From NCBI GenBank assembly GCA_030550585.1, contig JAUQPB010000001.1:186001-250000 (forward strand): a DNA stretch of 64,000 nt, given 5' to 3'. Shown in pieces: positions 1-64,000 of this stretch. Position 1 is the first letter of the stretch. The number at the start of each line of letters is the position of its first letter. Both the position numbers and the translations under genes were made by a program. This DNA comes from Thermoproteota archaeon (lineage in GTDB: Archaea > Thermoproteota > Thermoprotei_A > Sulfolobales > Ignisphaeraceae). A model generated the notes under the pieces. That model worked only from the letters and a program-made list of their open reading frames with translations. It was not told the origin of the DNA and ran no database searches.

Positions 1-327
1 TTGCGCAAAAGAATAAATGAGTTGGAAAACTTTATAATCCACATAGAAAAGGCTATGACACATCTAATGGTTAGCTACACAGCGGGAGAGATACCAGAAA
101 ACGGCTTTAAGGTTTCAGCTGATTTCATGAGATTTGCTAGACAGGCTGCCGTAGATGAGAGAAAAGATTTGGACAAGCACATTGGTTTAATCGAGAAACT
201 AGAGCAGGAACTAGCCTCCACAGTATCTGGATTAGAAGAACAGCAAACAATTGCAACACCTGCTCAAAACATTGCAACACAAGTATCTGCCACAACACCA
301 ATAGCAGTAAAGGTTGTGAGTAGCTAA
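1..327 (+). CDS. cdvA: CdvA, C-terminal part (cut by window start)
   Basis: This is the C-terminal part of CdvA, the membrane-anchoring protein of the archaeal ESCRT-like division machinery; it recruits CdvB to mid-cell. The reading frame is open to base 1, so the N-terminal PRC-barrel-like domain lies outside the window. What remains is a charged alpha-helical/coiled-coil stretch (about residues 1-75) and a low-complexity Thr/Ala/Gln linker that ends in TTPIAVKVVSS. That tail matches the C-terminal peptide of Sulfolobus CdvA (ending PVKVIES, from memory), the segment that binds the winged helix of CdvB. The gene is followed 20 bp later by cdvB, giving the usual cdvA-cdvB-cdvC order. Confidence 0.85.
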   Translation: MRKRINELENFIIHIEKAMTHLMVSYTAGEIPENGFKVSADFMRFARQAAVDERKDLDKHIGLIEKLEQELASTVSGLEEQQTIATPAQNIATQVSATTPIAVKVVSS

Positions 328-347
328 TATAATAACCAGTGATTTTC

Positions 348-1226
348 ATGGCTGTACCAGCTGGAATAATAGACCATTTTACTAAGATTATCGGCATCTC
401 ATCACGTCGTGACCCCCAAAAAGGGGCTTTGGTATATATAGTTTCGTCTCTAAATGAGTTGAAATTAAAGTTAGAGGAGATCAAGAAGAGACTTAAAGAT
501 AGAGATGATGAGTTGCTAACAAATGCTGTCAAAGCATTGAACATGAATGACAGGGAAAGAGCCTCGATATACGCTGCGGAGATAGCTGAAGTTAGAAGAC
601 TTATGAAATTTGTTCAGATAGCCCTGCTGGCCATAGAAAGGCTGCTAGAACGTATGAAGACTATGAACATAGTTAACGATGTCAGGGTTCTGTCAACAAC
701 TCTAGGTGTTTTAAACGAACTTAAGACAATGTTCTCTAACACAATGCCAGAACTGGCCTCTACACTCGATACCATTGTAACTAACGTGAATGCCATTGTT
801 GCCCAGACCCAAACACCAGAATTCAATGTTAGTGTAACCACGAGAACCAAAGAGGTTGAGGAGATACTAAAAGAGATAGAGAAGCAAGCCGAAGAGAAGA
901 TGAGAAGCACGCTAGCTCCTATACCAGTACAGCTAGAGAATGTTATTAATCAAATGGCAGGCCAGGAGATTATGAAACATTCAGAATTGATAGAGAGGGG
1001 ATCTACAGCCACCGCGATGGTGCCAACATCATTTACATACCAAAGACAAGTACCGGTACATGGCATCGATAGTGGAATAGAATATCAGATATACAATTAC
1101 ATAGTCTCGCACAGAGGCATGATAAGAGTAGATGAATGTGCACGTATTTTTGGTATTTCAAAGGACGATGTTATAGCCATTTTGAAACGCCTAGAACAAA
1201 AAGGTTTGATAAAAGTGGTTATGTAA
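348..1226 (+). CDS. cdvB: CdvB, ESCRT-III-like cell division protein
   Basis: CdvB forms the ESCRT-III-like filaments that constrict the membrane in crenarchaeal division. About residues 15-185 are the charged, all-helical SNF7 domain. A linker follows that contains a Pro-containing segment (APIPVQL) that may act as the MIT-interacting motif bound by CdvC, although this is only inferred. The last 50 residues form a winged helix (from IEYQIYNYI to KGLIKVVM) that binds the CdvA tail. The ATG at 348 was chosen over the in-frame GTG at 339 because GTGAT just upstream can serve as ribosome site. It sits between cdvA and cdvC on the same strand. Confidence 0.92.
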   Translation: MAVPAGIIDHFTKIIGISSRRDPQKGALVYIVSSLNELKLKLEEIKKRLKDRDDELLTNAVKALNMNDRERASIYAAEIAEVRRLMKFVQIALLAIERLLERMKTMNIVNDVRVLSTTLGVLNELKTMFSNTMPELASTLDTIVTNVNAIVAQTQTPEFNVSVTTRTKEVEEILKEIEKQAEEKMRSTLAPIPVQLENVINQMAGQEIMKHSELIERGSTATAMVPTSFTYQRQVPVHGIDSGIEYQIYNYIVSHRGMIRVDECARIFGISKDDVIAILKRLEQKGLIKVVM

Positions 1227-1265
1227 CCTCATCATTTTTCTCACTACAAATTCAGGTTGATCGAT

Positions 1266-2402
1266 ATGAGTGGAGGGCGTGAGTATTTAGAGGCACTGGC
1301 CAGAAAATATGTCCATGAAGCTATGATGAATGAGAAGGTTGGAAATAAAATAGATGCTGCGAAGAACTATAAGAAGGCTGCTGAAATAATAATGATGATA
1401 ATAAACAACTATAAAAACGATCCGATGATACATATATACAAGAGCTTGGCCGAAAGCTACATTAATAAGGCGAAGGAGCTAGAAGAAGAGTCAAAGGTTT
1501 CTGTATCAATAGGTGGTGAAAAAGAGGAGACAGATGAGGATGTTGTAAAAGACTATGTACTGATAGAAAAACCCTCTGTTAAATTCGAGGATGTTATAGG
1601 ATTGGATTCGGCTAAGCAAGCTATAATAGACTCTATTGTTTATCCAACAAAGAGACCAGACCTATTCCCTCTTGGCTGGCCTCGAAATATACTCCTATAT
1701 GGTCCGCCAGGCTGTGGAAAAACATTGTTGGCAGCTGCTGTAGCCAATGAAATAGATGGGGTGTTCATGCAAATTGATGCGGCTAATCTAATGTCTAAGT
1801 GGTTGGGTGAGGCTGAGAAAAGAGTTGCTGCAATATTCAGATACGCCAGAAAGGTTGGAACGTCAAAACCTGTTATAATATTCGTAGACGAGGCCGACAG
1901 CCTTCTTGGAGTCTACGAGAATGAGATTGGTGGTGAGGCTAGGGTTAGAAACCAGTTTCTAAAGGAACTAGATGGCTTAGGGGATAAAGGCAAAAAATAT
2001 TTCATATATGTGATTGCTGCAACCAACAAGCCATGGAAGCTTGATATAGGCTTTTTGAGGAGATTCCAAAGAAGGATATATATACCACCTCCAAATAAAG
2101 AGGCTAGGAAGAGTCTATTCGAGTACTATACCAAGTTCTTCAAACTTGCTCCAGATGTAAACCTCGACCAGCTAGCAGAAAAGACGGAGGGCTACTCAGC
2201 TAGCGATATAAGAGACATTGTTTTAGAGGCTTATCTCAGAACTGTAAGAGAATTGTTTAGATCTAACAACATAAATGACAATCCAAGGCCCATAACAATG
2301 CAAGACTTTATAGAGGTTATTCAGCATAGAAAACCCAGCATCTCACCAGAGATGCTAAAACTCTATGAGGAGTGGGGTAAGAACTTTGGTGCCGTAGCTT
2401 AG
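1266..2402 (+). CDS. cdvC: CdvC, Vps4-like AAA ATPase
   Basis: This AAA ATPase disassembles and remodels CdvB filaments. The N-terminal ~75 residues are a helical MIT domain. A single AAA module follows with Walker A GPPGCGKT, Walker B IIFVDEAD, a sensor-1 AATN and the arginine-finger region FLRRFQRR. The length (378 aa) fits Vps4/CdvC. The ATG at 1266 is preferred over the TTG at 1257 because GGTTGAT lies just ahead of it. It is the last gene of the cdvABC cluster, 39 bp after cdvB. Confidence 0.93.
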   Translation: MSGGREYLEALARKYVHEAMMNEKVGNKIDAAKNYKKAAEIIMMIINNYKNDPMIHIYKSLAESYINKAKELEEESKVSVSIGGEKEETDEDVVKDYVLIEKPSVKFEDVIGLDSAKQAIIDSIVYPTKRPDLFPLGWPRNILLYGPPGCGKTLLAAAVANEIDGVFMQIDAANLMSKWLGEAEKRVAAIFRYARKVGTSKPVIIFVDEADSLLGVYENEIGGEARVRNQFLKELDGLGDKGKKYFIYVIAATNKPWKLDIGFLRRFQRRIYIPPPNKEARKSLFEYYTKFFKLAPDVNLDQLAEKTEGYSASDIRDIVLEAYLRTVRELFRSNNINDNPRPITMQDFIEVIQHRKPSISPEMLKLYEEWGKNFGAVA

Positions 2403-2459
2403 ACATCAATAAACTATAAATTGTTTACTATTGATAACAGTTCATTAGAATTTCATGCA

Positions 2460-2867
2460 CTAGCTCTTTATCTCTATATACTCAAGTAGCTCTGGAACAT
2501 ATTTAAGCACATCATCGATTGTAACTATTCCCATAACCCTCCCAGCATTGTTAACAACTGGTATATGACCGTGTCCTGTACCTATCATGAGGTTTATAAC
2601 ATCTTTGAGAGGTGTATTGGGCTCTACAACGGTGACAGGTCTAGAGAGTATCTGGGTGATTTTGGTTGATTTGGGGTCTAACCCCTTGGCAAAGACTTTT
2701 ATCACAATATCTTTTGCTGTTACAACGCCGAAAACAACATCATTTTCATCAACAACTATTAGCGAGGCAATGTTGTATCTCTCCATCACCTTTATCGCGT
2801 CATATACCGTTGCATCTACTTTTACACAAATTGGGTTGGGCACCATTATGTCAGATGCTCTAAGCAT
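2460..2867 (-). CDS. Tandem CBS-domain protein
   Basis: The protein is just two CBS domains (about residues 1-60 and 70-130), the fold that binds adenine nucleotides or SAM and usually regulates a partner. Both copies show the DAxxxMxxxxIxxLxVVDE...GVVTxxDIV pattern. There is no attached catalytic or DNA-binding domain, so the partner cannot be named. Its start overlaps the end of the upstream NFACT gene by 22 bp, so the two are probably co-transcribed and translationally coupled. This hints at, but does not show, a link to ribosome rescue. Confidence 0.9.
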   Translation of the reverse strand: MLRASDIMVPNPICVKVDATVYDAIKVMERYNIASLIVVDENDVVFGVVTAKDIVIKVFAKGLDPKSTKITQILSRPVTVVEPNTPLKDVINLMIGTGHGHIPVVNNAGRVMGIVTIDDVLKYVPELLEYIEIKS

Positions 2868-4858
2868 TTTTTCAGCACCTCTCTAGCATTTTCATTTACA
2901 ACCATTTTAACTATTTTGCTTCTGCCCGGTATTTTTGCTTTCAGTTCATCTAGGTCAATAGATTTTACAATCACATCTAGACCATTCTTTTTCAATTCAG
3001 TAGCAAGCTTCTCAATAATCTCCTCAATTTTTAGATCTCCTGGCTGCAAAACCATGTACCAAATACCCTTTTTCGAAACTGTGGCCTCAGAGCCGACAAT
3101 GATCCTAGCCACGCATTGGTCTTCACTAGTTTCTGAAACCTCCATTCCAATGGCTATTCTAAGCTCCACATTGTCTATGAAATTCTTTTTACCATATACC
3201 ATGAATCCTCCACGTGGAAGATATTCGCCGGATGGTGGTGATAAAGACACTTGAGAGCCTAGAACCCAAAAAACATTAATTGTGTGAAGACCGAGCTTCC
3301 ATGCTTTACTATAGGATGCTGCCAAAACAGCTGCCTCTCTTAGAGTCTCTTCATCGACTTGCCTATTATCAGTTTTGATTATTACTGTGCTACCACCATG
3401 GATATCAGCATGCATCACAATGTCGTCATCTCTCAGAAGCTTTTTAATGAGATATATATTTTGGCTTGCATCTCTTCCACCCAGGATTAGAAAACCGGAT
3501 GGTGTTATTGTCCAATGGAATTTTTCAAACCATTCCCTCCTTCTAGAAATTGAGAGCCTTACACTCTTCTCTTCAACACTAGTTTCTTCGCTTAGCCTCT
3601 TAATCTCCTCTTCTATTCTCTTCATTTCTGCAACTGTCCTTTCTATACCTTCAGATACGTCACTTAACATCTTTCTATACTCATTGTATATTAAAACCAA
3701 TGATTTTCTTACATTCAACTCGATGCGAATCCCACCAATATCTATATAGTATAGTCCCTTGCTCTGATCATATCCAGCAATTCTATTGCTACATCTACTT
3801 ATATGCTCCCAACCATACTGTTTAACAACTGTTTGAGCACATTGATGCAAATTCTCTATCTCTGGGTAATTCTCCTCAATAGCCGACACAATTTTGCTGA
3901 TAAGATCTTTCTTATTTTCATATGTCTTCAGAGTCGATTCCATATCTTGTAATGTGTGCTTCAGTTTCTCAATTCTGTCGATAATCGGCTTTATTCTAGA
4001 ATTTTTAACAAGATCTTCAATACCATATGCAAAGAACTTGTTGATTACGTCATTAAAACTTTGGCTTGTTTCAACTTTATATGTATTACCAACTGTAAAC
4101 TGGGGTGGTATAAAGGGGTAGAATCCTAGTGGAATGTTATTTGCATATACTATACAAGGAGCTGGCCTCTTTGTAACTTGATCAACAATATTTTTTATAT
4201 TATCAATAACACATTTTATGATGTCTTCAATCGATTCATTTTTATTCATACCCTTCTCGCATAAAAAAGCACCTGCCTCAACCACTTCTGGGGGAAACCC
4301 AAACGTTTTTATTATATAGGAAACAATATTCTGTTTTTTCTCATCAGATCTTCTTATCCCTTCTAGAACTTTCGTAATTTCTATGTCGTCTTGCCATTGT
4401 TTTGGCGGAAACACATATTTTGATTTTGGTGCTATGACCCTATCCTTCATTTTCCTATATTCCAATGCTATGACTACATTGTAATCAGGATCCGTAAGGA
4501 CGATTGTGCCTCGCGGTAGTAGTTCTATAATAAGTCTTTTCTCCTTATCTCCGCACACAATTTTCATAACAACTATTCTTTCTCTGTCATACTGATCTAC
4601 TGAAGCTATTTTGCAATCTCTTATGTGTGATCTCCAAAGGCTGGTCAAATTCTTTGAATGGTCTATATCTATCTTCGAATCAGATAAAGATATTCTCTTG
4701 CCTGGCTCAATAACTAAATAATGTGGTCTTATCTCGCCCCCTTTTCTGAGCTTTAAAATGGCTAAGTTCTTTGAGTATATGTACACGTTGTCTATATAGG
4801 AATTCTCGACATGACTTTTCTGTTCATTAATCCATACACTTATATCTAGCCAGCTCAT
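2846..4858 (-). CDS. rqcH: NFACT-family ribosome quality control protein (RqcH/Rqc2/NEMF homolog)
   Basis: Archaeal members of this family bind large ribosomal subunits with stalled peptidyl-tRNA and are predicted to add tails to the nascent chain. The order is NFACT-N (residues 1 to about 180, with the conserved Asp-Arg pair in VDQYDRERIVV), a helix-hairpin-helix region, a long coiled coil (about 290-430) and the NFACT-R domain with ILGGRDASQN and MHADIHGGSTVII. The Asp-Arg pair is the one needed for tailing activity in characterised members. The internal ATG at 4858 (MSWLDISVWINE) fits the family start; the frame stays open to an ATG at 4912, which would overlap the divergent gene. Downstream it overlaps the CBS gene. 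Confidence 0.9.
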   Translation of the reverse strand: MSWLDISVWINEQKSHVENSYIDNVYIYSKNLAILKLRKGGEIRPHYLVIEPGKRISLSDSKIDIDHSKNLTSLWRSHIRDCKIASVDQYDRERIVVMKIVCGDKEKRLIIELLPRGTIVLTDPDYNVVIALEYRKMKDRVIAPKSKYVFPPKQWQDDIEITKVLEGIRRSDEKKQNIVSYIIKTFGFPPEVVEAGAFLCEKGMNKNESIEDIIKCVIDNIKNIVDQVTKRPAPCIVYANNIPLGFYPFIPPQFTVGNTYKVETSQSFNDVINKFFAYGIEDLVKNSRIKPIIDRIEKLKHTLQDMESTLKTYENKKDLISKIVSAIEENYPEIENLHQCAQTVVKQYGWEHISRCSNRIAGYDQSKGLYYIDIGGIRIELNVRKSLVLIYNEYRKMLSDVSEGIERTVAEMKRIEEEIKRLSEETSVEEKSVRLSISRRREWFEKFHWTITPSGFLILGGRDASQNIYLIKKLLRDDDIVMHADIHGGSTVIIKTDNRQVDEETLREAAVLAASYSKAWKLGLHTINVFWVLGSQVSLSPPSGEYLPRGGFMVYGKKNFIDNVELRIAIGMEVSETSEDQCVARIIVGSEATVSKKGIWYMVLQPGDLKIEEIIEKLATELKKNGLDVIVKSIDLDELKAKIPGRSKIVKMVVNENAREVLKKCLEHLT

Positions 4859-4881
4859 AGAATTTTTCTGGCGTTTTTGCA

Positions 4882-5190
4882 ATGACACAACATCCTGTTG
4901 AGGCATTTCCACTTCGCCTGAAGATACTGCTCATCAGGGGTCTTTACGGCCTGGTAACATCCGCTATTGTAACTATCTTCTCATTGCATGCATATTACGA
5001 GTCTGTCCTAACAGGTTTATTAGGTTCTATTGCCCCATACTTTACATGGACCTTAATAATACTTTTGTATATACCAACCATAGCGATTGTTAAAGCACTT
5101 GGAGTAACTAAGAGATTTGAACTTTATTTGAGAGGTTTTTCAGTGTATTTCGTCATCTTCATACTTACAAATATTGTTATTGCCAGCTAA
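4882..5190 (+). CDS. Small membrane protein of unknown function
   Basis: I do not recognise this family. The 102 residues hold three hydrophobic stretches (about 22-42, 53-70 and 84-101), so it is probably a three-helix membrane protein. The start is only 23 bp from the chosen start of the divergent NFACT gene, so the leader must be very short. Its last 51 bp overlap, tail to tail, the end of the SPOUT methyltransferase gene on the other strand. The continuous hydrophobic pattern argues for a real gene, but no motif gives a function. Confidence 0.6.
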   Translation: MTQHPVEAFPLRLKILLIRGLYGLVTSAIVTIFSLHAYYESVLTGLLGSIAPYFTWTLIILLYIPTIAIVKALGVTKRFELYLRGFSVYFVIFILTNIVIAS

Positions 5191-5790
5191 GACCCTAGCT
5201 TCGTATATAGGAGAGAATTCTGCTACAATAGCTATGTAGTCTTTTGGCAAAACAATATTTCCACTATCATCGATAGGAAATGCGTAGGGCAACTCTATCT
5301 CCAGCTCCATGTCATGTGCAAGCTTCTTGCTTATCTTCAAGCCAAACACATACTTTATCTCCTCAAGCCTCCTCCCATTCTCTATAAGCTTAACAACATA
5401 GGCGGCTCCAGCAATGGTATACTGATGCTTTCCAATGTTTCTAGCCTTGGCTAGCAAAAGTTTTGAGGTGATTAACTTTTTTGTTCTTCCAGCTGGCGGA
5501 TGAGAGCCCATTATACCCCCTATAACCACATATTCACTACTCTTTAGATCGCTAGTAGTAAGAGGTTCTTCTGCAGCAGGATCCAAAACAACAACATTTG
5601 TATTGTTACTCAGCAACACCGTTGCCGATTCTCTATACACTTTTCCAAGTGGTTTTAGCAACTGTGCATCTCTATCACTTTTTACATTAGTGAAAATGAC
5701 TCTACCTCTGAAGAGATTCGACACAAACTCATATTCTTTAAAAAGCCACCTATTTACACAAGGTTCTAGATGCTCTACCACAATCTGCAT
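5140..5790 (-). CDS. SPOUT-fold methyltransferase, Sfm1/DUF431 type
   Basis: This is the archaeal form of the family containing yeast Sfm1, a SAM-dependent methyltransferase with a SPOUT knot that modifies a ribosomal protein; archaeal members are annotated as RNA or protein methyltransferases. The seen markers are VEHLEP near the start, VVLDPAAEEPL, and the glycine-rich loop VIGGIMGSHPPAGRT, which would form the SAM-binding knot. The length (216 aa) is normal. The substrate is not known here. Its 3' end overlaps the small membrane protein gene on the plus strand by 51 bp. Confidence 0.8.
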   Translation of the reverse strand: MQIVVEHLEPCVNRWLFKEYEFVSNLFRGRVIFTNVKSDRDAQLLKPLGKVYRESATVLLSNNTNVVVLDPAAEEPLTTSDLKSSEYVVIGGIMGSHPPAGRTKKLITSKLLLAKARNIGKHQYTIAGAAYVVKLIENGRRLEEIKYVFGLKISKKLAHDMELEIELPYAFPIDDSGNIVLPKDYIAIVAEFSPIYEARVLAGNNNICKYEDDEIH

Positions 5791-5881
5791 TGTCTACATA
5801 CCAACATTCTTATAAAGCTTACAAACAAAAATTTTTAAATTGCGATCAAAGCGAAATAGAGTTAGAGTGGGATGAATCTGA

Positions 5882-6166
5882 ATGGCAACAGCACAGCAAA
5901 AACCTTCGATAACCCCCATGAAGCTACTAAGAGGATCTATGAATAAAACGGTGCTTGTGAAGGTTAAGGAAAATACAGAATTCGTTGGAAAACTAGTTAT
6001 GACAGATCCAACAATGAATGTTGTGCTAGAGGATGCAACAGAGTATAAAGATGGTGGGGAGGAAGTTGTGGCAAAATATGGTAGAATATTGATTAGGGGA
6101 AGCCAAATTCTATACATATGTGTTGACTATACCGAAGCAAAGCTTAGACAAGCAACATCGTCGTGA
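5882..6166 (+). CDS. Sm-like (Lsm) RNA-binding protein
   Basis: This is an archaeal Lsm protein, which forms heptameric rings that bind U-rich RNA. The Sm1 motif runs from MNKTVLVKVKE through TDPTMNVVLEDATEY, and the Sm2 motif is GRILIRGSQILYI. The length (94 aa) includes a short extension after Sm2 (CVDYTEAKLRQATSS). A TATA-like tract (TTTTTAAAT, about 5831-5839) lies upstream. A 54-codon Cys-rich gene follows 7 bp downstream. In other archaea the partner at this place is often L37e; that is not the case here. Confidence 0.93.
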   Translation: MATAQQKPSITPMKLLRGSMNKTVLVKVKENTEFVGKLVMTDPTMNVVLEDATEYKDGGEEVVAKYGRILIRGSQILYICVDYTEAKLRQATSS

Positions 6167-6173
6167 GGGTACT

Positions 6174-6338
6174 ATGAAAAGTTATAGAAAAACAGGGAAA
6201 AGTTTAAGACTACCTAATTCATGTCCAATAAACTTCGAGTTTTCGTTAGATAACATTGAATGCAAACTGTGTAAATATTTTGACCAGTGTCTCAGGGCAT
6301 TCACCAAGGCTGAGAAGCTTAGTAGGAGCATTAGGTAA
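6174..6338 (+). CDS. Small Cys-containing protein, unknown
   Basis: A 54-residue basic protein follows the Lsm gene by 7 bp, with GAGGGT as ribosome site ahead of the ATG at 6174. It has Cys residues in CPINFE and CKLCKYFDQC, enough for a small zinc site or a redox pair. I do not recognise a family. The position suggests a role in RNA metabolism together with Lsm, but that is inference only. The spacing, ribosome site and Cys pattern are the evidence that it is real. Confidence 0.6.
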   Translation: MKSYRKTGKSLRLPNSCPINFEFSLDNIECKLCKYFDQCLRAFTKAEKLSRSIR

Positions 6339-6427
6339 GCGTTATTGTATAAAATACTGAATAACCAATAAGATAAGATACATAAAAAATATAAGGTTTA
6401 AGATATTTAAAAGCTGTGGGAAGGACA

Positions 6428-7642
6428 ATGGCAAACATAGAGGTATCAGAACACAGATGGATAGGTATAGAGAATCTAAATGTTGAAATCGTAGAGAGAA
6501 AGGGTGTGGGCCACCCAGACTATATAGCTGATAGCATAGGCGAAGCTGTAAGTAGAGAGCTTAGCAAATACTATCTAAAAAGATTCGGGCTTGTTCTACA
6601 CCATAACGTGGATAAGGTTCTTGTAGTAGGAGGACAGGCACACCCTGTTTTTGGAGGTGGCGAAGTACTACAACCAATATATGTAATTGTATCGGGAAGA
6701 GCCACAACATATGTAAAAACAAAGGATGGTCTAGAATTCATACCTGTTGGAACAATAGTGATGAGAGCTGCCAGAAATTGGATTAAGGAGAACTTCAGGT
6801 TTCTAGACCCAGAAGAGCATGTCATAATAGACTATAAAATTGGTCAAGGAAGCGCCGATCTAGTAGGGCTTTTCGAATATGGGCTAAAGAGAATTCCTTT
6901 AGCAAACGACACTAGCTTTGGTGTGGGATATGCACCGCTATCAACGCTTGAAAGGATTGTGTACGATGTTGAGAGGTTTCTGAATTCTCAGAATCTCAAA
7001 AATATGATGCCTGTTGTTGGCGAAGATGTTAAGGTTATGGGGCTTAGAATAAATAAAAAGATAACGCTGACAATAGCTGTTGCAATGATCTCTAGATTTG
7101 TAAAGGATAAGGGAGAGTACCTGGCATTAAAGGAGGAGATAAGAGAGAAGGTGCTTGACTATCTAGCCAAAAAGGTTCACAATTACGATATTGAGGTATT
7201 TATAAATGCTGCTGACAAGCCGGAGGAGGGAATATTCTATTTGACGGTCACAGGAACCTCTGCTGAACATGGTGATGACGGTGCAACTGGAAGAGGCAAT
7301 AGAGTAAATGGATTAATAACTCCAATGAGGCCCATGAGCCTAGAGGCAACTGCTGGCAAGAATCCTATTAGTCATGTCGGCAAGATCTATAATGTCGCAT
7401 CAACAATGATAGCAAATAAGATTTATGAAGAGGTGAAGGGTGTTAGAGAAGTTTATGTCAGTATGCTGAGCCAGATTGGAAGACCTATAAACGATCCGCT
7501 GGTTGTTGATATAAAGATCTTTCCAGAAGATAGGCTAACAGAAAATATGGTCAGCGAGGCAAAGAACATTGCTAATGAGGTTCTTGAAAACATTGAGAAG
7601 ATATCGAATTATATAATAGAGAACAAGGTTAGTCTATTTTAA
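6428..7642 (+). CDS. mat: S-adenosylmethionine synthetase, archaeal type
   Basis: It makes SAM from ATP and methionine. The archaeal family differs strongly from bacterial MetK and is recognised by [10 protein letters not shown] near the N-terminus, [13 protein letters not shown], the GGGEV loop and [16 protein letters not shown] near residue 285. At 404 aa the length is as expected. The ATG at 6428 is preferred to the GTG at 6416, as GGGAAGG precedes it. TATA-like sequences lie at about 6394-6412. SAM from this enzyme would feed the several methyltransferases in the window. The gene stands alone. Confidence 0.95.
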
Positions 7643-7650
7643 ACAAATAC

Positions 7651-9636
7651 TCAGCTATTTAATAAGCTCAGTCTATACTCTTTAATGATGTCAGCAAGCT
7701 TTTTAGGATCTAAGTATTCCTTCTCCCGTTTCTTATTCAAATAGTCTAGCAACTTGTTATAGGCATTTCTTACAGCCTCTTGCAAAAGCTTTTTATCGAA
7801 AACCACCACATTATCTGTGACTAAGACTGGTGCTATATTTTCACAGACAATCCCAAGCTCCAAATCGAAGATGTCTGTTGAGAGCGTCTGTGGACATGTC
7901 TTCATTATTAGTATTGTCGGTCTTCTAATGTTTTTCAATTTGGACAAATCTATAATGTCTCTGTCCATGTACATAACATAGATCCCTTCTACAGTTACTT
8001 GATATTCTTCGCTGAAGCTTTTGGCAATGGGAATGGCCATAAACTTGTTATTTGCAATCCCCATTAAAATTTCTTCGAATGCCTTCTTAGATTCGTTCAA
8101 TTTTTCACGTTCTTTCTCAAGAGACTCTACATATGTTTGCAACTGTCTTAGTTTCTCTTTGAATTCATTAACAATTCTATCCCTCATAATTTCGGGCTCT
8201 AGCCTCTCACTAGTCCTGAACCTGCTCTCAAATTCTATTTCACTTAATCTATTCTCCAACTCTATTACACGCCTTCTGAGAATCTCCTTCTCTTTTTGAA
8301 TTTCATTCAGCTTCTCTTCAACTATCTTAACCCTATCCACACAGTTACTATATGTATTTTGAGATGGTGTTACCGTATCTTGGTTGAGTGTTGTATAGTA
8401 AGTGTTTTTAAGGTGCTCCTCAATAGCATATTCAATTGCTTCATTGACTGTCTTACCCCTCAGCAACTGTAGCTTAACATCATCTATCTCTACATCCAGC
8501 CCCAGCTCAATAATCTTCCTCTCAACCTCTACAAACTTTTTCTCAAATGATTTATAAGCCCTTAGCGCAGCTGCAAGTGCATCCCTCTCATGCGAGGTTC
8601 TGATCTCCACATTTAGACCGCGCTTAGTAGCCCACTGAATTAGATACTCCTTTTCTTCGACACTTAGAGATCTATTGGGTATGTAAAGGGGTAGTCCAAG
8701 AATCGAAGAAATCTTTTTGACAGTGTCTGGAGGCGGATTCTTATCTGTTGCTATGAGAACCGGTGTACCAATTGAGTATACCTTGCTTACCACAGCCACT
8801 TTGTCAAGTTCTTTAGATGAATAGGTGTAGCAGGTTCTAAGTGACAGATCTATTACAGCTATGCCAGTTTCAATCCCAGGGTCAACACCTACTATTACAT
8901 ATCTTTTGCTATAACCTTCATTCTCAAACTCTATTGTTGTATACTCAGGCTTTATAGCAATCCTTATATCATTTCCGTGGAATGGCTTTACAAATCTGCG
9001 CACTGTTGAAACATCTGCATAGGCTATGATTGTAGCGCTGTCTAATCCTCCTTTTCCTCTTCTCAAGACTATATCATAAGCTATCTGAGCCTCATCAAGC
9101 CTCTTTCTAATCTCCTTCATTGCAGTAAAGATTGCTGTTCTCATCGCTCTTGCAAATATATTTGCCCTACTACCACCTGACCCAGGCGATCTAGTTCTTG
9201 AAATAACTATCTTCGTTCGTGCACCAACACCTCTAATCACCGTGCCAATGCCATTTAAAGCTAGAAGGGCACAGAGATAAGCGGTTTGAAGAGGCTTTGG
9301 CTTTGTTGATAAACTTAGACCTAGTTTCAGTACCTGTTTCGATAAATCAACAAATTTGTTTTCTTCCAAGGTAACCTGATATATTGTTGTAGTTGGCGGA
9401 AACAACTCAAGAATTCTAGCAAGTTCTTTCCTCACTGGAGCTATCTCAAAAATATTATCAACACCAACCCTATCTACTTTATAGTCCCATGCAATCCTGA
9501 TCAAACCTTTCAAAGGTGTTTCAACAGATTCGTAAACTACATTACTGTTATCATCAATCACCACTACAGCATATATAGGCGGATTTGTTCGTGATAATGG
9601 GCTTCCCTTAACAATGTCTATGCCCATTACCTTCAT
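7651..9636 (-). CDS. DUF460 / COG2433 RuvC-like RNase H-fold protein
   Basis: This archaea-specific family is predicted to be a nuclease of the RNase H (RuvC/YqgF) fold, but its substrate is unknown. The N-terminal half has a first acidic segment MGIDIVKGSP and a second RNase H-like core starting at VGVDPGIETGIAVID (about residue 250). A coiled coil covers about 440-540, followed by a C-terminal alpha/beta domain. At 661 aa it is full length. It is convergent with mat (8 bp apart). A TATA-like TTTTTAAA lies about 90 bp upstream, leaving a rather long leader. Confidence 0.85.
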   Translation of the reverse strand: MKVMGIDIVKGSPLSRTNPPIYAVVVIDDNSNVVYESVETPLKGLIRIAWDYKVDRVGVDNIFEIAPVRKELARILELFPPTTTIYQVTLEENKFVDLSKQVLKLGLSLSTKPKPLQTAYLCALLALNGIGTVIRGVGARTKIVISRTRSPGSGGSRANIFARAMRTAIFTAMKEIRKRLDEAQIAYDIVLRRGKGGLDSATIIAYADVSTVRRFVKPFHGNDIRIAIKPEYTTIEFENEGYSKRYVIVGVDPGIETGIAVIDLSLRTCYTYSSKELDKVAVVSKVYSIGTPVLIATDKNPPPDTVKKISSILGLPLYIPNRSLSVEEKEYLIQWATKRGLNVEIRTSHERDALAAALRAYKSFEKKFVEVERKIIELGLDVEIDDVKLQLLRGKTVNEAIEYAIEEHLKNTYYTTLNQDTVTPSQNTYSNCVDRVKIVEEKLNEIQKEKEILRRRVIELENRLSEIEFESRFRTSERLEPEIMRDRIVNEFKEKLRQLQTYVESLEKEREKLNESKKAFEEILMGIANNKFMAIPIAKSFSEEYQVTVEGIYVMYMDRDIIDLSKLKNIRRPTILIMKTCPQTLSTDIFDLELGIVCENIAPVLVTDNVVVFDKKLLQEAVRNAYNKLLDYLNKKREKEYLDPKKLADIIKEYRLSLLNS

Positions 9637-9749
9637 AATAACACTTCAACTAGCCATCCTTCCCTATGTAGTAAGGGTTCCAACTATCCAATATATATTG
9701 TATAAGGGTTTAAAAATGTAAGTTATACTGAACAAGATATAGCCATTGG

Positions 9750-10625
9750 CTACTGCCTTTTCTCTAAAACATACTTGAAAACCTCGTCTAGGTCAACATC
9801 CAATCTAAATTTTTTCTTAAAGAAAGACACTATATGTTGCAGATCTTTCCTCAAGACTTCTAGGGCCCTAGGATCTACTGTTGTGATGTACTGTGGCCAA
9901 TCTATTATATAGCTTTTTCCATTATCTATATCAACAATTACATTATATTCGCTTAAATCGCCGTGAACAAGACCTGCCTTCCAATAAGCGTTTTTTACTA
10001 TGTCAACTATTTGATAGAATATCTCAGCAGGGTCTTCAAGATCTTTTACCTCAAATAGGTTTACACCGTCTATATACTCTATTACAACGCTGTGAAGAGC
10101 GTTGCCATAGAATTTGGGGATCCCTTGAATATCGAATTTGTTTAGTATACTTAATGCCTCAGCCTCTCTACGACCAGACACAATACTTCTTATAACCCAG
10201 GTAGAGCCACCTAAATTTTCGCCATATGACCTCGCTTTAGACACATTCCTAAACTCTTTTCCAATTTTATGAAACTTTACCGCAACAAGAGAGTTGCTAG
10301 TTGATATTGCTTGGTAAAGCTCGCTCTCCTTACCCTCACCAATTTTGTCGCCAAAAGCACTAAGAACATTCTTTAGAACAAGCCGGTGTATCGCAAGACA
10401 GTCTAGACCTAGGAATCTCAGCCTATAGGCTTCAGATGTTGGATGTCGCTCGATAAGCTTCAGCTTAGTGAGCTTCTGAATCCTAGCAACAATCTCTTTT
10501 TGTGTAAATTTTCTATTGAGTCTATTTACAATTAATTCCATTGGTATAAACTCGAATTTCTTTATATAGCGAACGAAAATATCTAATAGTGTATAATCTT
10601 CTTCGACGAGGCTTTTGCATATCAC
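9750..10625 (-). CDS. rio2: RIO2 atypical Ser/Thr kinase
   Basis: Rio2 is an atypical kinase/ATPase acting in late small-subunit ribosome maturation. The first ~85 residues form the family's winged helix. The kinase core then shows the flexible P-loop substitute GEGKESELYQA, the catalytic VHGDLSEYNVIV (Asp and Asn present) and the metal-binding IIDWPQ. The length (291 aa) is typical. The gene is followed at 113 bp by the DUF460 gene on the same strand. The upstream 120 bp hold an unusual GC-rich stretch (see candidate RNA at 10649-10727). Confidence 0.93.
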   Translation of the reverse strand: MICKSLVEEDYTLLDIFVRYIKKFEFIPMELIVNRLNRKFTQKEIVARIQKLTKLKLIERHPTSEAYRLRFLGLDCLAIHRLVLKNVLSAFGDKIGEGKESELYQAISTSNSLVAVKFHKIGKEFRNVSKARSYGENLGGSTWVIRSIVSGRREAEALSILNKFDIQGIPKFYGNALHSVVIEYIDGVNLFEVKDLEDPAEIFYQIVDIVKNAYWKAGLVHGDLSEYNVIVDIDNGKSYIIDWPQYITTVDPRALEVLRKDLQHIVSFFKKKFRLDVDLDEVFKYVLEKRQ

Positions 10626-10648
10626 ACCCAGCTTCGTCTAACAACACC

Positions 10649-10727
10649 TCAGGAGCATACTGATCCGTGGCGGCCGCGATTCTCTTCATCCAGTTGCGTC
10701 AAGAGCGCGGGACTCTTCATCACTATT
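10649..10727 (-). ncRNA. Candidate GC-rich structured RNA or half-formed C/D box RNA
   Basis: This stretch upstream of rio2 is strikingly GC-rich (it contains GCGGCCGC and CGCGGG) in an AT-rich genome. Read on the minus strand it starts with a perfect box C (GTGATGA, 10717-10723), followed after 14 nt by TTGA, a 6-nt gap and a box C'-like TGGATGA (10686-10692). The only later CTGA is 33 nt on, too far for a regular guide, so the C/D reading is incomplete. A minus-strand TATA-like CTTAAAAAG (about 10743-10751) would start transcription close to box C. It could instead be a structured rio2 leader. Confidence 0.3.
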
Positions 10728-10789
10728 AGACTAGCCTAACATACTTTTTAAGTTTGTTAGACAAAAACTGTGTTTGGGACCCTAGATAT

Positions 10790-11260
10790 ATGCCTAATAA
10801 GCTCAAACTTCCTCCAAGAATAAAGATTATGGAGGCCTTAGGCTGTTTGGCAGACAAAAGGATTAGAGAAATAGACGATAACAAAGCTATTGTATCGTCA
10901 TCTGATGGTAGTAGGGAATACCATGTTTATGTGGATGTAAAGAAGGGGATTGTTTACAGCGATGATAATGGCACAAAATTTAGGGGGTATATAGGCTATC
11001 CCATAATAGCTTTTCTTATGTTAAAAGGTTATCTGGCATATGATGAAAGGATAGCCAAAGCGTTAGCTGGGATCCCATGGAAAAAACTTAACGAGTCTTA
11101 CAAAAGCTATCAAGTTGTCGAGAATATCGTAAAGGATATTGCAAAAAAGAATGGGGTCTCGCCAGAGTCCATAGATGAATTTGTTGACAATGTTTTGAGG
11201 CAGTTATCCAGATTCTCGCTAGTATACAGTGAAAATCTTGGAAATGTTTTTAACAAGTGA
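10790..11260 (+). CDS. Conserved crenarchaeal protein of unknown function
   Basis: I recall proteins like this beginning LPPRIKxxEALG in other crenarchaea, but no function. The 156 residues are soluble, with a beta-rich first half containing SDGSREYHVYVD and VYSDDNGT and a helical second half. The ATG at 10790 was taken rather than the TTG at 10754, since the TATA-like CTTTTTAAG (about 10744-10752) would put the transcript start near 10775. No catalytic motif or metal site is visible. It is divergent from rio2 and precedes the DUF4443 gene. Confidence 0.75.
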   Translation: MPNKLKLPPRIKIMEALGCLADKRIREIDDNKAIVSSSDGSREYHVYVDVKKGIVYSDDNGTKFRGYIGYPIIAFLMLKGYLAYDERIAKALAGIPWKKLNESYKSYQVVENIVKDIAKKNGVSPESIDEFVDNVLRQLSRFSLVYSENLGNVFNK

Positions 11261-11343
11261 GATATTTCAACATGTCAACCATTAGCAACATATCATAAAT
11301 TTTAATATTGGTGTAAATAATTGATTATATTGTGAGAGTTGGG

Positions 11344-11985
11344 ATGAGCATAAAAAGTATTTTCTATGGTGTCGCCTCATGCCGAAGAGGCGTTAAACCC
11401 CTTTTCGAACCCGCACATGCTTTAAAGGCCTTGCTTTTGCTCTATGAAAAGGAGCCTATCGGCAGAAATCTCCTGTCTAAAATGCTAGGTATAGGTGTTG
11501 CCTCTACCCGAACTTTAATTAAGAGACTTAAACAATATGATTTGATATTTGTTGATAATGTTGGTGGATGCCTCCTTACAGAGAAAGGTAAGAATATCGT
11601 TACAAAGATAAGAGGTGTTGTTCGCAAAATAGAGGACATATCAATGATAATAGCAAAAGACTTTATGTTGGGCCCCCATTCATGGATTGCCGTAATAGAA
11701 GATGGTGTTGAGTTGGCTAAGAAATATGGGATAATAGCTATTAGAGATAGATTAATTAGCTATGGCGCAAAAGCTGCACTAATAATTTTTGTTGAGGATT
11801 CTGCATACATACCCCCCGACAAATCCTTGAATGAAAGCAGGTACCACACTCTAAGATTTCTCAAGGAATTCTTGTCTCTTAAATATGGAGATGCATCAAT
11901 AATTTCATTTGCAGACGACCCTTTGACAGCAGAGAAAGCATTGCTAAACACAATAATCGACGTGTTCTTAGATATCCCTATGTAG
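11344..11985 (+). CDS. DUF4443 family protein with winged helix
   Basis: The N-terminal ~75 residues form a winged helix (LSKMLGIGVASTRTLIKRL as recognition region), joined to a DUF4443-type alpha/beta domain from about residue 85. The fold suggests a DNA-binding regulator whose second domain senses a ligand, but nothing shows which. The ATG at 11344 has GAGAGTTGGG in front; the GTG at 11332 is also possible. The ATTTTAATAT near 11296-11305 is a plausible TATA box. It precedes the HMG-CoA reductase gene by 91 bp on the same strand. Confidence 0.75.
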   Translation: MSIKSIFYGVASCRRGVKPLFEPAHALKALLLLYEKEPIGRNLLSKMLGIGVASTRTLIKRLKQYDLIFVDNVGGCLLTEKGKNIVTKIRGVVRKIEDISMIIAKDFMLGPHSWIAVIEDGVELAKKYGIIAIRDRLISYGAKAALIIFVEDSAYIPPDKSLNESRYHTLRFLKEFLSLKYGDASIISFADDPLTAEKALLNTIIDVFLDIPM

Positions 11986-12076
11986 AGTGGTCTGGAGTTG
12001 AATTATCCAATTAATTTATTGTTAGCATAAATAGTTAAATCTATGGAGTTTTCACTACAACTGTGGTGACACCTAA

Positions 12077-13384
12077 TTGAGCTCAAATAATAGGGGATCA
12101 TCTAGAATACCAGGTTTTTATAACCTCTCCCTAGATGAGAGACTAAATATTGTTGCCAATTGGGCTGGTTTAACTAAAGATGAAATCGATTTACTGAGAA
12201 ATTTTGGAAATCTCGGAGCTAAACTAGCCGATGCTATGATAGAAAATGTTGTAGGTGCAATGTCGTATCCTTTTGCTATCGCCCCCAACTTTAGGATCAA
12301 TGGAAAGGACTATCTGATTCCAATGGTTATCGAAGAGCCAAGCGTTGTTGCAGCAGCAAGCAACGCTGCCAAAATGCTTCGAGAGGCCAATGATGGTGAT
12401 GGTATAAGGGCTCTCTCTGACAAACAGATGATGATAGGACAGATACATCTAATGAAAGTTCCATCGCCACGCTTTGTAGCAATGGAGATTATGCGAAGAA
12501 AAGATGAGATACTTGAACTTGCCAATTCCACTAACAAAACTCTTGTTAGTATCGGTGGAGGTGCTAAGGATGTTAGTGTAAGGGTCATCGAAACTAGGAG
12601 GGGGCCTGTAGTTGTCGTCCACCTACTGGTTGATGTAATTGATGCTATGGGTGCTAATACCGTTAATACAATGGCTGAAGCTGTGGCACCATATCTCGAA
12701 AAACTCACAGGTGGAGAGGCAAGATTGAGAATAGTGTCTAACTACGCAATTTACAGGCTTGCAAGGGCATGGGTAAGAATAGACGTGGACAAAATCGGTG
12801 GAAGAGAAGTTGCAGAGAAAATAGTTGATGCAAGTGCTATTGCTGAGGCAGACGTTTTCAGGGCTGTAACACATAACAAAGGGATAATGAATGGTATAAT
12901 AGCTGTTGCTCTTGCAACAGCACAGGATCACAGAGCAATTGAAGCTGGTGTACACGCATATGCCGCAAGAGATGGTGCGTATAAACCTCTTAGCATATGG
13001 GACATAGATTCCCAAGGTTATTTAGTAGGCGTGTTAGAAATACCCTTACAAGTTGGCACAATAGGCGGTTCTGTGAAAACCCATCCAATAGCTCAAATAG
13101 CTCTGAAGATCCTTGGAATTAAATCAGCAAAAGAGTTGGCAGAAATCATGGCAGCTGTTGGCTTGGCACAGAACTTTGCAGCTCTCAGAGCACTTGTTAC
13201 TACAGGTATTCAGGCAGGGCATATGAAGCTCCATGCCAGGAATTTAGCCATTGCTGCAGGAGCTCAAGGAGATCTCATAGAGCTTGTAGCAGAGGAGATG
13301 ATAAGAGAAGGTAAGATAACATTCGATAAAGCAAAAGAGCTTGTTGAGAAATATAGAAGCTTGAGATCTGGCACAAACATTTAG
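12077..13384 (+). CDS. hmgA: HMG-CoA reductase, class II
   Basis: It reduces HMG-CoA to mevalonate, the committed step toward archaeal isoprenoid lipids. The sequence follows the class II (Pseudomonas mevalonii-type) pattern from end to end: MIENVVG, EEPSVVAAAS with the catalytic Glu near 87, DAMGANTVNTMAEA, THNKGIMNG with Lys268, Asp284, and GHMKLHARN with His382. These positions match Lys267, Asp283 and His381 of the Pseudomonas enzyme almost exactly (from memory). The gene starts with TTG, with GGTGA 7 bp ahead. Most crenarchaea I know have class I instead. Mevalonate kinase is at 50377-51399. Confidence 0.93.
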   Translation: MSSNNRGSSRIPGFYNLSLDERLNIVANWAGLTKDEIDLLRNFGNLGAKLADAMIENVVGAMSYPFAIAPNFRINGKDYLIPMVIEEPSVVAAASNAAKMLREANDGDGIRALSDKQMMIGQIHLMKVPSPRFVAMEIMRRKDEILELANSTNKTLVSIGGGAKDVSVRVIETRRGPVVVVHLLVDVIDAMGANTVNTMAEAVAPYLEKLTGGEARLRIVSNYAIYRLARAWVRIDVDKIGGREVAEKIVDASAIAEADVFRAVTHNKGIMNGIIAVALATAQDHRAIEAGVHAYAARDGAYKPLSIWDIDSQGYLVGVLEIPLQVGTIGGSVKTHPIAQIALKILGIKSAKELAEIMAAVGLAQNFAALRALVTTGIQAGHMKLHARNLAIAAGAQGDLIELVAEEMIREGKITFDKAKELVEKYRSLRSGTNI

Positions 13385-13401
13385 AGTGAATTGATTGAAA
13401 A

Positions 13402-13790
<389 letters not shown>

Positions 13791-16007
13791 TTATAGTGAA
13801 ATGAATTCGTCTGGGCTTGGAGGCTCTGGCTTCAGACCCTTTCTCTGTCTAATTTTCCTCACAATGTCAAGTAGCATAGAGTCTGGTACAGGTGCCCAGC
13901 GACTGAATTCTGTGCCCCAGAATGCTTTTCCAGCGCTTGCACTTCTAAGCTCGTTTGCTAGATCAGCAGACTCAGCAACTGGTATTTCTGCCAGCATCTT
14001 AACTAGGTTACCCACCATGTGAGTAACATTTATTATTCTGCCTCTCCTCTTCGTTATAACTGATGATATTGGCCCTAGATAGTCCATTGGGAACTTTATT
14101 TCTATTTTCTGAAGAGGCTCTAGTAGAGTTGGTCTCGATGTCAATATTGCTGCGTATATCGGATTCCTAACTGCCGGGTATATTTGTGCGGGTCCTCTGT
14201 GTGCAGGGTCTTCGTGAATTACAGCATCATGTAGAATTACCTTCAATCCTCTTACAGGCTCCATAGCTAAGGGACCTTCTTTCATAGCCAATCTAAATCC
14301 TTGTATAATAGTATCTCTAACCTCTCTGAGGTACTGTATTCCTGATGTCATGTCGATAAACACATCTATGTTTTCATCTATGGCCCATATCCTTCTCGCT
14401 TCATCGTAATCCCAGCCAGCCTGATCCCTCAGTATCCTAGCCCTCTTGTGTGTATCCATATCCTCTGTAATAACACCTTCTTGTATAAGCTTAATAGTCT
14501 CTTCATTTAATGGCTCTATGCTTATGTAAAACCTATTATGCTTGTTTGGAGACTTGCCTTCGAAAACCTTGCTTTTCTCTCTAGCGGTCTCTCTATACAC
14601 TATTGTCGGAGGTGATGTGTCAACATCTAATCCGAACCTTTCTTTGAGAAGTGTCAACACTATTTCAAGGTGTAGATGACCCATACCCGAGATTAGATAT
14701 TCTCCTGTTTCCTCATTTATTTTAACAACGAGATTCGGATCTTCTATACTCATCTTCTTTAGCGCGTCAATTAGCTTTGTTAAATCGCTTGTCTTCTTGG
14801 GCTCAACAGCCATTGTAACAACGGGCTCTGATATATACCTCATCCTCTCGAAAGGTGTCATAACATCCCTCAGCTTTGGATCAACAACAGTTTCACCTGC
14901 CCTTGCTTGATCAAGTCCTAGTATAGCAGCTACATTACCAGCTGGAATTCTGTCTACAACCTCTCTATACGGTCCCATGTATATACCTACTTGCAGAACC
15001 TTTTGAACAATTCTACTATTTATTAGATAAAGCTCTTGGCCATTGTATACAGTGCCTGAAAACACCCTTCCAGTTGCTACAAAGCCTGCATGTGGATCCC
15101 AACGCATGTCACATACAAAGAATACTACAGGGCCGTCAGGATCGGCCGCCATCATAGCCTTTCCAATGTCGGTGTTTATATCTCCTCTCCAAATCTTCGG
15201 TATTCTGTATGCCTGCGCCTCTCTTGGGTTAGGAACAAATTTTACAACCATATCTAGAAGTGCTTCGTGAAGTGGAATCTTCTTTTTGAGCTCCTCTAGC
15301 CCTTCTTTATCTCCCTTTGAGTAAACTTCTATCAAATCATCTATTTTTACACCCTTCTTCTTGCTTAATGGGACTGTTAGACCTATTGCATCTTTTGCGC
15401 TTCCGAATGCTACCATGCCTTGTGCAGGATCTAGAATCCACTTCTTTTTGAATTCAGGCTCTGCATATGTCTCAATTAGATTGTTTACCTCCTTTATGAT
15501 CTCTACAAACCTCTGTTTAATGTCATCCGGCCTCATTCTCAACTCTTTTATCAATCTATCTACCTTGTTGATGAATAGCAGAGGTCTTACCCTCTCCTCT
15601 AATGCTTGTCTAAGAACAGTTTCCGTCTGTGTCATAACCCCCTCTACAGCATCGACAACAACTATTGCTCCATCAATCATTCTAAGGCTTCTAGTTACCT
15701 TTCCAGTGAAATCGACGTGGCCAGGCGTATCAACTAGGTTTATAACGTATGGTCTTCCCTCAAATTCGTGGTACAAACTTATATTAGCTGCTTTGACTGT
15801 CATCTGCCTTTTTTGCTCAATGTCTAAAAAGTCCATTGCAAGGAGTTGACCAGCTAGTCTAGGGGATATTAGCCCAGCAGCAGCTAACAGACTATCTGTT
15901 GTTGTTGTTTTTCCGTGATCTACATGTGCAATTATACCAACATTTCTGATTTGCTCTGGGTTGTTCATTATCTTTAGTATTTGGTCAACGCTTTTCACAA
16001 ATCTCAT
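13791..16007 (-). CDS. fusA: Elongation factor 2 (aEF-2)
   Basis: This translocase moves tRNAs and mRNA through the ribosome using GTP. The G domain is clear: [10 protein letters not shown] (G1), DTPGHVDF (G3), FINKVD (G4). The C-terminal half has the diphthamide loop with the modified His in [12 protein letters not shown]. At 738 aa it has full length for an archaeal factor. A TATA-like tract (TATAAAAAATTAATA on the minus strand, about 16049-16063) lies upstream of the start. It stands alone, 114 bp downstream of the XPF gene. Confidence 0.97.
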
Positions 16008-16120
16008 TTTTATTACCCTACCTTATCCAAGTCTCTATCTATTCCAAGGCTTATTAATTTTTTATATCCTGATACAATTAAGTATAGCTGGCCAGAACCT
16101 ATTAAGCTTTATACCATAGG

Positions 16121-16843
16121 TTAACCGGTCTTACCCTCTGAGAAATAGTCTATGATGGATTTTCCCTGCTCCTTCTTCTGATCCTTAAAACCTTTGTATA
16201 GAGCGTGTATCACCTGATAGATCTCTGCAGCTCTTTTTTCGCTAAGCCCCTCAATCTTCGTTAAATCAGATAGCGATGCTGTGCAGAAGTTGTATATGGA
16301 TCCAAACCTCTCCAGTATTCTCACAGCTGTTTTTGGGCCTACATGCGGAAACGCTTGTAGTATATACAACTGCCATTCTGTTGTATCAGAAGATAGCGAT
16401 TTTTGAGTGGGTTTTTTGATGTTTACCATAGTATTCCTCGATCTTCTCTCCCTCACAGCAACTCTTTTAATTATCTCGGCCGTTTCTTCCTCATCCCTAG
16501 AACTAAGCATTATTATGCCGATGTCAAGAGCTAGTGTTATATATGCGCCGATAATGGCGCTTCTCCTAACATTGGAAAGCCTTGCAGCTTCTTTCAAACT
16601 GCCCTCTATTATCATGATGGCTTTCTCAAACTCGTTTACAAGCCTTGTAGCTTGGTCGAACAGCCTTCCATCAACTAGAGATTTTATGAAATCTGAAGCA
16701 GTTTTTCTCTCTATGCCAATACTGTTGGAAATTACATAGTCGCCAACAGAAAGAAATTTGAATATGACTGTAACGCCTTTGCCAAGCAGAATTTGAGGCA
16801 CTTTCGAATTCTTCTCCCGCTCATCAACATATACCACAACCAT
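16121..16843 (-). CDS. xpf: XPF/Mus81-family structure-specific endonuclease, short crenarchaeal form
   Basis: This nuclease cuts branched DNA (3' flaps, forks) in repair; the crenarchaeal form lacks the helicase domain. The nuclease domain starts with VYVDEREKNS and has the catalytic GIERKTASDF (the ERKxxxD signature). Tandem helix-hairpin-helix motifs (FPHVGPKTAVRIL, IEGLSEKRAAEIY) occupy about 165-220. The C-terminus GKSIIDYF resembles a PCNA-binding box, as known for the Sulfolobus protein, though the usual first Gln is shifted. It starts 11 bp after the DHH gene and is probably co-transcribed. Confidence 0.94.
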   Translation of the reverse strand: MVVVYVDEREKNSKVPQILLGKGVTVIFKFLSVGDYVISNSIGIERKTASDFIKSLVDGRLFDQATRLVNEFEKAIMIIEGSLKEAARLSNVRRSAIIGAYITLALDIGIIMLSSRDEEETAEIIKRVAVRERRSRNTMVNIKKPTQKSLSSDTTEWQLYILQAFPHVGPKTAVRILERFGSIYNFCTASLSDLTKIEGLSEKRAAEIYQVIHALYKGFKDQKKEQGKSIIDYFSEGKTG

Positions 16844-16854
16844 TTGCAGCCACC

Positions 16855-17952
16855 TCAGCTACGCTCCTCAACAAATTCTAGAACACCTATCTCGCTTACA
16901 CTGTTTAATATCTTGATTAGATTCTCAATCACATGCTTAACGTTAAATGTTCTTAATATAGCACCCCCAGCTACCTTATGGCCTCCCCCACCACCGCCAT
17001 AGACTTCTACCAACTTCTTCAGAATGTTGCTATAAATATCAATGTCTAACGCATTTACAACCTCATCCTTACCCCTGTATACGACCCTCACCGCTTTTAG
17101 ATCCTCATCCTCAGTTAAAACAAATGATATGTCATAGCCTATCGATATCAGACTTGACGCACAATCTGATTCATATGCCCCAACATTAGATATGGCGACA
17201 AAGACTTCGCTACCCTTTATCCTTATCTTGAAGCCTCTATGCCTAAGTACACACTTTATTCTTGCAATTCTATTTGACGGAGGTTTCTCAACAGCTGTAA
17301 GCTTCATAGCCTCCTCATAATCTGCTCCCAGATCCATCATCTTTGCTACAGCATGGAAAGTGTTTCTAGCAACTCTTTGAAACCTCTTTGTATCCCACAA
17401 AACCCCTGCTAGAAGGATCGTAGCCAGCTCATTTAAATTATCAAGTCTCTGATCATGGTTTACAATAATTTCGAAAACTATTTCTGCAGTTGAGCTATAA
17501 TGCTGTTCATCCCCAAAAAACAGTATCCTCTTGTTTTTATCTGAAGCCTGGATATCTCGATATTGATGATGGTCAATAACAATGATGTTGTCACATCTAA
17601 TAACATAGTCTTTGATTATTCTGAGCTGCTCCCATGAAGCTGTATCCACTATTATACAGGTGTCGCACGGCTCCCTACTCTCTAACTGATGATATTTCTT
17701 AATCACATTGATCGGTATATCCATTCCCTGGCAGAATTCGTATATGCGCTTGCATTCAAGCCCTATCCCTTCTGGCACTAGAATTTCCACAAATGCGTTT
17801 CTATTTATGCTATTAACCAGTTTATGTAACGCACATGCAGATGAAAGGGCATCGGGATCGGCATTAACGTGAGTTACTATGACAACTCTCTTTGCATTCT
17901 CTATCATTTTCTTCATAGCATCTAAATCTTGATAAAAATTGTTCTGCTGCAT
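16855..17952 (-). CDS. DHH/DHHA1-family phosphoesterase (RecJ/NrnA-like)
   Basis: Proteins of this fold are Mn-dependent exonucleases or oligonucleotide/cyclic nucleotide phosphodiesterases. Motifs are VTHVNADPDALSSA (I), VDTAS (II), VIDHHQY (the DHH motif) and the C-terminal DHHA1 loop GGGGGGHKVAGG. At 365 aa it resembles NrnA-type enzymes more than long RecJ. The start overlaps the DUF3194 gene upstream by about 89 bp; a later in-frame ATG (17916) would shorten the overlap. GGTGAG lies ahead of 17952. The substrate cannot be told; the place in the exosome operon suggests RNA turnover. Confidence 0.85.
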   Translation of the reverse strand: MQQNNFYQDLDAMKKMIENAKRVVIVTHVNADPDALSSACALHKLVNSINRNAFVEILVPEGIGLECKRIYEFCQGMDIPINVIKKYHQLESREPCDTCIIVDTASWEQLRIIKDYVIRCDNIIVIDHHQYRDIQASDKNKRILFFGDEQHYSSTAEIVFEIIVNHDQRLDNLNELATILLAGVLWDTKRFQRVARNTFHAVAKMMDLGADYEEAMKLTAVEKPPSNRIARIKCVLRHRGFKIRIKGSEVFVAISNVGAYESDCASSLISIGYDISFVLTEDEDLKAVRVVYRGKDEVVNALDIDIYSNILKKLVEVYGGGGGGHKVAGGAILRTFNVKHVIENLIKILNSVSEIGVLEFVEERS

Positions 17953-18226
17953 CAAAAGCCTTACTCACCGCAGTGTCTATTATTGCTTCTAGACTTGGCT
18001 TACTAATAAAATATGCCTTTGCATCTACATCAATAGATATCGTTAAAGTATCGTCAAGCTTAACACTTATTGCAATGCCGTAGTCCGTTGCTCTTGTTCC
18101 TAATACAGTATTCAGATAATTGATAATGGTATTTTCTATGATGTTGGCAAGCTCTGACAATACATTGAAATCGATTTTATTTAGATCCAGATTAAGTGGC
18201 TTTACCTTTCTCATCTTTAACTTCAA
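17864..18226 (-). CDS. DUF3194 family protein
   Basis: This archaeal family of small proteins is known mainly for sitting beside prefoldin and exosome genes. The beta-strand pattern AISVKLDDTLTISIDVDAKA followed by a helical C-terminal half is typical. No function has been shown that I know of. It follows prefoldin beta by 34 bp, and its Cys-rich tail (FRCYEENDRECKESC) overlaps the start of the DHH gene, so the tail may be shaped by that overlap rather than by function. Confidence 0.75.
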   Translation of the reverse strand: MKLKMRKVKPLNLDLNKIDFNVLSELANIIENTIINYLNTVLGTRATDYGIAISVKLDDTLTISIDVDAKAYFISKPSLEAIIDTAVSKAFDAAEQFLSRFRCYEENDRECKESCHSNSR

Positions 18227-18260
18227 TCACAAGATTGATTGTCTAGATACTCAAATTACT

Positions 18261-18632
18261 TTACTGTTTTCTGTAAAGCGTTGAGGCATATTGTTGAAGC
18301 TTTGACTGCACTTCACTTAGTTGTTGTCTAATTAAAGCTTCTTGCCTGCTAAGAGTTTTCAATCTCAATTCTAACAGCTCCTTTCTTTCATTTAGCTCCT
18401 TTTCTGCATCAGCCTTAGTGATTTTTATTAGAAGATGACCGGCACTTCTATACATTTCAACATTGTCTGGGACATTCTTCAGAACATCTAATGCTCTGTT
18501 TACCTCCCTAAGCTCTTGTTCTATAACACTTTTTTCAGCTAACAACTGATTTAACTGAGTTTGTAGCTGTTGATATTTAACAACCTGTTGCTGTACTTCG
18601 GGTGGCAGAGTCTCAGCCAATCTCAACACCAT
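18261..18632 (-). CDS. pfdB: Prefoldin subunit beta
   Basis: Prefoldin is a jellyfish-shaped chaperone of two alpha and four beta subunits that hands unfolded proteins to the thermosome. The protein is a classic beta subunit: two long coiled coils (about 12-50 and 75-118) joined by a hairpin VPDNVEMYRSAGHLLIKI. Length 123 aa is normal. It lies between Pcc1 and DUF3194 genes in the exosome superoperon, as in many archaea. Confidence 0.95.
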   Translation of the reverse strand: MVLRLAETLPPEVQQQVVKYQQLQTQLNQLLAEKSVIEQELREVNRALDVLKNVPDNVEMYRSAGHLLIKITKADAEKELNERKELLELRLKTLSRQEALIRQQLSEVQSKLQQYASTLYRKQ

Positions 18633-18684
18633 CTAGATGCATTATTTGTAGTATCAGTTTTGTATAGCTCGAATATATTAATTT

Positions 18685-18957
18685 TTAAGATCTATAACCT
18701 TCAAGTATATTCATTGTTTCGATTGAAGCATTTATTAAATATAGAATAGAATTTATAAATGCCCTAGCATGACTTAATGTATCAGCCTCTACCTCTAAAT
18801 ATAGGGAGCAGGAATTATCCATCCTTATTAACGGCTTTATCCTACCCACATTAGCAGGGCTAACCACCTCAGCAAAAATGCTGTTATAGAGCACCTCAAC
18901 AATATTGCAATTACCCTCAGATTTTATTGCCAACCTAGCTTTTACACCGAAAAACAA
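18685..18957 (-). CDS. pcc1: KEOPS complex subunit Pcc1
   Basis: Pcc1 is the dimerising subunit of KEOPS, which makes t6A37 in ANN-decoding tRNAs. At 90 aa it shows the family's beta-sheet and the IKPLIRMDNSCSLYLEVEADTLSHARAFINSIL core, cut into shorter recognisable pieces such as EADTLSHARAF. Position between Brix and prefoldin beta matches the known archaeal gene order, which supports the call. Confidence 0.88.
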   Translation of the reverse strand: MFFGVKARLAIKSEGNCNIVEVLYNSIFAEVVSPANVGRIKPLIRMDNSCSLYLEVEADTLSHARAFINSILYLINASIETMNILEGYRS

Positions 18958-19101
18958 GTTCTATACACCACTAAAACTTCGATCTACATTTCCTCATTTC
19001 TGTTGCCACATCTTAATATCTCTATATCTCTCCTAAATAGAAAGAGAGATGCTTACATTATTTAAATTCATTTTCATAACCATAGATAAACGAACATTTT
19101 A

Positions 19102-19674
19102 TTAGCTTGAATCATTAGATCTAGAACATATTCTAATCACCAAATATCTTGTGCCACTATTACAACTGTTAAAGGTGACCTCTACGCCCATCCTACCCCT
19201 AGTCTTAAAATGTTCTATATCAACACATATGCTGTTTCTTTGTACCCTTTGCTCACTTTGAAATGCACTAATGTTGAATGCTTTGAGTATACATTCTAGC
19301 GTATCGGACGGAAACTCTGATTCTAATAGAGCACTGCCTCTCTTGATTATAGATGTCTCCACTTGGTGTATGCCTTTATATGCCTCATCTATGGAATAAC
19401 CACAAATTCTTAGTGTACATATCTTTACCAACTCCATTGATGCAACAGCTACTTTGTATACGTCTATGAAGCCTGGATTGCCTTTTCTATTCCTAACAAC
19501 CAGTATTTTATCTGCATTGATGTCTACAGCTTGAAGAGCCAGCAACTTGAAAGTCTGCTTTCCTCTGTTAACCTTTACTGCATTTGGTACTACTTTAGAT
19601 AATGCTTTAATAAATCGTCTGGTGTTTCTTGTTGGCCTATGAGATGATGTTATTAAAATTTTTGTGTTTTTCAT
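19102..19674 (-). CDS. Brix-domain ribosome biogenesis protein (Imp4-like)
   Basis: Archaeal Brix proteins resemble eukaryotic Imp4/Rpf factors that bind pre-rRNA. The sigma70-like RNA-binding motif is at the start (ITSSHRPTRNTRRFIKAL), followed by KVNRGKQTF and the middle FIDVYKVA. Length 190 aa fits the compact archaeal type. It follows L37Ae by 36 bp in the exosome superoperon. The exact rRNA step in archaea is not known. Confidence 0.9.
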   Translation of the reverse strand: MKNTKILITSSHRPTRNTRRFIKALSKVVPNAVKVNRGKQTFKLLALQAVDINADKILVVRNRKGNPGFIDVYKVAVASMELVKICTLRICGYSIDEAYKGIHQVETSIIKRGSALLESEFPSDTLECILKAFNISAFQSEQRVQRNSICVDIEHFKTRGRMGVEVTFNSCNSGTRYLVIRICSRSNDSS

Positions 19675-19710
19675 TATGCTATACAGGCCCTAAATACACA
19701 TAATCATTCT

Positions 19711-19941
19711 TTATTTTTCTATTGTCCAGGGGGTATATGCTGCACCAGCCCATTTGCTATGACATTTTGGACATTCCCAAATACCGAAGGCTATTCTTCT
19801 AAATGTTGTTATTGCTCCGCAATATGGGCATTGATATTCTGCGTATCTTCTTTCCATAACCTCCTTCCACTTCTTTCTTATGCTTGCGCCATATCTAGCC
19901 CCAAATCTCCCTGCTATACCAACAACCTTCAGCCTGCCCAT
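19711..19941 (-). CDS. rpl37ae: Ribosomal protein L37Ae (eL43)
   Basis: A 76-residue large-subunit protein. The basic N-terminus (FGARYGASIRKKW) contacts rRNA. The zinc ribbon has the CPYC...CPKC pattern around residues 38-60. Its place between Rrp42 and Brix matches the archaeal superoperon. Confidence 0.96.
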   Translation of the reverse strand: MGRLKVVGIAGRFGARYGASIRKKWKEVMERRYAEYQCPYCGAITTFRRIAFGIWECPKCHSKWAGAAYTPWTIEK

Positions 19942-20021
19942 GTTGTCTTTGCACCTATACCCAATTTCGTATTCTTAATAGAAATGTTTTTGCTGAGGAA
20001 ATAAAAGCATTCATTCTGTAG

Positions 20022-20849
20022 CTACGTAATGAATTTTCTAATTGTTTCTATCAATTCTTTTCCTTTGTTGAGAGAAATTTCTATTGCTTGCTCCAGCTCC
20101 TTCTCTGTAAAAGCTCCCAACCCCCTTTTCTGCATACCAACAATATTACCATCTTCGCTCACAGCTATAGCCAAACTGGCACTCGCGAGTGCCTCCTCCT
20201 CAGCAGTTGGATCAACTACTAGTACATCGCCTATCTTGTATATGGTTACAGTGGCTACAAGCTTGTTCATTGGTAGTAGTCCAGCAGTTTTACTTCTATC
20301 AATCTTCACATTGCCGCTTGCCTGATCAACCTCATAGTAAGGTATTTTAGTATTTGCAAGTGCAAGAATCGATGCAATCATAGCTGCATCGATAAGATTG
20401 CCATCATGATCTAGCACATATATGTCGAGCCATACAACCCACACTTTTCTTCCAGGAATTAAAGCTAGTTTATCAAGTGCTACTGCCCTTGGCTCTCTAA
20501 TGGATCTGTCGATGACTCTTGCAAGCTCGATAGCATTTTCATCTGGTGGCCCTGGCTCAAAGGTTGGTGATGCTGCTGGAATATACTCTGCATTGACTAT
20601 CAGCACACCCTCCTCCGGGTTGTCTGGAAATGGCTGGCCAACCTCTAGCTTCACTCCTGCCAAGACTTGCGTATAGCCAAGTTTAACAAGCACTGAGGAA
20701 TCTGCATTGGGAGAAACATTTTTCACAACATCGATCTGTCTATAGCTTAGCAAAGGCCTCTTATCAATGTGATTACCCTTTGCCAACACATTCAGTATTG
20801 CATTCATCTTTATCTTTGGAATAATTGGTGTCTCAGGCGTTGATGACAT
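20022..20849 (-). CDS. rrp42: Exosome subunit Rrp42 (non-catalytic RNase PH-like)
   Basis: Rrp42 pairs with Rrp41 to form the hexameric ring of the archaeal exosome, which degrades or tails RNA 3' ends. It has the RNase PH fold with LLSYRQIDVV, LVKLGYTQVLAGVK and MQKRGLGAFTEKEL. As in other Rrp42 proteins the phosphate- and metal-site residues of Rrp41 are missing, so it supports but does not catalyse. Length 275 aa is normal. It starts 13 bp after the Rrp41 stop. Confidence 0.96.
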   Translation of the reverse strand: MSSTPETPIIPKIKMNAILNVLAKGNHIDKRPLLSYRQIDVVKNVSPNADSSVLVKLGYTQVLAGVKLEVGQPFPDNPEEGVLIVNAEYIPAASPTFEPGPPDENAIELARVIDRSIREPRAVALDKLALIPGRKVWVVWLDIYVLDHDGNLIDAAMIASILALANTKIPYYEVDQASGNVKIDRSKTAGLLPMNKLVATVTIYKIGDVLVVDPTAEEEALASASLAIAVSEDGNIVGMQKRGLGAFTEKELEQAIEISLNKGKELIETIRKFIT

Positions 20850-20862
20850 GCCTATTCACCCT

Positions 20863-21588
20863 CTACTCTTCTATCTCAACATACTTCTTTTTTAAAGCCT
20901 CTTTCTGCAAATTGTAAATCCTATTTATACCGTCGAGAGCCAATTTCAAGGCTTTTTTAAACTCTTCGGGGGTTAAAACACCGTTTAGCTGAATCATGGT
21001 TATCTTCCCAATTGAAGGCATAGCGGCAACAGGCATGTCTGCTTCGCCATACATGTCCTCAACCTCATTAAGATCTAAAACAATAACCCCATCAACCTTC
21101 CCCACCGCAACAGCTGCCACAAGGTCTAGCATGGGTATCCCGGCATCTGCTAGAGCGAGAGAGGCTGCTGTTATTCCCGCTGTTCTGGTACCTCCTTCAG
21201 CATTTAGTACCTCGACAAAGATGTCAATGGCTGTTCTAGGGAACTGAGAACTGACTATTGCAGGTTCCAAAGCCTCTCTAATAACTTTTGAAAGCTCTAT
21301 TTCACGTCTGCTAGGAGCAGGACTTTTTCTTTCGCCCATTGTCGAAAACGAGAGCATTCTATACCGACATCTTATTATAGCTCTATCAACCTGCTCCTCA
21401 TGCCTTGGAACAACCTCACGAGGTCCATAGACAGCTGCCAGAACCTTCGTATTGCCTATTTCGACTATCGCAGACCCATCAGCATTCCTTAGAACCCCCA
21501 CCTCCATTTTTATTGGTCTTAGATCTGAAGGTGTTCTACCATCTACTCTCTTTCCTTCTATAATTAACTGAGGCTTGTTAGCTTTCAT
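20863..21588 (-). CDS. rrp41: Exosome subunit Rrp41 (catalytic RNase PH-like)
   Basis: This is the active phosphorolytic subunit of the exosome. Recognisable pieces are [14 protein letters not shown], the RNA-binding [20 protein letters not shown] region with Arg/Ser contacts, [15 protein letters not shown] (phosphate loop) and [14 protein letters not shown] with the acidic catalytic residues. Length 241 aa is normal. It overlaps the Rrp4 gene's end by 11 bp, so translation is probably coupled. Confidence 0.97.
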
Positions 21589-22318
21589 ACTTTATCAACC
21601 CCCTCTTTACTTTCTCATTTATAATAAACTCTTTTATTCTTTCAGTCAAGCCTGCTGTGTGAGCCTCTGCCTCAATCTTCTTTAGAGCGAGTATTGCAAT
21701 GTATTCCAACTCTGCATCAGGGCATCTAAGCAATACCCTACCATTCACCCCAACAACAAAATCGCATTTTGTTTGCTCCATGAGCATTGATATCATAGAC
21801 CTCTTCTTTCCTATAACCCTACCAATCTTGCTTGGCTCTATCTCGACGAGAGACCCGCTAATAACCTTGCCAAGCCCTTTGTCTTGAACCGTCAGCAGTG
21901 GCTGTCTTGTTCTGTCGAATTGAGCTACTTTGGCTATCACAACATCCCCTATGTCAAGATACTTCCGAATGTTATCTGTTGCAGGATTAAATGGCTTTCC
22001 TATATAGTCTGACGCATTTAACACGGCTAGATATGGCGATTTTATATCAATTAACCATGACGATAGGGTAACATCGTATACAATTCCTATTACAATATCC
22101 CCCTCTTTTGGCATGTAACGCCCTTTCAAAGGGATTATCCTTATCTTCTTTTTTTCATTCTCTTCAACATCCTGCAAAGATACTGTTGTAACAACATATG
22201 TATTTTCATTTAACCTATATAAAGATGTTCCTACGCCTGCTCCTTCAATAGACATGTTCTTGTCTAGGACTATTTGATCTCCTGGAAGCCTAATTGTTCT
22301 CTGAACAGAGCTAGACAA
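21578..22318 (-). CDS. rrp4: Exosome cap subunit Rrp4
   Basis: Rrp4 forms the RNA-binding cap on the Rrp41/Rrp42 ring. An N-terminal domain ([13 protein letters not shown]), an S1 domain ([11 protein letters not shown] .. [12 protein letters not shown]) and a KH domain with [14 protein letters not shown] are in the usual order. The frame opens at 22342, but the TTG at 22318 cuts the overlap with the SBDS gene to 8 bp and fits the family start better. Co-transcribed with SBDS and Rrp41. Confidence 0.94.
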
Positions 22319-23009
22319 CGCTAAGCACCTTAACAGACGCATTACCCTTTGTAAGCTCGTTTACCTTGTCTATAAGCTCGCTCTGCATCCCGGCAGGTAT
22401 TTCAATCTGGACTATTAGAGAGCCGTCTGCTAGCCAATTACTCTTCTTAACCTCTCCCAGCTTCATAATCTGACCAGCTACTTTTGATGCATATTCAGCT
22501 GGAACAGAAATTTCTACAAGAGCCTTAGCAATTCTTATTGGAATAACCTTGGAAATCGCCTTTACTATTTCGGGAACCTGCTCCTCAACAGATTTGTAGA
22601 GGTCGATGCTAACCCTCGCCTCCTCCATAGCTTTTTCAATACGTGATGGGGGTATCGGGGTCTTCGTCTTCGGGTCTATTGCCGACTTAGCTATGTGGTA
22701 AACTATCTGCTTTCTTTTCATCTCCAATAGCTTTCTTCTCTGCTCTGTTGTCAGCTGGAGCTCTCCATGTTTAACTATCTCAGCCGATATTTTATACACA
22801 TCCTCAGTGCCAAAAACCTCTTGAAGTTCTGATGGAGATGCTTTCAACCCCTTTTTTGCGTCCTTATATATGTAATCCCCTACAACAACCTCTTCAATGC
22901 TTATTTTCTCCCCTTCCTTAAACCTATAGGCCTTTTCAGGATCTACAAGAACCTCAAACCTCTTCCCCTTAACAACAAGCCTTGCAATCACATACTCCTT
23001 TTTGCTCAA
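22311..23009 (-). CDS. sdo1: SBDS/Sdo1 ribosome maturation protein
   Basis: SBDS proteins act with an EF-2-like GTPase to release the anti-association factor aIF6 from new large subunits. The three domains are present: N-terminal FYSH-like domain (about 1-90), helical middle (about 95-165, [18 protein letters not shown]) and C-terminal ferredoxin-like domain. Length 232 aa is normal. It overlaps the proteasome alpha gene's end by 4 bp and leads into Rrp4, the conserved archaeal order. Confidence 0.95.
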
Positions 23010-23737
23010 GTAGTTACACCCGCTTTCTCTAAGAAACTCTGCACCTCTTCTGAACCAAGTTTTCTAAAGACCTTTGAACTTACATCGGCTACACCAATCT
23101 CCACTCTCTCAACCTTTAAAGGCTCTTCAAGAGATGCCCTCAACGCTCTCAACCCCAGAATTATCATCTCCTCAACACTTAGCTTGGTGTTGTAATGTTT
23201 TTCTAGATAACTCGCAACTGTTTGCTCTCCCGCACCTGCTGCAACACCATAGTACTTGAAATACAACCCGCTTGGTTCGGTTTTGATAAGCTCAATACCC
23301 TTTCTGTCAATTCCACCAAATATTATGGAAACTCCAAAAGGTCTCACACCACCTTGTTGAGTATATGCCTGCTTTATATCGCATATCGTTCTAGCTAAGA
23401 GCTCGACATCTATCGGTTCATCAAATGTCAGCCTATGCCTTACTGCTAAAAGCCTTGCATAATCTATTAAAACCCTTCCATCATGGCCAAGCCCAGAGAA
23501 GGTGGCCCCAATATGTGAGTCAACTATGAAAACCTTTTCAAGATCCATTACATCGTGAAGTGGTGCAACCCTTCTTCTTTCAGCTATTAACACAACTCCA
23601 TACTCTGACTTTATACCCAGCGATGTCCAGCCTCTTCTGACAGCCTCAGCTGCATACTCAACTTGATAGAGTTTTCCATCAGGCGAAAATATTGTTAATG
23701 CCCTATCATAGCCCATTGCCGCGGGCATGAATGACAT
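23006..23737 (-). CDS. psmA: Proteasome alpha subunit
   Basis: The alpha ring gates the 20S proteasome. The alpha-type N-terminus is present ([16 protein letters not shown], with the YDR motif that binds activators), followed by [12 protein letters not shown]. Length 243 aa is typical. It is the first gene of the superoperon; a TATA-like AATTTTTTAACT on the minus strand (about 23784-23795) places the transcript start some 25-30 bp before the ATG. No beta subunit is in the window. Confidence 0.96.
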
Positions 23738-24059
23738 GATTACATCTCACCAAATTTCTTTACAAATATGATAAGAGAACTGAGTTAAAAAATTAATCTT
23801 GGGTCTTCAGTGGGTAGTCCTTTCTATCATTAGTATTTATCAACATAGGAGCAGTCGGGGGACTCATCATCTCATACTTTACATAGGCTTTACCGATATA
23901 ATAAGTGTTAATAAATATCTATATATTTCATCTTTAGAATTGGTTTTAGTATACAATTTGTACCGGCTTAAAAGTTTCGGAAATGTTAAATGTGAAGTAA
24001 ACCACAACATTTTTATACAGCTCATTAGATACTCATATCAGACAGTGGTGTGAGTTTTC
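23738..24059. other. Intergenic region upstream of orc1/cdc6, possible origin
   Basis: This 320-bp gap separates two divergent genes and precedes the replication initiator, a common place for an archaeal origin. It is AT-rich (GTTAATAAATATCTATATATTT, about 23908-23929) and holds a dyad AGTC-GGGG-GACT at 23853-23864. I do not find a convincing origin recognition box, so an origin is only a possibility. Confidence 0.25.
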
Positions 24060-25301
24060 ATGAGTATCAATAACATTGTCGAAAGTGTTATAAACAGAAT
24101 TTCTGTATTTAAGAATAGAAGCGTTCTAGACAGATCTTATATTCCTGACCAGCTCCCCCATAGAGAGCGTCAGCTAGCCATGCTAGCAGAGCTTTTTAGA
24201 CCTGCTATTACATCGCCTGGTACAGTCTCGATAACGGCTCTTTTAGTAGGAGATGTTGGTGTTGGCAAAACAGTTACATCATATGTGTTTGGCAGAGAAC
24301 TAACTAAAGTTGCTGAAAAGAAAGGCATAAAATTAAGATATGTTCATGTGAATTGCCATAGCGCTAGAACCTTGTATGGCGTTGTGCAGAGTATTGCAGC
24401 TGCCTTTAGTTTAGCCATACCATTTAGGGGGCTGTCGCCAAGAGAAATGATGCTGATTATTCTTAATCATATGAAAAAGAATGATATGTATGCGGTTATA
24501 GCTTTAGATGAATTTGGCTATTTCATACGTGTTGCAGGAAACGATGCAATATACTTTTTGGTGAGGCTATATGACGAATATCCAGAGGCTGAAAAAAGAC
24601 TTCACTACATATTCATTACAAGAAACCTTGATGTACTAGGAGCCTTGGATCCCGCTACAGAAAGTTATATAACTAAGCACATAATCAAGTTTGAGCCTTA
24701 TAAGGCAAGCGAATTATTTGATATTCTAAAACAGCGAAGAGATTTGGCATTCTATGAGAATACAGTTGACGATAGTATCCTGAAGTTTATAGCTGATTCT
24801 GAAGGTTATGACAGGGGAGGAAAAGGAAATGCCAGAGCTGCAATAGAAATACTTTTGAGAGCAGGTATTGCAGCTGATTATGAGGGCTCACAAAAAGTCA
24901 CTATAGAGCATGTTAGAAAAGCTATTGGCGAGATAAACGAGGAGCTACTTGTTGAGATTTCCGACAATCTCCAATTCCTCCATCTACACGAATTGATAGT
25001 ACTAAAAGCTATTGTGAGGAAGCTGAGAAGTAGTAGTGAAGCCTATGTAAAAATGGGTGATGTGGAAGAAGAGTATAGGTATCTATGCCAATTGTATAAT
25101 ATTAAACCTAGAAAACACACCCAAGTCTACGAATATGTAAGATCCTTGAAGAACATGGGAATAATATATGCTAGAACATCTAGCAAAGGTATAAGAGGGA
25201 GAACAACCTTGATATCATTGCCAGTGCCTCTAGACCCCTTCGAAAAAAGATTAGATGAATTGATAGACAGGAGAATTGTAGAAGGCGAAACAAACAGCTA
25301 A
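24060..25301 (+). CDS. cdc6: Orc1/Cdc6 replication initiator
   Basis: This AAA+ protein binds origin repeats and loads MCM. N-terminal region RSYIPDQLPHRERQLAMLAEL is the family's typical entry into the ATPase domain; Walker A is GDVGVGKTVT and Walker B VIALDEFG. Sensor 2 lies around GGKGNARAAIEIL. A C-terminal winged helix occupies about 300-400. Length 413 aa is normal. The 322 bp upstream may contain the origin it recognises. RFC, GINS and MCM genes follow within 7 kb. Confidence 0.95.
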   Translation: MSINNIVESVINRISVFKNRSVLDRSYIPDQLPHRERQLAMLAELFRPAITSPGTVSITALLVGDVGVGKTVTSYVFGRELTKVAEKKGIKLRYVHVNCHSARTLYGVVQSIAAAFSLAIPFRGLSPREMMLIILNHMKKNDMYAVIALDEFGYFIRVAGNDAIYFLVRLYDEYPEAEKRLHYIFITRNLDVLGALDPATESYITKHIIKFEPYKASELFDILKQRRDLAFYENTVDDSILKFIADSEGYDRGGKGNARAAIEILLRAGIAADYEGSQKVTIEHVRKAIGEINEELLVEISDNLQFLHLHELIVLKAIVRKLRSSSEAYVKMGDVEEEYRYLCQLYNIKPRKHTQVYEYVRSLKNMGIIYARTSSKGIRGRTTLISLPVPLDPFEKRLDELIDRRIVEGETNS

Positions 25302-25344
25302 CGCTATAAATACCCTCCTTGTTTTTAATGGGGATTTGTAACCG

Positions 25345-25644
25345 ATGGAATTACTCCAAAGATCTACAACATTACCTGAGAAAATCAAAAGGAAGATTGA
25401 TGTATTTGGAAGGCCATGTGTGTGGAATATTATAGCAATTCTAAGTACAATAGATGCAAAAACAATTAACATAACATCTTTGATATCAAAACTTAATAGC
25501 AACTATAGCTATGTTGTAAGATGCGTTGAATTAATGAAGTCTTTTGACATGATTACTGAGATTAAAATGGGTAGGGTAAGATTGATAAAATTGAATGAAG
25601 ATAATGAATATGTGAAGACCATTCTTAATGTTTTGTATAAATGA
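25345..25644 (+). CDS. Small winged-helix protein
   Basis: A 99-residue protein with a predicted winged helix (NITSLISKLNSNYSYVVRCVELMKS, read as short pieces NITSLISKL and YVVRCVELMK) and a terminal beta-wing MGRVRLIKL. It looks like a transcriptional regulator of the PadR/MarR size class without an effector domain. The TATA-like GCTATAAATACC at 25303-25314 and a start at 25345 support expression. It sits between cdc6 and rfcL; whether it regulates them is unknown. Confidence 0.65.
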   Translation: MELLQRSTTLPEKIKRKIDVFGRPCVWNIIAILSTIDAKTINITSLISKLNSNYSYVVRCVELMKSFDMITEIKMGRVRLIKLNEDNEYVKTILNVLYK

Positions 25645-25684
25645 TTATATTACGTAAACGATGTTTAAAGCGGTTGTTGTCTTA

Positions 25685-27121
25685 TCAACTCTTTTTTGAA
25701 AAGGATAGCAGATCCCTTTTTTCTTTTTTATCCTCAGGCTTCGGCTTTGATTTCTTATGTTTATCCCCCTCACCATGGGTTACAGAACCTAACTCTCTTT
25801 TAGCCTCTTTCTCCATAATCTCCTTATACTTTTTGTAATAACTCATTACATTCGTCTTGTTAGACCCTGCCAACAGTTCAATCATTTTCTCGGATAGCCC
25901 CAAACCAATAGCGATTCTAGCAGCATAATCTGGATTTGTCAGAAATATCACTCTTAGTATTGGTATTACATCGCTTTTTGCAGCTGAAGTTGAGATATGA
26001 AGGTTTTGAGAAATTATCTTTGCTAGATCCTCCCTAACCTCTCTAACCTCTTTTAGTTTAGACATCAGTGATATTCTTTGTGGGAAGTTGTATTTCGTCC
26101 ATCTGAACTTGTCTTTGGGATTGTTTTTAGCGGCTACTGCTATACCTGCTGTCATAAGGTCTATACTGTATGTTAACAGATCCCAGTCTCCTGATCTAAC
26201 AATTCTTCCAAGATATGTGTCAGCCTTGCTAAGAAATTCGTATGCTCTTGCAACATCACCTAAATTAGTGTATTGCAAAGGTATATTCTCTTCAAGCCAG
26301 AGCCTTAGCTGCTCATAATCCAGCTGGGATTGGTTTAATGCATTTTTTGCTTGCCAGGCATACGATGCTGAAAATATCGCTCTAAGTGTTTCAAATGGAT
26401 CTCTCTCCTTATCTCTTGGCCTAAGCAGAGCCTTGGCTCTTTCAAGACTTACTTCCCCAAAGCCTTCGCCAACAGCTTGAAGGTCGTTTATGGCTGCTCT
26501 CGCATCACCCTCTGCCCTCTCTACGATGTATTCTAAGGCTTTTTCATCACATTTCAACTTCTCTGCCGAGCATATTCGCAGAAGAAGCTTTATCAAATCT
26601 CTTTTCTCTAGTTTTCTAAACTGGATAAACTCCGCTAGCTCGCGTAAAGGCCTTAGTTTTTGATCCCATGGGTTATTAGCTGTCATTATTATGGGTGTTT
26701 TAGTTACCTCAACAAGATGTTTAATAGCGTCGAGAGCACCTGCATCTTCCTTTGTTGCTATTCCATCAACCTCATCTAAAAGTATTATCTTCTTTTTCTC
26801 AGACCCAAAGAGACTTTGTATTGTTGAGGATCTAACCGCAATTCTCTCTATGTCCTCTTTCCTCCTAAAGTCGCTTGCATTCATTTCAAGAAGCTCGTAT
26901 CCAAACTCATTCGCTATTGCCTCTACAAGCGATGTTTTACCACAGCCTGGAGGACCGTACAGCAATAGAGCTTTTTTCTGCACATTGGGCCATTTCTTGA
27001 ACCATTCCAAAACCTTTTCCTTTGCCTCCTCTTGATTAACAACATCATCCAGTTTCTTAGGTCTGTACTTTATGACCCAAGGTATTCTATCTCTTTCTTG
27101 TGACACTCCCTCCAGCCTCAA
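25685..27121 (-). CDS. rfcL: Replication factor C large subunit
   Basis: RfcL with four RfcS subunits loads the PCNA clamp. The AAA+ domain has Walker A GPPGCGKTS, Walker B ILLDEVDG and sensor-1 MTANN. The long C-terminal part forms the collar, ending in a Lys/Glu-rich tail (about 450-478). Length 478 aa is typical of archaeal RfcL. It starts 10 bp after rfcS on the same strand, the usual archaeal rfcS-rfcL pair. Confidence 0.95.
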   Translation of the reverse strand: MRLEGVSQERDRIPWVIKYRPKKLDDVVNQEEAKEKVLEWFKKWPNVQKKALLLYGPPGCGKTSLVEAIANEFGYELLEMNASDFRRKEDIERIAVRSSTIQSLFGSEKKKIILLDEVDGIATKEDAGALDAIKHLVEVTKTPIIMTANNPWDQKLRPLRELAEFIQFRKLEKRDLIKLLLRICSAEKLKCDEKALEYIVERAEGDARAAINDLQAVGEGFGEVSLERAKALLRPRDKERDPFETLRAIFSASYAWQAKNALNQSQLDYEQLRLWLEENIPLQYTNLGDVARAYEFLSKADTYLGRIVRSGDWDLLTYSIDLMTAGIAVAAKNNPKDKFRWTKYNFPQRISLMSKLKEVREVREDLAKIISQNLHISTSAAKSDVIPILRVIFLTNPDYAARIAIGLGLSEKMIELLAGSNKTNVMSYYKKYKEIMEKEAKRELGSVTHGEGDKHKKSKPKPEDKKEKRDLLSFSKKS

Positions 27122-27131
27122 AACTATTCAT

Positions 27132-28103
27132 CTATTTCTTCCCAAGTAGGCTAAGTCTGGCGAGCAAAGCCGTCAACTGTATCTCGTCATCTGCTCCCTC
27201 AACAATTCTGAAATGTATTTCACCTATGTAATCGGCTATCATAACCCTTAAATCTTCAGGTATCTTTAGATCAGCTGAAAAAAGCTCTCTATGCATTTGC
27301 TTCAAAACATCTACTCCACTAAGACCATATATAACCATAAGCTCTCTCAACTTGTCTCTAGCCTCGATAAATCTGCCTGATAGAGCCAGATTCAGAATCT
27401 CTCTTATCTCTTTTGGATGGGCTAGCCCAACAACCTTATAAACATTAGCCACTGTGACCTCGCCTAGAGCTGCTGCAGCCTGTAGAATATTTATAGCCTT
27501 TCTTAGATCACCCCCACTAATCTCATATATAGCCTCTAGACCGTCATCATGACATACCACATTCTCTTGTCCGCATATCCATTTCAGCCTACTCACAACA
27601 TCCTCTTTCTTAAGCTGTACAAATCTAAACGAAGCGCATCGCGATTGTATCGGATCAATTATTTTACTTGCATAATTTGCTATTAGTATGAAACGTGTTG
27701 TTTCTACATACATCTCCATAATTCTCCTCAAGGCCTGCTGGGCATCAGCAGTCATGTTATCAGCCTCATCAAGTATGACAATCTTAAATGGAACCTCACC
27801 TGTTATCTTGCTTCTTGCAAATTCCTTGACTTTACTTCTTATAACAGTAATCCCCCTCTCATCACTTGCATTAAGTTCTAAGACATATCTTCTCCAATCT
27901 TCTCCATACAAATCGTGTGCTAAAGCCAAAGCCGCAGTAGTTTTTCCAGTGCCAGGAGGACCTGCAAAGAGTAGGTGGGGCATATTCTTCTCTTCAACGA
28001 ATTTCATAAGCCTTGTAACAATTTCTTCTTGGTTAACCATCTCCTTTAGCGACTTTGGTCTATACTTCTCAACCCATAGCATTTCAGCAATTTTTGCACT
28101 CAA
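27132..28103 (-). CDS. rfcS: Replication factor C small subunit
   Basis: RfcS forms most of the clamp-loader ring. Motifs are [16 protein letters not shown], Walker [12 protein letters not shown], the DEAD-type Walker [10 protein letters not shown] and the SRC motif QSRCASFRF that supplies the arginine finger. No intein is present; the length is a plain 323 aa. It is first in the rfcS-rfcL operon, divergent from gins across 224 bp. Confidence 0.96.
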
Positions 28104-28327
28104 TTAGCCTCCACCCATACACTAAATTATTTTCTTAGCGTTTTAAAGAATACTAATACTTTTTGTCTCTTTATCCAAGGTACATCATTTTTCACATTTG
28201 CTTGTAAACCCTAAAGCTAAACAGATTATAAATTAGATAAGTCCATATAATTACTAACTGGTGCCAAACCATCGCAACAGAGTTTTCGCTACTAGACATA
28301 GTATATTATTCAACCCCAGTTAAGGTA

Positions 28328-28804
28328 ATGGTTCTAAGAAGTGTGCCTTACAACCCGTTACTTGGATCCGCACTACAAAAAGGATCCGAGGAAAAAGTGC
28401 CTAGATGGATTGCTCAAATTCTTGAAGAAAAAGGGTTTGTTGAAATACTCGAGAAGCCCTACAGCCCCCAAGAGCTGACTAGAATAAGGTTTTCTCATAC
28501 ACAACAAAGAGCTACATTGAGTAAATTAGATGACTTCTTCTACATAAACACTGTTACAGCGATAAATAAACTTGGGGAAAAGGCTAAGAAGGAAACCGAT
28601 ATAGAGTTGCTAAGAATAGTTGATAGAGCTAAGGAAGACTTCAATGAAATTTCAAATATAAGACTCTCACATATAGTAAGAGCAATACAATTCCAAAGTC
28701 TTGATACAATATCAAAATCGCTTACCGTTGAAGAAAAAATTCTTTCAATGCTTATACAAAAAATAATGTCGACATGGCTGAAGAAATATGTTTTGATTAG
28801 GTGA
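28328..28804 (+). CDS. gins23: GINS subunit, Gins23-like
   Basis: GINS tetramers join MCM and Cdc45/RecJ in the replicative helicase. The 158-residue protein has the two-domain GINS build: a beta-rich part (FVEILEKPYSPQEL) and a helical part with SHIVRAI. It starts directly before MCM (6 bp gap), the arrangement I recall for gins23-mcm in Sulfolobus. I cannot fully exclude the Gins15 paralogue by sequence alone, so the subunit name rests on context. Confidence 0.8.
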   Translation: MVLRSVPYNPLLGSALQKGSEEKVPRWIAQILEEKGFVEILEKPYSPQELTRIRFSHTQQRATLSKLDDFFYINTVTAINKLGEKAKKETDIELLRIVDRAKEDFNEISNIRLSHIVRAIQFQSLDTISKSLTVEEKILSMLIQKIMSTWLKKYVLIR

Positions 28805-28810
28805 TTTAAC

Positions 28811-30874
28811 ATGGGCGAGCAGGTTCCAGAAACTACAACAATTGTTTTTGATATTGTTCAAGCAATCGAGGAGTTTATAAAGAGCTATAAGATTGAAGGA
28901 AAGGCTAAGTATAGAGAGCTCATTAGAAGGATGATTCTTGAAAATAGATATGATGTGGAGATAGACTTCAGCGACATTATGAGCTTCAATCCAAAGCTTG
29001 CGGAGAAGATAATAAGGGATCCTGAAAACGCTATAAAAAGATTCTCCGAAGTACTAAAAAGTATTGTTGCATACGAGGCTCCAGAATATCTCGATAAGAT
29101 ATATGAGGTTGTGCCACGGTTCAAGAACCTGCCAATAACTTTTAAAATACGTGACATAAGAAGCAATCTAATAAATAATTTAATTGCTGTTGAAGGCATA
29201 GTTGTAAGGGCGTCTCCCCCAAAGCAAAAAATTGTTGAAGCTGTTTTCCAACACGAATGTGGTAACGAGGTTATAGTGCCTGTTGTTGGTGATGTTGTTG
29301 AAAAGCCTGTTCAGTGCCCCTATTGCCATAGATCAACAGGTGCCTGGAGACTTCTTGAAGAAAAATCTAGGTTCAGAGATTTCCAGAGGCTGGTAATACA
29401 AGAGAAGCCAGAGGAAATACCAGCAGGCAGAATGCCTAGATCCATAGAGGTTGATGTATTTGATAACCTAGTTGATGTTACAAGACCTGGCGACAGAGTT
29501 GTCGTTGTTGGTATTCTAAAGCTTAGGAGCTCTGGAACTAAAAAAGTGAAAAGCTTATACGACACATATATTGAGGCAAACAATATTATTGTATCCCAAA
29601 GAATGCTTGAAGAAATAGAGATTACTAGAGAAGATGAGGAGAAGATAAAAGAGCTTGCAAAAGATCCTTTGATAAGAAGAAAGATAATAGCATCCATAGC
29701 ACCTGCAATCTACGGACTCTGGGATATAAAAGAGGCTATAGCACTTCTACTATTTGGTGGGGTACCCAAAACCCTGCCAGATGGCACGAGAATACGCGGA
29801 GACATCCACGTGCTGATGATAGGCGATCCGGGTACCGCAAAATCTCAGTTACTTCAGTATGTTGCACGCATAGCCCCCAGAGCCATATATACAACAGGTA
29901 AAGGTGCTACAGCTGCAGGTCTAACAGCAGCTGTTGTAAGGGATAAGCAGACTGGTGAGTACTATCTAGAGGCAGGCGCACTTGTGCTAGCTGATGGGGG
30001 AATAGCATGCATAGATGAAATTGATAAGATGAGAGAAGAGGATAGAGTAGCCATTCACGAGGCTATGGAACAGCAAACAATATCTATAGCTAAAGCTGGT
30101 ATAGTAGCTAGATTAAACTCGAGAACCTCTGTTCTAGCTGCTGGAAACCCAAGATACGGCAGATATCTGGTAAATAGGTCTATAGCAGAAAACGTTAACT
30201 TACCTCCAACAATATTATCAAGATTTGATTTGATATTTGTCATAAGAGATGTGCCAAATACTGAAAGAGATGCTAGGCTGGCTAGACACATAGCAGAGGT
30301 GCACGCTGCAGAGGATGTGGTAAAACCATTGATAGACATTGATATAATTAGAAAATATATTGCCTATGCTAGAAAGTATGTAAGGCCTGTCCTAAGTGAA
30401 GAAGCTAGGAAAATGCTTGAAGAATTTTTTGTAGAAATGAGAAGAAAGAGTCTTGAAACACCCGATTCACCCATATCAATAACTGCTAGACAGCTAGAAG
30501 CTTTAATACGTCTAGCTGAAGCCCATGCAAAAATGGCTCTAAAACCTGTTGTCACAGAAGAAGATGCTGCAGAAGCAATAAGACTTATGAAGAGTATGCT
30601 GGAAAGCGTTGGCATTGATGTTGAAAGTGGCGAAATAGATATCGACGTTATTATGACTGGCAAGACAAAGTCGCAGAGAGAGAAGATGCTGATTATAGAA
30701 AACATCATAAGGGCCCTTGCAAAGGAAGAAGGATGTGCAAAGGTGAAAACCATAGTTGCGAAGGCTAGGGAAGAGAACATCGAGGATAAACTCGTTGAAG
30801 AGGTATTAATAAGAATGAGAAGAGAGGGTTTAATATATGAGGTAAAAGACGGTTGCTATGCACCAGTTGTATAG
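28811..30874 (+). CDS. mcm: MCM replicative helicase
   Basis: This hexameric 3'-5' helicase unwinds the fork. Domains in order: N-terminal domain A, zinc-binding and OB fold (HECGNEVIV then CPYCH), the AAA+ core with Walker A GDPGTAKSQ, Walker B CIDEIDKM and arginine finger LSRFDLIF, and a C-terminal winged helix from about 620. Length 687 aa is normal, with no intein. It is translated together with gins23 immediately upstream. Confidence 0.97.
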   Translation: MGEQVPETTTIVFDIVQAIEEFIKSYKIEGKAKYRELIRRMILENRYDVEIDFSDIMSFNPKLAEKIIRDPENAIKRFSEVLKSIVAYEAPEYLDKIYEVVPRFKNLPITFKIRDIRSNLINNLIAVEGIVVRASPPKQKIVEAVFQHECGNEVIVPVVGDVVEKPVQCPYCHRSTGAWRLLEEKSRFRDFQRLVIQEKPEEIPAGRMPRSIEVDVFDNLVDVTRPGDRVVVVGILKLRSSGTKKVKSLYDTYIEANNIIVSQRMLEEIEITREDEEKIKELAKDPLIRRKIIASIAPAIYGLWDIKEAIALLLFGGVPKTLPDGTRIRGDIHVLMIGDPGTAKSQLLQYVARIAPRAIYTTGKGATAAGLTAAVVRDKQTGEYYLEAGALVLADGGIACIDEIDKMREEDRVAIHEAMEQQTISIAKAGIVARLNSRTSVLAAGNPRYGRYLVNRSIAENVNLPPTILSRFDLIFVIRDVPNTERDARLARHIAEVHAAEDVVKPLIDIDIIRKYIAYARKYVRPVLSEEARKMLEEFFVEMRRKSLETPDSPISITARQLEALIRLAEAHAKMALKPVVTEEDAAEAIRLMKSMLESVGIDVESGEIDIDVIMTGKTKSQREKMLIIENIIRALAKEEGCAKVKTIVAKAREENIEDKLVEEVLIRMRREGLIYEVKDGCYAPVV

Positions 30875-31002
30875 CTTTAGAATGCAGACGATATAACGAA
30901 TGACGATACAACAATGATAAATACACAAAGCTTATAATACCACACAACAAGTACTCAGATAAACATAGCCAGAATCAGCACATAAATGTAAGGTAGTAAG
31001 AG

Positions 31003-31269
31003 ATGTCTGTGTGCCGAAAATATGTTGTAAAGGTTGGGGAAAAAGAAATTGAGCTTGACGAAAAGGTTGTAAAAGTTTTGAATGTCTATGTAAGAACAGA
31101 AATGAGTCTAGAAAAGCTTGCAGAAGAGCTCGGCCTAGACGGGTGGGCAGAGGCATACGAATTTGTTAAAAAGGTTCCAGCATGGATTGCCTGGACACCT
31201 TCAATACTATGGAAACGCGAAATGGAAAAATGCGAAGGAGCTAATGAGATAAGAATCATAAAGATTTAG
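31003..31269 (+). CDS. Conserved small protein, unknown function
   Basis: The 88 residues have a short beta N-terminus (YVVKVGEKEIELDEKV) and then a helix-turn-helix-like segment (MSLEKLAEELGLDGWAEAYEF). I recall similar small proteins in other crenarchaea but no function. No Cys or catalytic motif stands out. The ATG at 31003 follows GTAAGAG. It lies between mcm and the tRNA-Pro gene. Confidence 0.65.
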   Translation: MSVCRKYVVKVGEKEIELDEKVVKVLNVYVRTEMSLEKLAEELGLDGWAEAYEFVKKVPAWIAWTPSILWKREMEKCEGANEIRIIKI

Positions 31270-31321
31270 CTGTACAACTTATTAAAGCAAAAACGGTTCC
31301 TTTAAATATATACATATATGT

Positions 31322-31416
<95 letters not shown>

Positions 31417-31557
31417 CTAAACCAATTCTAATACATTAAGTGAGAATGGATTGTAAGGATGATTTTTATGGCCACACATTTAAAAGGCTTTTGATTAATA
31501 ATTTCTGTGTAAGACTGATGTAACTCCGTTTGGCGTATTACTGAGGAGCCTTTGTGG

Positions 31558-31573
31558 TATTACTGTGGTAATA
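31558..31573. promoter_or_regulatory. Inverted repeat in the leader of the zinc-ribbon gene
   Basis: TATTAC-TGTG-GTAATA is a perfect 6-bp dyad. A second half-like copy GTATTACTG occurs 24 bp upstream (31535-31543). Both lie after a strong TATA-like TTTAAAAGG (31477-31485) and before the start at 31625, so this could be an operator or a small hairpin in the leader. Confidence 0.35.
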
Positions 31574-31624
31574 ATTCAAATATTCATTGCATCAATATTT
31601 CTTGTACAAAGAGGTTTGATCGCC

Positions 31625-31816
31625 TTGCCTGTTGTGTATAAATGTGCAAATTGTGGAGAGACTCTATACAAGTTTGTTAGGGCGGGTCAAGACTACTATG
31701 GAATTCCCTCGCTATCGGAATTGAAGGTTAGGATAGGTAATAAATGTCCAAAATGTGGTAAAGAATTGCATAACAGCATTGACCTAGTCGATATAGTGAT
31801 TTCGGCAAGAAAATAG
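31625..31816 (+). CDS. Small zinc-ribbon protein
   Basis: The 63-residue protein has two CxxC knuckles (CANC and CPKC) spaced by about 35 residues, a standard zinc ribbon. The TTG at 31625 was chosen because the family start MPVVYKCANCG fits and GAGGTTTGATC is just upstream; the frame is open to 31565 but those residues are hydrophobic and look untranslated. Related crenarchaeal proteins are uncharacterised; nucleic-acid binding is likely but not shown. It is convergent with the CCA enzyme gene. Confidence 0.75.
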   Translation: MPVVYKCANCGETLYKFVRAGQDYYGIPSLSELKVRIGNKCPKCGKELHNSIDLVDIVISARK

Positions 31817-31867
31817 TGTTTAGTTGATTAGCCGCCATAGCAATTACATAGCAAATGATAATCTAAT

Positions 31868-33256
31868 TTAATAACTCAAGATTTTTCTTTCTAAGAATTT
31901 TTTGAGCCATGCCATATACGATTTGTCTCCATCAATATCCACATCGCGTATCGATGAAACCCTCGTAACCTCAGCTACTCTTAATGATGAAGGAGATACC
32001 TGCTCTAGAACCTCTTTTATAATGTCCTCAGGACCTTTCCTTCTTTTTCTTATACATACAAGCCTTCCATTTTCGTCGATCCAAGGACCAATTACAGCAT
32101 TTTTATTCTTCATCAGAAAACTTATTGCATTTGGATCGTAGGCTGGGGGCCCAATGTGATATTCATATTCTCTACATTCGTAGAGTTCTATAATGGTTAT
32201 GGCCCTAGATAGAGTTGGATCAACCCATGAATCGATGTATGTACATCTAAAGCCATATTCATTTAAGGTATTTCTAATTGAGCTGTGTATTCTTCTGATT
32301 TGCCCCCATACAACATCTGGAATTTTCTTGGTGACATCGAATTTTATTGCTATATAGCATAGTCCTTCATTAAATATTCTATTCCTTAATAATTCCTGAT
32401 TATATTCCTCAGAAACCTCGTCTTTCTTAATCTCAAAAAATTTTTCAGATGGGTTTTCCAGAAAGAGCCTGGCAAGTAGCTTAAACATTGCAAAGCTCTT
32501 TATAGAGAGTGCCGATGCAGCATTTCTTTTTGCGTCGACAGGATCTACAACAACTAGAACATCATTTTTGAATCTACTTCTACACTCTTTCTCACTAGCA
32601 TAGTAGCCCTCTATATCTATACATGTCTTGTAAGCTCTCCATGATAATGATGCCTTTAGCGTATCGATGAAAGAACCGTACTTTATTATCAACAGCTCGG
32701 TCAGATAACCAGAAAAACCTTGTGTCTTTATTTCTGCCCCATATATATTCCATACTTTGAGAAAGTACTTGAGAAGCCTAACCTCATCCTTGCACTCCTC
32801 ACATAATTTCGTCCTAACATACTCGGTGTGAAACGGTGTTCTATCAACAGCCGAAATTATTTCACTTGGCTTCGAAATTTTGAATGCGGGCACAATGTTT
32901 ATCTCATAACCACCAACATGAGTTACTATGTATGGATGAGAAGCATACTCAACAACTACTCTATATCCTTTTTCCTGCAAACACTGCGAAGCTATCTCAA
33001 CAAAATTCTTGTTTATCCAGTCAACAGTATAGTAACTTGGATCAAACAGTATGAAAATGTCTATATCTACATCATCTTTAAGAAACGTGTCCTTTGCTAC
33101 AGATCCTTGTAATGTAACTTCGAAATGCTCTAAACCTTTTTTGTTAAAGCATTTGTAGATAAAGTTCTGAACTTCATCATATATTCTGAACACCGTATCT
33201 CTTATTCTATCGTCAGGTTTTATCAGAGTAAGGACTTTTTTGAGTATCTCCTTCAA
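31868..33256 (-). CDS. cca: CCA tRNA nucleotidyltransferase, archaeal class I
   Basis: It adds or repairs the 3' CCA of tRNAs, needed here because the tRNA-Pro gene does not encode it. The catalytic site is GSVAKDTFLKDDVDIDIF (GS motif plus the metal-binding DVDID). The remaining domains and length (462 aa) match the archaeal enzyme. The thpR gene lies 19 bp upstream on the same strand, so the two RNA-end enzymes form an operon. Confidence 0.95.
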   Translation of the reverse strand: MKEILKKVLTLIKPDDRIRDTVFRIYDEVQNFIYKCFNKKGLEHFEVTLQGSVAKDTFLKDDVDIDIFILFDPSYYTVDWINKNFVEIASQCLQEKGYRVVVEYASHPYIVTHVGGYEINIVPAFKISKPSEIISAVDRTPFHTEYVRTKLCEECKDEVRLLKYFLKVWNIYGAEIKTQGFSGYLTELLIIKYGSFIDTLKASLSWRAYKTCIDIEGYYASEKECRSRFKNDVLVVVDPVDAKRNAASALSIKSFAMFKLLARLFLENPSEKFFEIKKDEVSEEYNQELLRNRIFNEGLCYIAIKFDVTKKIPDVVWGQIRRIHSSIRNTLNEYGFRCTYIDSWVDPTLSRAITIIELYECREYEYHIGPPAYDPNAISFLMKNKNAVIGPWIDENGRLVCIRKRRKGPEDIIKEVLEQVSPSSLRVAEVTRVSSIRDVDIDGDKSYMAWLKKFLERKILSY

Positions 33257-33275
33257 TATTGAAATCCCGTTTTAC

Positions 33276-33857
33276 CTACAGTAGTAGTCTTGCCACATGA
33301 ATATCGGAGTATATGGGTCCTCTAGGCGTAAGAATGCTTCTCTTGATTTTGATTTGTGTAATGGTTGATGACCCGAAGACATAGTCTTTGTATTCATCGA
33401 AGTATTTCTGCAATTTTTCAACACCTCTATAGCTTTTCAGCCTAGCAATTGTTATATGTGGCGAAAATTCGTGTTGATCTTTGTGCACATCTTTTAAACC
33501 TCTCCTAACTATTTCTGAATCAATATACTTTCTGATGTTCGCCAAGGTTTCGAACCCTTCTACAATCCCTACCCAGAGAACCCTTGGTCTATAAACATTT
33601 GGAAACGCACCAAAGCCTGCAACCTTTATTTTAAAAGGTTTGAACATCTTAGAAACATTATCAAGCAATTCCTTAATTTGCTCAAGAGAAGCCATGGATA
33701 TCTCGCCAAGAAATCTAATAGTTAAATGTATATTCTCATCCTCAACAAACTTAGCATCTATTCCAAGAGTTTCCAACTGCTTTTTCCACTTGATAATATT
33801 GCTCAAGGTCTCTGTATCCTCTATCTCTATCGCTATGAAAGCTCTTAAACCATTCAT
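33276..33857 (-). CDS. thpR: RNA 2',3'-cyclic phosphodiesterase (ThpR/LigT)
   Basis: These two-histidine phosphoesterases open 2',3'-cyclic phosphates on RNA to 2'-phosphates. The two catalytic motifs are present: IHLTIRFLG and PHITIARLK. Length 193 aa is typical. It begins the thpR-cca operon; the pairing with the CCA enzyme suggests tRNA end processing, though the natural substrate in archaea is unsettled. Confidence 0.93.
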   Translation of the reverse strand: MNGLRAFIAIEIEDTETLSNIIKWKKQLETLGIDAKFVEDENIHLTIRFLGEISMASLEQIKELLDNVSKMFKPFKIKVAGFGAFPNVYRPRVLWVGIVEGFETLANIRKYIDSEIVRRGLKDVHKDQHEFSPHITIARLKSYRGVEKLQKYFDEYKDYVFGSSTITQIKIKRSILTPRGPIYSDIHVARLLL

Positions 33858-33957
33858 TTACTTTGCCCATGGATAATTCAATAACTAAAAGGAATTAAAG
33901 CTTATATACACCACGAATACATTCAGATCTGTACCAGTATCGCAAAGGTTGAAGAAT

Positions 33958-34140
33958 ATGCCATGCTCACTACAGGTAAAGGTTAAAGATCCAACATCTC
34001 ATCTAGAGGTTACATTAGCACCCGAAAAAGTTTATGTGATTAGAAATCACATGGGGAAAGTGATTAAAATAGGTCTTTTCAAAAGCCCTAAAACAGGTCA
34101 GATGTTTAGAGCGTTGCTACCAGAGAGCTATACATGCTAA
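33958..34140 (+). CDS. creN7: Cren7 chromatin protein
   Basis: Cren7 is the small SH3-like protein that kinks and compacts DNA in nearly all Crenarchaeota. The 60 residues align with the family: EKVYVI, IKIGLFKSPKTGQMFRALLP and a tail ESYTC (usually DDYPI). The loop before IKIGLF reads RNHMGKV instead of the usual PKGRKG, so this is a somewhat divergent copy. The ATG at 33958 has AGGTTGA ahead; TATA-like CTTATATAC is at 33901-33909. It stands alone. Confidence 0.88.
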   Translation: MPCSLQVKVKDPTSHLEVTLAPEKVYVIRNHMGKVIKIGLFKSPKTGQMFRALLPESYTC

Positions 34141-34186
34141 AAAAGAATAGAAGAGTGTGTGTTCATACACATTAAGCAGAGATTCA

Positions 34187-34627
34187 CTATTCTTTGAATT
34201 CTCCTTCAACCTCTTCAGGAGGTAAGGGCACCTCCTTAATTCTCTCCTCAACCTCTTCCCCTAGTTCTGACAGTAATATTCTTATCTCCTTAACCGCTGG
34301 TTTGGCTATTTTCTTTACACCTCTATGACCAGGCAAATAGACTGCTCTAACAATATTCACTTCCTCCAATCGTTTTACATGCGTACTTATATTGGCCTTG
34401 CTTTGCCCTAGCTTGTCTGCCAAATCCTCTATCCCCATATCCCCTTTAAAGGTAAGTCCAATTATCCTTAGTCTTGTTAGAGACGCTAAAGCGCTTGCCA
34501 CTTTTTCAATAAATTCTTCCCCAGCCACATACATAACATCTCCTTCAATCCATATACCTCTTCTTATTTTAGTGACATCAACCTTTTCTTCATCAACATG
34601 TGTTCCCATTATCGCATACACCACCAA
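34187..34627 (-). CDS. ArsR-like winged-helix transcriptional regulator
   Basis: The DNA-binding domain covers about 40-110 (ASLTRLRIIGLTF, then LADKLGQSKANISTHVKRLEE as the helix-turn-helix). The C-terminal 25 residues are acidic and helical (EEVEERIKEV). There are no obvious metal-binding Cys. The start at 34627 or the ATG at 34609 (MGTHVDEEK) are both possible. A minus-strand TATA-like GTTTAAATC lies at about 34667-34675. Its target is unknown; the nearest candidates are its own gene and the GAPOR gene behind it in the same direction. Confidence 0.8.
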   Translation of the reverse strand: MVVYAIMGTHVDEEKVDVTKIRRGIWIEGDVMYVAGEEFIEKVASALASLTRLRIIGLTFKGDMGIEDLADKLGQSKANISTHVKRLEEVNIVRAVYLPGHRGVKKIAKPAVKEIRILLSELGEEVEERIKEVPLPPEEVEGEFKE

Positions 34628-34757
34628 GCAAATTTCTAGCTATGTATCTATATACTGCTTTACACAGATTTAAACATTTTGTCTTGAAAACCGAAAAAAT
34701 CATAAATTAAATTTGCCAGCATATCAAATATGATTATTGACTTCTTTCACAAAGGCT

Positions 34758-36728
34758 TCAAATATCTTTATACCAATCTTCAGGAAGCCCAAGCTGAGTT
34801 GCTATCATTTTTGTTGCTCTTAAGACCCATTCTCTAATTGTATCGTCTCTGTTACTTGCAAACTTTTTGTTCCATTCCTCTACATTAAGTTCTGTAGCAA
34901 GAGTTGCAATTACATCCTTTGCTCTCTCGCTTTCAACAACCCTTGGCTTTGCATTTGCCTTTATAGCATACATGGCTATTCTTTGATATAGTGTCTTGCT
35001 ATACTGGTCTAGATCTATCTTCACGCCTAATAACTCGTACAGTTTTGGCAATATCTTTTCGGCCCATCCCCTGTGGAATCTACAAAGTCCTGCATTTGAG
35101 ATTTCTAGTTCTTTAACGGCCCTTGTAGCAGCTACTTTGGCAAATTCTTCAGGTTCTGTAAATGTTGATGTATAGTTTGTCCAATACTTTCCTGTTACAG
35201 CTAATGGCAAGAGGAAGCCAGGTGTCCAGTAATAGTTTGGTGTCATGTACCCATCTTCGCCATATGGTTGATAGACTACGAGATCCTCGAATCTAAGCCC
35301 AGTTCTCTTCACCCTATCACTAAACATCATATCTAGTTGTTTGCATGCAAATCTAACACCTTTTGCTACGATCTTCAAAACGTCTGTTGAACCCTCTACC
35401 AACCCTTTCAAAATCTTTTCAGCTAGATACGCATTTACAGCCCATTCATCGATGTTCATAAGCATTGGATCCATATTAGGCTTTCTATCAAGTCCTACTT
35501 CCTCTGGCTTCAAAAGACCTTTGTAGACAGCTTCTAATAGCCATGCGACCACATGTCCTATGCCAATGGCGTCAAAGCCTAGCTGGTCTGCCAAGTCAAC
35601 TAAATTCCTTGTTAACTCAATCTTAAATACTCCTATGGATGGCCCTAGAGCGTTTGTTGGCTCATAGTCTAGTTTCTTCCCTCTCCATATCTTCTTGCAT
35701 GAGGCTGGGCATGGTTCTCCGCATGTGGCCCAAGTCTTTGCCATGTCAAAGGACTCTGTCTTCACTGGTTTCCAGAAATTTTCGAGGATAAGGTCAACAA
35801 GCTTCTTTCTCACAGACTTGTGAAGGTAAATGCTGTTAAAGTTGAATAGAGGCAACAACTCTCTATAGTGCGGATAGTTAACGCCAAATGTTCCTCCCGC
35901 ACCTATGCTCGGGTCGTATCGATATTTGACTGTGGCCTCATTAACAGCTTGTATAAAATCTTTTGCTAGCAGTGTCTTCATCGTTGAATAGAGTTCGGTA
36001 ACTTCTGTCAGTTGCTTAGGTAATTGTGGTTTATAGGATCCTCCAGCAACAATAGCCACAACATTGTGTGCTTGTGCTAAAACTGATCCTCCTCCACCTC
36101 TGGCGGCAAATTCCTCAGCACCATCGACAAATCTCTTTTTAACAAAGTCTACATCAATTGAGACTAGAGCTCCATAGACAGTTTTGAAGGCTGCTGGCCC
36201 AACAACTATTGGTCTTGCCTTCATAGATGATATTTCATTCCAAAAAGTGTCTATAAGATATTTCTCTAGGGCATAGGCGCCTATATAGCCGTCATACCCC
36301 TTGTATATCTCTTCCAATTTACTCAATGGAATTTTCCTTATGGCTACCTCTGCAACTCCTTTTTCATCTCCTTTAACAAATATTATAGCAGGTTCATCAC
36401 TTTTACCCTCAACAGATATTGCATTAACACCACATCCAATGAATCTATAGCCGGCACCACCCATTTCAGATACATGTATCGTTTTGCTTTCAGGACTCCT
36501 AAATACAGCAACAATTCTATGAGTGCCAAATAGCTTGCTTCCAGCAAATGGACCTGTGCCTATGACTACAGCATTACTTGGATCGAAAACGTCTTTGCTC
36601 CATGTAGCCAGTTCTTCATGGATTTTTATGCCAACATCTATTGGACCTAGAACCTCTCCGAGCCTATATTCATGTATGGACCACTTGCCACTTGACACAT
36701 CTATTCTCAGCACTCTGTAACTGGACAT
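34758..36728 (-). CDS. gor: Glyceraldehyde-3-phosphate:ferredoxin oxidoreductase (tungsten enzyme)
   Basis: GAPOR oxidises glyceraldehyde-3-phosphate to 3-phosphoglycerate with ferredoxin, replacing GAPDH/PGK in the glycolysis of sugar-using hyperthermophiles. It belongs to the AOR family with a tungstopterin and a 4Fe4S cluster. The Cys ligands are CGEPCPASC near 345 and the later CRFHRGW. GAPOR rather than another AOR is indicated by KYRYDPSIGAGGTFGVNYP (cut here at KYRYDP and GAGGTFG), very close to the Pyrococcus enzyme as I recall it, and by the length (656 aa). It stands alone. Confidence 0.88.
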   Translation of the reverse strand: MSSYRVLRIDVSSGKWSIHEYRLGEVLGPIDVGIKIHEELATWSKDVFDPSNAVVIGTGPFAGSKLFGTHRIVAVFRSPESKTIHVSEMGGAGYRFIGCGVNAISVEGKSDEPAIIFVKGDEKGVAEVAIRKIPLSKLEEIYKGYDGYIGAYALEKYLIDTFWNEISSMKARPIVVGPAAFKTVYGALVSIDVDFVKKRFVDGAEEFAARGGGGSVLAQAHNVVAIVAGGSYKPQLPKQLTEVTELYSTMKTLLAKDFIQAVNEATVKYRYDPSIGAGGTFGVNYPHYRELLPLFNFNSIYLHKSVRKKLVDLILENFWKPVKTESFDMAKTWATCGEPCPASCKKIWRGKKLDYEPTNALGPSIGVFKIELTRNLVDLADQLGFDAIGIGHVVAWLLEAVYKGLLKPEEVGLDRKPNMDPMLMNIDEWAVNAYLAEKILKGLVEGSTDVLKIVAKGVRFACKQLDMMFSDRVKRTGLRFEDLVVYQPYGEDGYMTPNYYWTPGFLLPLAVTGKYWTNYTSTFTEPEEFAKVAATRAVKELEISNAGLCRFHRGWAEKILPKLYELLGVKIDLDQYSKTLYQRIAMYAIKANAKPRVVESERAKDVIATLATELNVEEWNKKFASNRDDTIREWVLRATKMIATQLGLPEDWYKDI

Positions 36729-36920
36729 TGTTTCACACCAAATTTCTATGATAGCCTTCTGCTGAGCCTAGGTTAAATTGTTTTAAGCTAGTACCATATT
36801 ATCTAGTTATAATGAGTTTGATGATATATCTCAGTAATATTTTATTTGCTGACAATGATTTGTTTAACATATTTTATCTTCTCAGCCAAATTCGTATATG
36901 CCTAATCACAAGGAGATGCC

Positions 36921-37184
36921 ATGTTGAAAATAAAAGATGCTATTAACAAAATCTTGTGGAGCGAGAAAGACATTGAGAGGTACTATATCGTCATAGTTGA
37001 TAGAGCTGAGGTTTCAGGAACCAAGAAAATACCTTTATCCAGGGTTGCAAGAGTGGACAATAACTACATCTATGTTGCAGATGCTCTAGGAGAAGAACAT
37101 CCAATACCACTTCACAGAGTTATTAAGATCATCAAAGATGATGAAATTGTTTTTGAAAGGAATACTAGGAAGCCGAAGAGCTAA
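36921..37184 (+). CDS. DUF504 (UPF0248, MJ1316-type) protein
   Basis: An 87-residue protein of the MJ1316 RNA cyclic-group end recognition family. The pieces DAINKILWSE, YYIVIVDRA, IPLSRVARVDNNYIYV and IPLHRVIKI are typical. In eukaryotes the domain is fused to LigT-like phosphoesterases, suggesting a role with RNA 2',3'-cyclic phosphate ends; a ThpR gene lies 3 kb away. AAGGAGATGCC precedes the ATG. The AAA ATPase gene follows within 55 bp. Confidence 0.88.
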   Translation: MLKIKDAINKILWSEKDIERYYIVIVDRAEVSGTKKIPLSRVARVDNNYIYVADALGEEHPIPLHRVIKIIKDDEIVFERNTRKPKS

Positions 37185-37237
37185 CTCTAAGATTTTTAAG
37201 ATTCTGCAACACATTTTGAGTGTGTGGCTGTGCTTGT

Positions 37238-38677
37238 ATGGAGCTAATTAGCGACAATATTAGAAAAAGTACAAAAGCAACAACTTTTGAGGTTATCGAC
37301 AGGTTCTTGCCAAGCGATTTAGCAGGATTTATAATCACCCAGAACATTCTTGGTGATGGCGATGAAACAACATTAGCGTTAGCAACAAAAATTGTATCAG
37401 CTTTGTATAGAGGTGTGCAAAAAAAGCTAATAGTGTTTAGAGATAGAGAGAACTACCAGCGGGCTCTAAGGTCCATAGCAGTAAATTTCAAGCAACTGGT
37501 TCTACATATAGTATCAGAGATGAAGTTACTAGATTTGGATTTAGTGCTGATATCGATTGTAATCGACGATGATATATCAGCCCTATCAGTCATATACAAG
37601 CAGAGTCTTGCAAGCGATGTATTTGATTACATAAAGCAAAATCAAAACAATGTGGCTGTGATTATATCAAACAAAAACGTTGATGTTGATGTAATACTAA
37701 ATAAGAGCCTCGGCTTCCTTAACAAACATGGGAAAAAGTATTATAGAGAGATTGCGAAGCACATTCAATTCAGTAACATATACACAATCATATTAGCTCT
37801 CGATACAGACAACGTTATAAAGATTAAACTTAGAGAAGATTATGGAAAAGAATCATCACTAACCATACCAATCAACATACCAACATGGAGTGTCAACGAC
37901 TTACCAGAGAGGATTAGAGAAGATCTTCGTACACTCATCATAGATCCGATAATTGCTCATGCCAATTATGCTCCACGCGGAATTATAATAGTTGGTCCCC
38001 CAGGCGTTGGAAAAAGTGTTACTGCAGAAGCTCTGGCAAATGCTCTTGGAAAAAGAGTTGTGAGGATAAATCCTGGTGTATACAGATCGATGTGGTATGG
38101 CATGACAGAAAAAATCCTTTCATCAATATTCTCCTCACTAAGAAGAAGAAAAGACATAGTTGTGTTAATCGATGATGCTGATTTTCTCGTCAGCAGATTT
38201 AATGCTATACACGAGGCTTTTATAGCTGAGATGAATATTTGGCTAAACATATTGCAAGAAAGACAAAGACCACTTATAATAATGACAACAAATACGCCAG
38301 AGGTTATGGATCCAGCGTTAATAAGGCCAGGGAGACTAGACATAGCCATATTCATGGGCTATCCAGACAGAAAAATGAGGGAGAGCATAATATTGAACTT
38401 ATGCAGAATTTACAATATCAAGGTGGCAAATGAGACTTTGATTAATGATATTGCATATAGAACAAAATGGTTTAATGCAGCAGAACTCGACTCGCTAGTC
38501 AGAATCGCGGCAAGTAAAGGAAAGGGCGTTATAACTGAAGACTCGGTTGAATGGGCTTTAAAGAAGTTCCACATAAACTATAGTGAGAGGAGACTAATTC
38601 AGGACAGTATCGAAAGCTATGCATCGAAGATGTCAAATGTTGTGATATCCTATATACCAAAAGAACATGAAATATAG
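37238..38677 (+). CDS. AAA+ ATPase with a lineage-specific N-terminal domain
   Basis: The C-terminal half is a single AAA domain: Walker A GPPGVGKS near 255, pore-loop-like SMWYGMTEK, sensor-1 MTTNTPE and the arginine fingers ALIRPGRLD. Walker B is VVLIDDADF, with Asp where Glu normally activates water, so hydrolysis may be slow. The first ~220 residues match no family I know. The ATG at 37238 is preferred over the GTG at 37220 because TTTTTAAG (about 37193-37200) places the transcript start near 37222. DUF504 is just upstream. A remodelling ATPase of unknown target. Confidence 0.75.
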   Translation: MELISDNIRKSTKATTFEVIDRFLPSDLAGFIITQNILGDGDETTLALATKIVSALYRGVQKKLIVFRDRENYQRALRSIAVNFKQLVLHIVSEMKLLDLDLVLISIVIDDDISALSVIYKQSLASDVFDYIKQNQNNVAVIISNKNVDVDVILNKSLGFLNKHGKKYYREIAKHIQFSNIYTIILALDTDNVIKIKLREDYGKESSLTIPINIPTWSVNDLPERIREDLRTLIIDPIIAHANYAPRGIIIVGPPGVGKSVTAEALANALGKRVVRINPGVYRSMWYGMTEKILSSIFSSLRRRKDIVVLIDDADFLVSRFNAIHEAFIAEMNIWLNILQERQRPLIIMTTNTPEVMDPALIRPGRLDIAIFMGYPDRKMRESIILNLCRIYNIKVANETLINDIAYRTKWFNAAELDSLVRIAASKGKGVITEDSVEWALKKFHINYSERRLIQDSIESYASKMSNVVISYIPKEHEI

Positions 38678-38701
38678 CAATGCAAATCAAATTACCAAAA
38701 T

Positions 38702-38992
38702 TCATTCAAAACTATCACTAACCTTAACCTGTATTTCCTGGGGCAAGATATTTAATAGCGAGTCACTAGGCTTCTTCTCGATGACAGCAACAAAAACCAT
38801 TGCATCCCCAACATCAACACTATATGCATACCCCTTTTTGATATAGCCACTTTCACCACCCACTATAGAGGATACTATTGCTTTTTCTTTATTTTTCAAT
38901 CCTTTAAATCTGATATAATTGTTAAGCGATATTATGAGAGATGCTACTATCAGGAGCATTGTTGAAATTAAGATGATAGTTGTTGACGTCAT
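38702..38992 (-). CDS. Small membrane-anchored protein, unknown
   Basis: The 96 residues have one N-terminal hydrophobic segment (about 4-23) and a soluble C-terminal part rich in beta structure (GYAYSVDVGDAMVFVAVI). This resembles an NfeD-like or SPFH-accessory layout, but no motif is firm. It is convergent with the AAA ATPase gene (24 bp). Confidence 0.55.
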   Translation of the reverse strand: MTSTTIILISTMLLIVASLIISLNNYIRFKGLKNKEKAIVSSIVGGESGYIKKGYAYSVDVGDAMVFVAVIEKKPSDSLLNILPQEIQVKVSDSFE

Positions 38993-40884
<1,892 letters not shown>

Positions 40885-40925
40885 TTCCGATCTTGCCAAA
40901 GTTTCCGAATTCGTTGGCAATTTTA

Positions 40926-40982
40926 GTGATGAAACTTACAAGGTGTGAGCCTCTATGCGATGATCGATGAACCCGCGACTGA
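40926..40982 (+). ncRNA. Candidate C/D box guide RNA
   Basis: Box C GTGATGA (40926-40932) is perfect; a 12-nt guide is followed by D'-like GTGA (40945-40948), an 8-nt spacer, C'-like GCGATGA (40957-40963), a 15-nt guide region and a perfect box D CTGA (40979-40982). The first half has ideal spacing; D' and C' each differ by one base from the consensus. The second guide contains TGAACCCGCGA. It lies in the gap between pyrG and the methyltransferase gene. Confidence 0.5.
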
Positions 40983-41006
40983 ACCAATTATACAGGTGGA
41001 TCAGTC

Positions 41007-42041
41007 TTGACATTAGAGGAGACAAACCTTAGTGCTGAAGAAATACTTGACGAGATTCGTATAGATAAGATATCAGAAAACTCGTTATTCATAGCTAAAA
41101 AATATGGTTATGCACCATACATGATCGAAAGATATATATCAATGCTTGGATATGAAGAGGCTCTAAAGTTGGTTGAGTCTTTCGAGAAATTCAAGAAAAG
41201 ACCTACAATATTATGCAATTATCTGAAGTATGACTGCGACAAACTGATAAAAAATCTTGAAAATCTGGGTTTTAGCGTGAAAAACCTTGAATGGTGCGAC
41301 TACTGCTTCTATATAGATTCTGCACCAGAATCACCTTCTATCGGATCTACACACGAATATCTAAAAGGTTATTACTATGTGTATAGGGATCCTGCATCAC
41401 TAATACCACCACTTATGTTGAACCCGGAAAAAGGTTCAACTGTACTCGATATGTGTGCAGCACCTGGCGGAAAAGCAATCCATATTTTACTGCTGATGGA
41501 AGATGAGGGGCTTCTCATAGCTAATGACATTTCGAGGAGAAGAAGCATTTCAATGCTTTCACACTTTGTTAGAATGGGGTTCAAGTCCTATGTTATAATA
41601 AATGAGGATGGCTTTGAACTTCCTAGAAAAATTGGTTTGGAAAAATTTGATTACATCCTTCTAGACGCTCCTTGTAGCGCCGAGGGAGGCATAATGTTTG
41701 ACCCTAGTAGAAAGACTAAGACTTCTCAACAGGTTCTAGCCCAGCTTGTCAAAAGGGAGATAGAGCTTCTCTATGCCGCTACAAAGCTTGTTAAAAGAGG
41801 TGGTAGAATAGTCTATACTACCTGTAGTATCGCGCCAGAGGAAAACGAGTATGTCATTACAAAGGTTCTGCAATTTAATAGTGAGATAGATGTTGAGGTT
41901 CCACGCTTTAACATATGGTCAAATGGTATAACAAGATTCTCTGATTTGATATTTGATGATAGGGTTGCAAGATGTGTTAGAATTTGGCCTCATAGACATG
42001 GCATGGAGGGTTACTTCATATGCTCTCTTGTTAAAAAATGA
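41007..42041 (+). CDS. NOL1/NOP2/Sun-family RNA m5C methyltransferase
   Basis: It transfers a methyl from SAM to C5 of cytosine in tRNA or rRNA. The SAM site is LDMCAAPGGKA; the two catalytic Cys are in DAPCSAEG and TTCSIAPEENE. An N-terminal helical domain (about 1-110) precedes the Rossmann core. The gene starts with TTG, with GGTGGATC 8 bp ahead. Which RNA and position it methylates cannot be read from the sequence. It lies 24 bp after the candidate C/D RNA. Confidence 0.93.
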   Translation: MTLEETNLSAEEILDEIRIDKISENSLFIAKKYGYAPYMIERYISMLGYEEALKLVESFEKFKKRPTILCNYLKYDCDKLIKNLENLGFSVKNLEWCDYCFYIDSAPESPSIGSTHEYLKGYYYVYRDPASLIPPLMLNPEKGSTVLDMCAAPGGKAIHILLLMEDEGLLIANDISRRRSISMLSHFVRMGFKSYVIINEDGFELPRKIGLEKFDYILLDAPCSAEGGIMFDPSRKTKTSQQVLAQLVKREIELLYAATKLVKRGGRIVYTTCSIAPEENEYVITKVLQFNSEIDVEVPRFNIWSNGITRFSDLIFDDRVARCVRIWPHRHGMEGYFICSLVKK

Positions 42042-42128
42042 GTCAAATTCAAGATAAGATTTATATACTTGGAATTGGAAAGGTTGTATAATACTTTAAA
42101 ATAATTATGAAATGTATGGCGACGTAGT

Positions 42129-43481
42129 ATGAAGTTCGATGTTGTTGTTGTTGGCGGTGGTGTTGGAGGTCTTTACGCATCTTACGCCCTTGCTAAAAAA
42201 GGTTTTAAGGTTGCATTAATCGAGATGAAGGACGAAAAAAACATTGGAGACAAGGTTTGTGGAGATGCCATCGGCGAGCACCACTTTATTGAACTGGGGC
42301 TTGAGCCGCCTGTGCCAGGTTTTGATAAAGATCATGAGTATGATGGTGTTGTGCTATTCTCTCCAGATGAGCAACATAAAATTTTTGTTGAGGGAAGAGG
42401 TTACTCCATCAACAGGAAAAACTTTGGGTTGAAACTATATAGGATGGCTATAAACAATGGAGTTGAAGCGTATCTAGAACACTTCTTTGTCAAGCCAATA
42501 GTTAGTGGCTCAAAAGTTGATGGGATTGTGGCGAAGGATAAAAATGGATTTGAAAAGGAGTTCGAGGCAAAGGTTGTAATTGATGCAACAGGCGTTGCCT
42601 CTGCTGTTAGGAGGAGCCTGCCACGCGAGTGGTGGGTGTCTGTGGAAATACCTAAAGAAGATTATAATATTACATATAGAGAGGTTGTTGTGGGAGATAT
42701 TGATCTGGACAACAAATATGCATATATATACTTGAATGTTGATGTTGCACCTGGAGGCTATTGGTGGCTGTTCCCAAAGGGAGGGGGTGTCTACAATATA
42801 GGGCTTGGAGTTCAGTGGAAGGAGGGCGCACCAAATCCGAGAACACAGTATGTCAAATACATCATGAATAAGCTTGGAAATAGAGTATCAGAGGTTATTC
42901 ATAGCGGAGGTGGCCTTGTCCCAACAAGAAGACCAATACCGTGTATGGTGTGGAATGGGTTTGTGGTTATAGGTGATGCAGCTGCAACTGCCAATCCTGT
43001 GCATGGCGGTGGGATAGGCTCGGCAATGCTAAGCGCCAAGACGGTAGCTGAAGCAATTACTGAGGCGTTGGATAAAGGCGATGCAACTATGGAAAACCTT
43101 TGGAGCTATCACATCAAATTCCATAAGGTTTATGGAGCAAAGCAGGCCTCATTAGACATTCTAAGGATGTTCCTTCAGAGAATGAGTAATAGCGACCTGA
43201 ATTTTGTATTTAGATCGAATCTTGTTAACGGTTCTGAGGTATATGACATGGGTTCTAAAGGCGATTTAAGCATCTCTATCATAAATAGAGTGAAGAGCTT
43301 TTTAACGTTAGCGTCGAGACCATCATTTCTAGCAAAACTGTATAGGCTAAAACAGTTTATGGATAGAGCAAAGGAGCTCTACCTTAACTACCCATCATCG
43401 CCAAGCGGATACCTCAACTGGTTAGCAGAAGAGCAGAGGCTTTTCGATGAATATAGAAAGTGGCTAGCAGAAAAGATGTGA
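42129..43481 (+). CDS. Geranylgeranyl reductase (digeranylgeranylglycerophospholipid reductase)
   Basis: This FAD enzyme saturates the isoprenoid chains of archaeal membrane lipids. The FAD-binding start is VVVGGGVGGLYASYAL, followed by the family's GDKVCGDAIG with the active-site Cys, PGGYWWLFPKGGGVYNIGLG and the second FAD motif VVIGDAAATANPVHGGGIG. Length 450 aa is normal. TATA-like CTTTAAAAT (42095-42103) puts the transcript start close to the ATG. The DGGGP synthase gene follows by 63 bp: lipid assembly and saturation are adjacent. Confidence 0.92.
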   Translation: MKFDVVVVGGGVGGLYASYALAKKGFKVALIEMKDEKNIGDKVCGDAIGEHHFIELGLEPPVPGFDKDHEYDGVVLFSPDEQHKIFVEGRGYSINRKNFGLKLYRMAINNGVEAYLEHFFVKPIVSGSKVDGIVAKDKNGFEKEFEAKVVIDATGVASAVRRSLPREWWVSVEIPKEDYNITYREVVVGDIDLDNKYAYIYLNVDVAPGGYWWLFPKGGGVYNIGLGVQWKEGAPNPRTQYVKYIMNKLGNRVSEVIHSGGGLVPTRRPIPCMVWNGFVVIGDAAATANPVHGGGIGSAMLSAKTVAEAITEALDKGDATMENLWSYHIKFHKVYGAKQASLDILRMFLQRMSNSDLNFVFRSNLVNGSEVYDMGSKGDLSISIINRVKSFLTLASRPSFLAKLYRLKQFMDRAKELYLNYPSSPSGYLNWLAEEQRLFDEYRKWLAEKM

Positions 43482-43500
43482 TATCTCATTTTATCTCACT

Positions 43501-43520
43501 ACACCATGTTTTAATGGTGT
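43501..43520. promoter_or_regulatory. Dyad overlapping the TATA region of the DGGGP synthase gene
   Basis: ACACCAT-GTTTTA-ATGGTGT is a perfect 7-bp inverted repeat whose centre GTTTTAA is also the best TATA candidate for the gene at 43545 (about 32-37 bp ahead). A protein bound here would block TBP. It could also form a hairpin after the reductase gene. Confidence 0.45.
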
Positions 43521-43544
43521 ACTTGCATAGGTGTCCATGTCTAG

Positions 43545-44378
43545 ATGAATCTCAAGAGCGTTAAGGCATGGTTAAGCATAATAAGAATTGGAAACAGCAT
43601 AGCACTTGGGATAGCTGCAGTTGTGGGTTACATTGTTGGTGGAGGTATGAATGTCTATGAAGCTGCCAAGACATTTCTCGCAGCGTTTTTCATTGGTGGC
43701 GGAGGTAATATAATAAATGATTACTTTGATAGAGAGGTTGACGCTATTAATAAACCTTGGAGGCCAATACCATCTGGATTAATAAAGCCTTTTGAGGCAT
43801 ATGTGGCCGCATTAATGTTTTTCTTAATAGGTTTTGCCATAGCGCTGTCCTCTTCATATTTCGCGGGGATTGTAGCTCTTCTTGCAATAGTACTTGTTTA
43901 CTTCTATTCCTATAGTCTCAAACGTGTTCTTCTAGTAGGCAACATATCAATCGCATTTTTAACTGCATTAAGCATAGTATATGGCTCTCTATTCAGCTCT
44001 GTAAATATTCATGTTTTTTTAGCAGCCACCTACGCCTTCTTGTTCAACTTGGGCAGAGAGTTTCTAAAGGGTATAGAAGATGTTGAAGGTGATAAAAGAT
44101 TTGGTATAAAGACTTTGGCAACAGTATATGGAGTTGTAGTAGCCTTCAAAGCCTCGGCACTGATCTACGGTGTTCTGCTTGCAGTAAGTTTGCTACCAAT
44201 AGCCATACTCAGATACAGCATTGTATACACGTTACTAGCGCTCGTAGTAGACGCTGTTATCATATATTCAATTCTAAATGCAAAAACTCTTAGACCTGCT
44301 GATGCACTAAGATCAACCCGCGTTCTGAAGATTGCTGCTTTTGCTGGACTTTTTGCATTTCTTTTCCACAGCATATAG
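43545..44378 (+). CDS. Digeranylgeranylglyceryl phosphate synthase (UbiA family)
   Basis: This membrane prenyltransferase adds the second geranylgeranyl chain to GGGP, the second ether bond of archaeal lipids. The Asp-rich motifs are NDYFDREVDAINKPWRPIPSG (seen as NDYFDREVD and PWRPIPSG) and EDVEGDKRFGIKTLA. Eight to nine hydrophobic helices cover the rest. Length 277 aa is typical. It stands behind geranylgeranyl reductase and may have its own promoter with a dyad. Confidence 0.92.
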   Translation: MNLKSVKAWLSIIRIGNSIALGIAAVVGYIVGGGMNVYEAAKTFLAAFFIGGGGNIINDYFDREVDAINKPWRPIPSGLIKPFEAYVAALMFFLIGFAIALSSSYFAGIVALLAIVLVYFYSYSLKRVLLVGNISIAFLTALSIVYGSLFSSVNIHVFLAATYAFLFNLGREFLKGIEDVEGDKRFGIKTLATVYGVVVAFKASALIYGVLLAVSLLPIAILRYSIVYTLLALVVDAVIIYSILNAKTLRPADALRSTRVLKIAAFAGLFAFLFHSI

Positions 44379-44426
44379 CTTAAGCCTCTAGCATAGAGAG
44401 AGTCAAGGCTTTGCCAATTGAAGGTT

Positions 44427-44960
44427 TTACAGTAGATCCTCTTTCACATTGCTGACAGCATTTATGTAAAGTCCTAGCATATAGAGTAGATCTGATAATC
44501 TGTTTAGATATATATACGTTGTTTTATCGAGCACCCCATCTCTAAGCAGTTTAACAGCCCTACGCTCAACCCTCCTACAAACAGCCCTTAGAAAATGTAT
44601 AAGCGCTGAGCTAAGAGACGAACCTGGAACAACAAATTTTGTTGGAAGAGCAACCCTATCGGAAAAATCGTTTATCAGCTTCTCAATCGAGGCTAGATCA
44701 TTATCATCTATCGGAGAAGCCATTCTACCCATAGAAGCCACATAACTTGCTATAAACATGAGCTTTCTCTGTATCCTGTCCAACAATTCAACTATATCAA
44801 GAACTTTGGATTCGCTCAAATATGCCTTTACCACACCCATTAATGAAACAAGCTCATCTAGTTCGCCTATGAATTCAATCACCGGTGAGTCCTTGGAAAC
44901 ACGCTGGCCAACAACATCTGTATAGCCATCATCTCCTCTATGAGCATATTTAAAAACCAT
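44427..44960 (-). CDS. PduO-type ATP:cob(I)alamin adenosyltransferase
   Basis: It attaches the adenosyl group to cobalamin. Family features are YAHRGDDGYTDVVGQRVSKD (GDDG.T part binds ATP), FIGELDELVSLMG, VPGSSLSSALIHF, AVCRRVERRAV and YLNRLSDLLYML. The frame is open to 45044, but the ATG at 44960 gives the usual 177-residue enzyme and has a minus-strand TATA (TTTATAAA, about 45003-45010) about 45 bp ahead. Two palindromes further upstream may regulate it. This implies use of adenosylcobalamin enzymes elsewhere in the genome. Confidence 0.9.
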   Translation of the reverse strand: MVFKYAHRGDDGYTDVVGQRVSKDSPVIEFIGELDELVSLMGVVKAYLSESKVLDIVELLDRIQRKLMFIASYVASMGRMASPIDDNDLASIEKLINDFSDRVALPTKFVVPGSSLSSALIHFLRAVCRRVERRAVKLLRDGVLDKTTYIYLNRLSDLLYMLGLYINAVSNVKEDLL

Positions 44961-45082
44961 GTCAATTCGCCTAGTAGCGACTTTATTGCTAAAAATCCAT
45001 ACTTTATAAACATTTCTATAGTGAAAAACGATATTGTTTATCACATCCTAGATCGCCGCATATAGTGTTTTTAGCAACTATG

Positions 45083-45146
45083 ATTGCATGCAATTATTTT
45101 TAGCTCTACCATCATCTATACATTATGTACTAAACATGGTACATAA
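45083..45146. promoter_or_regulatory. Two palindromes upstream of the cobalamin adenosyltransferase gene
   Basis: ATTGCATGCAAT (45083-45094) is a perfect 12-bp palindrome. TTATGTAC-8nt-GTACATAA (45123-45146) is a perfect 8-bp inverted repeat. Both are upstream of the minus-strand gene starting at 44960 and downstream of no other gene's start, so they are operator candidates for it. Confidence 0.45.
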
Positions 45147-45186
45147 GACAATCTGCAGAGTCTCCATGTTTACGTCGTAGTTATGT

Positions 45187-45477
45187 CTATTTTTCAGCAT
45201 TTGACGCTAAGTATCTATCCAAGTAACTGATTTCTTCGTTTACATATCTATAGAGTAGATCTCCTATGCTATACCCACAGTAGTTGCATTTCCAATGTTT
45301 TATCAAATCGATTTCGTTAACCATTGCCATAACTGTGTAGGAGTTTTTCTTGAAGCATACAGGACACTCAATCTCTAGTTCAAGGTAGACCCACTTCTCT
45401 ATCAGGTCTAGCCAGAGAAGCTTTATAGGAGAGATCTCGAAGAAATATTGTGGAATTTCTATCTCGTAATCGTCCAT
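45187..45477 (-). CDS. Small zinc-ribbon protein, unknown
   Basis: The 96 residues from the ATG at 45477 (MDDYEIEIP) contain two knuckles, CPVC and CNYCG, about 28 residues apart. The rest is acidic and aromatic-rich. The frame is open to 45501 with CCGM upstream, which is an unlikely start. I do not recognise the family. It is divergent from the frameshifted gene at 45541 and lies upstream of the adenosyltransferase gene. Confidence 0.65.
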   Translation of the reverse strand: MDDYEIEIPQYFFEISPIKLLWLDLIEKWVYLELEIECPVCFKKNSYTVMAMVNEIDLIKHWKCNYCGYSIGDLLYRYVNEEISYLDRYLASNAEK

Positions 45478-45540
45478 GCCGCAACACTGTGGTGGTAACA
45501 AAATACACGCTATATTTTTGTTTAGATATCTGGGGGTTAA

Positions 45541-46266
45541 ATGTCTCTAAGCAAATATCTTATTACAAGTTCTACCATTGCTTTTTTGTACACTATCTCT
45601 AGAAAAGGAAATTTTTCTGAGCACATTAGAGCATTAGAGATTGTCAACATCGATGATGTGCAAAGACTCTGTTTCTTGCTTAGAAAATACATTGAATCGC
45701 TGTCATCATTGAAAATGGAGAGGTGTTTGGCTACACCATTAATTGGTGTAGCACCATTTCTTGCAAGAAAATATGGTTTAAAGCTCATCACAAACCAAAT
45801 TATGGTTATTGCTAAAAGACCTCTACCTACAGACCCTCATTGCATAAACTGCCTAGCTTTTGATTCTAGTACATGGATAACAAAAATCTTTAGAGTCTTG
45901 AGCAAATGTCTTAAAGTTAGTGAAATACCGATAAGATTTGCTGTATACTATGACCCTGTTGATCAGTGGCCATTGCTGTTAAATTATATACCCATTATAA
46001 TATCGCTTGATTTCAACTCTTTAATGAGTATTAACAGATGTAGGGAAACACACATAGCTCAATTCACAAATTATAGGCTATTCAAAGGTTTGCTACACGA
46101 TGTTGAATCTGTTGAGAGCGTGGTTATAACCCCTCATAAAATAGATGAAAGCTACTTTCAAAACGGAGACTGCAGCCCTATCACATGTTTGGATCCTTCC
46201 AAAAATACACACTACTCTTATGACTCGGAATACAATTTTTTTCGAGGAACATTTCCCAAGGAATAG
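45541..46266 (+). CDS. Unknown protein, N-terminal part; probably frameshifted at a T7 run
   Basis: I do not recognise this protein. It has several Cys (including HCINC near 100) and alternates short hydrophobic strands and helices, as in an alpha/beta fold. Its last codons before the TAG at 46264 read NFFRGTFPKE. At 46236-46242 there is a run of seven T; with six T the frame would pass into the overlapping frame to 46558 (NFFEEHFPRN) and give one protein of about 338 aa. So this may be one gene broken by mutation or sequencing error, or one using programmed slippage. It starts the cluster that leads to the MoaD-like gene. Confidence 0.6.
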   Translation: MSLSKYLITSSTIAFLYTISRKGNFSEHIRALEIVNIDDVQRLCFLLRKYIESLSSLKMERCLATPLIGVAPFLARKYGLKLITNQIMVIAKRPLPTDPHCINCLAFDSSTWITKIFRVLSKCLKVSEIPIRFAVYYDPVDQWPLLLNYIPIIISLDFNSLMSINRCRETHIAQFTNYRLFKGLLHDVESVESVVITPHKIDESYFQNGDCSPITCLDPSKNTHYSYDSEYNFFRGTFPKE

Positions 46267-46558
46267 CAAAGAAAATGACAACATCGACACGCTAATCATG
46301 GAGTTTTGGAGTTCTCGCATATTCTTTGAAGAGATGAACAGAAAGCTAATGTATATCTGGTCTTTTAAACCAATGCAACATGTTATCACACAAATGGTAG
46401 ATAAAATTAAAGGTATTCGAGTAAAGGAAATCAAAATTGTATTACCACACAAATCCGTTGCCGAGCTCGGGGCTACACATAACGATAGAATCTGGTTATC
46501 AAGCATAATAAAAAACATTATAATGAGCTCCAAACCCAAGGTAATGCTAGTCTCATAG
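46220..46558 (+). CDS. Unknown protein, C-terminal part of the frameshifted gene
   Basis: This frame (open from 46145, first useful ATG at 46220) overlaps the previous one and continues 292 bp beyond its stop. It holds a helical stretch (about 20-75) and ends in a beta-alpha pattern VKEIKIVLPH..PKVMLVS, suggesting the last strand of an alpha/beta fold. It has no ribosome site of its own, and its predicted structure completes the upstream frame better than it stands alone. Two separate overlapping genes remain possible. The C/D box RNA at 46562 begins 4 bp after its stop, on the other strand. Confidence 0.5.
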   Translation: MTRNTIFFEEHFPRNSKENDNIDTLIMEFWSSRIFFEEMNRKLMYIWSFKPMQHVITQMVDKIKGIRVKEIKIVLPHKSVAELGATHNDRIWLSSIIKNIIMSSKPKVMLVS

Positions 46559-46561
46559 CTA

Positions 46562-46610
46562 TCAGTGAGGTTCAAAATCATCATGTTATCAGAGCTGAGC
46601 GCCTCATCAC
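46562..46610 (-). ncRNA. C/D box guide RNA
   Basis: All four boxes are perfect on the minus strand: C GTGATGA (46604-46610), 11-nt guide GGCGCTCAGCT, D' CTGA (46589-46592), 4-nt spacer, C' ATGATGA (46578-46584), 12-nt guide TTTTGAACCTCA, D CTGA (46562-46565). This is the textbook archaeal layout for a 2'-O-methylation guide used by fibrillarin, Nop5 and L7Ae. The gap it occupies is otherwise empty. Confidence 0.82.
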
Positions 46611-46750
46611 AAAACTTTAGTATTGCCCCACGCCTTTGTTTCAACATGTATAGCCTAAAATGTTTTTAAATACTATAAGATATCTTATCTCTTGGAATGA
46701 TTTGTGACAGGCTAAACTAAGTCTCTAAAGCATTTGTCGCGGTGATTATA

Positions 46751-47641
46751 ATGATTTCCATGGCTTATATGGGACTACGAGAAATACTCAATAGCCTAGA
46801 CGATCCAAAAAATCTAATCTTTTTGGAACCTCTTGTGAAAGATGTTGTAGAGTATTACATGGAGCAGTTGCTTAGGGATGGTCTCATCAAATCTTGTGGA
46901 GATGGATATCACATAGATATTGAAGCTATTGAAAAACTTGTAGATTCTAATCCACAGATGGAGTATCTGCAAACAAGTCAATATCATCATATTGGATTCG
47001 CTGTGCCAAGTTTCCTCGAGTTTGCGTATAGAATACGCCACAAAGATAAGGTTATTGTGCAGGAGCCGGGGCTTACATCAGCATTTGTATTCTATGTCAG
47101 GAATCTTTTAAACTATTTGTGCAAGATGAAACCCGAGATTATTTTCATTGTTGACACAATACTAGATAAAATCGTCGATAAAAATGGCGAGCTTCTATAT
47201 GGATACAAGGACATGTACATGATAGAATCATACATGTTCTTATCAGATGCATGTAGCAATGTATTGCTGTATGTGAAAGACTTGAGAAAAACTGAAAAAT
47301 TGATTGCGAAGATCCTAAATGAGTCGGACAATATCGGTATCGCAATAGATATTGAAGGCGTGACTAAAAAAGGTATGCCAGCTAATATTGTGGATATAAT
47401 TAAGAGCAGAGTTAAGAGGCCAGCCATAGGAACTGTCATACCTATGCAAGCACAAAAATATGTAGGCGACGGTGAGAAGAGATCTCTGCAAAAGCTATTC
47501 AGCATATATGGAGATGATATGATCGTTATACTGGCAAACACAAGACCAATCACAGAGCCTCTCGCAGAGAAACTAGAGCCAGATTCAATACGCAGATTTA
47601 TAAACTATATAGAGGAGATCCTCAGTCAAGCGAGGTTTTAG
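46751..47641 (+). CDS. Unknown protein in the MoaD-like cluster
   Basis: No family is recognised. The N-terminal ~60 residues (MGLREILNSL to YHIDIEAIEKL) look like a small winged helix. The rest is alpha/beta with strands at KPEIIFIVDTIL, NVLLYVKDL, IGIAIDIEGV and DMIVILANTRP, so it may bind a nucleotide, but there is no P-loop. The ATG at 46751 is preferred: CGGTGAT lies 5 bp ahead. Only 5 bp separate its stop from the MoaD-like gene, so they are co-translated and probably work together. Confidence 0.7.
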   Translation: MISMAYMGLREILNSLDDPKNLIFLEPLVKDVVEYYMEQLLRDGLIKSCGDGYHIDIEAIEKLVDSNPQMEYLQTSQYHHIGFAVPSFLEFAYRIRHKDKVIVQEPGLTSAFVFYVRNLLNYLCKMKPEIIFIVDTILDKIVDKNGELLYGYKDMYMIESYMFLSDACSNVLLYVKDLRKTEKLIAKILNESDNIGIAIDIEGVTKKGMPANIVDIIKSRVKRPAIGTVIPMQAQKYVGDGEKRSLQKLFSIYGDDMIVILANTRPITEPLAEKLEPDSIRRFINYIEEILSQARF

Positions 47642-47646
47642 AAACT

Positions 47647-47907
47647 ATGAAAAAGGTTATTGTAAAACCTATTGGGTTCAAAGATCTGCAAGATAGGTAT
47701 ATGGAGATTTTGCTAGATGAAAACTCAACCATTTCTCAGCTTGTCAACAAATTTCTTCAGGTAATGAGCGTGTCTGAAATGAATGGAGATGAAATTATAG
47801 TGATGTGCAATAACAAACAGCTCTACCCCGATGATAAAGTCCCTGAAGATTGCCAAACAATTGAGTTATTCCCATTTGCTAGTGGGGGTAAAACACTTTT
47901 ATATTAA
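47647..47907 (+). CDS. MoaD/ThiS-like beta-grasp (ubiquitin-like) protein with tail after Gly-Gly
   Basis: The 86 residues have the beta-grasp pattern: strand MKKVIVKPIG, strand YMEILLDENS, helix ISQLVNKFLQ, and the final strand QTIELFPFASGG, the standard end of MoaD, ThiS and archaeal SAMP proteins, which act as sulphur carriers or protein modifiers through a terminal Gly-Gly. Here five residues, KTLLY, follow the Gly-Gly. Activation would need a protease to remove them, as with ubiquitin precursors, or the tail means it is not used as a carrier. No E1-like or JAMM protease gene is next to it. It is followed 21 bp later by an aldo/keto reductase gene. Confidence 0.75.
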   Translation: MKKVIVKPIGFKDLQDRYMEILLDENSTISQLVNKFLQVMSVSEMNGDEIIVMCNNKQLYPDDKVPEDCQTIELFPFASGGKTLLY

Positions 47908-47928
47908 TGACTTGCACCGTGGTTAGAT

Positions 47929-48744
47929 ATGTCCAACCAGATCAACGTAGATCTTAAAAAAGTTCTTGGAAAAACAGGTGTGAAGGTTTCTCCAATAGGT
48001 TTTGGAACCCTTAATATAAGGGATTTCATAAACGCTGAGAAAGCGATGTTGAAAGCGGTTGAATATGGCATAAACATATTCGAAGTCTCAGAAACATATG
48101 CAAATGGGCTGGCTTTAGACTATTTTGGAAGATTTCTTGCTAAGATTAAAAGAGAGGATGTTTTCATAGTATTTAGAGCCTCGCCACTAATTCTAGCTGA
48201 TCCAGACAGTTTTGAGACAAAATTCAACAAGTTTCTTCAAAAAATGAACACCTCATATGTCGATGCCTTAATGATCGGCTGGTACGAAGATGCAATACCG
48301 TTGGAGACACAGCTAACATCTTTAGAGAGGGCTGCTGAGAGAGGCTATGCTAAGTTTATCGGGGTAAGCGGTTTTAAAGTCAAGCAGATTGCCAGAGTTT
48401 TGAACATGCCAAAGAAGTATGAAATTTCTTTGATTCAGAACAGATATAATGTGATGGACAAGCGCATAGAAAAAGATGTGCTACCATTTGCCATGAAAAA
48501 CAACATCGCTGTGCTAGCCTGTTCAGCTCTTGACGGAGGTCAGGCGATTCGACAGCCAGTAGTTATGCGTATTGCAAGCAAGTATAATGCAACTGGGGCC
48601 CAAATCGCTCTAAGCTATGTTATTTCAAACCCGAATGTCGTTGCTCTTGTAAAAAGCGAGAATATAGATCATGTAGTTGAGGATGTCACAGCCTCCAAGA
48701 CCGTGTTGAAAGAAGAAGATTTAAGTGCTCTAAGGTCAATGTAG
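47929..48744 (+). CDS. Aldo/keto reductase family protein
   Basis: A TIM-barrel NAD(P)H-dependent reductase. Start KTGVKVSPIGFGTLNI, the KFIGVSGFKVKQI strand and QNRYNVMDKRIEKDVLPF are family features. The catalytic tetrad is only partly clear: Tyr in VSETYANG is at the usual place and Asp/Lys can be proposed, but a typical catalytic His after VDALMIG is missing (WYEDA instead). It may therefore be an altered or regulatory member. It lies between the MoaD-like and Memo genes; the substrate is unknown. Confidence 0.8.
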   Translation: MSNQINVDLKKVLGKTGVKVSPIGFGTLNIRDFINAEKAMLKAVEYGINIFEVSETYANGLALDYFGRFLAKIKREDVFIVFRASPLILADPDSFETKFNKFLQKMNTSYVDALMIGWYEDAIPLETQLTSLERAAERGYAKFIGVSGFKVKQIARVLNMPKKYEISLIQNRYNVMDKRIEKDVLPFAMKNNIAVLACSALDGGQAIRQPVVMRIASKYNATGAQIALSYVISNPNVVALVKSENIDHVVEDVTASKTVLKEEDLSALRSM

Positions 48745-48761
48745 TGGTAGAGTGATGAGAT

Positions 48762-49670
48762 TTGAACAGAGATGGAGATACTATTAGAGAGCCGCAAGCC
48801 GCTGCATGGGGTTTTTACCCATTCAATAAGAGCCAGCTTATAAAAGAATTGGAAAGAGCTTTCACAAACACTAGATTTGGTCCAGGGGCTCTTCCAAGCA
48901 AAAAACAAGGTGGATTAACAATCATTGGCGGTGTTGTGCCACATGCTGGCTATAGCTATTCGGCTTCCTGTGCAGCATGGTTCTACAAGGAGCTTGCCGA
49001 AAATAAGCCGACTATAGAAACTGTTATTCTTCTTGGAACAAATCATACAGGTTTTGGAAAGACGATAACAACATCAACTTATTACATCACGTGGGCAACA
49101 CCGCTTGGAGCTGTGAATATTGATGTCGAGTTCATCAATAAATTGAAGAAGGAGTACCCACCTCTAGATGATGATGCACTTGCCCATACTAGAGAACACT
49201 CATTAGAAGTTCAACTCCCATTCCTACAGTATGTATACGGGGACAAGTTCAGAATAGTGCCCATAGTAGTAAAGGATCTTACTCATCAAGAGGCTAGAGA
49301 TTTTGCCGAGGCATTGAAAAGAGTTGTAGATGATCTAAAAAGAGATGCTATAGTTATAGCATCATCTGACTTCACACACCACGGCTCTATATATGGTTAT
49401 GTTCTTTTCAATTCAAACATATCTCAAAGTGTTAGAGAATTGGATAAGAGGTTTATAGACGCTATAACAGAGCTTGATACAAGAAGGTTCCTCAAATTGA
49501 TAGAAGATTACAATGCAACTGTATGCGGATTTGGAGCAATAGCTATTGCTATGGAGTATACAAAGCTATTGAATGGAAAGGCAAAGCTATTGAAGTATTA
49601 TCACTCAGCTGATGTTACAGGAGACGAAGATGTTGTTGTTGGATATGCATCAATATTGTTCTACAAATAA
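48762..49670 (+). CDS. Memo-family protein (AmmeMemoRadiSam system B)
   Basis: Memo proteins have the fold of class III extradiol dioxygenases and bind metal with conserved His. Here IREPQAAAWGFYP, VVPHAGYSYS (metal His), LLGTNHTGFG, HSLEVQLPFLQ and ASSDFTHHG are seen. They are often found with an AMMECR1 and a radical-SAM gene; neither is adjacent here. The start is a TTG at 48762 with GTGATGAG before it. Length 302 aa is a little above usual. The biochemical role is not settled. Confidence 0.9.
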   Translation: MNRDGDTIREPQAAAWGFYPFNKSQLIKELERAFTNTRFGPGALPSKKQGGLTIIGGVVPHAGYSYSASCAAWFYKELAENKPTIETVILLGTNHTGFGKTITTSTYYITWATPLGAVNIDVEFINKLKKEYPPLDDDALAHTREHSLEVQLPFLQYVYGDKFRIVPIVVKDLTHQEARDFAEALKRVVDDLKRDAIVIASSDFTHHGSIYGYVLFNSNISQSVRELDKRFIDAITELDTRRFLKLIEDYNATVCGFGAIAIAMEYTKLLNGKAKLLKYYHSADVTGDEDVVVGYASILFYK

Positions 49671-49673
49671 GAA

Positions 49674-50372
49674 TTACTTTATGTAACATCTATTATCAAT
49701 TCTTTTTATTTCTAGAGAATCAATATAAACATCTATATTGGATAGAAAATCGTTTAAAAATCTTACAGAAACGATTGGAACCCCCTCGAAAACCCATGTT
49801 GATGAAGTATAAAGCGTTATTACTATGGGTATGAAAAGCTTTGTTTTGCGAATTGCAGGAACCTCAGAGGTCACCCACTCACAGTATTTAACCAGTTTGT
49901 CTATTCTAGCCATATGCTCTCTAACAATCTTAGAGACAGAGGATTTTCCAATACGACGCCTCCAATGCTTACACTCAATAATGTACCCCATCTTCTTAAC
50001 CATATCAAGAGCTAGCACATCTATCTGGAACTGCGATATCCTTTTATGTGTATAGCCAGATACATAATCAAGTCCAGCAGACTTTAGCCTTGCCGCTATG
50101 TAATCTTCAAATTCTTTCCACTCTATATAGCTGGCAAACCTCATAACATCTACAGTCATTTTTTCTTCTATCAGCAAGAGAAGTTCAACTGGGTTCACTA
50201 AGTTAATTCGGCTGTTGCTAACAGATATGCATCCTCTTTTCAAACCTTCTACAAAAATCTCCTCTACAAGATTTCTGTCCATAGGCCTCAGAAGCTTTAC
50301 AAACTCTGGTTCAAGTGCTTTATATCTAAACAAGTGTTCTAGCACATCACCAACTGTTATGTAGCTTACCAT
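49674..50372 (-). CDS. Restriction-endonuclease-fold protein (Mrr-like, PD-(D/E)XK)
   Basis: The C-terminal domain has a PD-(D/E)XK nuclease site: FEDYIAARL helix, then QIDVLALD and YIIECKHW (D..ExK). The first ~90 residues are helical and may bind DNA. Proteins like this occur as single genes in crenarchaea near housekeeping genes, so a repair or DNA-processing role is as likely as restriction. It overlaps nothing and its stop is 4 bp from the Memo stop; the mevalonate kinase gene is 5 bp upstream on the same strand. Confidence 0.75.
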   Translation of the reverse strand: MVSYITVGDVLEHLFRYKALEPEFVKLLRPMDRNLVEEIFVEGLKRGCISVSNSRINLVNPVELLLLIEEKMTVDVMRFASYIEWKEFEDYIAARLKSAGLDYVSGYTHKRISQFQIDVLALDMVKKMGYIIECKHWRRRIGKSSVSKIVREHMARIDKLVKYCEWVTSEVPAIRKTKLFIPIVITLYTSSTWVFEGVPIVSVRFLNDFLSNIDVYIDSLEIKRIDNRCYIK

Positions 50373-50376
50373 CTTA

Positions 50377-51399
50377 TCACATTTCCCCTTTCTCTACAAC
50401 CTCTACCCCAGTTGATTCAATACCTGTAGCAACTATTGTGGCACCCAAAGCCTCGGCAACTCTCTTCAATATGTTTGCATGTTCCTCATCTCTTGCAAGA
50501 GCTATAAACGCGCCTCCACCACCAGCACCAGATGTCTTTGCTCCTAGGGCTCCAGCACCCCTAAGGGTGTTTACTATTGTGTGATGCTCTAGGCTAACAA
50601 CACCTAGCGAATCTAAAAGCCCATGGTTCAAGTTCATAAGAATTCCAATTCTTTCAGCATCTCCTTGTAGAATACTACTGCGAGCCTCTTCAACGATACT
50701 GCCAATAGCATCTACAATCTTGCTTGCGCTTATAGAGCTCTTCAAAAGTTTCTTCACATTCGATACTAGAACAGCTGTTGTCGACTTTTTTGGCGTATAT
50801 CCAACAATAAGATTCATTTTTGTTGGCGTTGGCAGAGGCTCTGCCTTGGGGGTAGCAGGATCTATATATCTAATGCCACCAAAAGTTATGGTGTAGGTGT
50901 CCATCGGGCTTGCCACTCCCTGAACAATTTGCTCTGTTCTCCATGAAAGCTTTGCTATAAGGCTTTTCTCAATCTCTGTTGTTGAAAGATATGTTGATAG
51001 ACATAATGTGGTTGTGGCAACAGATACCGCTGCTGATGTTCCTAACCCTACGCCTGTTGGAACAGGACTCTTTAGGTACATTATAAAGCCTCTTCTTCTA
51101 CCTGGTTTAACCTCATCCTCGCACAATCCAATAGCTGTTGCAATATAGCTGACAAATCTTTTTGCAACATCGTTGTCTACCTCAGTTTTGCTAAAAAGAT
51201 TGTCTTCTCTGTTAAACTCTATTTTTCTTATGGGTAGCAACACATTGTTGAATTCTACAACAATTTTCTGCTCATGAACATCCATAGCCTCGACAAGAAT
51301 GTGTAATGGTAGTGTAAATGCTATTGCAGGCTTTCCATAGACTACAGCATGCTCGCCAAACAATGTTGCCTTCAGCGGCACTTTGATAAGCATTTTCAA
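50377..51399 (-). CDS. mvk: Mevalonate kinase
   Basis: It phosphorylates mevalonate, the next step after HMG-CoA reductase. GHMP-kinase motifs are present: KATLFGEHAVVYG near the start, the phosphate loop PVPTGVGLGTSAAVSVA, and the C-terminal GAGGGGAFIAL. Catalytic Asp is in SPMDTYT. Length 340 aa is normal for archaea. It probably shares a transcript with the nuclease-like gene downstream. Confidence 0.93.
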   Translation of the reverse strand: MKMLIKVPLKATLFGEHAVVYGKPAIAFTLPLHILVEAMDVHEQKIVVEFNNVLLPIRKIEFNREDNLFSKTEVDNDVAKRFVSYIATAIGLCEDEVKPGRRRGFIMYLKSPVPTGVGLGTSAAVSVATTTLCLSTYLSTTEIEKSLIAKLSWRTEQIVQGVASPMDTYTITFGGIRYIDPATPKAEPLPTPTKMNLIVGYTPKKSTTAVLVSNVKKLLKSSISASKIVDAIGSIVEEARSSILQGDAERIGILMNLNHGLLDSLGVVSLEHHTIVNTLRGAGALGAKTSGAGGGGAFIALARDEEHANILKRVAEALGATIVATGIESTGVEVVEKGEM

Positions 51400-51444
51400 A
51401 TGTTTTGCACCAGTCGATTTGGGTTAAAGCCGGTTTTGATCATG

Positions 51445-51495
51445 TCAGAGGAGGTTCATAACATCATCGCATCAGTGTGGGCAACAGATCATCAT
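51445..51495 (-). ncRNA. C/D box guide RNA overlapping the thrS stop codon
   Basis: Minus strand: C ATGATGA (51489-51495), 13-nt guide, D' CTGA (51472-51475), 4-nt spacer, C' ATGATGT (51461-51467, last base off consensus), 12-nt guide TATGAACCTCCT, D CTGA (51445-51448). Box C contains the thrS stop codon, so the RNA could be cut from the 3' end of the thrS message. Its D guide shares TGAACCTC with the guide at 46562-46610. Confidence 0.8.
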
Positions 51496-53354
51496 TGTGA
51501 TTTCACTGGCTGTAGATAGCTTAGCGACGGTCTCTTACTCACATATATAGGCATGGCCATGTCTATTTTTGGGTATCCTTCTAATTCCTTCTCAAGCATT
51601 TTAATAAGCTCTTCTACATTCATGCTCTTTTGGACTCCTGTAGCTCTTATTCTGACATTCACTGTACCCGTACTCACTTCTCTTTCACCAACTACAATCA
51701 CATATGGTATCCACTCAACCCCTGCATCACGAATCTTTTTACCAAGGCTCTCATCTCTGTCGTCGACGTCTACCCTGATACCATATGACAACAGTTTTTG
51801 TGCAATCTGTGTGGCATACTCCAGATACTCTTTTGACACGGGGATTACCCTTACTTGTATTGGTGAAAGCCAGAGTGGTAGTGTTGGAGGTACACCCTCC
51901 TTCTCCTTCTTTGCTATGGTATCGAAAACCATGTATATATATCTCTCTACAGATCCTATGATGGCTGTGTGTATTATAACAGGATACTTCTCATTTCCAT
52001 TCTCATCAACGTATTTGATGTTGAATCTCTTCGCATTTCCAACATCTATTTGCCACGTGGCTATTTCTCTTGGTCTGTTAAGCTCGTCGATAATCACATA
52101 CTCAACATTTATGACCCAGTAGTACATCCCTGCTGGATATACTGTTACCAGAACCGGCCTGCCCTCGCTTTTGACTAGCTCCACAATGTAGTCAAAGTTT
52201 GTTTTGAGGAAATCCTCTGTGATGTTATATATCGCTAGATACTCCCTTCCAATCTTCTTTGCCTCCTCAACGATCTTGCTCCTCACTAGAAGAGCTATTT
52301 TCTTTGCCTCCTCAAGATCTTTGGTCAATATGTGCAGATCTGGCATGTGAAATCTTCTCAATCTGAATCCTAGTACCAGCTCACCGCTTTGCTCATATCT
52401 GTAGCTGTCAGCCACTTCAAACATGCCCAGCGGCAAGTCTTTATAGCTTAGAACCCAGTCTTTTAATATGGAGAACTGCTGATAGCATGCAGCAAATCTT
52501 AGAATGAATCTGTCTGTATCCATTCTGACCTCGTACATTCTCTCGCCAAACAACTCAGCATGTTGCCTCACAGGCTCCGCCACTAGACTAAACATGTTTG
52601 TTCCCTTAACTCTGAAGACCGGTATACCGAGACTGCTTGCGGTTTTCCATGAGTACTGAGATACAGCCTCGAATATCACAGTTGCATGTGGTTCAAACCT
52701 CATGTGACCTCTATCCGATAGCTCCTCCCATTCAAAACCAAATTTCTTGAGGTATTGATATACCCTGCCCTGGCCACCCTCAGCCTCTTTTCTAAAAACC
52801 TCTTTCTCAACAAGAACTTTGAATTCATCGTCTTTGAATTCGTACTCCTCAGGCTTTACAAGTTTACCATCAGGTGTTAGAATATAATATTTTTTCTCTA
52901 TAGTCCTCCTAGCACCCTCTTCAACAGGTTTTATTGTCTTTGACAACTCGCTTAGGGGATGGCCATAGCAGTGAAGCTTAAACTCCTTGTACCAGCCAAA
53001 GGCCGCTCTATAAACTTTTTCAACTCCAATGGACGATCTAAGCCTATCTGCTAAGGCATTTAGAATCTTTTTTGCGGCCCCAGGTGGAGCTAGAGATTGT
53101 GATAGATGTGCATATGGATAGACAAGAATAGCTTGTGCATTAACATTCTTGTAAACGTTTAAGATTTCGTTTGCAGCCTTTTCAACAACTACTTCAATGT
53201 TTTTCTCGTCACCTTCTTCAACACTTGTAAACACAACGAGAACATTTTCAAGATGCTTCTCTGCAATATCATCCGACAACTCATCGGCGTTTTCAACAGC
53301 TTTTTCTTTTGCTTTGAACCAAAAATCCTTAGCGTGTATAAGCAGTAGACGCAA
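51492..53354 (-). CDS. thrS: Threonyl-tRNA synthetase, archaeal type with N-terminal editing domain
   Basis: The N-terminal ~145 residues are the archaeal D-aminoacyl-tRNA-deacylase-like editing domain (LLIHAKDFWF, VYPYAHLS). The class II core follows with motif 2 SYRYEQSGELVLGFRLRRFH (seen as SYRYEQSGE) and zinc ligands Cys in FAACYQQ, His in DLHIL and His in IIHTAIIGS. The C-terminal anticodon-binding domain is present. With 620 aa this is the undivided form, not the split editing/catalytic pair of some crenarchaea. A C/D RNA overlaps its stop. Confidence 0.94.
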   Translation of the reverse strand: MRLLLIHAKDFWFKAKEKAVENADELSDDIAEKHLENVLVVFTSVEEGDEKNIEVVVEKAANEILNVYKNVNAQAILVYPYAHLSQSLAPPGAAKKILNALADRLRSSIGVEKVYRAAFGWYKEFKLHCYGHPLSELSKTIKPVEEGARRTIEKKYYILTPDGKLVKPEEYEFKDDEFKVLVEKEVFRKEAEGGQGRVYQYLKKFGFEWEELSDRGHMRFEPHATVIFEAVSQYSWKTASSLGIPVFRVKGTNMFSLVAEPVRQHAELFGERMYEVRMDTDRFILRFAACYQQFSILKDWVLSYKDLPLGMFEVADSYRYEQSGELVLGFRLRRFHMPDLHILTKDLEEAKKIALLVRSKIVEEAKKIGREYLAIYNITEDFLKTNFDYIVELVKSEGRPVLVTVYPAGMYYWVINVEYVIIDELNRPREIATWQIDVGNAKRFNIKYVDENGNEKYPVIIHTAIIGSVERYIYMVFDTIAKKEKEGVPPTLPLWLSPIQVRVIPVSKEYLEYATQIAQKLLSYGIRVDVDDRDESLGKKIRDAGVEWIPYVIVVGEREVSTGTVNVRIRATGVQKSMNVEELIKMLEKELEGYPKIDMAMPIYVSKRPSLSYLQPVKSQ

Positions 53355-53501
53355 GTATGTTGCACCACATTGTTTAGGTGGGTGTATGCTAGCTTAAGCA
53401 ACTCTTCTAGACTCAATATAAGGTTTTTTGGAGATTCTGTTTCGGGCTAGACTCTAACAATATATTAGCTTTTTTCGAATGTATAAAACTCAGAAATTTG
53501 G

Positions 53502-54467
53502 GTGAAAATAGTGGTAACAGAAGAGAAGAAGGTGAAGAGCCTAGAGGAGCTTGGCATATCATCGACCATACTGAAAAAGCTTCAGGAAATGGGGATAACC
53601 ACCGTAGAGGCCTTGGCAGCTGCTAACCCGCAAGAGCTTAGCCAAAACCTTGCCATACCCCTTCCAACAATACAGAAGCTGGTCTCCCAGGCTAGAGCAG
53701 CTCTTGGACTTGGATTCAAAACTGCTTTAGAGATAAAGAAAGAGAGAATGAGCCTACCGAAGATAACCACTGGAAGCAAGAATCTAGATAATCTACTCGG
53801 TGGGGGTGTGGAGGTGAAGACAATAACAGAGTTCTTCGGAGAGTTTGGAAGTGGCAAAACCCAGTTGTGCCACCAGCTAGCAGTGAATGTGCAGCTACCG
53901 CTTGAGAAAGGCGGCTTAGGTAAAAAGGCTATATATATAGATACTGAGGGGACGTTCAGATGGGAGAGAATAGAGGCTATGGCCAGAGGGCTTGGCCTTG
54001 ACCCGGATAAGACCATGGAGAACATACTCTATGTCAGAGCTGTTAACAGCGACCACCAAATGGCTGTTGTTGAAGAGCTGAAGGATTTGATACCAAAAGA
54101 GGACATTGGGCTTGTAGTTGTAGACTCCGTAACAGGTCACTTCAGAGCTGAGTATCCAGGCCGAGAAAACCTTGCTGTTAGACAGCAAAAACTCAATAGA
54201 CATCTGCATCAGTTAATGTCGTTGGCAGAGCTATTCGATGTTGCTGTTGTTATAACCAACCAGGTTATGGCAAGACCAGATGTATTCTATGGAGATCCAA
54301 CAACTGCTATAGGAGGCCATGTGCTATATCATGCGCCTGGAATCAGAGTCCAGCTGAAGAAGAGTAGGGGCAATAGAAGAATAGCTAGAATAGTTGATGC
54401 ACCCCACCTACCAGAGAGCGAAGCTGTTTTCGCAATAACTGAGGTTGGTGTGAGAGACCCAGAATAA
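53502..54467 (+). CDS. radA: RadA recombinase
   Basis: The archaeal Rad51/RecA protein for strand exchange. The N-terminal helix-hairpin-helix domain (about 10-70) is followed by the ATPase core: Walker [10 protein letters not shown], Walker B LVVVDSV, and [10 protein letters not shown] of the L1 region. Length 321 aa is normal and no intein is present. The GTG at 53502 follows TTGGGTGA. The prepilin peptidase gene follows. Confidence 0.96.
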
Positions 54468-54518
54468 ATCGCTTTGTCCAAGACCCATATAAGATCATGT
54501 ATAGTGTGAGATTCAACA

Positions 54519-55286
54519 TTGCAGACAGGTATTTTGGAGGAAATCGTCATAGCTTCTATCGCAATACTAACCTTTGTTGTTGCAGGCGTTTTTGATTGGA
54601 GGAATAGAGAAGTTGATCCAAGGATATGGATAGCACCAATAGTTGTGGGCATAATCTTCAATTTCTTCTACATTACCTTCCAAGCCTACGATAAAACAAT
54701 TCTGCTGTTCCAAATAGGCATTGCAGTATTTTTTGTTTTAACAATAGCTATTCTGGTTTTTGTTGTGAACTTGCTTGGTGGTGCAGACTTCATGGCTATA
54801 TCAACATTTGTTGCTTTATACCCATTCAACAGACTTGCTATAGCTAAGAGTGTTGTGCTTGGAAATAGATGTGTTTTTCTATTCAACTTGTTTCCACCTG
54901 TTCTATGGCTTCTAGCAATATATTCTATGATCATGCTATTCATCATTATAAGGAATGTTATACACAATCTGTTTGTATATAGGAGCATTAAGGAGATGAG
55001 AATTCCCATCCATAAAAAGGTTTTTTATATGGCGTTCAACAGGTTTATGACTGTTGATGAATATATGAGGAAGAGGTTCTATTACCCTGTCTATGTTCCG
55101 GGGGTTGTTGACAGAGTTACTTTTGATATATATGAGGATGATGCTGATTGGAAAAAGAAGTTAGGGGTGCTACCCAAAGACACTATAATTGTTGTTTCGT
55201 GGGGGATACCAATGGTTTCCTTCCTGTCTATTTCAGCAACAATCTATATAGTGATGTATGTTCTGTTTTATCTATCTATTGCTTGA
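54519..55286 (+). CDS. Prepilin/prearchaellin peptidase (PibD-like, A24 family)
   Basis: An aspartic membrane protease that trims class III signal peptides of archaeal pilins and archaellins. The two catalytic Asp regions are FDWRNREVDPR and the GGAD motif in LLGGADFMA (the GxGD signature). About six to seven hydrophobic helices are visible; the ~110-residue soluble segment near 160-225 is an insertion not seen in small PibD proteins. It lies 51 bp after radA. Confidence 0.85.
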   Translation: MQTGILEEIVIASIAILTFVVAGVFDWRNREVDPRIWIAPIVVGIIFNFFYITFQAYDKTILLFQIGIAVFFVLTIAILVFVVNLLGGADFMAISTFVALYPFNRLAIAKSVVLGNRCVFLFNLFPPVLWLLAIYSMIMLFIIIRNVIHNLFVYRSIKEMRIPIHKKVFYMAFNRFMTVDEYMRKRFYYPVYVPGVVDRVTFDIYEDDADWKKKLGVLPKDTIIVVSWGIPMVSFLSISATIYIVMYVLFYLSIA

Positions 55287-55379
55287 TTTGTGATAAAGCT
55301 TTAATAGTTGCTTTGACTATTGTTGCAAACTGAGAAATAGTTTGGCCTAGGGTGGCTACAGGTAGTGTTTAGTGGAAGA

Positions 55380-55865
55380 ATGGTTTTGTGGGCTCCTTGG
55401 AGAGAATCCTATGTGGTACAGCAATATAGTGGTGAGTGCATATTTTGTAAAGCTGTAAACCAAGATGATCTGGCCAACTATGTTGTTTACAGATCCAAGC
55501 ATAGCATAGCTCTTCTCAACAAGTATCCTTATAACAATGGGCATGTGATGGTTGCCCCAATAAAGCATGTACCAAGTCTTGAGATGCTTTCCGACGATGA
55601 GTTGCTCGATCTTGCAAAAACTGTGTCAATTGTTTTAAAGGCTCTTAGAAAGTGTTATAATCCACATGGCTTTAATATTGGAGCCAACATTGGGAGGGCT
55701 GCTGGAGCAGGTATAGAGGGGCATCTACACATACACATAGTTCCTAGGTGGAACGGAGACACAAACTTCATGCCTGTTATAGCAAATACCAAGGTCATTC
55801 CAGAAGACCTCAACGTAAGCTGGAAGAAAATTAGAAGTTGCTTAGAGGATGTATCCTCAGATTAG
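55380..55865 (+). CDS. HIT-family nucleotide hydrolase
   Basis: The histidine-triad motif is HLHIHIVPRW near the C-terminus, with CIFC near residue 25 forming, with downstream His, the zinc site seen in Fhit/HINT-like archaeal proteins. These hydrolyse dinucleoside polyphosphates or AMP-conjugates. The ATG at 55380 (MVLWAPWRESYV) is the likely start; GTG at 55365 is an alternative. A C/D box RNA on the other strand overlaps its last 9 bp. Confidence 0.92.
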   Translation: MVLWAPWRESYVVQQYSGECIFCKAVNQDDLANYVVYRSKHSIALLNKYPYNNGHVMVAPIKHVPSLEMLSDDELLDLAKTVSIVLKALRKCYNPHGFNIGANIGRAAGAGIEGHLHIHIVPRWNGDTNFMPVIANTKVIPEDLNVSWKKIRSCLEDVSSD

Positions 55866-55904
55866 AGCCCATCATCACACATCAGATTTGCTACATAACA
55901 TCAT
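55857..55904 (-). ncRNA. C/D box guide RNA antisense to the HIT gene end
   Basis: Minus strand: C ATGATGT (55898-55904), 12-nt guide TATGTAGCAAAT, D' CTGA (55882-55885), 3-nt spacer, C' GTGATGA (55872-55878), 11-nt guide TGGGCTCTAAT, D CTGA (55857-55860). Only the last base of box C departs from consensus. Its guide ends within the HIT stop region. No clear promoter is seen directly upstream. Confidence 0.75.
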
Positions 55905-56039
55905 CTATAGTTAACTGCATTTTCGTCCAACCTCTTCTAACAGTTCATTGATTAAAATTCTTATCTGATCCAAAGTATTTGAGCCTCTTTATAAAAAATT
56001 TATAAGGATATGCATGGGATATTATAACGGTGTATAGCT

Positions 56040-56672
56040 GTGGCCCAGACACAACAGCTATCAACTAGCGAAATTGTTAAGAAGACTTCAGCGGCATTAG
56101 TAAGTGTTGTGCTCTATGTAGTACTCTACGTACTAGTCTCAGCCCTCGCCCACTACCTGATGACCGAACTATTACCAAGATACGGAATAGCTGTTGCCAA
56201 TTACGAGGTCTATGTACAGATCCTGCTAGCACTTGCATTCGGCTATATGATAGTAAACGGTGTAGCAACATTCTTCTACTGGTCAACAAGAGCAAAATAC
56301 GATCATCCGACGGCGGCCGCTATTAGAAACGTTGTTAGAATTATTGGCGTTGGCGCAATGATCGCAGCAATAGCTGGTGGTGTCGCCGGGGGAGCAGCTG
56401 GAGTAGCACTAGGAGGCTTCCTAGGCATGGTAATAGGCTTTGCATCCCAGCAGGTACTCGGACAAGCAATTGCAGGACTCTTCCTACTAATCTCAAGACC
56501 CTTCAGAATAGGTGATGCTGTCGTCATAGCCGGTGAAGATGGTGTAGTAGACGATGTTGCAACACTATTCACAACAGTAATCAAAGCAGATGGAACAAAG
56601 GTTCTAATACCAAACAATTCAATAGTAGGAAGCAAAATATATCTAAAGCCAAAACAACAACCAAAACAATAA
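56040..56672 (+). CDS. Short MscS-family mechanosensitive channel
   Basis: It would open under membrane tension and let ions out. Three hydrophobic helices are visible (about 15-43, 55-80, 93-150), the last being the Gly/Ala-rich pore helix AAIAGGVAGGAAGVALGG, followed by the conserved beta-domain (RPFRIGDAVVI, TKVLIPNNSIVGSKI). The protein ends right there at 210 aa, without the C-terminal alpha/beta cytoplasmic domain of E. coli MscS. A GTG start is used, with TATA-like TTTATAAAAAATTTATAA upstream (about 55989-56006). Confidence 0.9.
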   Translation: MAQTQQLSTSEIVKKTSAALVSVVLYVVLYVLVSALAHYLMTELLPRYGIAVANYEVYVQILLALAFGYMIVNGVATFFYWSTRAKYDHPTAAAIRNVVRIIGVGAMIAAIAGGVAGGAAGVALGGFLGMVIGFASQQVLGQAIAGLFLLISRPFRIGDAVVIAGEDGVVDDVATLFTTVIKADGTKVLIPNNSIVGSKIYLKPKQQPKQ

Positions 56673-56796
56673 CAAAACATTTTTTAATCTTCTAATCCTC
56701 AAACCCATTCTCCATCAGAACAACTAAAATCCACTTCATAGAAAACACAACACTGAAATAACCCACAAAACAAGTAAAACTAGGATAAATCACTAA

Positions 56797-56874
56797 GGGC
56801 CCGTAGCCCAGCCAGGACAGGGCGCCGGCCTCCGGAGCCGGAGGTCCCGGGTTCAAATCCCGGCGGGCCCGCCA
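56797..56874 (+). tRNA. tRNA-Arg(CCG), integration target
   Basis: Acceptor GGGCCCG / CGGGCCC, anticodon stem CCGGC / GCCGG with loop CTCCGGA (anticodon CCG), T-arm CCGGG TTCAAAT CCCGG, encoded CCA. No intron. It sits exactly at the border between the chromosome and the integrase-bearing element; its 3' half is therefore the likely attL core. Confidence 0.95.
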
Positions 56875-56928
56875 GTTTTTAATCACTCAAGTAAAAAAGC
56901 TTATTAACTCTCCTAATGTTTCAGTTTC

Positions 56929-58236
56929 ATGGTGCAGGCTGAAACATCAGGCGTGATAGCTTTGAGTGATGGTAGTTCTGAATGGTGGAATAGGATAAAT
57001 GTCTCAAAGATTGATGAAGACTCACGCTACAAGATTCTCTCCTATTTAGTCGAGAAATATGGGAGGAAGAAGGTAATGGAGGAAGCAGGTATTAGCCGTG
57101 TGACGCTGTGGAGATTGCTAAACCGGGTATCCCCGGTAGACCCAGAGTACATAGTCCCACTCCTCAAGCTCCTCACGCAGACAGAGTTTGAGAGTTTAGT
57201 ATCGGCGAAGAACAGACTCAGATCCCTCGGCATAATGAGAGACGATGGAACTGTAGACTACAGTCTGGTCTTGGAAATACTATCCATAGCTAGGAGCGAT
57301 GAATATCTTAAGAACGCTGTACTGAGGTTTGTCGTCCAAGAGTTTAAGGAAGATATTAGGAAAATGCTCGGGATAAGCTTCACAGGTATAAAGCTTGAGT
57401 GGAGTGAAGACTTCGAAAACTTTCTTGTGGAACGTAAGAAGCGTAGAAAGGTGAGAGACCCAGAGACCGTAAAGTACTACAGAAACCTCTTCAAGAGATA
57501 CCTAGAAGGAAAAGAACTCTCCGAAGAACTAATAGACTACATTGTTAGACACCAGAACAAATGGCTTAGGAACGTGTTCAGACACTACGTACAGTACCTA
57601 TACCATAAGAGAAGAATTCCCCCAGAAACCTTCGGCTGGATAATGGAGGTAGTCCCCTCAAGAGGGTATAGACTAGACGTAAGACCCTACCAGATCTCCA
57701 TAGAAGATGTTAGGAAGACCCTAGAGTTCTTGAAGGAGAACCACAAGACATACTACACAGTATACAGAGCAATGCTTGAGTCTGGAGCAAGGTTCGAACA
57801 CGTACTGGAGATGATAAGGACGTGGAACCCTAGAGAAACTGTAGTTATAGAGTCCATAGACCTAGAGGTGGAGAGGTTAGTGTGCTTCGATAGGTTCTGC
57901 AGGTACTACCTAGGTCTCAGAGGTCACCAGAAACCGTGTGAATGGATATACATGTCTAGAGGTACTATAGAGCTCTTGAAAACACTAGCACCCAAAGATA
58001 TTGATAGGAATAGTGTTAGAAGGTATGCCAGGAGGTATAGCCTAACCCTGCCGAAGATGTTTAGGAAAGTCTCATGGAGGATAATGGTTCAGACTATGCC
58101 TAGGGAGGTAGCGAGGTTTATCCAGAGCAGGTTCGGAGAACTAAGGGTAAGTGAGGCGAGGTACGAAGACCTCCTATCAGAGGCAGATGAACACTACCCA
58201 AAATACCTAGAAAAATTGGGAGAAGCTCAATTTTAG
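56929..58236 (+). CDS. int: Archaeal tyrosine integrase (Phage_integr_3 type) with N-terminal helix-turn-helix
   Basis: A site-specific recombinase of the archaeal virus/plasmid type. Catalytic region: Arg288 in SGARFEHVLEM, box II around RKVSWRIM (Arg384), Arg401 in PREVARFIQSR and the nucleophile Tyr412 in SEARYEDLLSEADEHYPKY; that ending closely matches archaeal integrases (ARHYMALLRQADEFYP, from memory). Residues 30-65 form an added helix-turn-helix (MEEAGISRVTLWRLL). The gene is whole and 54 bp from the tRNA, so it was not split on integration as in SSV viruses. Confidence 0.88.
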   Translation: MVQAETSGVIALSDGSSEWWNRINVSKIDEDSRYKILSYLVEKYGRKKVMEEAGISRVTLWRLLNRVSPVDPEYIVPLLKLLTQTEFESLVSAKNRLRSLGIMRDDGTVDYSLVLEILSIARSDEYLKNAVLRFVVQEFKEDIRKMLGISFTGIKLEWSEDFENFLVERKKRRKVRDPETVKYYRNLFKRYLEGKELSEELIDYIVRHQNKWLRNVFRHYVQYLYHKRRIPPETFGWIMEVVPSRGYRLDVRPYQISIEDVRKTLEFLKENHKTYYTVYRAMLESGARFEHVLEMIRTWNPRETVVIESIDLEVERLVCFDRFCRYYLGLRGHQKPCEWIYMSRGTIELLKTLAPKDIDRNSVRRYARRYSLTLPKMFRKVSWRIMVQTMPREVARFIQSRFGELRVSEARYEDLLSEADEHYPKYLEKLGEAQF

Positions 58237-58237
58237 T

Positions 58238-58441
58238 ATGACCCCTCCCTACCCTAGGGTGCGAGGATCCGGGGAAGTTTAGAGCTACACTCTCGGTTCA
58301 GTCTGCGTCTGGTTTCAGGCGCATTACCGTTCCTGCATAGAGCTGAGCCCGGAGGTGTGGCTTTGTTTTCTCGATGCATAGTAGAGGATACATAGCTTAA
58401 ACCTTACCACACCATCCCCCGCCCTAAAGTGCGAGGCTTTC
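58238..58441 (-). mobile_element. Orphan IS200/IS605-like end (tnpB 3' end / guide-RNA-like remnant)
   Basis: On the minus strand, GCCTCGCACTTTAGGGCGGG (58418-58437) and ATCCTCGCACCCTAGGGTAG (58249-58268) both resemble the hairpin that closes the right end of archaeal tnpB elements (CCTCGCCCTTTAGGGCGGGG, from memory). The second is followed by GGAGGGGTCATA, like a complete end. The 150 nt between them are GC-rich and look structured. No TnpB or TnpA frame is present, so this is a remnant or a non-autonomous copy. Very similar half-sites at both ends could alternatively mark a small MITE-like unit. Confidence 0.55.
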
Positions 58442-58470
58442 AGGTTGCAATATAAATGTATTAATAACAT

Positions 58471-59115
58471 TCATAGGTCGCAGATAGACCCCTTCACAAC
58501 CACCAAAAGAAAACTCTTAATCTCTTCCAATCCATTGATGAGGTAAATACTAACACGAGACTTATCCTCCATTTGTAGAGCTAGTAGCGCTGGAAGAATA
58601 TACATGTCCAGAGAAGTAAATACACCATCCCCCTCAAGATATACCAACCCGGCAAGATTACCAGGAAACCACGGAGCAGACCACCGATACACCCCCAAAT
58701 CCACCCTAGTATCCAACTTTCTACCAAACGAGATAAGATCATCCACAGAATACTTCCATAACACACCACCAACCTCCCCCCTAAGATATCCGTACTCCAA
58801 CACGTCCTCAACCCTACCAACCTCCCTCACCCTCCTAACCACAACCTCGGGAATCTTCTGAACCATTATTCTCTTAGGAGAGAGATAATAACAAAAAACC
58901 GGATCGCAACTTGGAAACTGAGGAAGAACCCTAACCCCATCCAAAGAAAGGAATCTGGATGGGACGTACACCACCTCCCAACCATTAAAAACACGATAAA
59001 GAATTACATAGGTAGACAGAAAACCACCATGACCAAAGTACACATACGGAAACCACACCCCCCTGACCTCCCTAACCACCACACCCACCCACACCAACCC
59101 TATATACACCGACAA
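58471..59115 (-). CDS. Element protein of unknown function
   Basis: The 214 residues match nothing I know. It is rich in Val, Tyr and Trp, with strands such as VWFPYVYFGHGG and WEVVYVPSRFLS, and seems all-beta or alpha/beta; there is no signal peptide or P-loop. The start of the frame lies 8 bp downstream, on its own strand, of the first iteron of the array at 59123-59478, so that array occupies its promoter region. Expression may be controlled by an iteron-binding protein. The IS-like remnant follows its stop. Confidence 0.6.
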   Translation of the reverse strand: MSVYIGLVWVGVVVREVRGVWFPYVYFGHGGFLSTYVILYRVFNGWEVVYVPSRFLSLDGVRVLPQFPSCDPVFCYYLSPKRIMVQKIPEVVVRRVREVGRVEDVLEYGYLRGEVGGVLWKYSVDDLISFGRKLDTRVDLGVYRWSAPWFPGNLAGLVYLEGDGVFTSLDMYILPALLALQMEDKSRVSIYLINGLEEIKSFLLVVVKGSICDL

Positions 59116-59122
59116 CTACTGC

Positions 59123-59478
59123 CATGCCGTTATGAGATCCCCCGACATACTGTTATGAGACCCACATCACCCGCCACATCACCCGCCACGGGGCGGCTCA
59201 TGATTACATTTATTATTATGATCAAATAGTATATGTATAGCACACCGTTATGACACCCACAGTTTTCCCACCATCGATTCTTGATCAGGAAATAATTAAA
59301 ATAGTTGAAAACAGACAATACCATGCCGTTATGAGACCCCTAGATATATATACACAATAACAATATTTAGTGAATACTGACATGCCCTTATGAGACCTAC
59401 TGTCATCCGCTTACGAGACCCTACTGATGAACCATTGCCATGCCGTTATGAGACCTTTTGACATACAGTTATGAGACC
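59123..59478. repeat. Iteron array, eight copies of a 17-bp repeat
   Basis: Eight same-direction copies of CATGCCGTTATGAGACC or close variants: 59123-59139, 59146-59162, 59241-59257, 59322-59338, 59381-59397, 59404-59420, 59439-59455, 59462-59478. Three pairs (1-2, 5-6, 7-8) repeat at exactly 23 bp, about two helix turns. In each pair the first copy reads CATGCC and the second is weaker. AT-rich stretches lie between (59203-59240, 59286-59320, 59342-59375). A tandem ACATCACCCGCC repeat and hairpin CCGCC-4nt-GGCGG are at 59164-59196. This is the build of an iteron-type replication origin or a partition/operator site. Confidence 0.85.
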
Positions 59479-60294
59479 CTAGCGATGAGATACTACACCA
59501 CCCTCCACAACTTCATCCCCGAGAAAACCATACCTCTGATGAGGAACATAGCTATTGAGAGAACTGAACATATCCCTCATCGTGATGAAGGGAATATTGG
59601 AAACAGTAATCACGGTAATCCTCCCATTCCTATCACATCGAACAATAAATCTATCAGATAACTGACTCCAAGGAAAACGGAGAACCCCACTCTTATCGAT
59701 TTCGTAAAGCTTCATCCCGAGCTGATTACCAACAACCTGGAGTATGAGAACCCCACATACACTATAGTTCATGGACTGAAGAATATTTTCAAGAGATCTA
59801 ACTGTAACCCATCCATTCTTTAATGTCTTCAACCTCATCAACAACCTTTCGGGTATTGTTCCATTCTTACCCGTCAACCTTTTAAGATTCTCTACATCGT
59901 AAATATACGATATCTTATCAACATCTTTAGATTTTATAACAACCCTAGTATTCCCTCCACACTTCCTAACTACTATGAATTTCCTCTTTCTCATATCTCT
60001 ATGGAGATACTCTAGCAGATCCCTAGAAACAAGAACATCAATTATCCTGAAACCGCTAAGAACAATACCCGGATACCTATAGTAGACACCTCTCCCAGTC
60101 CTTATCTCCCGTCCAGAACCATACACCTCAAAATACACAAGATTGCGCAATTCTCTACTATAGCTTTCACCTAAATTACTAACAATAACATTACTAGTAC
60201 TAACACTTTTACTAAAACTTAAATTTCCACTACTAACACTAGTAATTCGGTTAGCAGAACTCTTAGCCCAGCCCTTTAACTTCCTCCTCCCCAA
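59479..60294 (-). CDS. Element protein of unknown function, flanking the iterons
   Basis: No family is recognised for these 271 residues. The first ~45 are basic and Ser-rich, probably unstructured (SSGNLSFSKSVSTSNVIVS). A middle part (LLEYLHRDMRKRKFIVVRK) and a segment TIPERLLMRLKTLKNGWVTVRSLENILQ, read as ERLLMRLK and WVTVRSLENIL, could form a helix-turn-helix. The stop codon directly abuts the last iteron. That place makes it a candidate for the iteron-binding or replication protein, but there is no Rep motif to prove it. Confidence 0.6.
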   Translation of the reverse strand: MGRRKLKGWAKSSANRITSVSSGNLSFSKSVSTSNVIVSNLGESYSRELRNLVYFEVYGSGREIRTGRGVYYRYPGIVLSGFRIIDVLVSRDLLEYLHRDMRKRKFIVVRKCGGNTRVVIKSKDVDKISYIYDVENLKRLTGKNGTIPERLLMRLKTLKNGWVTVRSLENILQSMNYSVCGVLILQVVGNQLGMKLYEIDKSGVLRFPWSQLSDRFIVRCDRNGRITVITVSNIPFITMRDMFSSLNSYVPHQRYGFLGDEVVEGGVVSHR

Positions 60295-60334
60295 CTCCTA
60301 AACCCCTCAGGTAAGAGCTAGGAGTATGAGATGG

Positions 60335-60535
60335 TTAGCCGTGTCTACCCTCAACTACTTGTATGTATATCCTTACCTTCAAGCCTCTGCGCTTTATTTC
60401 CTCCCAAACGGCGTTGAAGTCTCTCGGTAGGTAGATTATCCATCGGTCCCTACCTAGCTTCACTACCTCCCGAGCTGGAACGTATATGTCCCTTGGAAGT
60501 ATATGCAGGCGTGCTTCTTCAGCCATCGACTTCAC
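60335..60535 (-). CDS. Small basic element protein, unknown
   Basis: The 66 residues contain VPAREVVKLGRDRWIIYLP, then WEEIKRRGLKVRIYIQVV, a beta-beta-helix-beta pattern that resembles small DNA-binding or antitoxin-like proteins of archaeal plasmids. I cannot assign a family. It starts 72 bp from the divergent winged-helix gene and precedes the 271-aa gene on the same strand, so it may be its operon partner or a regulator. Confidence 0.55.
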   Translation of the reverse strand: MKSMAEEARLHILPRDIYVPAREVVKLGRDRWIIYLPRDFNAVWEEIKRRGLKVRIYIQVVEGRHG

Positions 60536-60606
60536 CAGTGAATATATACTGTTAATTGATAATATGTATGTGGCTAACAGATCGACGATGACCCGGAGGA
60601 AGAACT

Positions 60607-61410
60607 ATGAGGTTGGCTAACGCTACCAGAAGTCTTATCCAAGTCATGGGGACCTCGGTAGTGGTGAGGAGAAGCAGACTCCGAAGGTACGCGAGGGAAG
60701 TCGGTAGGTCTGACTCCCTCCTTCGCCTAATACTACACAAGCTTGGGAAGAAGGGACTGGTCTACGTGCGCGGAGACCTCGTCGTTAACGTCCCCCTACT
60801 CATACTCCACTACTCTGTGGCACGTTATCTAAATCTCGGGAAAGAGGATGAAGCGGTAGCAGAGGTAGCCAAAAACCTGTTGGAGGTGGGTATAGATGAG
60901 GTAGTAGCAAAAGACCTGGTATTTAAAGTAGTTGTTCAGATGCTTCCTAAGTATAAGCAATTCGTCAATTCCATCTATCGGTACTATGAGTGCTGGCGCG
61001 AAATTGTAGATTCACTTAAAGAGAATGGAGAAATAGACCACGTGGTCAACCTCTTCCTAATATATCTAGGTTTCCTTATTTCTGAGTCGGTCTCTCTAAC
61101 CCGCATAGAGCTCCAAGGTGAAACACTCCTAAATGAAGAGTTCATCGGCACCAGACTCTTCCTACACTCCCTATCAAGGTACGTAAGAAGTAAGCACATT
61201 GAAGAGCTAAGTAAGGCAAAGGAGAAACTAGTTAAGGAAATAGAGAGGCTCAAAACAGATGAAGACAGACACACACGGTTTTACGCAACACTACTCCTCG
61301 AACACACACTCTCAACAGCTATGGACAAGATACTCCCAAAGCTCTACACCCCAATCACACTCATACTCTACAAAAAACAAGAACAACGTACGGGGCAAGA
61401 ACCCCAATGA
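60607..61410 (+). CDS. Element winged-helix protein, unknown
   Basis: Residues 1-75 form a winged helix (RRYAREVGRSDSLLRLILHKLGKKGLVYVRG, seen as SLLRLILHKLGKKG). The rest is helical: a middle bundle and a coiled coil around 200-220 (EELSKAKEKLVKEIERL). This may be a dimeric DNA-binding protein of the element. The ATG at 60607 has CCGGAGGA ahead, a stronger ribosome site than most host genes. TATA-like AATATATAC (60541-60549) is upstream. Confidence 0.65.
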   Translation: MRLANATRSLIQVMGTSVVVRRSRLRRYAREVGRSDSLLRLILHKLGKKGLVYVRGDLVVNVPLLILHYSVARYLNLGKEDEAVAEVAKNLLEVGIDEVVAKDLVFKVVVQMLPKYKQFVNSIYRYYECWREIVDSLKENGEIDHVVNLFLIYLGFLISESVSLTRIELQGETLLNEEFIGTRLFLHSLSRYVRSKHIEELSKAKEKLVKEIERLKTDEDRHTRFYATLLLEHTLSTAMDKILPKLYTPITLILYKKQEQRTGQEPQ

Positions 61411-61530
61411 TAGGTAGTGCGGTGGTGCCCCGACTCCTGCGGTCTGCGTTTGTTTGGGGATGGGTTCTCGTGATATCAGGGTTGATATGCTCCTGCTTTT
61501 AAACTGTCTCCCTATTATTTAGGTGGGTCT

Positions 61531-62799
61531 ATGTCTACTTCCGTAAGACAGCGTAGTTCGTTTGAGGAGGTAGTTGAGTTTAGTGTTGAGCGTCCAACTG
61601 TCTACGTTAAGCGGGGGTCTGGAGCTAAGGTAGCCGTTAACCTGTTTGGGGCCGGGGTCAAGGTCCTACTATCCTCTAGTTCGGACCCAGGGCTACACAC
61701 CGACATCAGACCTAGCGCTGGTGTCGTACCGCTCACCGCCTTAGTGACCGTACATGCGGGACCTACGGCAGAACTCGGAGTCCGTAGTGTGAGGATCTCA
61801 GCGCTAGATAGAGAGAGGAGGGTAGTGCTAGCTTCGGCCAGTCTCCAAGTGGTCGTGGTTGATGACAAGCTGTTAGACGTTGTTAAGAAAGTCGGTGAGT
61901 ATAGGTTGCTGTACAGAGAGAAAGGGACTCAGTACACTCTACTAAAGGTACTTTGGGACTGGAGAAATACGGTATTCACCTTCGCAGAGATCAAAGCGAT
62001 ATACGAAATGTTGGTGGCGAGAAGTCTATCCAAGGGAACAGTACACGAAGTTCTAAAGAGAATGCTTAGAAAGGGGCTAGTAATTCGCAGACCAGAGGGA
62101 TATGCATTCAATCCAAAGATCACTATGCACGAGGCGTTGAGAGCCATAGACATCAAGAGATCGTTAAACGGGAAGCGAGGAGCGATGAGTAGTCAGCAGA
62201 GGGAAGCCACTAACACAGTTGATGTGGATAGCCCGAAGACCCCTCACGAGGTTAGAGAGCTCATGGAGAGAGCTTCACAACTCGCTAAACAAGACTACTG
62301 GAAGGCTGTCGACCTAATCGCACATACATTGGTAGGGGCTCGGGAAACTGGGATCTGGTTCCTCTGGGTAAACGACCTCTTCATATACCGTGAGGAGAAG
62401 ACAGGGTTCTTCCACTACTTCAAGTCCCGCAGACTCTCGGAATTCCTAAAGGAGTTGGGGTTTGTGGAGGGACTCATGTTCAATCACACAAAACACTCTG
62501 CTAAAGACCTCATCCACGACCTCTATTGGTCGTACCCAAATGCTAGACGACTACACTACCTACTCAAGCAACATGGATGGTTTGAGTACCCAAACGACAT
62601 TCTCCTAATAGAGTTCTACTACGACTCGGGAAAAATCGCGTACATAGCGGTAAGAGAACTCAACAACGACACCGTACTATGGGGTTACGGCAACTCAGAG
62701 CACTCCGAGGAAGTAGAGAGGTTCCCAGTAATACCCGGCGAACACGTAGACAGAGAGAATGAGGAAACATACTTCTACAGACCGGCGGGGATATTCTAA
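61531..62799 (+). CDS. Element protein joining an Ig-like domain to a winged helix
   Basis: Residues about 15-112 show the strand pattern of an immunoglobulin-like sandwich (VYVKRGSGAKVAVNLF, LTALVTVHAGPTAELGVRSVRI in pieces), of the type usually found in secreted proteins. There is no signal peptide or membrane helix. A winged helix follows (about 130-200, SLSKGTVHEVLKRMLRKGLV), then an Arg/Trp-rich C-terminal domain (about 225-400, WVNDLFIYREEKTGFFHYF). The combination of an Ig-like fold and a DNA-binding domain is unusual. TTTTAAAC (61497-61504) and GGTGGG precede the ATG. No function known. Confidence 0.6.
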   Translation: MSTSVRQRSSFEEVVEFSVERPTVYVKRGSGAKVAVNLFGAGVKVLLSSSSDPGLHTDIRPSAGVVPLTALVTVHAGPTAELGVRSVRISALDRERRVVLASASLQVVVVDDKLLDVVKKVGEYRLLYREKGTQYTLLKVLWDWRNTVFTFAEIKAIYEMLVARSLSKGTVHEVLKRMLRKGLVIRRPEGYAFNPKITMHEALRAIDIKRSLNGKRGAMSSQQREATNTVDVDSPKTPHEVRELMERASQLAKQDYWKAVDLIAHTLVGARETGIWFLWVNDLFIYREEKTGFFHYFKSRRLSEFLKELGFVEGLMFNHTKHSAKDLIHDLYWSYPNARRLHYLLKQHGWFEYPNDILLIEFYYDSGKIAYIAVRELNNDTVLWGYGNSEHSEEVERFPVIPGEHVDRENEETYFYRPAGIF

Positions 62800-62915
62800 C
62801 AAAGACTCAGGTCTCCCCACTTCTATATGGAGAGCGAGTAGTTAGAGAAAACCTCTAAAAACAGTTCACTTCCCGAATAGACCTGCGAACAATCTTTAGT
62901 ACTCAAGTTTTTTAT

Positions 62916-62930
62916 ATTCTCTTAGAGAAT
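62916..62930. promoter_or_regulatory. Operator-like dyad in the abrB-like operon promoter
   Basis: ATTCTCT-T-AGAGAAT is a perfect 7-bp inverted repeat with one central base. It directly follows the TATA-like TTTTTTATA (62908-62916), so it lies between TATA and the expected transcript start near 62940. A dimeric repressor, perhaps the AbrB-like product itself, could bind here. Confidence 0.55.
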
Positions 62931-62954
62931 TCTGTAGTAGGTGCTATAGAGCTT

Positions 62955-63116
62955 ATGCCCGTTATGGCTCGCACCAGGATTGGTAGGTATTATAGGACGA
63001 CTATTCCCAGGGAGGTCCGCAAGCTACTGGAACTAAGGGAGAACGACGAGGTCGAGTGGGTCTTTGAGAACGGAGTAGTCTACGTTAGAAAAGCAGGGGG
63101 TGAACAACATGGTTAG
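62955..63116 (+). CDS. AbrB/SpoVT-type swapped-hairpin DNA-binding protein
   Basis: A 53-residue protein with the AbrB half-barrel: MARTRIGRYYRTTIPREVRKLLELRENDEVEW, recognisable by TTIPREVRKLLEL and ENDEVEW. Such proteins are dimeric repressors or antitoxins. The stop overlaps the next start (ATGGTTAG), giving tight coupling. As first gene of a restriction-type operon it could act as control protein for timing expression, like C proteins in restriction-modification systems; that is inference. Confidence 0.8.
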   Translation: MPVMARTRIGRYYRTTIPREVRKLLELRENDEVEWVFENGVVYVRKAGGEQHG

Positions 63117-63312
63117 ATGTCCGTTCTGCGGATTTGAATCGAGCCTGGAGGATTTCAAGAAGCTAAGAGAACCCTGGAGATTCAGGTTCTACGAGGTTAA
63201 AATGCTGGAGTGTCCTAAGTGTAAAGGTGTGTTCAACTACTACGAGGGTTTTTCACCAAGAGGTAAGCGTTCCTCGTTCATGATTAAAATGAGACCGCGG
63301 GCTAGAGCATGA
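63109..63312 (+). CDS. Small zinc-finger protein of the restriction operon
   Basis: Starting at the ATG 63109, the 67 residues carry CPFCGF near the N-terminus and CPKCKG about 36 residues later, a zinc ribbon, and end in a very basic tail (KMRPRARA). It overlaps the AbrB gene by 8 bp and the nuclease gene by 4 bp (ATGA). Such zinc-ribbon proteins occur beside DNA-modification genes in archaeal elements, but the role is unknown. Confidence 0.75.
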   Translation: MVRCPFCGFESSLEDFKKLREPWRFRFYEVKMLECPKCKGVFNYYEGFSPRGKRSSFMIKMRPRARA

Positions 63313-64000
63313 GTAGTAGAATTCCTGTGCCTCAAATAGATATAGATGATGTAGTGAACTGCTTTAAGCAGAGTGTTAGAACAGCTAGAAATGAGGAGGA
63401 GGTTAGAGCAAGGGTTTCAGTAAGGTGCATTGAGGAGAAGATACTGAAGCCCCTGGGTATAACCCAGTACGGTCACTACGAATACACCCTTGTCTCGGGT
63501 GCTAGGGTAGACGCGCTGTACGGTCACGTGATAGTTGAGTACAAGGCTCCCGGTAAGCTCTCATCAGCATCCGACATAGCTAAAGCTAAGGAGCAAGTAA
63601 TTAGATACATCACTAAGGAGGCACCCAGTAAAGCTGAGTGGGATAGGTACCTGGGAGTCATAATAAGCGATAGAATAGCCTTCGTGAGGTACTATAAGCC
63701 CCAGGATACATGGATACTCAGAGGACCCTACGAGATCACCAGGGAAAGCGTTGTTAAGCTCATAGAGGCAATCAGAGGACTAAGGAGAAAAGCTCTCAAA
63801 GTAGACCCCCTACTCACCGACTTCGGTCCTCAGTCAGTAATAGCTAGAAGAGCCGTGAACACTCTCTATAGGAAGTTGCTGAACAGTAAAAACCCTAGAG
63901 CCAGGATGCTCTTCGAGGACTGGATGAGGCTCTTCAAGCAAGCAACTGGTTACGACCCCGAGAAACTCAAAGAGCTTCGTCAACTAGCCTCGGAGTACGG
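63309..64000 (+). CDS. PD-(D/E)XK nuclease, probably restriction-modification enzyme (cut by window end)
   Basis: The first 230 residues are present. After IEEKILKPLG comes RVDALYGHVIVEYKAPGKL, with D..E-Y-K forming the nuclease site, and then YLGVIISDRIAFVRYY. From about 170 on a helical stretch (RRAVNTLYRKLL, ARMLFEDWMRLFKQATG) leads out of the window; this layout matches the N-terminus of single-chain restriction-methyltransferase enzymes (type IIG/Eco57I-like) and some type I subunits. The methylase domain itself is not in view, so the class is provisional. Confidence 0.7.
   Translation, partial: MSSRIPVPQIDIDDVVNCFKQSVRTARNEEEVRARVSVRCIEEKILKPLGITQYGHYEYTLVSGARVDALYGHVIVEYKAPGKLSSASDIAKAKEQVIRYITKEAPSKAEWDRYLGVIISDRIAFVRYYKPQDTWILRGPYEITRESVVKLIEAIRGLRRKALKVDPLLTDFGPQSVIARRAVNTLYRKLLNSKNPRARMLFEDWMRLFKQATGYDPEKLKELRQLASEY

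Follow-up and report, generated by a model that had tools for sequence, protein, structure and literature searches.

What does an array of eight short, same-direction repeats do inside a mobile element of an archaeal chromosome? Such an array lies in the window, by which is meant the whole 64,000-nucleotide stretch of DNA that was analyzed (C4:186001-250000, from a genome of 1.76 Mb in seven contigs), and an initial annotation had proposed it as the replication origin or partition site of an integrated element. Few genetic tools are available for hyperthermophilic archaea. Beyond the pRN and rolling-circle groups, the start of replication is unexplained for most archaeal plasmids (PMC4234260; PMC4390865). 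The locus provides a compact and testable case: it combines the array with a candidate initiator or two, a natural variant that lacks one 23-bp unit, and a distant relative that shares the core. Our assessment leans, by a little more than even, toward the array being an iteron-type replication origin of a 17.1-kb plasmid-like element that integrates into a tRNA gene, with the product of the adjacent 271-aa gene as its most likely initiator. If this is true, the known initiators would be joined by a new family, and the locus could supply compatible vectors for hyperthermophilic archaea.

The Repeat Array

Seven plus-strand copies with at most three mismatches to the consensus CATGCCGTTATGAGACC start at positions 59123, 59146, 59241, 59322, 59381, 59439, and 59462, whereas dinucleotide shuffles of the window contain a mean of 0.08 such matches and never seven. 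An eighth copy, CATCCGCTTACGAGACC at 59404, has four mismatches but is in register and completes the second 23-bp pair (Table 1). The eight same-direction 17-bp repeats of the initial annotation are therefore real and exactly placed, and its three pairs at exactly 23 bp are borne out by the start-to-start distances (23, 95, 81, 59, 23, 35, and 23). Its description of the array as phased holds inside the pairs, in which 23 bp amounts to approximately 2.2 helical turns, but is overstated for the other distances, which have no common period. The array fills the gap between the 271-aa and 214-aa genes. Its repeats are confined to this one locus, and their core is not spread over the genome: of nine TTATGAGACC occurrences genome-wide, the array accounts for five. 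The pattern of 23-bp pairs, with two mismatches allowed, is present in 2 of the 229 genomes of the class.

Table 1. Positions in the window of the array, its parts, and the neighboring features of the element.
Feature	Position	Strand	Remarks
tRNA-Arg(CCG), integration target	56797..56874	+	3' part 56827-56874 = attL
Tyrosine recombinase gene	56929..58236	+	intact, 435 aa, archaeal; PF16795; N-terminal HTH-like stretch
214-aa-ORF gene	58471..59079	-	GTG start at 59079 probable, ~202 aa
TATA-box-like sequence	59101..59106	-	TATATA (TTTATA in G013), ~22-27 nt upstream of the GTG start
Eight-copy iteron array	59123..59478	+	consensus CATGCCGTTATGAGACC(C); ends just before the 271-aa stop codon
Iteron pair 1	59123..59162	+	starts 59123 and 59146; 23 bp apart
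Hairpin CCGCC-ACGG-GGCGG	59182..59195		5-bp stem; weak, loosely conserved
Candidate unwinding element	59200..59239		most AT-rich 40 bp of the whole element, 85%
Single iteron 3	59241..59257	+	CACACCGTTATGACACC; its GTTATGACACCCACAGTTTT context is identical in G013
Single iteron 4	59322..59338	+	exact consensus
Second AT-rich candidate, inside the array	59344..59383		80%
Iteron pair 2	59381..59420	+	starts 59381 and 59404; 23 bp apart
Iteron pair 3	59439..59478	+	starts 59439 and 59462; 23 bp apart; one copy here in G013 (exact 23-bp difference)
271-aa gene, candidate initiator/iteron-binding protein	59479..60294	-	no known domain
66-aa gene	60335..60535	-	upstream of the 271-aa gene

The AT-rich gaps between the copies are also real. 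Three of the seven most AT-rich 40-mers of the element fall in the array, including the highest-ranking one, and in its composition this core is what would be expected of an unwinding element located beside repeats. The GC hairpin that had been cited along with these gaps does exist, but it is weak (-6.1 kcal/mol), its stem is 4 bp in the related array of the congeneric species G013, and it adds little to the case for an origin. It is abutted by a perfect 12-bp tandem duplication inside the array (CCACATCACCCG, 59162-59185) that is absent from G013. The cumulative GC skew reaches its minimum at approximately 60536, 1 kb from the array, where gene directions diverge; being confounded by transcription, it cannot decide the position of an origin. 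Scans of the sequence for sigma-70 promoters and terminators gave background levels only.

The Host Element

The array sits in an integrated mobile element, as indicated by a direct repeat of the 3' part of tRNA-Arg at both ends and by the recombinase and cargo genes in between. The right border, attR, is a 48-bp partial copy of tRNA-Arg(CCG) that is 94% identical and lies beyond the window (C4:259943-259990), which gives the element a length of 17,116 bp. An empty integration site was sought in a close relative and not found: in another genome, G044, the tRNA-Arg locus (L049 1-320) has a left flank that is 99% identical up to the end of the tRNA and a right flank that is unmatched; the DNA beyond this tRNA matches neither the element nor its right flank and contains HEPN/MNT-like gene pairs.

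In addition to the tyrosine recombinase, which shares 48% identity with the integrase encoded in the element of genome G063, the element has genes for 214-aa, 271-aa, 66-aa, 267-aa, and 422-aa products, as well as a MazE/AbrB-like and a zinc-ribbon-like gene. The rest of its cargo consists of a type IIG restriction-modification enzyme, a lone BrxL, and an Ig-like surface protein. The type IIG enzyme (1221 aa) and, directly after it, the BrxL ATPase extend from window positions 63309-64000 to position 12412 of locus L009, and no other BREX genes are found in the 17.1-kb element. The predicted surface protein (1283 aa), at the right end of the element (L009 13346-17197), combines Ig-like and carboxypeptidase-regulatory-like domains with a C-terminal membrane segment.

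An inverted pair, TGTTTCA-N16-TGAAACA, is located just inside both ends of the element, at L009 917-946 (window 56917-56946) and at L009 17896-17925 (beyond the window), and a near-identical pair occurs at one end of the G013 element (L019 1088-1118). Near the element ends lie 6 of the 7 sites of this type counted in L009, and the left pair overlaps the start of the integrase gene. These pairs are candidate integrase arm or excision-control sites.

Conservation in a Congeneric Species

The relatives discussed here and below (congeneric, other genus, other family) are given by their kinship ranks in the genome collection searched. The congeneric G013 keeps the order of 271-aa homologue, array (here with seven copies), and 214-aa homologue, in an element of approximately 6.8 kb located between tRNA-Ser(TGA) and its partial copy. 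According to blastn, the two elements share, outside this block of gene, array, and gene, only part of the integrase gene. That gene is broken in G013, and this copy of the element may no longer be mobile. The two genes and the array between them move as one unit. Within the non-coding stretch, 112 of 119 iteron positions (94%) are identical in the two species, compared with 156 of 204 spacer positions (76%; Fisher p = 2.5e-5), and the repeats therefore appear to be under selection. The copy number of the array differs between them by exactly one 23-bp unit.

Both flanking genes are under purifying selection. The 271-aa protein is 89% identical to its G013 homologue (dN 0.055, dS 0.146) and the 214-aa product 77% (dN 0.156, dS 0.50), with dN/dS values of about 0.37 and 0.31, respectively. 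Translation of the 214-aa ORF is unlikely to begin at the annotated TTG because the upstream frame is broken by a TAG in the G013 relative; the GTG at 59079 is probably the real start. By archaeal promoter rules, the TATA-like box ahead of it is the probable promoter of a leaderless mRNA. The 66-aa product has small relatives in two other genomes. The one in G013 (L019 1223-1561), a 112-aa protein of two tandem units, is encoded upstream of the 271-aa homologue; the one in G063 (L020 14075-14239), of approximately 55 aa, is encoded beside the integrase gene. Searches with this small family returned no family match.

The 271-aa Protein and Its Distant Homologues

The initial annotation had stated that no known Rep is encoded nearby, and our searches agree: no known replication protein family was matched in the element, nor among the proteins scanned from related elements. 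For the 271-aa protein, no recognized DNA-binding domain was matched, and comparisons with Pfam, PHROGs, NCBIfam, and PDB sequences revealed no known iteron Rep family; searching the PDB sequences with profiles likewise gave no match. AlphaFold2 models of the 271-aa and 214-aa proteins were unusable (pLDDT 38 and 31, respectively). Neither the array nor the neighboring proteins had a match among PLSDB plasmids, INPHARED phages, or IMG/VR.

A profile search identified the 271-aa family in 6 of the 229 genomes of the class, and its extension to the phylum (398 genomes) yielded no further members. A match in G015 was rejected as an unrelated, coiled-coil-like protein that was lost when the profile was used. 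Its members fall into four lineages, all with a related integrase next to them: G000, G013, G063, and G091/G067, the last of which includes a truncated copy in G043. The homologues in G063 and G091/G067 are 33-35% identical to the source protein, and BLAST found the integrase and the 271-aa family to be the only proteins common to all four element lineages.

In G063, which belongs to another family, the non-coding 1 kb directly downstream of the 271-aa homologue holds four TTATGAGAC-like sites, compared with 0.19 expected, a number reached in none of 300 shuffles; 1-kb windows slid along the 20-kb G063 locus without overlapping this stretch contain at most two. Permuted motifs reached the three GTTATGAGAC sites observed in the stretch in 1 of 2000 trials; with every 1-kb window of the locus considered, 11 of 2000 trials reached three. 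The enrichment was tested after the region had been noticed, and we regard it as supportive, not conclusive. The G063 repeat family itself, AAGGCAGYTAYGAGRC, has six copies (L020 9501-9750), divided two to four between the strands; the G063 repeats face both ways and are more diverged. An additional site resembling this family, AGTCTACTTATGAGACTA, is located at L020 7253, approximately 2.2 kb from the cluster. De novo repeat searches with 12-mers in the G063 and G091 elements gave nothing above shuffles, and the G063 repeats emerged only with shorter seeds and motif-based tests.

In the G091/G067 element, de novo and motif searches detected no repeats even though a 271-aa homologue is present. 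A 5.5-kb stretch that carries the integrase and this homologue is 98.5% identical in these two genera (L033 8300-13803 and L021 529-6033), which suggests that this element moved recently; its other attachment site was not found.

Weighing the Possible Functions

Several observations favor a replication origin, as initially proposed: the array is conserved in two different elements, its repeats seem to be selected, the most meltable DNA lies inside it, and its core recurs beside a distant 271-aa homologue. The homologous G091/G067 element, with no detectable repeats, weighs against it, as do the opposed orientations and greater divergence of the G063 repeats and the failure to match a DNA-binding domain in the 271-aa protein. 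The proximity of the 214-aa promoter to iteron 1, together with a TATA-like box and a leaderless start that are conserved in both species, would also suit an operator array through which an element-encoded regulator (the 271-aa, 66-aa, 267-aa, or 422-aa product) controls the 214-aa gene, and the 422-aa protein does have wing-helix-like matches. However, eight non-palindromic copies spread over 356 bp, as far as 380 bp from the start and separated by melting-prone gaps, are too much for one promoter. Operators at several promoters had been named as the observation that would speak against an origin, but strong matches in the element occur only in the array, and its other promoters have none. 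In G063, moreover, the repeats are found on the downstream side of both genes rather than at a promoter of the neighboring pair. We consider an operator role unlikely, even as the foremost of the alternatives.

Plasmid partition sites, too, are direct-repeat arrays beside a small gene, and partition without a motor NTPase exists in StbA- and pSK1-Par-type systems. A centromere-like partition or incompatibility site of this kind, bound by a neighboring protein, has in our view a lower probability than an operator. The partition half of the initial proposal is weakened by the scan of proteins from the four elements, in which no ParA, actin-like (ParM), tubulin-like (TubZ), or SegA-type NTPase was found, so the motor beside a centromere that characterizes partition systems of types I-III is missing from these matches. 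In addition, the G013 element (6.8 kb) and the G091 core (approximately 5.5 kb) are small for partition modules, which are uncommon at such sizes, and the elements would then have no replication locus at all. The location of the array in a mobile element, approximately 0.9 kb past where the integrase gene ends, could point to integrase accessory sites for excision control or to an oriT, which we judge very unlikely: the array is 2.2 kb from attL, the inverted pairs at both element ends fit integrase arm sites better, and relaxase or conjugation genes were not matched in the element. It is slightly less probable still that the array is a functionless leftover of repeat expansion. The 12-bp tandem duplication and the exact 23-bp copy difference do show that repeats are gained and lost, but repeat positions are conserved above the spacers, and two elements that otherwise differ have both retained the unit.

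Under the iteron-type origin that we favor, the tyrosine recombinase would excise the element from tRNA-Arg as a circle. The 271-aa protein would bind the 17-bp repeats cooperatively, at the 23-bp pairs and at the single copies between them, and the bound protein would strain the two AT-rich intervals until they open. The host replisome (MCM, primase, and PolB) could then load at the opened DNA and replicate the excised circle, and the number and occupancy of the iterons would set its copy number. A broader proposal is more tentative, and we hold it with somewhat less than even confidence: the 271-aa family may be a new class of initiators, found so far only in one archaeal order, that recognizes the (C/A)GTTATGAGAC core, has co-evolved with its repeats across at least two host families, and drives the replication of tRNA-integrating mini-plasmids.

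Comparison with Known Systems

In archaeal elements that carry tyrosine recombinases, att sites measure 40-50 bp, and the PF16795 families that have been reviewed are suicidal (PMC8371274). The element resembles the SSV and pNOB8 kinds in its PF16795 integrase, its target at a tRNA 3' end, and its att of approximately 48 bp; unlike in the suicidal PF16795 families, its integrase gene stays intact after integration, and the protein is only 27-31% identical to SSV integrases. Plasmid pRN1 relies on a prim-pol/SF3 helicase protein and, in place of iterons, on a 100-nt stem-loop (PMC4234260). The pRN1 family likewise consists of small crenarchaeal replicons whose origin lies on the downstream side of the presumed replication gene; here, only the 5-bp hairpin was found, and no prim-pol/SF3 helicase protein among those scanned.

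The opinion that iteron origins are little described in crenarchaeal elements is only partly right, as Sulfolobus conjugative plasmids have putative origins that contain repeats, with the initiator not identified where RepA is missing (PMC4390865). These plasmids (section B; pTC1, pING1, and pKEF9) are similar to the present case in being crenarchaeal and in carrying their repeats in non-coding DNA on the downstream side of an ORF (PMC4390865). They differ in the sequences of the repeats, which in pTC1 are few and short, and in their conjugation genes, which the element does not have (no Pfam matches to TraG/TrbE-like proteins); their origin motif TCTATACCCCC is at chance level in our sequence and absent from the array.

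In layout, the array resembles the bacterial iteron origins of RK2 (oriV/TrfA), R6K (pi), and P1 (RepA), which combine same-strand repeats of 17 to 22 bp with an AT-rich unwinding element and an initiator encoded by the element (PMC4980987), here a candidate. The iterons of RK2 are 17 bp long, R6K has seven, and RK2, P1, and R6K have five to seven copies (PMC4980987). As in these origins, several same-strand repeats of approximately 17-22 bp occupy a single non-coding locus and are more conserved than the DNA between them. In contrast, the array is arranged in pairs and singles over 356 bp with AT-rich DNA between the copies, and its host machinery is archaeal. The neighboring gene also falls outside the known Rep families, so that the array would work like an iteron origin, with an initiator that would be new. 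By this analogy, we classify it as an iteron-origin-like variant that stands apart from every known replicon family.
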